From: a virus
Direction: 5' to 3' (one strand)
Length of the DNA stretch: 20,281 nucleotides
IMG/VR virus record: IMGVR_UViG_3300017708_002051
Span: 1-20,281 of that record
The notes under the pieces: generated by a model
Database searches by the model: none
What the model saw: only the letters and a program-made list of their open reading frames with translations
Told to the model about the DNA's origin: nothing
Shown: piece after piece, positions 1 through 20,281 of the stretch
Numbering within the stretch: the stretch's first letter is position 1
How the letters are laid out: every line of letters begins with the position of its first letter
Made by a program: the position numbers and the translations under genes

Positions 1-1
1 A

Positions 2-742
2 GGAACTAGAATGTATTTAATGAGTAGAATGACTAGCATATCTCAACCTTTAGGATTTCGTTTTGCTGTTGGAGGGTGGGGAACTATTGGAGACCCTAAT
101 AATGGTTGGATTCCTGGTGTTGCTGTTCCTGATCCTGTTCTTTTACGACAAGGTCCTAGAATATGGGAATTTAGATTAAAAGTACCATGGGATATATCTT
201 CAGCTAGATATAGACAATCAAAACCTTTAGCAGAATCAGGAGGAATATTAGAACAAATGGATTTACGTAATGATACTACTCCAGGTACTCAGACATATGA
301 TGATGGAGTAGCCCTTCAGGGCTTAAGATTTTCTAGAAATGGAAGATATGTGTATATTGCATCTTCAGGTACTGGAACTCTTCAAGGAGGATTTGATAAT
401 AGAACTTTTGCAAGACTTAATTTAAGTGGTATCCTTCAACCAAATGATGGATCTTATAAAATCCAATTTCAAGGTTCACATTTAATTTATGAAAATGAAT
501 ATAAATGTACAGTAGATGAATATGAATTTAATGACACATTAAATATTTCAGCAAGAAAAATTAGAACCCAAGATTCACATGAATTAGCTGATTTTGCAAC
601 AGGTTCATTATTTAAACCTTATGTTACAACAGTTGGTTTATATAATGAAGAAAACGAATTATTAGTAGTTGGTAAACTTGGTCAACCAGTTAGAACTTCT
701 AACGAAACTGACACAACTTTCGTACTTCGCTGGGATACCTAA
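2..742 (+). CDS. Phage virion structural protein, probably 5'-truncated by the window edge
   Basis: The reading frame is open from base 2, and the first ATG at position 11 may be internal, so the real start may lie upstream. The visible protein (about 243 aa) is rich in Gly, Thr, Asn and aromatic residues, with predicted beta-strand character and no catalytic motif or membrane segment. Its C-terminal third (LADFATGSLFKPYVTTVGLY, then a VVGKLGQPV segment and a terminal TDTTFVLRWD) resembles virion structural proteins I recall from marine T4-like phages, where it marks tail, baseplate or neck proteins of unassigned role. It is followed after 24 bases by a nuclease gene. Structural role is moderately sure from composition and family resemblance. 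The exact virion location cannot be told from sequence. Confidence 0.6.
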   Translation, partial: GTRMYLMSRMTSISQPLGFRFAVGGWGTIGDPNNGWIPGVAVPDPVLLRQGPRIWEFRLKVPWDISSARYRQSKPLAESGGILEQMDLRNDTTPGTQTYDDGVALQGLRFSRNGRYVYIASSGTGTLQGGFDNRTFARLNLSGILQPNDGSYKIQFQGSHLIYENEYKCTVDEYEFNDTLNISARKIRTQDSHELADFATGSLFKPYVTTVGLYNEENELLVVGKLGQPVRTSNETDTTFVLRWDT

Positions 743-766
743 AATTCCTTTTATACATTCATCATT

Positions 767-1192
767 ATGTGGTATTACTTAAGCAATCAAATTAATGAAA
801 TCGTTGACCTCCCTGAAGGAGCGTTCGGTTTTATTTATCAAACAACTCATTTACCAACTGGAAAAAAGTACATTGGTAAAAAATCTTTAATTTATAATTT
901 AAAGAAAAAATTAGGCAAAAAAGAAAAAGCACTTTGGGAAGGGAAAGGTCGTCCTCCAGTATATAAAAGAGTATTAAAGGAAAGCGATTGGAAAACTTAC
1001 TATGGCTCACACAGTTTTTTAAAAGAAGCAAATAAAGAAGATTTAGAAAGAAAAATCCTACAAGTGGCTTTTAACAAAAAGGAACTTACATACTTAGAAT
1101 GTAAATATCAATTTGTGTTAGAAGTTTTAGAAGATAAAAAATACCTTAATGATAATATATTAGGTAAATTTTATGACAAGGATTTTAGATGA
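767..1192 (+). CDS. GIY-YIG-like phage endonuclease
   Basis: This 141-aa protein has a variant GIY-YIG core. GFIY at residues 21-24 is followed ten residues later by KKYIGKK (YIG at 35-37), and then a WKTYYGS segment near residue 76 that is typical of phage GIY-YIG nucleases. A glutamate in TYLECKYQ near residue 111 is a plausible metal ligand. GIY-YIG enzymes cut DNA with one divalent metal and in phages act as homing or free-standing endonucleases, or in recombination and repair. Lysine follows YIG where many members have other residues before the catalytic arginine, so activity is not certain. It overlaps the primase gene by ATGA, suggesting translational coupling. There is no Shine-Dalgarno sequence before the ATG. 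The family call is good; the biological role is open. Confidence 0.72.
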   Translation: MWYYLSNQINEIVDLPEGAFGFIYQTTHLPTGKKYIGKKSLIYNLKKKLGKKEKALWEGKGRPPVYKRVLKESDWKTYYGSHSFLKEANKEDLERKILQVAFNKKELTYLECKYQFVLEVLEDKKYLNDNILGKFYDKDFR

Positions 1193-2112
1193 AAGAAGAT
1201 TTATTAAAAAAATTATTAGAATCAATTTTAGGAAGAAGTAAATCTGCTCGTGGAGGAGATGAAGCTGTATTCAATTGTCCATCTTGTAATCATCATAAGA
1301 AAAAATTAACATTTAATTTAGCGTCTCAAAAATTCCAATGTTGGGTTTGTAATTATAAAGGTCATAGAGCTTTTCAATTACTTAAAAAAGCCAAAGCACC
1401 TACAGCAGCATACAGTGCTTTAAAAGAAATCGATCAACAATATAATTTTAAACAAAAAGTTAAACAAAAAGTAGACATTAATACTTTGCAATTTCCTCAG
1501 GGAGTAACGCCTATAATGTCGTCTTCAGCGATATTATCAAAACATGCCTTACATTATTTAGATCAAAGAGGAATAACCCAACAAGACGTAGTTAAATATG
1601 ATTTACATTATTGTGAACAAGGTCCCTTAAAAAATATGGTTGTAATACCTTCATATGATAAAGATGGTTTTTTAAATTATTATGTAGGTCGTTCATTTGA
1701 TAAAAACGCATATATTAAACATAAGTTGGCTTCCAGTACCAAGGACATAATTGGATTTGAAATGTATATAAACTGGGATTTACCCGTGATTTTATGTGAA
1801 GGTGCGTTTGATGCTATGGCTATAAAACGTAATGCGATTCCTTTGTTTGGAAAAAAATTATCTACAACCTTAATGAAAAAAATCATTAAATCTAATGTAA
1901 AAAAAATATATTTAGCTTTAGATGAAGACGCTTTAAAAGATGCTTTTAACCATGCTGAAACATTTATGTCTTATGGAAAACAAGTTTATCTTATAGAAAT
2001 GGGTGATAAAGATCCTTCTGAACTTGGTTTTAAAGCTTTCACAAAATTACTACACACTGCAACAGAACTTACTACTTCTACATTAATGAAGAAGAGGTTA
2101 GCCTTGTCATAA
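1189..2112 (+). CDS. DNA primase, zinc-finger plus Toprim (DnaG/T4 gp61-like)
   Basis: This 307-aa protein has a CHC2-like zinc ribbon with Cys30, Cys33, Cys51 and Cys54 (CPSC then CWVC), followed by a linker and a Toprim domain. The Toprim signature is complete: CEGAFDA at 203-209 (Glu204 and Asp208), an LDED acidic pair at Asp245 and Asp247, and a DPSELG segment in place of the usual KDPND-type motif. Such proteins synthesise the RNA primers for lagging-strand replication and work with a replicative helicase. The helicase-binding C-terminal region of bacterial DnaG is absent, as is usual for phage primases. The gene overlaps the upstream nuclease gene by four bases. A replication gene sitting beside virion genes is unlike T4. 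A single-subunit phage primase is the best call. Confidence 0.88.
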   Translation: MKEDLLKKLLESILGRSKSARGGDEAVFNCPSCNHHKKKLTFNLASQKFQCWVCNYKGHRAFQLLKKAKAPTAAYSALKEIDQQYNFKQKVKQKVDINTLQFPQGVTPIMSSSAILSKHALHYLDQRGITQQDVVKYDLHYCEQGPLKNMVVIPSYDKDGFLNYYVGRSFDKNAYIKHKLASSTKDIIGFEMYINWDLPVILCEGAFDAMAIKRNAIPLFGKKLSTTLMKKIIKSNVKKIYLALDEDALKDAFNHAETFMSYGKQVYLIEMGDKDPSELGFKAFTKLLHTATELTTSTLMKKRLALS

Positions 2113-2117
2113 AGGTT

Positions 2118-2126
2118 TATATTTAT
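2118..2126 (+). promoter_or_regulatory. Candidate phage late promoter -10 element TATATTTAT
   Basis: TATATTTAT lies in the 32-base gap before the 1043-aa gene. The identical 9-mer recurs in the gap before the gene at 16785. It resembles a variant of the T4-type late element TATAAATA. No matching upstream -33 TTG is visible at the spacing expected for Bacteroidota sigma factors. This is an inference from recurrence in gaps within an AT-rich genome. Confidence 0.35.
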
Positions 2127-2131
2127 TACAA

Positions 2132-2143
2132 AACTACGTAGTT
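2132..2143. promoter_or_regulatory. Perfect 12-bp palindrome just before a start codon
   Basis: AACTACGTAGTT is a perfect inverted repeat that ends one base before the ATG at 2145, where a ribosome must load. It could be a protein-binding operator or a small hairpin in the mRNA leader. The gap before 16785 also contains a perfect palindrome between its TATATTTAT element and the start codon. Confidence 0.4.
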
Positions 2144-2144
2144 G

Positions 2145-5100
2145 ATGGAAAAGATAGCACTTTTACCTGGTGGATTTAAACCACCTCATGCAGGTCATTA
2201 TAATATGGCTAAATGGCTTATATCAAATACTGATGCAGACACTGTTATAGTTAAAGTTGGAGTAAAAATAAGAGATGGTATTAATCGTGAAGTAGCCCTT
2301 AAATTATGGGATCTTTATAGATCTACAGATCCTAACCCAATATCTAAAAAAATAGCTATTTTAGCTTCAAATTCAAATTCTCCAGTACAAGATGTATATG
2401 ATTTTATAGAAAAAGAAGCACCTGAAGGATCTAAAATTTATTTAGGAATGGGAGAAAAAGATGTAAATGATAAACGTTTTAATAATATAGGAAAATTTGC
2501 AGAACCTAAAGGAATTAATTTTGAAATTAAATTAGTACCTCCACAAACAGGAGGTATATCAGGTACTGAAATGAGAAATTTTGTAAAAATTAAAGATAAA
2601 GATAATTTTTTAAAATATATTCCTGATCATTTATCAAAATCAAATAAAGATAAAGCTTGGGGTATAGTAACAGGTTTAGAAGAAGATTTATATAATCCAG
2701 AAGATAAAGTTTTAGATTATATGAGAAGTAGTGAATTTAAAGCAGGAATGCCTGATGGTCCTAAGGATGATAAAACTTCTCCTGTTATAAAATATCAAAG
2801 AGGAGGAATGTATAATGCAGCTTCAGGACAAGGAGGAGCAGGAACGATGTATGAAAATAAATATTATTTAAGTAATAGTAATATTCAAGGACAAGGAGCA
2901 TTTGCTCAAGAAAATTATCCTGAAGGAACTGTAATAGATAAATTACATGATATCTTAGGACAAGGACAATATAATTTTTATGAATTAGGAAAAATGTATA
3001 ACCATTCAGAAACTCCTAATTGTAAAAATATAATGAAAAATAATACTCGATATTTAGTAACAATTCAACCTGTAAAACAAGGAGAAGAACTTACAGCAGA
3101 TTATAGACTACAACCTGATTTAGAACAACCTGAACATTTTTTAAATGAATTGGATAAATCAGATTTAAAATCAATAGATACTTATGCAGATAAACAATTG
3201 GATCCTTTTGATGTAGTATTAACTGATAAACATTTTTTTAATAGATTAAATGATCCTCGTAATGATAAAGAAATATCAAATGCTGAATTAATAGGGTTTT
3301 TTAAACGTTTAGCTAAAAAGAAAAAAGAATTATTTAATTTTTTAACTAAATATAAAGAAATAGTAGCATCAGATATTAGAACAAATATTAATATACCTTT
3401 TTTAAAACAAGCAGATAAAATAATTGCTAAAACAATTTTAAGAAAAAAAGATTTTCAAACATCTAATCCTCAATTATCATTAGAAAGAGATTTATCAGAT
3501 AAAGAAGAAAAAATAGCACAAGAATTACCAGATAAAGAATTTAAAAAACGTTATGGTAAGGATTGGAAGTCAGTTAAAATAGCTACAGCAACTAAAATGG
3601 CTAAAAATGAGGGTGATACTTACGAAAAAATGGCTGCCAAAGGTAAGAAAAAAGGCAATCTAAAACAAGGCACTGTAAGAAAAAGACTTAAAATTAAAGA
3701 CGGAGAAAAAATTCCTTTATCTAAAATAACTAAAGCTATTTCAAAGATAAAGAAAATGAAAAATCCAAGTGAAAAAAATAAAAAATATCTTAAAGCCCTA
3801 AATTTAGCTAAAACATTAAAAACAACTACTCATAAAGAAAACATCAATGAAGCAGATCCTAAAAAAGGAACAGGTAAAAAACCAAAAGGATCAGGAAGAA
3901 GATTATACACAGACGAAAACCCAAAAGACACAGTTAAAGTTAAATTCTCAACTAGACAAGATATAGTAGACACTTTAAATAAAGCTTCATTTAAAAGTAA
4001 ATCTCATAAACGTCAATCCCAAGTTATAAATTTAATTCACCAAAGAGTTAGAGCAGCATTAGGTAGAGCAAAAGATCCAGCTGTTAAAAAACGTTTAAAA
4101 TCTGCTTTTGAATATATTAAAAAACGTAAAGAAGCATCTAAGAAAAAAACACAACGAATGAAAAATGAAAATGCATTCTCAAAAGATTGGTGGTCAAATA
4201 TAATAAATGAACATTTATTAGTAGAAGGGGGAGCAGCAGGACATATGGCTCATCCTTTTGATTTACAAAATGTAAAATCAGGTAGAGATCTTAAAAACAT
4301 ATTTACAGCAGCTGCAACTTCTCTAAATACAAATCCAGGATCTGTAAAAATAGATGGTGTTAATGCATCAATTCGTTTAATTACTTTAGACGGAGTAAAA
4401 CAATTTGTAATGGATAGAGGTTCTAAAAAAGAACTTGACATTAAAGGTATTACAAAAGATGACTTATCAAGTCGATTTGGTGAAGGTCATGGAATGATTA
4501 AAATAGGAGGAGAAGTACTAGATATGTTTAATACAGCATTGCCCCAAATAGAAAATGATCTTAAAGCTTTAGGTGCTTGGGAAGACCCAAATATATTATT
4601 TAATATGGAATATGTTAGTGGTAAAACTAATGTACAAGATTATGGTTCTAATTTTATAGCAATTCATGGTTTAAATAGGATAGAAAGTAAAGAAGTACAA
4701 GGTAAAAGAAAAATGTTAACTAAAAGAATATCATCAGAAATATCTTACAATAAATCAGCTTTACAATCAATGTTAGATAATTTATCTCCAACAGCTAAAA
4801 AACAAGGATTTAAAGTTTATGGTTCTGTCCCTACAGAAATGAAGAAAAAACCTAATTTTAATTCTGCACTTTCTCAAAATTATTCTGTAGAATTTACTGA
4901 AGAAGTAAAAACTCAACCTTTAAGTAAATGGCTAGATGAAGTAAGCGCAATTCCTAAGGATGAGTTTATATTTATAACAAGAGATAATATTAAGAAAAAA
5001 GTAGGAGCTGTTTCTAAACAGGTTTATCAACTAATTTTAAATAGAGAAAATGTTGATGATTTGTTTAATGATAGTGATAAGAAAAAAGCCATTGATGGGT

Positions 5101-5276
5101 TTGTAACTTATCTAGCAACTGAAAAATTAGGAGATGAAGTACTTAAAGTATTAGATTCACCAATGGGTTCAGTTGAAGATCATGAAGGAGTAGTAATTAG
5201 AGATGAAAAAATAGCGAGTGTACCCTTTAAAATAACGGGTAAATTTATATTAGGAGGATTAATATCAGATTTTTAA
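2145..5276 (+). CDS. Mosaic polyprotein: HxGH nucleotidyltransferase, SET domain, basic modules, ligase-like domain
   Basis: This is a 1043-aa multidomain protein. Residues 1-170 form an HxGH nucleotidyltransferase fold of the NMN adenylyltransferase/cytidylyltransferase superfamily, with GGFKPPHAGH at 9-18 and ISGTEMR at 138-144. Residues 236-330 form a SET domain, with GQGAFA, NHSETPNC at 286-293 and GEELTADY at 313-320. Residues 363-447 (starting HFFNRLNDPRN) and 465-560 (RYGKDW, then TVRKRLKIKDGEKIPLS) are lysine-rich modules of unknown function that I recall from marine phages. Residues 570-694 are extremely basic. Residues 695-1043 carry ligase-like motifs: K735-I-D-G, Glu822-Tyr, EGVVIR at 1014-1019, and lysines 1029 and 1033. 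INE/A at 567-570 and LVE/G at 692-695 fit the T4 prohead protease cleavage rule at module borders. The ATG at 2145 was chosen over the TTG one codon upstream. Domain calls are good; function and processing are inferred. Confidence 0.8.
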   Translation: MEKIALLPGGFKPPHAGHYNMAKWLISNTDADTVIVKVGVKIRDGINREVALKLWDLYRSTDPNPISKKIAILASNSNSPVQDVYDFIEKEAPEGSKIYLGMGEKDVNDKRFNNIGKFAEPKGINFEIKLVPPQTGGISGTEMRNFVKIKDKDNFLKYIPDHLSKSNKDKAWGIVTGLEEDLYNPEDKVLDYMRSSEFKAGMPDGPKDDKTSPVIKYQRGGMYNAASGQGGAGTMYENKYYLSNSNIQGQGAFAQENYPEGTVIDKLHDILGQGQYNFYELGKMYNHSETPNCKNIMKNNTRYLVTIQPVKQGEELTADYRLQPDLEQPEHFLNELDKSDLKSIDTYADKQLDPFDVVLTDKHFFNRLNDPRNDKEISNAELIGFFKRLAKKKKELFNFLTKYKEIVASDIRTNINIPFLKQADKIIAKTILRKKDFQTSNPQLSLERDLSDKEEKIAQELPDKEFKKRYGKDWKSVKIATATKMAKNEGDTYEKMAAKGKKKGNLKQGTVRKRLKIKDGEKIPLSKITKAISKIKKMKNPSEKNKKYLKALNLAKTLKTTTHKENINEADPKKGTGKKPKGSGRRLYTDENPKDTVKVKFSTRQDIVDTLNKASFKSKSHKRQSQVINLIHQRVRAALGRAKDPAVKKRLKSAFEYIKKRKEASKKKTQRMKNENAFSKDWWSNIINEHLLVEGGAAGHMAHPFDLQNVKSGRDLKNIFTAAATSLNTNPGSVKIDGVNASIRLITLDGVKQFVMDRGSKKELDIKGITKDDLSSRFGEGHGMIKIGGEVLDMFNTALPQIENDLKALGAWEDPNILFNMEYVSGKTNVQDYGSNFIAIHGLNRIESKEVQGKRKMLTKRISSEISYNKSALQSMLDNLSPTAKKQGFKVYGSVPTEMKKKPNFNSALSQNYSVEFTEEVKTQPLSKWLDEVSAIPKDEFIFITRDNIKKKVGAVSKQVYQLILNRENVDDLFNDSDKKKAIDGFVTYLATEKLGDEVLKVLDSPMGSVEDHEGVVIRDEKIASVPFKITGKFILGGLISDF

Positions 5277-6841
5277 TGAAGAAAAAAGACATAATAAAAT
5301 TAGTACAAGAAACAGTACAAGAAGTTAAATCAGACGCTTATGGTAGTGCTACTTTAACATCTCAAGGACAGTCTATTCATAGAGCTCCAGGAGTATGGGA
5401 ATTCAAACAACCAAAATTATTTGATCCAGACACTATTAATTTAGTTAGAGATATGTTATCTATGGCAGATGTACACCATAATGAACTTGTTGGAGGATAC
5501 GATGAAGTTTCTTCATATTTAGACAAAAGATCAGGTGGAACATTTATTAAATTTCCCCATTTTAATGGCCCTCAAGGTAGAGGAGCAATGTTTGGAAAAG
5601 AAACGGTAAACAAAATTAATCGTTCTAAAGCAGCAGCAAAAGCAGCAGCACTTAAAACATACACTCAATTTAAAACATACATAGAAGATTATGAAATATC
5701 AGATGCATCTCCAGCAGGTGTTTATGGTAATGTTTATTTATTTCTAATGTTTAATGATTTAGCAAAAGATTATACATCACCAAAAGGAGGAACACAATCA
5801 TCTCAATTTGAAGAAAATGAAAAGCTTAATGAACACAACCAACGTGCTAAAGAATTAGCAGATAGTTATTCAATTAAAGAATTGCAAAATCGTTTAGATC
5901 AAATTTATAGAGAAATGGAACAAGAAGCTGAACCAGAAGGGGGACCTATAGCAGACATGTATGCAGATGAAATACAATCATATGAAGACGCTATTAATAT
6001 GGCTAAAAGAAATTCAGTTAAACCATTAACTTATGGTCAAGCAACAGGACAAGAACCATTACCTGATGGAAGTTATTTAGATAAAGATGGAAATAAAACA
6101 ACAGTATCTCCAAATAAAGACACATTTACTAAATCTTCAAAATTTGATAAATTAAAAGAACAAACACCACCTGCAAAAGGAGGTGAAACTCCTGCAAAAG
6201 GAGGATCAGCACCCCCAATGGATGCTGATGCAAGAGCTGAAAAAAAAGAATTAGAAAATTTAGAAAAAGAAAAATTTAATATAAGAATAAAATATTTAAA
6301 TAGAAAAAAAGCAAAAGCATCGGCACAAGCTGCAAAACAATCAAGCGGTGCTATTAAAAATATCCAAAAACAAGTAGACCAATTAATACAACAAAGAAGC
6401 AAAGTGGGAACAACACCCCCAGCTTCACCACAAAAAGAAAACAAAATTATGAAAACAAACAAATTATTATCTGATTACTTAAAAGAAAATAAAAGTAACA
6501 ATTTAAAATCAAATTTAAGTGAGCATAAAAAATTAGCAAGAAGACAAATGTTAATGGAAGGTGCTTTAAAACAATTTTTTGAATACTTTGATGAAGGTCA
6601 AACAGACGAAGAAGTAGTTCAACTTTATGCTCAAAAAGGAGTTAATGTTCCAGAAACTTTTGTAAAAAAAGCAAGAAGTCAATATGAAAATCTTACAAAG
6701 TTAAAAATGGAATTAGAAATGAGTGAAAAAGAATTTAAAAACTCAGCTTCTAATATTGTAAATAATCCAGTAACAGGAGAAGCAGATATGTTAGATGATG
6801 ATAAACAATTAGCATCTGCGATCACTTCAGAAGAAATATAA
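5276..6841 (+). CDS. Phage mosaic protein with conserved C-terminal module, probable capsid-associated precursor
   Basis: This 521-aa protein starts with the A of the upstream stop codon (TAATG), so the two genes are probably translationally coupled. Its N-terminus, MKKKDIIKLVQETVQEV, is a short amphipathic basic helix like those on several other proteins here. Residues up to about 170 are Ala/Lys-rich and may fold. Residues 270-390 are low complexity, with a PAKGG repeat and charged coiled-coil-like stretches. From Met392 the sequence looks like a separate module: another leader-like segment, an exact LME/G match to the gp21 cleavage rule at 426-429, then a compact domain with FDEGQTDEEVVQLYAQKGV and an NIVNNPVTGEAD tail that I recall from other marine phages. 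No enzyme motif is visible. A virion or prohead-core role is inferred from context. Confidence 0.6.
   Translation: MKKKDIIKLVQETVQEVKSDAYGSATLTSQGQSIHRAPGVWEFKQPKLFDPDTINLVRDMLSMADVHHNELVGGYDEVSSYLDKRSGGTFIKFPHFNGPQGRGAMFGKETVNKINRSKAAAKAAALKTYTQFKTYIEDYEISDASPAGVYGNVYLFLMFNDLAKDYTSPKGGTQSSQFEENEKLNEHNQRAKELADSYSIKELQNRLDQIYREMEQEAEPEGGPIADMYADEIQSYEDAINMAKRNSVKPLTYGQATGQEPLPDGSYLDKDGNKTTVSPNKDTFTKSSKFDKLKEQTPPAKGGETPAKGGSAPPMDADARAEKKELENLEKEKFNIRIKYLNRKKAKASAQAAKQSSGAIKNIQKQVDQLIQQRSKVGTTPPASPQKENKIMKTNKLLSDYLKENKSNNLKSNLSEHKKLARRQMLMEGALKQFFEYFDEGQTDEEVVQLYAQKGVNVPETFVKKARSQYENLTKLKMELEMSEKEFKNSASNIVNNPVTGEADMLDDDKQLASAITSEEI
6170..6204 (+). repeat. Short in-frame tandem repeat, 21-base period
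   Basis: The 14-mer CCTGCAAAAGGAGG occurs exactly at 6170-6183 and again at 6191-6204, giving a seven-codon period that encodes the PAKGG repeats in the linker of the 521-aa protein. This looks like slippage-type expansion of a flexible linker, not a regulatory element. Confidence 0.75.
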
Positions 6842-6853
6842 AATTAAATAACT

Positions 6854-7171
6854 ATGGCAAACCCTTGGAAAAAAATAGTACATCCTGTTGTTACTGCTAC
6901 TGATGCAGCTGTCACAGGATCAATATATAAAGTATGTAGTAATGGAGCAGCAGAAGAAATTCATAGTGCCTCATTTGGGTTCCAAAATCAAGGAACAAAT
7001 CAACTTGATCCTGGTTCACCAGTTGAAGGTTTAAAATTTGCTTTACATTATCATGCAAATGCAGGAAATACTTGTGTAGAAGCAGATTTTTCATATGTAA
7101 GTGCTTCTGTTGGTACTCATGTGTATATAAAAACTAATGGAGGTCAAGGTTGGGACGCAAACGGATCATAA
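6854..7171 (+). CDS. Small unknown phage protein, possibly virion-associated
   Basis: This 105-aa protein, starting MANPWKKIVHPVVTATDAA, is not recognised. It is rich in Ala, Gly, Ser, Val and Thr and looks like one compact beta-rich domain. It has two cysteines, no membrane segment, no signal peptide and no catalytic motif. Near the C-terminus, YVSASVGTHVYIKTNGGQGW has the feel of a virion decoration or fibre-accessory protein. The start has no Shine-Dalgarno sequence, and the ATG sits 12 bases after the previous stop. The stop overlaps the next start as TAATG, so it belongs to the same transcription unit as the two genes that follow. A structural role is inferred from composition and location only. 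Confidence 0.5.
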   Translation: MANPWKKIVHPVVTATDAAVTGSIYKVCSNGAAEEIHSASFGFQNQGTNQLDPGSPVEGLKFALHYHANAGNTCVEADFSYVSASVGTHVYIKTNGGQGWDANGS

Positions 7172-7650
7172 TGGAAAATCTTAAAAATAAAATTTTAAAA
7201 GAATTAATCAGACTTACCGAGAGAGATTACCAAGCTCCCCCTGAAATTCTTGATGCTTTAAAAGAAAAACTTAAAATGAATCCTTTAATTCGTTATGTTG
7301 ATTCTTTAAAAGCAGTTAATTCTTTACCCCCATCATATGAAGTTCGTCTTTTAAATGGACAATCTTTTAGTATTTATTACGAAGATTTTTCTTTAATGGT
7401 TAAAATTGGATCTAAAGAGTATTACTTAATGGATATAAGTGAAAGGAATGGAGCAATAGAACATATTAATAAATTATTAACTATAAAACCAGTTCCTTCA
7501 TTTACATCACCCGAAGAAGAAACAGAAGAAACAGGAGAAACAACAGGTGGAACAACACCTTCACCAGGAGCAGGAGATCCTAATGTTGCAATGGAACCTG
7601 ATGATGAAGAAGAAGAACCAGAAGAGGAAGAAGCAGAAGAAGAAGTATAA
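7171..7650 (+). CDS. Unknown phage protein with amphipathic N-terminal helix and acidic C-terminal tail
   Basis: This 159-aa protein has three visible parts. The first is an N-terminal amphipathic helix (MENLKNKILKELIRLTERD). The second is a folded middle of roughly 75 residues with alternating hydrophobic positions (YEVRLLNGQSFSIYYEDFSL). The third, from about residue 113, is a Glu/Thr/Gly/Pro-rich tail ending in a nearly pure run of Glu and Asp. A longer frame could start at a TTG at 7150, but the ATG at 7171 overlaps the previous stop as TAATG and fits the pattern of neighbouring genes. The stop in turn overlaps the next start as TAATG. Acidic tails occur in prohead core and scaffold proteins and in proteins that neutralise basic partners, but no specific function can be assigned. 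Confidence 0.6.
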   Translation: MENLKNKILKELIRLTERDYQAPPEILDALKEKLKMNPLIRYVDSLKAVNSLPPSYEVRLLNGQSFSIYYEDFSLMVKIGSKEYYLMDISERNGAIEHINKLLTIKPVPSFTSPEEETEETGETTGGTTPSPGAGDPNVAMEPDDEEEEPEEEEAEEEV

Positions 7651-8027
7651 TGGAATTAAAAGAGGCCCTAGGAGAAATATTTAAAACAGCAAGGGAAGAA
7701 TTTGGAATACAAAACTCCCCTAAACTTCATTTAAGACAAGATGAAGAAAACGCCCAAGGCATCTTTGGTAAAACAGCTTATTATGATCCAACAGATCAAT
7801 CTATTGTATTATACATAACAAACAGACATCCAAAGGATATTTGTAGATCTTTTGCACATGAATTAGTACATCATCACCAAAATGAAAGAGGTGATTTAGA
7901 ATTAGGAGATGCATCTCAAGCAACTTATGCACAAGATGATCCTCATATGAGAAAAATGGAAATGGAAGCATATTTAAAAGGCAATCTACTTTTTAGAGAT
8001 TGGGAAGACAAAGTAAAAAACCAATAA
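7650..8027 (+). CDS. Small HExxH zinc metalloprotease-like protein
   Basis: This 125-aa protein carries a clear zincin motif, SFAHELVHHHQ, with His70 and His74 as zinc ligands and Glu71 as the catalytic base. About 30 residues downstream, KMEMEAY offers Glu104 or Glu106 as a third, gluzincin-type ligand. The protein is little more than a minimal peptidase domain and has no signal peptide or membrane anchor, so it should act in the cytoplasm or within the virion. The surrounding sequence (YYDPTDQSIVLYITNRHP before the motif) matches the strand-then-active-helix order of small phage and M78-like metalloproteases. Translational overlap (TAATG) links it to the acidic-tailed protein upstream, and the fibre gene follows after three bases. 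Substrates are unknown. Candidates are virion maturation or a host target. Confidence 0.72.
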   Translation: MELKEALGEIFKTAREEFGIQNSPKLHLRQDEENAQGIFGKTAYYDPTDQSIVLYITNRHPKDICRSFAHELVHHHQNERGDLELGDASQATYAQDDPHMRKMEMEAYLKGNLLFRDWEDKVKNQ

Positions 8028-8030
8028 TAA

Positions 8031-10466
8031 ATGGCAATACAAACAAGTTCAGCAGTATTAAAATCATATTTTGAAACAGGAGATGTACCTACAGCAGCAC
8101 AATTTGGTGATCTTATTGATTCAACAGCATTATATGATGGTACTTTAGAAAATATAGTATTTAGTGGATCAAGTACAGGTTCCTTTGGTATGGTAAGAGC
8201 TAAAGAGCTCCACCCATATACAGGGTCTACTACAATGAATGTATCCGCTTCTTTACTTCCTCCATTTATTGGGCCAACAGGAGTTGGTATGGATTTAGGA
8301 GCTACACTTACTCCTTGGAAACACGTATATGCTGCTTCAGCAAGTGTTGATCATTTAAATGCACGAACAGGATCAGTAGTAACAGTTTCAGGAGGTTTAG
8401 CCCCATTAATAAATTCATCATATGATTTAGGTACTACAGACCTAAAATGGAATATGTTACATATTAGTGGAGTTAATATAGATTATATTAGTTCAAGTGT
8501 AGAACCTGATCAAACAAATCTTAGAAATTTAGGATCAGCTACAAGACAGTTTTCAACTGTTTTTGCAAAATCAGCTTCTTTAGAATATATTAGTGCATCT
8601 AATGGAACATTAGGTACAACAATACAAGTAGCAAAAATTAATCAAGTAAGTGGAGCCCTTTTACCTATGGCTGATAATGTATTTGACTTAGGTTCTGGAG
8701 CAAAATCTTGGAAAGATTTACATGTTCAAGGAACAGCAACAATTGGTACTTTAGCTATTGGTAATGTTGCAACAATGGTTATAGGAACAGCTTCATTAGG
8801 AGTAGTAAGTTCAAGTAGAATAGATGGTATAGGAGGATATGGAAACATAATAATTAGTGGTGGTTTAGTACCAGGTACAACAAATGTATTTGACTTAGGT
8901 ACCACAGTAAAAAAATGGAAAACATTACATGTTAGTGGAGCTTCAATTGATTATGTAAGTTCAAGTCTAATTCCAGATCAGGACAATCTTAGAGATTTAG
9001 GAACATCAGCTAGAGAATGGAAAGATTTACACCTTGATGGAACAGCTAATATAGACACACTAGCAGCAGACACAGGTACAGTAGGTACACTTACAATAAC
9101 TACAGCTTCTATTACTGTAGTAAGTTCAAGTAGAATAGATGGTATAGGAGGATATGGAAATGTAATTATTAGTGGAGGATTAGTACCAGGTACAACAAAC
9201 ATATTTGATTTAGGTACTAAAACAAAAAAATGGAGAACATTATTTGCAGTTTCAGCTTCAGTTGATAATGTTAGTTCAAGTTTAATTCCTCATAAAGATG
9301 ATACTTATGATTTAGGATCAAATTCTCTACAATGGAAAGATTTATATATTGATGGAACTGCAAACATTGATACATTAACAGCAGACACAGCTTCTATAGG
9401 AAGAGTAACTAATTTAATTCCAACAACAGATGGAGCTTCTTTCTTAGGAAAACCAGGTTTTAGATTTAAACACATAAATGTAGTTTCATCTTCTATAGAT
9501 TTTGTAAGTTCAAGTTTAAATCCTCATAAAACATCTACATATGATTTAGGATCATCAGCATTAAAATGGAGATCAGCATCAATAGGTCACATAACAGCTT
9601 CTGTTATAATAGTAGATAAAATAACAGCAAATACTACTACTTTTGCAGCAACTGAAACCATTACAGGTTCTAATCAATTTGGTACTGGTTCAGGTAATAC
9701 ACATTCATTCTCAGGAAGTATCACAGCTGTAACAGACATAACAGCTAGTGGAAATATAAGTGCAAGTGGAACTATAACAGCAGCTAGTTTTGATTTTACA
9801 AATGCTTCTATTAACACTACAGACATTTCATCTAGTGGACATATATGGGTTAGTGGTGGTAATGTATCAAATTTAGTATTCCTTAGTAGTGATGGTGGTC
9901 ATATAACAGCTTCAGGTAATATAAGTGCAAGTGGACATATTTCTAGTTCAGGTTTAGTAATAGCAGGAACAAGTACATTAGAAAATATTAATTCAAGTGG
10001 AACAATAATTGCAACAGCAGTAAGTACATCTGGAATAATTTCATCATCTAAAGGATTTTACACTATAGGAGGATTTGTTAGTGCATCAGATGCTTCGGGA
10101 TCTATTCAAATAATATCAGGAGGTATTCATCATAGTAGAATAGAAGGAAGCTCAGCAGATAATAGTCAATATACAGTACATGGTAGAAGATTTACAGTAA
10201 AAAATAAATTACAAGCAGCACTTCCAGCTTCTCAAAGTTCAGGAATATTTACGGTAAATAACCATAGTGTACAAGATGGAGATATAGTTATAGGAACTTT
10301 TATGGGATTAACAGGAGCAGGTGTAGGAACTTTAGCACTAAGTTCTTCAATCCATTGTTTCACAACAGCATCTCTTACTGCAGGATTTAAATTTTACATA
10401 CACAATAATAAAACAACAGAAATAGCAAACAATTCTGACTTTACAGCATCGTTTGTAGTATTATAA
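8031..10466 (+). CDS. Long repetitive tail fibre or virion appendage protein
   Basis: This 811-aa protein is rich in Ser, Thr, Gly, Ala and Ile, as in beta-structured fibres. The N-terminal domain (MAIQTSSAVLKSYFETGDVP, then AAQFGDLIDS) is of a type I recall from phage fibre and neck-appendage proteins and probably attaches to the virion. Residues 88-515 hold about ten degenerate repeats built on a (Y/F)DLG-x5-6-W-(K/R)-x-LH core, often followed by VSSSLIP. Residues 540-690 have SGNISASG and SSGHI-type repeats. The last 130 residues are non-repetitive (from GGFVSASDASGSIQ to the terminal SFVVL) and could be a distal tip or trimerisation domain. No chaperone-type autoprotease motif is visible. 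A role in host contact is inferred. Fibre-like structure is well supported by the repeats. Confidence 0.8.
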   Translation: MAIQTSSAVLKSYFETGDVPTAAQFGDLIDSTALYDGTLENIVFSGSSTGSFGMVRAKELHPYTGSTTMNVSASLLPPFIGPTGVGMDLGATLTPWKHVYAASASVDHLNARTGSVVTVSGGLAPLINSSYDLGTTDLKWNMLHISGVNIDYISSSVEPDQTNLRNLGSATRQFSTVFAKSASLEYISASNGTLGTTIQVAKINQVSGALLPMADNVFDLGSGAKSWKDLHVQGTATIGTLAIGNVATMVIGTASLGVVSSSRIDGIGGYGNIIISGGLVPGTTNVFDLGTTVKKWKTLHVSGASIDYVSSSLIPDQDNLRDLGTSAREWKDLHLDGTANIDTLAADTGTVGTLTITTASITVVSSSRIDGIGGYGNVIISGGLVPGTTNIFDLGTKTKKWRTLFAVSASVDNVSSSLIPHKDDTYDLGSNSLQWKDLYIDGTANIDTLTADTASIGRVTNLIPTTDGASFLGKPGFRFKHINVVSSSIDFVSSSLNPHKTSTYDLGSSALKWRSASIGHITASVIIVDKITANTTTFAATETITGSNQFGTGSGNTHSFSGSITAVTDITASGNISASGTITAASFDFTNASINTTDISSSGHIWVSGGNVSNLVFLSSDGGHITASGNISASGHISSSGLVIAGTSTLENINSSGTIIATAVSTSGIISSSKGFYTIGGFVSASDASGSIQIISGGIHHSRIEGSSADNSQYTVHGRRFTVKNKLQAALPASQSSGIFTVNNHSVQDGDIVIGTFMGLTGAGVGTLALSSSIHCFTTASLTAGFKFYIHNNKTTEIANNSDFTASFVVL
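8802..9431 (+). repeat. Two copies of a 315-bp in-frame duplication in the fibre gene
   Basis: The segment from 8802 aligns without gaps to the segment from 9117, a period of 315 bases or 105 codons. The first roughly 40 codons of each copy (SSSRIDGIGGYGN, then SGGLVPGTTN and FDLGT) are almost identical at DNA and protein level, and GTANIDTL recurs later in both. Conservation falls toward the 3' end. This looks like a relatively recent tandem duplication superimposed on the older repeat array. Confidence 0.8.
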
Positions 10467-10478
10467 AATAAAAACGTT

Positions 10479-10874
10479 ATGAGCATATTAACAAACTTAT
10501 TCTCAGGAGGCGCAGCCGACCTAGTAAAAGGTGTAGGTGGAGTTATAGATAACTTACACACATCTAAAGAAGAAAAATTAAACGCAGAAAGAAAAATTAA
10601 AGCTTTAATAGCAGAACATGAAGCTAAAATGGAACAAAATATCACTGATCGTTGGTCAGCTGATATGAATAGTGACAGTTGGTTAAGTAAAAATGTTAGA
10701 CCAATGATTCTTATATTTTTAGTAGTTTCTACGGTTTTAATGATATTTATTGACGCAGGAACTATTTCATTTACAGTAGAACAAAAATGGACAGACTTGT
10801 TACAGCTAGTATTAATTACAGTGATTGGTGCTTATTTTGGTGGTCGATCATTTGAAAAAAGTAAAAAGAAATAA
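10479..10874 (+). CDS. Holin of the GTA/3TM type
   Basis: This 131-aa protein opens with SILTNLFSGGAADLVKGVGG and a charged helix (SKEEKLNAERKIKALIAEHE). It then has two clear hydrophobic segments at about residues 75-93 (MILIFLVVSTVLMIF) and 107-122 (LLQLVLITVIGAYFGG), ending in a basic tail. This order matches the family named holin of 3 TMs (GTA_holin_3TM), although only two strong membrane spans are visible here. Holins insert in the inner membrane and form the timed lesion that lets endolysin reach the wall or triggers lysis. It is the last gene before a strong terminator, so it probably closes the fibre transcription unit. No endolysin is visible in the window. The family call is fairly sure; holin activity itself is an annotation by family. 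Confidence 0.75.
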   Translation: MSILTNLFSGGAADLVKGVGGVIDNLHTSKEEKLNAERKIKALIAEHEAKMEQNITDRWSADMNSDSWLSKNVRPMILIFLVVSTVLMIFIDAGTISFTVEQKWTDLLQLVLITVIGAYFGGRSFEKSKKK

Positions 10875-10924
10875 CATACAGTTCGATTCATAGCCGAACG
10901 ATTTAAATAAAAATTTTTAGAGAG

Positions 10925-10960
10925 CTGTGGCCTCCAATTTGGTAGCCACAGTTTTTTTTT
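10925..10960 (+). terminator. Strong Rho-independent terminator after the holin gene
   Basis: CTGTGGC (10925-10931) pairs perfectly with GCCACAG (10945-10951). A second inner pairing, CCA with TGG, lies across an ATT loop. The stem is followed at once by nine T residues (10952-10960). This is a textbook intrinsic terminator for + strand transcription and the clearest transcription boundary in the window. The 50 bases before it hold only a weak GTTCG/CGAAC hairpin and an AT palindrome. Confidence 0.92.
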
Positions 10961-10986
10961 GTACGTTACCACAAAATCAGCAAAGT

Positions 10987-12444
10987 ATGAATAATGTAGT
11001 AATCGTAGGAGCCGGAGTTGCCGGTGTAAATGCAGCAACAAAATTAGTAGACAACAATTTTAAAGGAAATATTACTATTATTGATATGGGTTTAGATCCA
11101 TATCGTAGACCAGCAGCAGACGTAATGAGAGGTTTTTTAGGAGCAGGTGGTTGGTCAGATGGTAAATTAACTTATCACACATCCATAGGTGGTCATCTAT
11201 CAAAATACACAGGCGAAGAAAAAGCCATGGAATTGATGGATCAAGTTATTGAGAATTTTAAACGATTTCATCCTAAACCAGAAGAAGTACAATGTTCAAA
11301 TCCAGTAGATGAACCTGAATTTATTAAACCACATTTTGGTTTACGCTTATTCCCTGTATGGCATGTTGGAACTGATTATCTACATGAAATTGGTAAGAAT
11401 TGGTACGATTATTTAGTAGAAAAAGGTGTAGAATTTATATGGGAAACTAAAGTAACAGATATTGATTTTGATAAAAAAATAGTAAAATATTCAGAAATTA
11501 ATGCACACGCAGATTACTGTTGGGAAAGTTATGATACACTTATATTTGGAGTAGGTAAATCAGGAATTGATTTTGCAAAATCATTATCTGAAGATTATGA
11601 ATTACCTACAGAACCAAAACCAGTACAAATTGGTGTACGTTTTGAAGCACCACAAAAACACTTTCAAAAGTTAATTGATATTGCCTATGATTTTAAATTA
11701 TACAGAAAATTTGATGCTGAAGGTGTATCATTAAGATCATTTTGTACAAATAACAATGCAGCTTACGTAGCAGCTGAACATACTTATGGTGATATTAGTT
11801 ATAATGGTCATGCTAAAAAAGATAAAAAATACGAAAATGGTATGACTAATTTTGGTATTTTAATGGAAATTAAGGGTATAAAAGAACCTTTTAATTGGGC
11901 AAGAGAAGCAGTAAAGAAAATGCAAGTAGATGGTAAAGGAACATTTTATTCTCCTAGTCATAGGGTACCTTCAAAAACAACAGAAGGGGATTATGTAGAA
12001 ACTAAAGTAGTAGAAAATTTAGAACCTTTATATGAAGCAATAGGAAATTATGCTATTTATATTCAAGATTTTATCCATGATATGGAAAAAATATTTCCAA
12101 CATTAGGTAAAGATTGGGGGATTTATATGCCCGAAGTAAAATATTTAGCACCAGAACCATTAGTAAATTATAAAGATTTAAGTCTTACTAGGTTTCCTGA
12201 TGTACATTTTGTAGGTGATGCATTATCAGCAAGAGGCATTACAGTGTCAGGAGCTCAAGGAACATTAGTAGCAGAACAAATATTATCAATGAGTAAAGCT
12301 ATAGATGATTTTTTAGAACATGCAGACAAACCAGGACCTTGGTCTGAAGAAGATGATAAAATTCATACTGTAGGAGGTTTAACTAATGATAAAGAAGGAT
12401 CATTTATGAAATTTCAAAATAAAATTAATAAACATGGCAAATAA
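10987..12444 (+). CDS. FAD-dependent oxidoreductase, COG2509-like
   Basis: This 485-aa protein has an N-terminal dinucleotide-binding fold, VVIVGAGVAG with GxGxxG at residues 8-13, then GAGGWSDGKLT at 52-62. Mid-protein it has RSFC with Cys253, followed by AAEHTYG and SYNGHAKKD. Near the C-terminus is the second FAD-contacting segment, VGDALSARGITVSGAQG with Asp411. This order (SDGKLT, then an SFC segment, then an NG segment, then GDA) is characteristic of the uncharacterised FAD-dependent dehydrogenases of COG2509. A longer frame could start at a GTG at 10927, but that lies inside the terminator hairpin, so the ATG at 10987 was chosen. It is the first gene after the terminator and overlaps the next gene by 11 bases. 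It looks like a cargo or auxiliary metabolic gene. The substrate is unknown; the flavoprotein call is strong. Confidence 0.85.
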   Translation: MNNVVIVGAGVAGVNAATKLVDNNFKGNITIIDMGLDPYRRPAADVMRGFLGAGGWSDGKLTYHTSIGGHLSKYTGEEKAMELMDQVIENFKRFHPKPEEVQCSNPVDEPEFIKPHFGLRLFPVWHVGTDYLHEIGKNWYDYLVEKGVEFIWETKVTDIDFDKKIVKYSEINAHADYCWESYDTLIFGVGKSGIDFAKSLSEDYELPTEPKPVQIGVRFEAPQKHFQKLIDIAYDFKLYRKFDAEGVSLRSFCTNNNAAYVAAEHTYGDISYNGHAKKDKKYENGMTNFGILMEIKGIKEPFNWAREAVKKMQVDGKGTFYSPSHRVPSKTTEGDYVETKVVENLEPLYEAIGNYAIYIQDFIHDMEKIFPTLGKDWGIYMPEVKYLAPEPLVNYKDLSLTRFPDVHFVGDALSARGITVSGAQGTLVAEQILSMSKAIDDFLEHADKPGPWSEEDDKIHTVGGLTNDKEGSFMKFQNKINKHGK

Positions 12445-12745
12445 AGCAACGGAGGAAGAATTACAAAATATTAGAAAATGGTTTAAACCTAAAACTAAAA
12501 TAAGAAGAGTATTTAAAATTGAAGAAGATGGATCTAAAACATCAGCACGAGTTATAGACTATGGATATAAAGCAGTATTTCATAGTGAAGATGGTCCTGC
12601 CTTAACTAATGTAGAACAAAGAAAAAAAGAATATTATTTAAATGGTATTGAATTTACTTATGATGATTGGAATGAAATTATGAAAGGTAAAGAAGGTCTA
12701 CCATGGTATAAAACAGCAGCAGGAAAAGGAACATCAAGACATTAA
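12434..12745 (+). CDS. Small unknown phage protein
   Basis: This 103-aa, charged, soluble protein has a segment AVFHSEDGPALTNVEQRKKE followed by YYLNGIEFTYDDWNEI. The pattern of His, DGPA, then Y-x-NG and a later DW resembles a short repeat seen in many phage proteins of unknown role (His-x-DGPA, then tyrosine and NG, then Trp). Only one copy is present here. No catalytic residues, membrane segments or signal peptide are visible. Its start lies inside the end of the flavoprotein gene (11-base overlap) and the P-loop gene follows after three bases, so the three are almost certainly co-transcribed and may be functionally related. No function is claimed. Confidence 0.55.
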   Translation: MANKATEEELQNIRKWFKPKTKIRRVFKIEEDGSKTSARVIDYGYKAVFHSEDGPALTNVEQRKKEYYLNGIEFTYDDWNEIMKGKEGLPWYKTAAGKGTSRH

Positions 12746-12748
12746 TAT

Positions 12749-13276
12749 ATGAAAATAGGATTTTGTGGAACAATGAGTGTAGGAAAAACTACACTAGTAA
12801 ATGCATTAAAAGAATTACCTGAATTTAAAGACTATCATTTTAGAACAGAACGTTCTAAACATTTAATGGATTTAGGAATACCTTTAAATATGGATAGTAC
12901 ATTAAAAGGACAATTAGTTTTTGCTTCTGAAAGAGCAGTTGAATTAATGCAAGAAAAAATAATAACTGATAGAACAGTTATTGATGTTATGGCATTTTGT
13001 GATTTATCTGAATCAATGGAAGATCATGAAAAATTTTATTTAAATGCTTCTTTATATTATTTAATAGATGAATATGATATTTTATTTTATGTTAGTCCTG
13101 AAGGAGTAGAAATAGAAGATAATGGTATTAGAGAAACAAACGCAGAATATAGAACAGCAGTTGATAAAAAAATAAAAACAATTATACAAATGTATAAAAG
13201 TAATACTATTACTATTAAAGGAACTGTAGAAGAACGTATAAAACAAGTCAAAAATGCAGTAGCTCAATATGTATAA
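12749..13276 (+). CDS. P-loop NTPase of the AAA_28/NadR-like kinase family
   Basis: This 175-aa protein starts directly with a strand and Walker A loop, MKIGFCGTMSVGKTT, with the P-loop at residues 7-14. A downstream TDRTVIDVMAF segment near residues 72-82 is typical of AAA_28 and NadR-type kinases, where the Asp lies in a Walker B or lid-proximal position. The length fits a stand-alone kinase domain. The family includes the ribosylnicotinamide kinase half of NadR as well as uncharacterised phage ATPases, so the substrate could be a nucleoside, nicotinamide riboside or something else. It is the third gene of the small accessory cassette after the terminator and lies eight bases before the terminase gene. 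No Shine-Dalgarno sequence is seen. The fold is well supported; the NAD-related role is inference, made more attractive by the NMNAT-like domain encoded at 2145. Confidence 0.75.
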   Translation: MKIGFCGTMSVGKTTLVNALKELPEFKDYHFRTERSKHLMDLGIPLNMDSTLKGQLVFASERAVELMQEKIITDRTVIDVMAFCDLSESMEDHEKFYLNASLYYLIDEYDILFYVSPEGVEIEDNGIRETNAEYRTAVDKKIKTIIQMYKSNTITIKGTVEERIKQVKNAVAQYV

Positions 13277-13284
13277 TATATAAT

Positions 13285-14877
13285 ATGGCACAACCAAACA
13301 TTAAACAAGCAATAAAGCAAGAGTATATTAAATGTGCTAAGGATCCTGTATACTTTATGAAAAAATATTGTTTTATTCAACACCCAACAAGAGGTCGTGT
13401 TCAATTTAATCTTTATCCCTTTCAAGAAGCTACATTAAAATTACTACAAAAACATGATAGAAGTATTATTCTTAAGTCTCGTCAGTTAGGTATTTCTACT
13501 TTATCCGCAGGTATTTCATTATGGATGATGATATTTCAAAAAGATAAATCTATACTTGTAGTTGCAACAAAACAAGACACAGCAAAAAACTTAGTAACAA
13601 AGGTAAAATTTATGTATGATGAATTACCTTCATGGTTACAAATTGGGTTTACAGAAAACAATAAATTAGCATTACGTCTAAAAAATGGTTCTCAAATTAA
13701 AGCAGTATCTGCAGCAAGTGATGCTGGTAGATCAGAAGCAATTTCTTTATTGATTATTGATGAGGCTGCCTTTATTGAAACAAACAAAATAGATGAAATT
13801 TGGGGTTCGTCACAACAAACATTATCAACGGGGGGTAGAGCAATCGTTTTATCTACACCAAATGGAACAGGTAATTTCTTTCATAAAATGTGGACTAAAG
13901 CAGAAGAAGGAACTAACGGATTTATCCCTATTAAATTACACTGGTCAGTACACCCAGAAAGAAACCAAGCATGGAGAGATAAACAAGATGATGAATTAGG
14001 TTTAAGAATGGCTGCACAAGAATGTGATTGTGATTTTACAACATCAGGACACACAGTTTTTGAAAATGAACTTATGAAATTTATTGAAGAAACTAATATA
14101 TGTGCTCCTTTAGAAAAAAGAGGTATAGAAGGAGGATTACACATTTGGGAATATCCAGATTATACAAGAAAATATATAATAACAGCCGATGTAGCTAGAG
14201 GTGATAGTAAAGATTATTCTGCTTTTCATATTATTGATATAGAAGAATCTAAACAAATTGGTGAATTTAAAGGTCAAATTGGTACTAAAGAATTTGGTCA
14301 TATGTTAGTTGCAATGGCAACTGAATATAATAATGCTTTATTAGTAATTGAAAATGCTAATATAGGATGGAATACTATTCAAGTAGTAATAGATAAAGGT
14401 TATAATAATTTGTATTATTCACCTAAAGGGGAAGCAGCAACAAATGCAGATGCATTTTTAGCTAAAGGATATGATATAACAGACACAACTAAAATGGTTC
14501 CTGGTTTTACAATGTCAATGAAAACAAGACCATTAGTAATAGGAAAATTAGATGCATACTTAAAAGATAAAGCAATTACTATTCAAGGAAAAAGAACATT
14601 AGAAGAAATGAAAACTTTTATATGGTTAAATGGAAAACCAGAAGCCCAAATCGGATATAATGATGATTTAGTAATGTCTTTAGCAACAGCATGTTATGTA
14701 AGAGACACAGCACTTAAATTTGCCCAACAAGGATTAGATATGACAAGAGCTACAGTATCAAATTGGCAACGAGAAACTACTCCAGGTATTTATACAGGAG
14801 GTATGGGTAAGAAAAACACGGGTTGGACACAAGATTTAGGAGAACAAGGAGAACAGGATTTAACTTGGCTTCTTTAA
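13285..14877 (+). CDS. terL: Terminase large subunit, T4 gp17-like
   Basis: This 530-aa protein has the two-domain packaging motor layout. The N-terminal ATPase has a Walker A variant KSRQLGIST at residues 64-72 (compare the SRQLGKT type of gp17) and Walker B LLIIDEAA with Asp159 and Glu160. A coupling motif, VLSTPNG, follows. The C-terminal RNase H-like nuclease shows Asp302 in ADVARGDSKDYSAF, Glu356 in VIENANIGW and an Asp460-Asp461 pair in GYNDDLVMSLA. The enzyme docks on the portal vertex, cuts concatemeric DNA and drives it into the prohead. It lies immediately upstream of the portal gene. No small terminase subunit is recognised in the window. The ATG at 13285 has an AT-rich leader without a Shine-Dalgarno sequence. 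All catalytic residues appear intact. Confidence 0.95.
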   Translation: MAQPNIKQAIKQEYIKCAKDPVYFMKKYCFIQHPTRGRVQFNLYPFQEATLKLLQKHDRSIILKSRQLGISTLSAGISLWMMIFQKDKSILVVATKQDTAKNLVTKVKFMYDELPSWLQIGFTENNKLALRLKNGSQIKAVSAASDAGRSEAISLLIIDEAAFIETNKIDEIWGSSQQTLSTGGRAIVLSTPNGTGNFFHKMWTKAEEGTNGFIPIKLHWSVHPERNQAWRDKQDDELGLRMAAQECDCDFTTSGHTVFENELMKFIEETNICAPLEKRGIEGGLHIWEYPDYTRKYIITADVARGDSKDYSAFHIIDIEESKQIGEFKGQIGTKEFGHMLVAMATEYNNALLVIENANIGWNTIQVVIDKGYNNLYYSPKGEAATNADAFLAKGYDITDTTKMVPGFTMSMKTRPLVIGKLDAYLKDKAITIQGKRTLEEMKTFIWLNGKPEAQIGYNDDLVMSLATACYVRDTALKFAQQGLDMTRATVSNWQRETTPGIYTGGMGKKNTGWTQDLGEQGEQDLTWLL

Positions 14878-14898
14878 TATGTATTAAAAAACAACAAG

Positions 14899-16746
14899 AT
14901 GGCAGACATTAGTATTTTCACAAGATTAAAACGGTTATTTTCAAATGACGTTATTATTCGTAACGTTGGAGGAAAACAACTTAAAATCATGGACACAGGT
15001 AGGATCCAAAAATATGGAAACCTAGCTACAAATTCACTTTACGATAGATTTACTCGTATGCATAAACCTGTAGGATCTTCCCTACAATATAACCCTACGT
15101 TAAATTATCAGTCAATGCGACTACAGCTTTATAGTGATTATGAAGCTATGGATCATGATCCTATTATTGCATCAGCTTTAGATATTATAAGTGATGAAAC
15201 AACTACAAGAAACGAATATGGGGATGTTTTAAAAGTAAATTCTTCAGATGAAAATGTTAGAAAAGTATTACATAATTTATTTTATGATGTTTTAAATATA
15301 GAATTTAATTTAGCTACATGGGTTAGAAATATGTGTAAATATGGAGACTTTTATTTAAAAATGGAAGTATCTGAAAAATTTGGTGTTTATAATGTTATAC
15401 CTTTATCTGTATATGAAGTAGTAAGAGAAGAAGGAACAGATCCCGACAACCCATCTTATACTCGTTTTACAATGGATCCAAATGGTTTAGCTAGTGGAGC
15501 AACTAACACAATTAGACGAGATCAATTTACATTAGAAAATTATGAAGTTGCCCATTTTAGATTACTTACAGATTCTAATTATCTTCCTTATGGTAGATCT
15601 TATTTAGAACCATCTCGTAAAGTATTTAAACAATTAATGTTAATGGAAGATGCTATGTTAATTCATAGAATTATGAGAGCACCTGAAAAAAGAATATTTT
15701 ATGTAAATGTAGGATCTATTGAATCTTCACAGATAGAAACATTCATGAAACAAACCATGAATAAAATGAAAAAAACACCTCATATAGATCAATCTACTGG
15801 TGATTATAATATGAAATTTAATGTTCAAAACATGACAGAAGATTTCTATATACCTGTTAGAAATAATGATACATCAACTCGTATTGATACTACTAAAGGT
15901 TTAGATTATGATGGTACAACAGACATCGAGTATTTAAAAAATAAAATGATGGCTGCTTTAAAAATTCCTAAACCATTTTTAGGTTATGAGGAAGGAGTAG
16001 AAGGAAAATCAACATTAGCAGGTATGGATATTCGTTTTGCTCGTACAGTTGAACGTGTTCAAAGAATTATAGAATCAGAATTAACTAAAATTGCATTAGT
16101 ACATTTATATTCACAAGGTTTTAGTGATGAAAAGTTAATCGATTTTTCACTACAATTAACTACACCATCAATTATTTATGAACAAGAAAAAGTTGAATTA
16201 TATACTTCAAAAACAGCAGTAGCTCAACAAATGTTAGATGGTAAAATAATGAGTAAAGATTGGGTTTATGAAAATGTATTTGGATTATCACCTGATCAAT
16301 ATAACCAACAAAAAGAAGAAATGCTTGAGGATGCAATGGATAAATTTAGATTAGCACAACTTGAGAATGAAGGAAATGACCCACAAGAATCAGGTGTTTC
16401 TTATGGTACTCCACATGATTTAGCTTCATTATATGGTAATAAAAGAGATAAATCAGTAGGACCAGCCCAAGTCCCAACAGGATATGATGAAAAAGATCCT
16501 GGTCGTCCAATAGAAAGACCTCAAAGATATCAATCTGATAAAAGTAATTTTAGTAGAGACCCATTAGGAAAAACAGGATTATCACCAGATAGAGTAGAAA
16601 AATTATCAGATGGAAATAAAGTTTCTACACTTGAAGTAGCAAATATAAAAAAATCCCTTCAAAAAATAAAAAACAAAAAACAAATTTTAAAAGAAGAAAA
16701 TAATAAAGGGATGTTATCTGAAAAAAATATTAAGCCTCAAGAATAG
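14899..16746 (+). CDS. 20: Portal vertex protein, T4 gp20-like
   Basis: This 615-aa protein is within the usual range for T4-type portals. The most telling block is near residues 250-272 (LMLMEDAMLIHRIMRAPEKR, then FYVNVG), the conserved clip and wing signature of gp20. It is preceded by YGRSYLEPSRKVFKQ and followed by a KTPHIDQSTGDYN segment. The last roughly 130 residues are hydrophilic and variable, as in marine relatives. The portal forms the dodecameric ring at one capsid vertex, nucleates prohead assembly and is the docking site for terminase and later the neck. It sits 21 bases after the terminase gene. T4 has sheath and tube genes 18 and 19 between these two, and they are absent here. 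The identification is secure. Confidence 0.94.
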   Translation: MADISIFTRLKRLFSNDVIIRNVGGKQLKIMDTGRIQKYGNLATNSLYDRFTRMHKPVGSSLQYNPTLNYQSMRLQLYSDYEAMDHDPIIASALDIISDETTTRNEYGDVLKVNSSDENVRKVLHNLFYDVLNIEFNLATWVRNMCKYGDFYLKMEVSEKFGVYNVIPLSVYEVVREEGTDPDNPSYTRFTMDPNGLASGATNTIRRDQFTLENYEVAHFRLLTDSNYLPYGRSYLEPSRKVFKQLMLMEDAMLIHRIMRAPEKRIFYVNVGSIESSQIETFMKQTMNKMKKTPHIDQSTGDYNMKFNVQNMTEDFYIPVRNNDTSTRIDTTKGLDYDGTTDIEYLKNKMMAALKIPKPFLGYEEGVEGKSTLAGMDIRFARTVERVQRIIESELTKIALVHLYSQGFSDEKLIDFSLQLTTPSIIYEQEKVELYTSKTAVAQQMLDGKIMSKDWVYENVFGLSPDQYNQQKEEMLEDAMDKFRLAQLENEGNDPQESGVSYGTPHDLASLYGNKRDKSVGPAQVPTGYDEKDPGRPIERPQRYQSDKSNFSRDPLGKTGLSPDRVEKLSDGNKVSTLEVANIKKSLQKIKNKKQILKEENNKGMLSEKNIKPQE

Positions 16747-16749
16747 TTC

Positions 16750-16779
16750 TATATTTATATACGATAAATTCGAATTTAT
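16750..16779 (+). promoter_or_regulatory. Candidate promoter TATATTTAT plus perfect 16-bp palindrome
   Basis: The 38-base gap between the portal gene and the next gene holds TATATTTAT at 16750-16758, identical to the 9-mer at 2118. It then has the perfect palindrome ATAAATTCGAATTTAT at 16764-16779, ending five bases before the ATG. The same order of elements is seen before 2145. A late promoter with an operator or leader hairpin is inferred; AT-richness makes chance matches possible. Confidence 0.4.
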
Positions 16780-16784
16780 AAAAA

Positions 16785-17630
16785 ATGAAAGTAAAACATT
16801 CTAAGTACAAGAATACTGGAATACTATTTGAGCTTTTAACTAGGCAGTTAACCTCTGATACTATTGCAGGAAACCAACCAAAATCCCTGTCTTTTTTAAA
16901 AAAACACTTTAATAAAAAAACAGAATTATTAAAAGAGTATAAAATATATCATACTTTAGCTACTCAAAAATATAATAAAGATAGTCAAGCTACAATGTTA
17001 ATTAATACATTGATAGAAGCACATAAAAAATTAAATAAAAGTCAGTTAAGAAGAGAAAAATATAATTTAATTAAAGAAATTAAAGAAACTTATAATGTAA
17101 ATGATTTCTTTAAAGCTAAAATAACAGATTATAAAGTAATGGCATCTATTTTTAATTTATTAGAAAATAAAGAAGCTTCACCTTTATCTATAGTTAATTC
17201 TAAAACAACAATATTAGAACATATAACAGGAAAGCAATTGTCTAATAATAAAAAGAATGTTGTATTAGAAAATTTTAATAAACAAGACAGTGATACTAGA
17301 TTACTTACTTATAAAGTTTTACTTGAAAAATTTAATGACAAATATAGCGGTTTACAAGATAACCAAAAAACATTATTGAAAGAATATGTTAACAGCGTTA
17401 CTAACAGTCCTGCTCTTAAATCTTATATCAACCAAGAGATTAAAAAAGTTAAAAAAGATCTTACAAAATATTCTAAAAAAGTTGAAGATAAAGCGATAGA
17501 AATAAAATTACAAGAAACTAAAGATCTAATTAAACCATTATCTAAAAAATCATCAGTAAATGATGATAATGTTATTAACTTACTTAACTATTATGAATTA
17601 GTAAATGAGTTAAAAACAATCCATGGTTAG
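16785..17630 (+). CDS. Unknown helical protein between portal and prohead protease, probable prohead core component
   Basis: This 281-aa protein is Lys, Asn and Leu rich and looks almost wholly alpha-helical. It starts MKVKHSKYKNTGILFELLTR, a beginning I recall from proteins that follow the portal gene in marine T4-like phages. It contains long heptad-like stretches (around residues 90-110 and 215-250) and no cysteine, catalytic motif, signal peptide or membrane segment. In T4 the genes between 20 and 21 are the prohead core proteins gp67 and gp68, so position and composition argue for an internal scaffold or core role. Clear sequence similarity to those short T4 proteins is not visible, and this protein is much longer. 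It overlaps the next gene by eight bases. Confidence 0.6.
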   Translation: MKVKHSKYKNTGILFELLTRQLTSDTIAGNQPKSLSFLKKHFNKKTELLKEYKIYHTLATQKYNKDSQATMLINTLIEAHKKLNKSQLRREKYNLIKEIKETYNVNDFFKAKITDYKVMASIFNLLENKEASPLSIVNSKTTILEHITGKQLSNNKKNVVLENFNKQDSDTRLLTYKVLLEKFNDKYSGLQDNQKTLLKEYVNSVTNSPALKSYINQEIKKVKKDLTKYSKKVEDKAIEIKLQETKDLIKPLSKKSSVNDDNVINLLNYYELVNELKTIHG

Positions 17631-18093
17631 TCTTTTAGATATATATAATATAAAAGAATCTTCTTTTAGTGAATTAAAAAAAGATAGAAATCCCGCTAGA
17701 GGAAATAAAGGCAAAACAGATGCAAAAGATTATTATCTTGTAGATGAACCTGCAGATTCAGAAACAGGATCAGTAAAGTCTAAAGTAGTATATAAACGTT
17801 CTTTTGGTAAAATGGTAGCAGATTTAGAAGCAGAAGCAATTGATTTTAAAAAACTATCAGATGAAAACTCAGATGATATGGTATTATATAATTTATCTGA
17901 AGAATTAAAAGAATTATATAATAAATTTAGGACACATGTTAGAAAAAAGTATCCTGAAGAATATAAAAAAATACAAGAAAAAGAAATAGATGAAGCTAAC
18001 GTAACAGGAACAGGAGCTTCGTTTAGTGCAGGAAATAGTATGACTTATGCTACACCTTTTGCATTTAAAAAAAAACGTAAAAAAGAAAACTAA
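17623..18093 (+). CDS. Unknown small protein next to the prohead protease, probable capsid-targeted or core protein
   Basis: This 156-aa hydrophilic protein begins MVSLLDIYNIKESSFSELKK, then has a charged helical middle (KMVADLEAEAIDFKKLSDEN, then an ELKELYNKF stretch). An IDE/A match to the prohead protease cleavage rule lies at residues 122-125. After it come 32 residues, ANVTGTGASFSAGNSMTYAT followed by a Phe/Lys-rich end, a tail type I recall from capsid-linked marine phage proteins. The start lies eight bases inside the preceding gene, so translation is probably coupled. No enzyme motif is seen. Location between gp20 and gp21, plus a plausible gp21 site, suggests that it enters the prohead and is trimmed. 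The role is inference; the gene itself is secure. Confidence 0.6.
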   Translation: MVSLLDIYNIKESSFSELKKDRNPARGNKGKTDAKDYYLVDEPADSETGSVKSKVVYKRSFGKMVADLEAEAIDFKKLSDENSDDMVLYNLSEELKELYNKFRTHVRKKYPEEYKKIQEKEIDEANVTGTGASFSAGNSMTYATPFAFKKKRKKEN

Positions 18094-18094
18094 T

Positions 18095-18715
18095 ATGTTA
18101 TTACAAGAATATAGACCCTTTCAAGTAGATAAACAACTAGCAGAACAAGCTATTAAAGCAAATAAACCTTTAGTAGTATCTGGTATTTTACAACGAGCTG
18201 AAGCTAAAAACCAAAATGGTAGAGTTTACCCTACAGAAATTTTAAAAAGAGAAGTTAAAGAATATATGAAAGGTCCAGTAGCTGAAAATAGAGCAATGGG
18301 AGAATTAGATCATCCAGAATCATCAGTGATTAATTTACAAAATGTCTCTCACACAATTAAAAGATGTTGGTGGGAAGGAGATGATGTAATGGGTGATGTA
18401 GAAATATTAAGTACACCTGCAGGAAATATATTAAAAGCATTATTTGCAGCTGGTATTACAGTTGGTATTTCATCTCGTGGTATGGGTTCAGTAAAAGAAA
18501 ACATGATGGAAGGTACAGTTGAAGTACAAGATGATTTTGAATTATTATGTTGGGATTTTGTTTCAACACCATCTACACATGGGGCATTTATGGCACCTAA
18601 AACTAATGTAAGTCTTAATGAAATTAAAAATAAGTTACCTGAATATAAATACACCAATGTAAATAATATTGTGCGTGATATCTTATGTGACAATACAGGT
18701 GTTTGTAGATTATAA
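18095..18715 (+). CDS. 21: Prohead core maturation protease, T4 gp21-like
   Basis: This 206-aa serine protease is of the herpesvirus-assemblin-like fold used by T4 gp21. VSGILQRAEAKNQNGRVYP near residues 29-47 is the usual N-terminal signature. ELDHPE at 70-75 supplies the catalytic His73, and VGISSRG at 123-129 supplies the nucleophile (Ser126 or Ser127). DFVSTPSTHGAFM closes the conserved core. The enzyme sits inside the prohead and cleaves scaffold, core and internal proteins, classically after (I/L)-x-E, once assembly is complete. An ATG at 18047 in the same frame would add 16 residues and overlap the upstream gene by 47 bases. The ATG at 18095, just after the previous stop, gives an N-terminus (MLLQEYRPFQVD) that fits the family. 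This protease is the key partner for the proposed polyprotein sites. Confidence 0.92.
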   Translation: MLLQEYRPFQVDKQLAEQAIKANKPLVVSGILQRAEAKNQNGRVYPTEILKREVKEYMKGPVAENRAMGELDHPESSVINLQNVSHTIKRCWWEGDDVMGDVEILSTPAGNILKALFAAGITVGISSRGMGSVKENMMEGTVEVQDDFELLCWDFVSTPSTHGAFMAPKTNVSLNEIKNKLPEYKYTNVNNIVRDILCDNTGVCRL

Positions 18716-18720
18716 TAATT

Positions 18721-19191
18721 ATGAAAAAAATACAACTAACAGAACGATTTCAACAACTAGCAGGTATTAAACCTTTATACGAGCAAGATGCCCAACCTTT
18801 ATTAGAACCAATAAATAAACTTTACGCTGATGAAGTCCTATTAGACGATTTAGATTTTGAAACACTTACCTCAGCTTTCCCTAATAATTACCAAAAAGAA
18901 AAATTTACACGTCCCCAAACAGGCGAACCTTATTATAGCGATAGTATTTCATTTCCTAATTTAGATGATAGTATGAGTCAAATAGGAGATCCAGAAGCAT
19001 TAGAAGATTGGAAAGATAAAGTAAGAAGACGATTTGGAAACGTTATAATTAAATTTAATGATGAAGGAAAAAATTGGTTTGACAAAGTATTTGTAGATGA
19101 TGAAGCATTTAATAATGCAAGAGATAAATTCATTAGAGGAAAAATGTCAGCTATGCAAAGAGACCAAGAATTAGGTAGAAGTATAGATTAA
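18721..19191 (+). CDS. Unknown acidic protein with N-terminal leader-like helix
   Basis: This 156-aa protein begins MKKIQLTERFQQLAGIKPLY, an amphipathic leader resembling the N-terminal segments of capsid-directed proteins in marine T4-like phages. The rest is acidic and hydrophilic, with a DWKDKVRRRFGNVIIKFNDE segment that looks like a small folded domain, and a helical C-terminus (MSAMQRDQELGRS). There is no cysteine, membrane span or catalytic signature. It follows the prohead protease after five bases, the place where T4 carries gene 22, the main scaffold. It is too short and not coiled-coil enough to be called a scaffold protein with confidence. A prohead or internal protein role is the most reasonable inference. 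Confidence 0.55.
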   Translation: MKKIQLTERFQQLAGIKPLYEQDAQPLLEPINKLYADEVLLDDLDFETLTSAFPNNYQKEKFTRPQTGEPYYSDSISFPNLDDSMSQIGDPEALEDWKDKVRRRFGNVIIKFNDEGKNWFDKVFVDDEAFNNARDKFIRGKMSAMQRDQELGRSID

Positions 19192-19199
19192 ATAAAGTT

Positions 19200-19775
19200 A
19201 TGTTAAAAAAAGAATTTAAAAAAAGAGATGTAAATAGAGCTCGTAATTTAATTATGGGTAAAACTGACGCATCTACAGGTACACAAATAGGTTTTAAAAA
19301 AAAACAAAAAGATTATAAGGAAGGTGATGTTTGGACAGAAGGAAGAAAAACATGGACTATTAAAAATGGTATAAAACAAACTATTTCTAAATTAGATGTA
19401 ATTAAAAAAGAAGTATTTATGCCTTTATGTTGCCCTGAGTGTAACAAAGTAATGAAAAAACGTTTAGATAAACCCCACTATAAAATACATAAAAAATGTT
19501 ATGATTGTGTTATTGATTATGAAGGTAAATTAATAGTTAGAGGGACATATGATGATTACATAAAACAATTAAAAGGTAAAAATAATATTGATATTCTAAA
19601 TGAATTAGAATCAACTTTATTATCTGCAGTAAATACATCTAATTCAAATTTTGTATCAGAAGATGGTGTTATTGAAAAATGGGTAGGAGGTATAAATAAA
19701 GACAAATTCTCTAAAGAAATTAAAACAGCAGCTAAAGCTAAAAGAGAATATATAAATAAACAATTAAATGACTAA
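19200..19775 (+). CDS. Zinc-ribbon protein of unknown function
   Basis: This 191-aa basic protein has a four-cysteine ribbon. CPEC supplies Cys78 and Cys81, with an additional Cys77, and HKKCYDC supplies Cys100 and Cys103. About 18 residues separate the pairs, with a nearby His in PHYKIHKK. The N-terminal part (KKRDVNRARNLIMGKTDAST, then KEGDVWTEGRKTWTIKNGIK) is a conserved block I recall from marine phages, where its role is unassigned. The C-terminal part is helical. Zinc ribbons of this kind bind nucleic acid or stabilise protein contacts in transcription factors, primases and packaging proteins. It starts with an ATG nine bases after the preceding stop and overlaps the next gene by eight bases. 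A nucleic-acid role is possible, but the position in the prohead cluster also permits a structural one. Confidence 0.65.
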   Translation: MLKKEFKKRDVNRARNLIMGKTDASTGTQIGFKKKQKDYKEGDVWTEGRKTWTIKNGIKQTISKLDVIKKEVFMPLCCPECNKVMKKRLDKPHYKIHKKCYDCVIDYEGKLIVRGTYDDYIKQLKGKNNIDILNELESTLLSAVNTSNSNFVSEDGVIEKWVGGINKDKFSKEIKTAAKAKREYINKQLND

Positions 19776-20031
19776 GCGACAACTTAGAGAATTAATTCAA
19801 AGTATTATAAGAGAATACATGGGCACTGGATCTAGTGGTGGAAATGCTGGTGATGGTAATAGTATACCTTCTCAACGTATGGGGGGAGGATCATTTGCTG
19901 ACGATGAATCAGAAATGGAATATTATAATAATAAAAATGTAGGTTATGGAGCTATGGGGAACCATACAAGTGGTATGGAAAAACACAGACCCGTAGGAAA
20001 TCCTAATAGAACAAAATATACAAGATTTTAG
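19768..20031 (+). CDS. Small Gly-rich protein with amphipathic leader
   Basis: This 87-aa protein begins with a clear amphipathic basic helix, MTKRQLRELIQSIIREYMG, followed by a disordered Gly, Ser, Asn and Asp-rich body and a basic end, NPNRTKYTRF. The leader has the same character as the starts of the proteins at 5276, 7171 and 18721. Nothing in the body suggests an enzyme. It is the last gene of the prohead cluster before the non-coding leader. Its start lies eight bases inside the preceding gene, implying coupled translation. It may be a capsid-packaged internal protein or a minor head component. This is inference from the leader and location. Confidence 0.55.
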   Translation: MTKRQLRELIQSIIREYMGTGSSGGNAGDGNSIPSQRMGGGSFADDESEMEYYNNKNVGYGAMGNHTSGMEKHRPVGNPNRTKYTRF

Positions 20032-20039
20032 CAAAAAAA

Positions 20040-20071
20040 TTTGGTTTTTCCATATTCTTTTTATATGTATG
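20040..20071 (+). promoter_or_regulatory. Candidate Bacteroidota-type promoter TTTG-N20-TATGTATG
   Basis: TTTG at 20040-20043 is followed after 20 bases by TATGTATG at 20064-20071. The latter matches seven of the eight positions (counting the two free ones) of the Bacteroidota -7 element TAnnTTTG, and the spacing is in the usual 19-21 range. It would start transcription near 20076 and so make a leader of about 140 bases before the secreted-protein gene. Confidence 0.45.
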
Positions 20072-20075
20072 GCAA

Positions 20076-20217
20076 ACAATAAAGGTTACAAAAACAATTA
20101 ACTCCTATGAGAGATTAAAAACATATAAAGTACGTTAAGTACACATAGCTTAAGGGGAGTTATTCCTGATTTCCCTTATATTTCAATTAACACGAATATT
20201 AACTAAAAAAACAAATT
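20076..20217 (+). other. Non-coding leader with inverted repeats
   Basis: About 140 bases without a credible gene lie between the proposed promoter and the start codon at 20218. TAACTCC at 20099-20105 can pair with GGAGTTA at 20156-20162. Alternatively, TAAGGG at 20151-20156 can pair with CCCTTA at 20173-20178. The two pairings share G20156 and cannot form together. A repeated AAGTAC lies at 20128-20133 and 20137-20142. This could be a structured 5' leader, but no known riboswitch is recognised. Confidence 0.35.
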
Positions 20218-20281
20218 ATGAGAAAATTGATTTTAAGTTTAACTTTAGGGCTAGCAGTAGCATTTGGAGTAAACGCACAGG
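20218..20281 (+). CDS. Start of a secreted protein gene (3' end outside the window)
   Basis: Only 21 codons are visible, but they form a classic Sec signal peptide. A basic start (MRK) is followed by a hydrophobic core LILSLTLGLAVAFG and an end VNAQ, where cleavage after Ala would leave a Gln at the mature N-terminus. That Ala-Gln junction is very common in secreted proteins of Bacteroidota and is a strong hint to the host. The gene is preceded by AACTAAAAAAACAAATT, an A-rich initiation region with no Shine-Dalgarno sequence, again as in Bacteroidota. The mature protein cannot be judged. Secreted phage proteins could modify the cell envelope, block superinfection or belong to the virion. The major capsid gene expected in this region is not yet visible. 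Confidence 0.65.
   Translation, partial: MRKLILSLTLGLAVAFGVNAQ

Follow-up and report, generated by a model that had tools for sequence, protein, structure and literature searches.

A gene in an uncultured marine T4-like phage probably encodes a modular enzyme polyprotein that is packaged in the head, cut by a gp21-type protease, and probably injected. The window analyzed here is the complete 20,281-base IMG/VR record IMGVR_UViG_3300017708_002051, and the coordinates of its features are shown in Table 1. The precursor joins several enzymes end to end. It would enter the prohead, probably through an internal FSKxWW...INE segment that resembles the capsid-targeting leader of T4. Inside the prohead, the gp21-type protease is proposed to cut after (I/L/V/M)-x-E at the joints. 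The predicted cuts are most secure after E569 and E694, and are probable also after E180, E237, E335, and E689. The expected products are three enzymes (NMNAT-like, SET methyltransferase, and RNA-ligase-like), a small module, and basic peptides. These pieces would be retained in the head alongside the DNA and would probably pass into the host upon infection, where they might support NAD metabolism, repair RNA, and modify host proteins. We infer cleavage, packaging, injection, and the enzyme activities for the phage of the window from the anatomy of the protein, a joint-specific motif, conservation at the protein level, a ligase-like fold, and leader-bearing relatives, as seen in sequences and models.

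Table 1. Features of the polyprotein gene and of the head genes in the window. A slash marks a predicted cut.
Feature	Position	Strand	Remarks
Polyprotein gene	2145..5276	+	1043 aa; relatives found in viral contigs
Module 1, residues 1-180	2145..2684	+	HxGH nucleotidyltransferase, NMNAT/cytidylyltransferase-like
Likely cut LEE180/D181	2682..2687	+	Module border in relatives; moderate confidence
Likely cut MYE237/N238, ahead of SET domain	2853..2858	+	Moderate confidence
Module 2, residues 238-335, SET domain	2856..3149	+	Pfam SET
Likely cut LNE335/L336	3147..3152	+	Moderate confidence
Module 3, residues 336-447	3150..3485	+	Small module with phage relatives
Lysine-rich segment, residues 448-569	3486..3851	+
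Predicted cut INE569/A570	3849..3854	+	High confidence
Basic segment, residues 570-694	3852..4226	+
Conserved linker, residues 678-694, FSKDWWSNIINEHLLVE	4176..4226	+	Resembles capsid-targeting leader
Further likely cut INE689/H690	within 4176..4226 linker	+
Predicted cut LVE694/G695	4224..4229	+	High confidence
Last module, residues 695-1043, predicted RNA-ligase-like	4227..5273	+	KxDG = K735, D737, G738
gp17 terminase and gp20 portal genes	13285..16746	+	Annotated in matching loci
gp21-type prohead protease gene, proposed processing enzyme	18095..18715	+	Peptidase_S77 E 8.6e-31; phrog_207 E 2.8e-53

The HxGH nucleotidyltransferase, SET, lysine-rich, and ligase-like parts that the earlier note had described in this gene are confirmed by the open reading frame and its translation, by profiles, and by the structure model. 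Viral contigs were scanned for relatives, which yielded 78 loci, and 56 non-redundant relatives were used for comparison. The polyproteins share their first module and end in either of two modules, and the middle modules are exchanged or reshuffled.

Module 1 contains the motif PPHAGH. It matches CTP_transf_like at residues 7–41 with E 0.0035 and 18 bits against the Pfam cut-off of 21, and its score against NCBIfam is far under the cut-off. The PDB profile search with this module gave only a marginal relative. The Pfam cut-off is narrowly passed by some relatives of the module, and 28 of 29 polyproteins match the family with E up to 0.01. Based on folds and motifs, the NMNAT-like enzyme could restore NAD. 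Position 180 is Glu in at least 90% of the 29 polyproteins and is at the edge of a low-confidence stretch in the model.

After MYE237, relatives continue with differing sequences. The Pfam SET match at residues 260–320 (E 1.7e-6) is over the cut-off, and the solved structure nearest to module 2 by sequence is the chlorella-virus vSET. Matches to the modules of other phages start at residues 336–339. The relatives of module 3 are from phages of Flavobacterium, Methylophilales, and Sinorhizobium. In PDB profile searches, no credible relative was found for module 3 or for the QFGVLYHF module. A further module start, GDTYEKMAAK, is seen at residue 489 after KNE488, which is a weak site in the window. 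The cargo modules of other polyprotein relatives include DUF192 (10/29), a polynucleotide-kinase-like family (4/29), and a plastocyanin-like domain (1/29). Modules of the polyprotein are also seen as separate genes (locus L008 from 5892 onward, L016 from 4319 onward, and L053 from 637 onward), and in L053 the polyprotein is divided between two open reading frames.

The predicted model of residues 695–1043 has a mean pLDDT of 88.8. In VIA-align, its best match is T4 Rnl1 (RNA ligase 1), with Z 9.1 over 176 residues. The 33 leading rows are all RNA or DNA ligases, and nearly only ligases follow T4 Rnl1. Foldseek alone gave a weak match (E 0.048), and the PDB profile search with this module gave no credible match. 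K735, D737, and G738 of the KxDG motif are invariant in relatives. The C-terminal module is thus predicted to adopt an RNA-ligase-like fold, from the KxDG motif and a single structural comparison of moderate Z. In other relatives the last module is instead DUF6267, likewise with a KxDG motif. DUF6267 is not named in any paper found. When the stand-alone ligase of L063 was compared with cultured phages by tblastn, zero matches were obtained. A ligase and a kinase/phosphatase constitute the tRNA-repair pair of T4.

The strict motif (I/L)xE(A/G) is present in the 1043-aa protein only as INE/A (E569/A570) and LVE/G (E694/G695). As the earlier note had claimed, both sites are at module borders, and they are kept at joints in relatives with differing neighbors. 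Shuffled copies of the protein contain 1.2 such motifs on average, and the probability of 2 or more is 0.33. The two strict sites of the window, taken alone, are within chance. In the full-length model, sites 569, 689, and 694 are in low-confidence linkers (558–599 and 675–700). Because the two sites are not significant by themselves, the case was shifted to the relatives.

Among the relatives, the strict motif recurs at module starts. The joints were defined without regard to the motif, as positions downstream of which two proteins are similar and upstream of which they are unrelated. The ends of BLAST alignments, when used as joints, diluted the enrichment, and sharper in-register breakpoints were therefore adopted. 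Of 204 non-redundant left joints, 21% have [ILVM]xE[AGS] no more than 6 residues away, where 3.6% is expected (5.9-fold). [ILVM]xE followed by another residue is seen at 51%, against 15% expected, and the control motifs in which D, Q, or K replaces E are not enriched. When each joint is backed by at least 2 pairs (137 joints), [ILVM]xE is seen near 61% against 14% expected (4.4-fold). Any other residue in the place of Glu reaches at most 1.3-fold. The motif is not seen near 39% of the 137 joints. Because the joints have common ancestry, the P values are not to be taken literally, and the evidence lies in the contrast with the control motifs.

Judging from these sequences, the demand for A or G after Glu is too strict and misses most of the predicted sites. 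E180, E237, E335, and E689 are likely further sites in the window. Pieces of about 569, 125, and 349 aa, released at two sites only, had been expected earlier. This is an undercount. Since most joints show (hydrophobic)-x-E with other residues, the piece of about 569 aa is probably cut again after the first three of these Glu residues.

Homologs had been proposed for alignment around the sites, and their comparison agrees with the expectation that the sites are kept while upstream residues vary. Ahead of the ligase module, in 68 distinct DNA contexts, P3 is I or L in 68/68, P1 is E in 65/68, and P1' is G in 68/68, while P2 and the residues upstream are variable. Three context groups ahead of the ligase are without Glu (LLC, LISD). 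In the groups of L136, L139, and L151, LLC or LISD replaces LxE before GGAAGHM, and these are natural losses of the site. The basic module ADPKKGTGKK, which follows E569, has E at P1 in 27/27 distinct contexts, with many unrelated upstream tails.

The motif itself could mark a site of DNA recombination or homing by which modules are shuffled, and the residues encoded there would be functionless. The breakpoints do cluster at the motif, and a SegE-type GIY-YIG gene is directly upstream of the polyprotein gene. However, the synonymous codons vary. L or I at P3 is encoded by six or more codons and Gly at P1' by all four, and the flanking bases differ. The conservation is therefore of the protein and not of a DNA recombination signal, which this examination of codons leaves unsupported, and we regard this explanation as most improbable.

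It is also conceivable that the protein is a multifunctional cytoplasmic enzyme, fused for co-expression and never cut, in which (I/L)xE is merely a common linker sequence. In cyanophages, DUF6267 is without a leader and near uvsX and gp41, and short cytidylyltransferase genes, likewise leaderless, also sit among replication genes. The lack of an N-terminal leader in the polyprotein of the window fits such an enzyme as well. Against it, [ILVM]xE is specifically enriched at joints relative to all other residues, the sites persist when the neighboring modules change, and stand-alone relatives carry leaders. An uncut enzyme is thus considered unlikely.

According to the T4 record, IPII and IPIII start with MKTYQEFIAE/A. 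Targeting of IPIII involves its residues 4 and 7, and processing involves residues 8 and 10 (PMC9026906). One stand-alone protein related to the ligase module starts with MTFKQFLLE/GGVAGHM, in the same register as the T4 leader. Among NMNAT-like phage proteins, a T4-type leader is found at the N-terminus of 8 out of 14, whereas shuffling predicts 0.2%; the 14 are mutually related sequences hand-picked from the match list. The eight proteins are from P-SSM2, P-SSM7, Syn33, ACG-2014f, S-SCSM1, S-CREM2, S-SZBM1, and S-SM1. Leaders of NMNAT-like proteins in cyanophage records (L162–L168 and L171) include MKSFLQFLKE/A, MKNFSSFLTE/A, and MRFRQFIIE/A. Leaderless short NMNAT-like cytidylyltransferases also occur in cyanophages. 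Published mass spectrometry reports the NMNAT relatives of S-SCSM1, S-SZBM1, and S-CREM2 in virions, although carry-over is left possible in two of the three papers. How they get packaged was left open by the authors of those papers, and the T4-type leader is offered here as an explanation.

The N-terminus of the polyprotein, MEKIALLPGG, shows no T4-type targeting leader. The polyprotein is therefore not classified as a T4-type internal protein, though it may act like one. The sole match to the leader pattern in the 1043-aa protein is internal, at W683–E689 in the segment FSKDWWSNIINE. W682, W683, and E694 are invariant across 29 polyproteins, whose last enzymes are of two kinds, and in 68 of 84 contexts the FSKxWW linker is ahead of the last enzyme. 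Based on this invariance and position, an internal targeting segment is proposed, and the FSKxWW linker is our best guess for the head-targeting signal. An aromatic residue seven positions before the joint sites shows no general enrichment. Only the FSKxWW linker and N-terminal leaders show the leader-like register.

The gp21 homolog noticed earlier is recovered as a Peptidase_S77 open reading frame (18047–18715), and its probable start agrees with that given before. The order primase, polyprotein, gp17, gp20, and gp21 is kept in the relatives whose contigs extend far enough. T4 gp21 cuts after L/I-x-E (PMC9026906). The gp23 gene is absent from the record of the window, and sister contigs were therefore used. 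The gp23 of two sister contigs contains LLE/G, LLE/G, and LVNE/A within the first ~60 residues, and the classic gp21 substrate thereby bears sites of this kind. In the gp23 of sister contigs, the last propeptide site is followed by ANTTGTGANISTGNS (VNE/ANTTGTGANISTGNS). This stretch is similar to the C-terminus IDE/ANVTGTGASFSAGNS of the open reading frame before gp21 in the window (17623–18093), and another short open reading frame of L089 is also similar (loci L083, L084, and L089).

Cleavage by gp21 might instead be that of a scaffold-type core protein, the fragments of which exit the head so that no enzyme is delivered. Lysine-rich segments are present in the polyprotein, and the cutting of T4 core proteins yields several pieces, most of which leave the head (PMC9026906). 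Yet the polyprotein retains large conserved enzyme domains with their motifs, and strict sites are depleted inside them: 0.06 against 0.52 per ligase domain, and 0.04 against 0.24 per NMNAT domain. The order and make-up of the modules are also too variable for a core scaffold. A core protein is, on these grounds, quite unlikely. A head-packaged polyprotein matured by gp21, as the earlier note had suggested, is the best-supported reading, although the two sites of the window do not establish it by themselves. It is supported by the joint-specific motif, the gp23 motif of relatives, the gene order, the leader-bearing relatives, and the virion mass spectrometry of module 1 relatives.

The gp21 sites, capsid-targeting leaders, and polyvalent proteins are already known. 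T4 IPI–IPIII and Alt resemble the case of the window in the (I/L)-x-E cut, the encoded gp21, and the leaders on stand-alone relatives of two modules. They are single-domain or single-enzyme proteins with terminal propeptides, whereas the polyprotein has several enzymes, internal joint sites, and no N-terminal leader. The NMNATs in the virions of S-SCSM1, S-SZBM1, and S-CREM2 are relatives of module 1 in which a short leader is followed by a gp21-type site, but they are encoded by separate genes with the leader at the N-terminus, outside any larger polyprotein. Polyvalent proteins likewise combine disparate, exchangeable enzymatic domains with predicted delivery alongside the DNA (Iyer et al. 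2017, PMC5512222). Several biochemically disparate domains are also joined in one chain here, and the architecture changes among relatives. The release of polyvalent domains is proposed to be mainly by embedded metallopeptidases (PMC5512222), whereas the sites of the window fit a head protease that the phage encodes in a different gene. That paper makes no mention of SET domains. In phiKZ (gp175) and SPN3US (gp245), a gp21-family protease likewise cuts many packaged or ejected proteins, some of them multiply. In SPN3US, however, 13 of 14 mapped sites are for N-terminal propeptides with the motif A-x-E, and the head proteins of both phages undergo propeptide removal and not the release of several enzymes from one chain, as predicted for the window (PMC10052503, PMC9026906). 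In the literature, where few subscription journals were covered, no gp21-cut modular enzyme polyprotein was found, nor was virion proteomics of the immuto phages or phiM12.

Standard joints would allow phages to exchange modules with one another. On balance, it is rather plausible that in marine T4-like phages one signal carries an exchangeable train of enzymes into the prohead, where the head protease separates them, and that the cut sites double as the borders of exchange. This train would include RNA-repair enzymes, the ligase and in some relatives a kinase/phosphatase-like module. If true, a prohead protease can process a polyprotein into packaged enzymes, a new way for phages to carry proteins. 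It would explain how T4-family phages can load many different proteins by one signal, and would supply a sequence rule by which the injected effectors of marine phages could be found. With an injected ligase, RNA repair could start ahead of any phage gene expression.

Other arrangements of these modules are seen in cultured phages. Microcystis phage Mel-JY01 has a two-module form (L080, 4311–6230), composed of an NMNAT-like part, an IIAE/GG site, and a ligase-like part, ~2.6 kb ahead of the terminase gene. S-PM2 has DUF6267 and an NMNAT-like domain fused in the reverse order and without a leader (L159, 3947–5722). In Flavobacterium phage immuto_3-5A, a multidomain protein (L079, 5665–8388) contains an NMNAT-like domain, several (I/L)xE(A/G) motifs, and a zinc-protease-like part that resembles the 7650–8027 gene of the window. 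In the window, the gene next to the polyprotein gene (5276–6841) contains one strict gp21-type site, LME/G at residue 428, which separates a coiled or charged part from the C-terminal part.

Follow-up and report, generated by a model that had tools for sequence, protein, structure and literature searches.

A ligase-like nucleotidyltransferase domain behind a candidate prohead-protease site in a phage polyprotein

The T4 prohead protease gp21 has an L/I-X-E specificity and capsid-targeting leaders are 10 residues long, according to the accessible text of PMC9026906. NMNAT-like proteins have been detected by mass spectrometry in cyanophage virions (S-SCSM1 ORF91, S-CREM2 ORF154 and S-SZBM1_140), with carry-over named as an alternative by the authors, in the available excerpts of these reports. 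As described in those excerpts, the virion proteins carry a HIGH-type adenylyltransferase, as does the N-terminus of the polyprotein studied here; unlike that polyprotein, S-SCSM1 ORF91 and S-CREM2 ORF154 were found by translation to begin with T4-like N-terminal leaders ending F-L-x-E|A, and the ligase block described below was absent from the inspected translations of both and of two neighbouring virion proteins.

The window, by which we mean the whole 20,281-nucleotide stretch of viral DNA analysed, encodes a polyprotein-like gene at 2145..5276 (starting at the ATG at 2145 gives 1043 aa; the open reading frame list begins it at the TTG at 2142). This and all other features given here lie on the + strand.

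A polyprotein with an exchangeable middle

By profile and by predicted fold, the N-terminal domain (2145..2657, aa 1-171) is an NMNAT/PPAT-like adenylyltransferase of the HIGH superfamily. PF01467 was matched by 26/26 members, a profile search of the PDB gave E 1e-6, and the AlphaFold model (pLDDT 93.8) aligned with CoaD and NadD at VIA Z 13-14, with PPAT and NadD tied, and with NadD/NadM in Foldseek at E down to 1.5e-5. The superfamily fold and SGTxxR motif are present, with HxGH intact in the window and GxHH in a freshwater-type subgroup, and archaeal NMNAT models matched 25/26 and 22/26 members at E up to 0.1.

Behind this domain a motif scan revealed a candidate prohead-protease site, LEE|D, after aa 180 (2676..2684), with similar sites behind the adenylyltransferase of relatives. 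The middle of the protein matches a SET domain at aa 260-320 (2922..3104; Pfam E 1.7e-6, 28.8 bits against a cut-off of 22.4), and a phmmer search of the PDB matched the same region to PBCV-1 vSET (E 2.4e-4). SET is one of several alternative cargo domains, as the middle differs among relatives and may instead be DUF192, superoxide dismutase or plastocyanin, with GNAT also among the cargo (Pfam tally of 40 proteins, the window plus 39 from a list of 47 non-redundant long ORFs). A second candidate site from the scan, INE|A after aa 569 (3843..3851), lies in an [LI]xE|ADPK context that recurs in relatives, and is followed by a translated Lys/Arg-rich spacer between cargo and ligase-like domain (3852..4226), similar to a stretch found in many relatives.

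The two ends of the polyprotein stay linked in several gene orders. Among the matches listed, ligase-like domain and adenylyltransferase share an ORF in 66/80 loci; their order is reversed in locus L082, and in L215 the adenylyltransferase is the adjacent gene. Relatives were drawn from two viral scans, as the best 80 of 437 and the best 80 of 457, so distant members are under-sampled. This large family is currently labelled only as cytidyltransferase-like, SET domain-containing or uncharacterized, and one isolate with a relative is Microcystis phage Mel-JY01. We tentatively suggest, at a little under an even chance, that the arrangement is a widespread aquatic phage cassette, in which a constant adenylyltransferase and a constant ligase-like end, with swappable cargo between or beside them, would enter the head as a single chain, be split into separate enzymes by the head protease and be co-injected.

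The C-terminal ligase-like domain

Positions 4227-5276 translate as a single uninterrupted frame, 349 residues followed by a stop, and conservation, predicted fold and profile alignment support a ligase-like covalent nucleotidyltransferase domain there (4227..5273, aa 695-1043). A first-pass annotation of this DNA had placed ligase motifs in residues 695-1043, and the numbering held: the ATG at 2145 puts GGAAGHM at 695 and the lysine of KIDGVN at 735, and E822-Y823, EGVVIR (1014-1019) and K1029 were found where it had located them. Motif I (KIDGVN, 4347..4364) contains the candidate AMP-accepting Lys735, with K, D and G invariant in 32/32 sequences, motif III is represented by Glu822 (NMEYV, 4608..4610; 32/32), motif IV by EGVVIR with Glu1014 (5184..5201; E, G and the second V invariant, 32/32) and motif V by Lys1029 (FKITG, 5229..5231; 32/32). 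In an alignment of 27 sequences that share 52-77% identity with the window, K41 (K735), D43, G44, R64, E128 (E822), E320 (E1014), G321 and K335 (K1029) were all invariant. A wider alignment of 32 sequences, including five relatives at 18-23% identity, left 18/349 positions invariant, among them K735, D737, G738, E822, E1014, G1015, V1017, K1029, T1031 and G1032. As the catalytic residues are invariant across both sets, the motifs go beyond chance. The annotation had proposed two lysines for motif V, of which K1029 is retained throughout but K1033 is not, being K, R, S or T in the 27-sequence alignment, and motif V therefore contains only one lysine and reads K-x-T-G.

The AlphaFold model of the domain (pLDDT 91) aligned mainly with ligases, 49 of the 50 VIA rows listed being RNA, tRNA or DNA ligases. 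The best, T4 Rnl1, reached Z 9.0 over 175 aligned residues at 18% identity, although a Z of 9 over 175/349 residues only slightly exceeds the level that unrelated models can reach. Unguided hhalign of the wide-family profile against Rnl1 scored 31.3 against a shuffle maximum of 22.6 (0/60 as high), at an hhalign probability of 5-11%, and placed E822 opposite the Rnl1 catalytic glutamate E159. The suggested comparison with Rnl2 turned out negative, its hhalign score not exceeding shuffles (11/60), and the control in this test, an adenylyltransferase alignment, likewise failed to exceed them. Foldseek of the model against the PDB returned no match below E 0.001, and no ligase came up when PDB sequences were searched with a single sequence or with a profile.

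Residue conservation, the predicted fold and the Rnl1 alignment above 60 shuffles point, as first proposed, to a ligase-type nucleotidyltransferase, and structure prediction, which aligns the domain best with RNA ligases, gives moderate support to a nucleotidyltransferase fold for residues 695-1043. No name for the domain was found in Pfam, PHROGs, NCBIfam or PADLOC. Curated RNA-ligase models gave no hit at cut-off: PF09414 (RNA_ligase, Rnl2-like) appeared in 5/27 members with a best E of 0.023 and scored 12.4 bits on the window's domain against a cut-off of 27, and PF09511 gave no match to that domain up to E 10. The start of the domain had been described as part of a domain of unknown function, which Pfam does not bear out, having no DUF over this stretch; the name DUF6267 appeared in no Pfam row for the domain nor in the literature searched. 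A PHROG 'Arc-like repressor' match (E 0.0095), a Pfam Spore_III_AB match to the domain and a Csx19 match of protein P0003 were judged to be chance. The ORF stops 14 residues past motif V (K1029) and therefore lacks the C-terminal domain that known ligases have. Because no curated family is matched at cut-off and this ligase-typical domain is missing, the ligase-like domain is a new, divergent family distantly related to RNA ligases.

Two other activities were weighed against RNA ligation. One is that of a head-carried enzyme with the ligase fold that works on DNA, sealing nicks in the injected genome or joining its ends. It would fit with the phage genome being what such an enzyme first meets and with DNA ligases also standing among the VIA rows (Z 5.6-7.3), but RNA ligases score above these (Rnl1 9.0, a Naegleria ligase 7-8), profile similarity points to Rnl1 and no OB-fold lies behind motif V, and we regard this as unlikely. 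A nucleotidyltransferase moving AMP (or GMP) onto a protein or an RNA 5' end with no strand joining would be in keeping with a conserved catalytic core that lacks the substrate domain found C-terminally in known ligases and has a long insertion between motifs IIIa and IV; as neither capping enzymes nor protein AMPylators showed a family match to the domain, we consider it quite unlikely.

The junction and the head-gene neighbourhood

Directly before GGAAGHMAHPFD, where the ligase-like domain begins, lies the junction motif LVE (4218..4226; [LIV]xE in relatives), with a proposed cut after aa 694. The 150 loci gave 91 distinct junctions, reduced to 90 by leaving out L083, with fewer than 8 residues upstream. 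Among the matches listed, [LI]xE|GG was found at the junction in 82/90 distinct relatives and [LIV]xE in 86/90, the four without it being L082, L055, L121 and L216. After 60% dereplication the motif was kept in 9/12, against a background of 1.1% per position, and its P2 residue varied among relatives. Stand-alone versions of the ligase-like domain have short leaders with the same motif at their end, one of which (L128) is 10 residues long and ends L-S-E directly before GG. The window also encodes a prohead core protease (Peptidase_S77, T4 gp21 family; 18047..18715, Pfam E 8.6e-31), with a likely true start at an internal ATG near 18095. An S77 protease was found in 10/13 larger records of relatives and inside the fetched locus in only 2/89 loci.

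This suggests, from sequence comparison, that the stretch before the ligase-like domain is where the head protease encoded by the phage itself cuts, and the combination of the motif in 86/90 with an S77 gene in the window favours the earlier proposal that the domain is freed by proteolysis. The polyprotein might instead be an ordinary late cytoplasmic enzyme whose LxE motifs arise by chance or for structural reasons. No virion data for the ligase-like family were found in the literature searched, linkers in general are only mildly enriched in [LI]xE, and the reversed control Ex[LI] is at least as common in the middle region, for which reason weight was placed on the exact ligase junction. There the motif recurs at one exact position with P2 free to vary, the stand-alone versions carry it on leaders, and [LI]xE[AGS] is denser in the middle (0.264 per 100) than in the folded domains (0.015 and 0.066), which makes a cytoplasmic role rather unlikely.

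The window further contains a T4-type terminase large subunit (13285..14877, Pfam E 1.1e-14) and a T4-like portal protein (gp20; 14899..16746, Pfam E 2.7e-69). TerL was present in 26/89 loci and portal in 13/89, a neighbourhood that would also suit a non-catalytic ligase relative serving the head as a structural component or scaffold; retention of all four catalytic residues in relatives at 18-23% identity makes this improbable.

Proposed mechanism and comparison with known systems

We favour, by a modest balance of probability, a head-packaged polyprotein that is cut into separate enzymes and delivers an Rnl1-like, AMP-dependent ligase at infection, most likely for RNA repair. The multi-enzyme precursor would be loaded into a T4-like phage head, where the downstream-encoded head-maturation protease would cut after LVE and release the C-terminal domain, 349 residues starting GGAAGHMAHPFD, as an enzyme of its own. 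This enzyme would belong, as a divergent member, to the covalent lysyl-nucleotidyltransferase (ligase) superfamily, with T4 Rnl1 as its probable nearest relative. Lys735 would accept AMP from ATP or NAD, with Glu822, Glu1014 and Lys1029 holding nucleotide and metal, and the AMP would pass to a 5'-phosphate end before that end is sealed. Entering the cell alongside the genome, the enzyme could act ahead of any phage gene expression, its likeliest job being the sealing of host-cleaved RNA such as tRNA, and the NMNAT/PPAT-like domain may support nucleotide supply, perhaps of NAD.

In a bolder, putative form of this proposal, the ligase would use NAD and the linked NMNAT would remake NAD from the released NMN. 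Pfam and NCBIfam gave no hit to an Ia domain, the NAD-binding part of NAD-dependent DNA ligase; the ligase-like domain has a GHMxHPF block at its N-terminus. NadV was found in 1/13 records of relatives, and a full NAD salvage pathway is therefore not general. A canonical RNA ligase occurs in some relatives (PF09414 in 4/13 records at E <= 0.001, 3 of them over cut-off; PF09511 in 2/13), and because some relatives carry both, the ligase-like domain as a simple replacement of it was rejected. If the favoured reading is true, the particle brings along a finished enzyme for nucleic-acid repair or nucleotidyl transfer, active before phage gene expression, which arrives as a piece of a protease-cut precursor with exchangeable cargo; a large family that lacks a specific name would thereby gain a function open to testing, and the recurring NMNAT-like proteins in cyanophage virions a possible explanation.

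Compared with T4 Rnl1 (gp63; PF09511), the domain has KxDG in motif I, E(F/Y)V in III, EGxV in IV and FK in V in the same order, with Rnl1 as top VIA match and a profile score above shuffles, but it lacks both the PF09511 match and the C-terminal Rnl1 domain. Motifs III and IV lie 192 residues apart rather than 68, and K-x-T (32/32) takes the place of K240-x-K242, invariant in 20 Rnl1 sequences. Unlike Rnl1, it is fused to or adjoins an adenylyltransferase and has a prohead-protease-like site at its start. With the T4 internal proteins and Alt, which are gp21-processed and injected, the family shares the [L/I]-x-E motif and, in its stand-alone versions, short leaders, as far as the accessible text describes them (PMC9026906); the T4 internal proteins are not ligase-like, and the family's motif mostly marks a junction within a long chain of several enzymes. 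The polyvalent proteins of phages and plasmids (Iyer et al. 2017, PMC5512222) are likewise multi-domain, with exchangeable domains, and are thought to be delivered to the host; the accessible part of that account describes no such ligase-like domain or NMNAT-ligase frame, and, unlike the polyvalent proteins as presented there, the polyprotein of the window carries candidate protease sites in its linkers.

A ligase-like domain at the end of a polyprotein-like ORF

Translation of window 4227-5276, the C-terminal part of a 1043-aa ORF (ATG at 2145), bore out the ligase motifs claimed in the first-pass annotation, all of which were found at the residues named there (K735, E822, E1014 and K1029 of the ORF; K41, E128, E320 and K335 of the domain); the second motif V lysine claimed, K1033, proved not to be conserved among relatives. 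Pfam gave no name to this region, the sole relevant match to the stretch being RNA_ligase, spanning motifs IV-V at 12.4 bits against a cut-off of 27. Scanning viral contigs with the domain returned at least 437 relatives, the best 80 of which were taken, and a second scan with an alignment as query contributed the best 80 of 457. Genome contigs gave the further loci L082-L085, and among annotated phages relatives turned up in Mel-JY01, a Microcystis phage, and in two uncultured phages (462 and 484 kb). The motif residues were invariant in an alignment of 27 representatives; in a set of 32 sequences, including five relatives only 18-23% identical to the window, 18 positions were invariant, with all four catalytic residues among them.

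Junction motif, prohead protease and cargo

Of 90 distinct sequences, 82 have [LI]-x-E directly upstream of the GG..GHM.HPF start of the domain and 86 have it when Val is also allowed at the first position ([LIV]-x-E); the middle residue varies. The background frequency was 1.1% per position, and the motif was kept in 9 of 12 sequences after dereplication at 60% identity. The four exceptions were L082, where the gene begins right at the junction point, L055, L121 and L216. According to PMC9026906, the T4 prohead protease gp21 cuts at L/I-X-E, and the capsid-targeting leaders of T4 internal proteins (10 residues in IPIII) are cut off at this motif. The stand-alone ligase of L128 has a 10-residue leader ending in L-S-E, followed by GG, and leaders of approximately 12-30 residues with the terminal motif were found in L215, L084, L041, L076 and L126 (start codons assumed). 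As read from sequence, the leaders of the stand-alone versions would fit gp21-type processing. An S77 prohead protease is encoded in the window, and of the 13 larger records available for relatives, 10 encode one too; the three protease-less records are 55-74 kb long and possibly fragments. In L084 and L085 the protease lies inside the fetched locus.

Pfam analysis of 40 full-length proteins found DUF192 (8), SET (3), plastocyanin-type (2), DUF5661 (2), Fe/Mn superoxide dismutase (1) and DUF6973 (1) domains in the middle region, and a single GNAT domain C-terminal to the ligase, in L036. In that locus, where positions 1434-5660 encode a single chain that combines the ligase with an Fe/Mn superoxide dismutase, a plastocyanin-type and a GNAT domain, the plastocyanin domain and the ligase are each flanked at both ends by candidate cleavage sites close to the domain boundaries. 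[LI]xE followed by A/G/S occurred at 0.264 per 100 in the middle region versus 0.015 and 0.066 in the two folded domains; measured against the reversed motif, [LI]xE showed no general enrichment in the middle region. Window 3852-4226, upstream of the ligase, encodes a Lys/Arg-rich module ('ADPK.GTGKKPKGSGRRLYTDE...', recurrent in many relatives); DNA or the head core may be its binding partner. Window 7650-8027 encodes a small metallopeptidase-like protein (HELVH motif, weak Pfam matches) with relatives in 23 of 89 loci; in L082, too, it lies upstream of the ligase.

The adenylyltransferase domain and neighbouring genes

Residues 1-171 were modelled at a pLDDT of 93.8, with structural and sequence matches to NadD, NadM and CoaD, and are predicted to be NMNAT-like or PPAT-like, the two being inseparable on these data. 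This domain and the ligase shared one ORF in 66 of the 80 first-scan loci (best 80 of 437), the other 14 being cut by a contig end (11) or stand-alone ligases (3). Their order is reversed in L082 and they are neighbouring genes in L215; linkage through such rearrangements argues for a shared role or route.

An NMNAT-like/cytidylyltransferase protein was detected by mass spectrometry in virions of the cyanophages S-SCSM1 (PMC9602691), S-CREM2 (PMC10665884) and S-SZBM1 (PMC9146016). S-CBWM1 is cited for the same finding in PMC10665884, and carry-over of an abundant protein is raised as an alternative in PMC10665884 and PMC9602691. Two of the cyanophage virion proteins, when translated, had N-terminal leaders ending in F-L-x-E followed by A. 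The ligase block was absent from both, and the virion data therefore speak for the adenylyltransferase module being packaged but do not extend to the ligase.

The commonest neighbour of the ligase gene among those tested was a 191-aa, zinc-ribbon-like CxxC protein (window 19200-19775; relatives in 62 of 89 loci). An AAA_28 ATPase (window 12749-13276; Pfam E 5e-13) had no relative in the 89 loci; its family takes in nicotinamide riboside kinases, an identity that would fit the NMNAT-like domain. A 505-aa FAD/NAD(P) oxidoreductase-like protein in the late-gene region (window 10927-12444) had relatives in 7 of 89. Window 767-1192 encodes a SegE-like GIY-YIG endonuclease (Pfam E 2.1e-22); its PHROGs label, 'NAD synthetase', looks wrong.

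Proposed role and comparison with known ligases

Beyond motif and fold, we infer that the precursor would be packaged in the phage head and cut by the S77 protease, freeing an enzyme, similar to Rnl1 and likewise AMP-transferring, whose chain would begin with GG and which would enter the cell at infection, its likeliest task being to seal cleaved RNA. Separate canonical RNA ligases were found in several relatives (PF09414 in 4 of 13 records at E <= 0.001, PF09511 in 2 of 13), which suggests that this domain acts at another time or on another substrate. Literature searches on RNA ligases with internal/ejection proteins and prohead protease, NMN adenylyltransferase with RNA ligase, the cargo set and DUF6267, covering few subscription papers and no bioRxiv preprints, gave no recognisable description of the family, nor did passages of PMC9503650, PMC5512222 and PMC7824862.

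The AlphaFold model of the ligase domain (27 input sequences) had a mean pLDDT of 91.1. Foldseek against the PDB gave no match below E 0.001, RNA and DNA ligases nonetheless being among the top rows, and 49 of the 50 VIA-align matches listed were ligases, the best of those listed being T4 Rnl1 (Z 9.0, rmsd 3.8, 175 aligned, 18% identity). By VIA-align's own note unrelated models can reach a Z little below 9.0, and the claim of a ligase fold thus leans on fold and residues jointly. The nearest BFVD entries were labelled SET domain-containing, cytidyltransferase-like or uncharacterized, with ligases lower in the ranking. In the predicted secondary structure K41 lies at a strand end, and E128, the E320-V323 motif and K335 lie on or at strands; the corresponding catalytic residues of ligases are placed alike.

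Unguided hhalign of the wide family against Rnl1 scored 31.3 (maximum of 60 column shuffles, 22.6), with a low probability of its own (4.8%-11%), and set E128 opposite Rnl1 E159; against Rnl2 the score did not exceed its shuffles. Nothing sizeable follows motif V in the domain, and the motif III and IV glutamates are 192 residues apart, compared to 68 in Rnl1.
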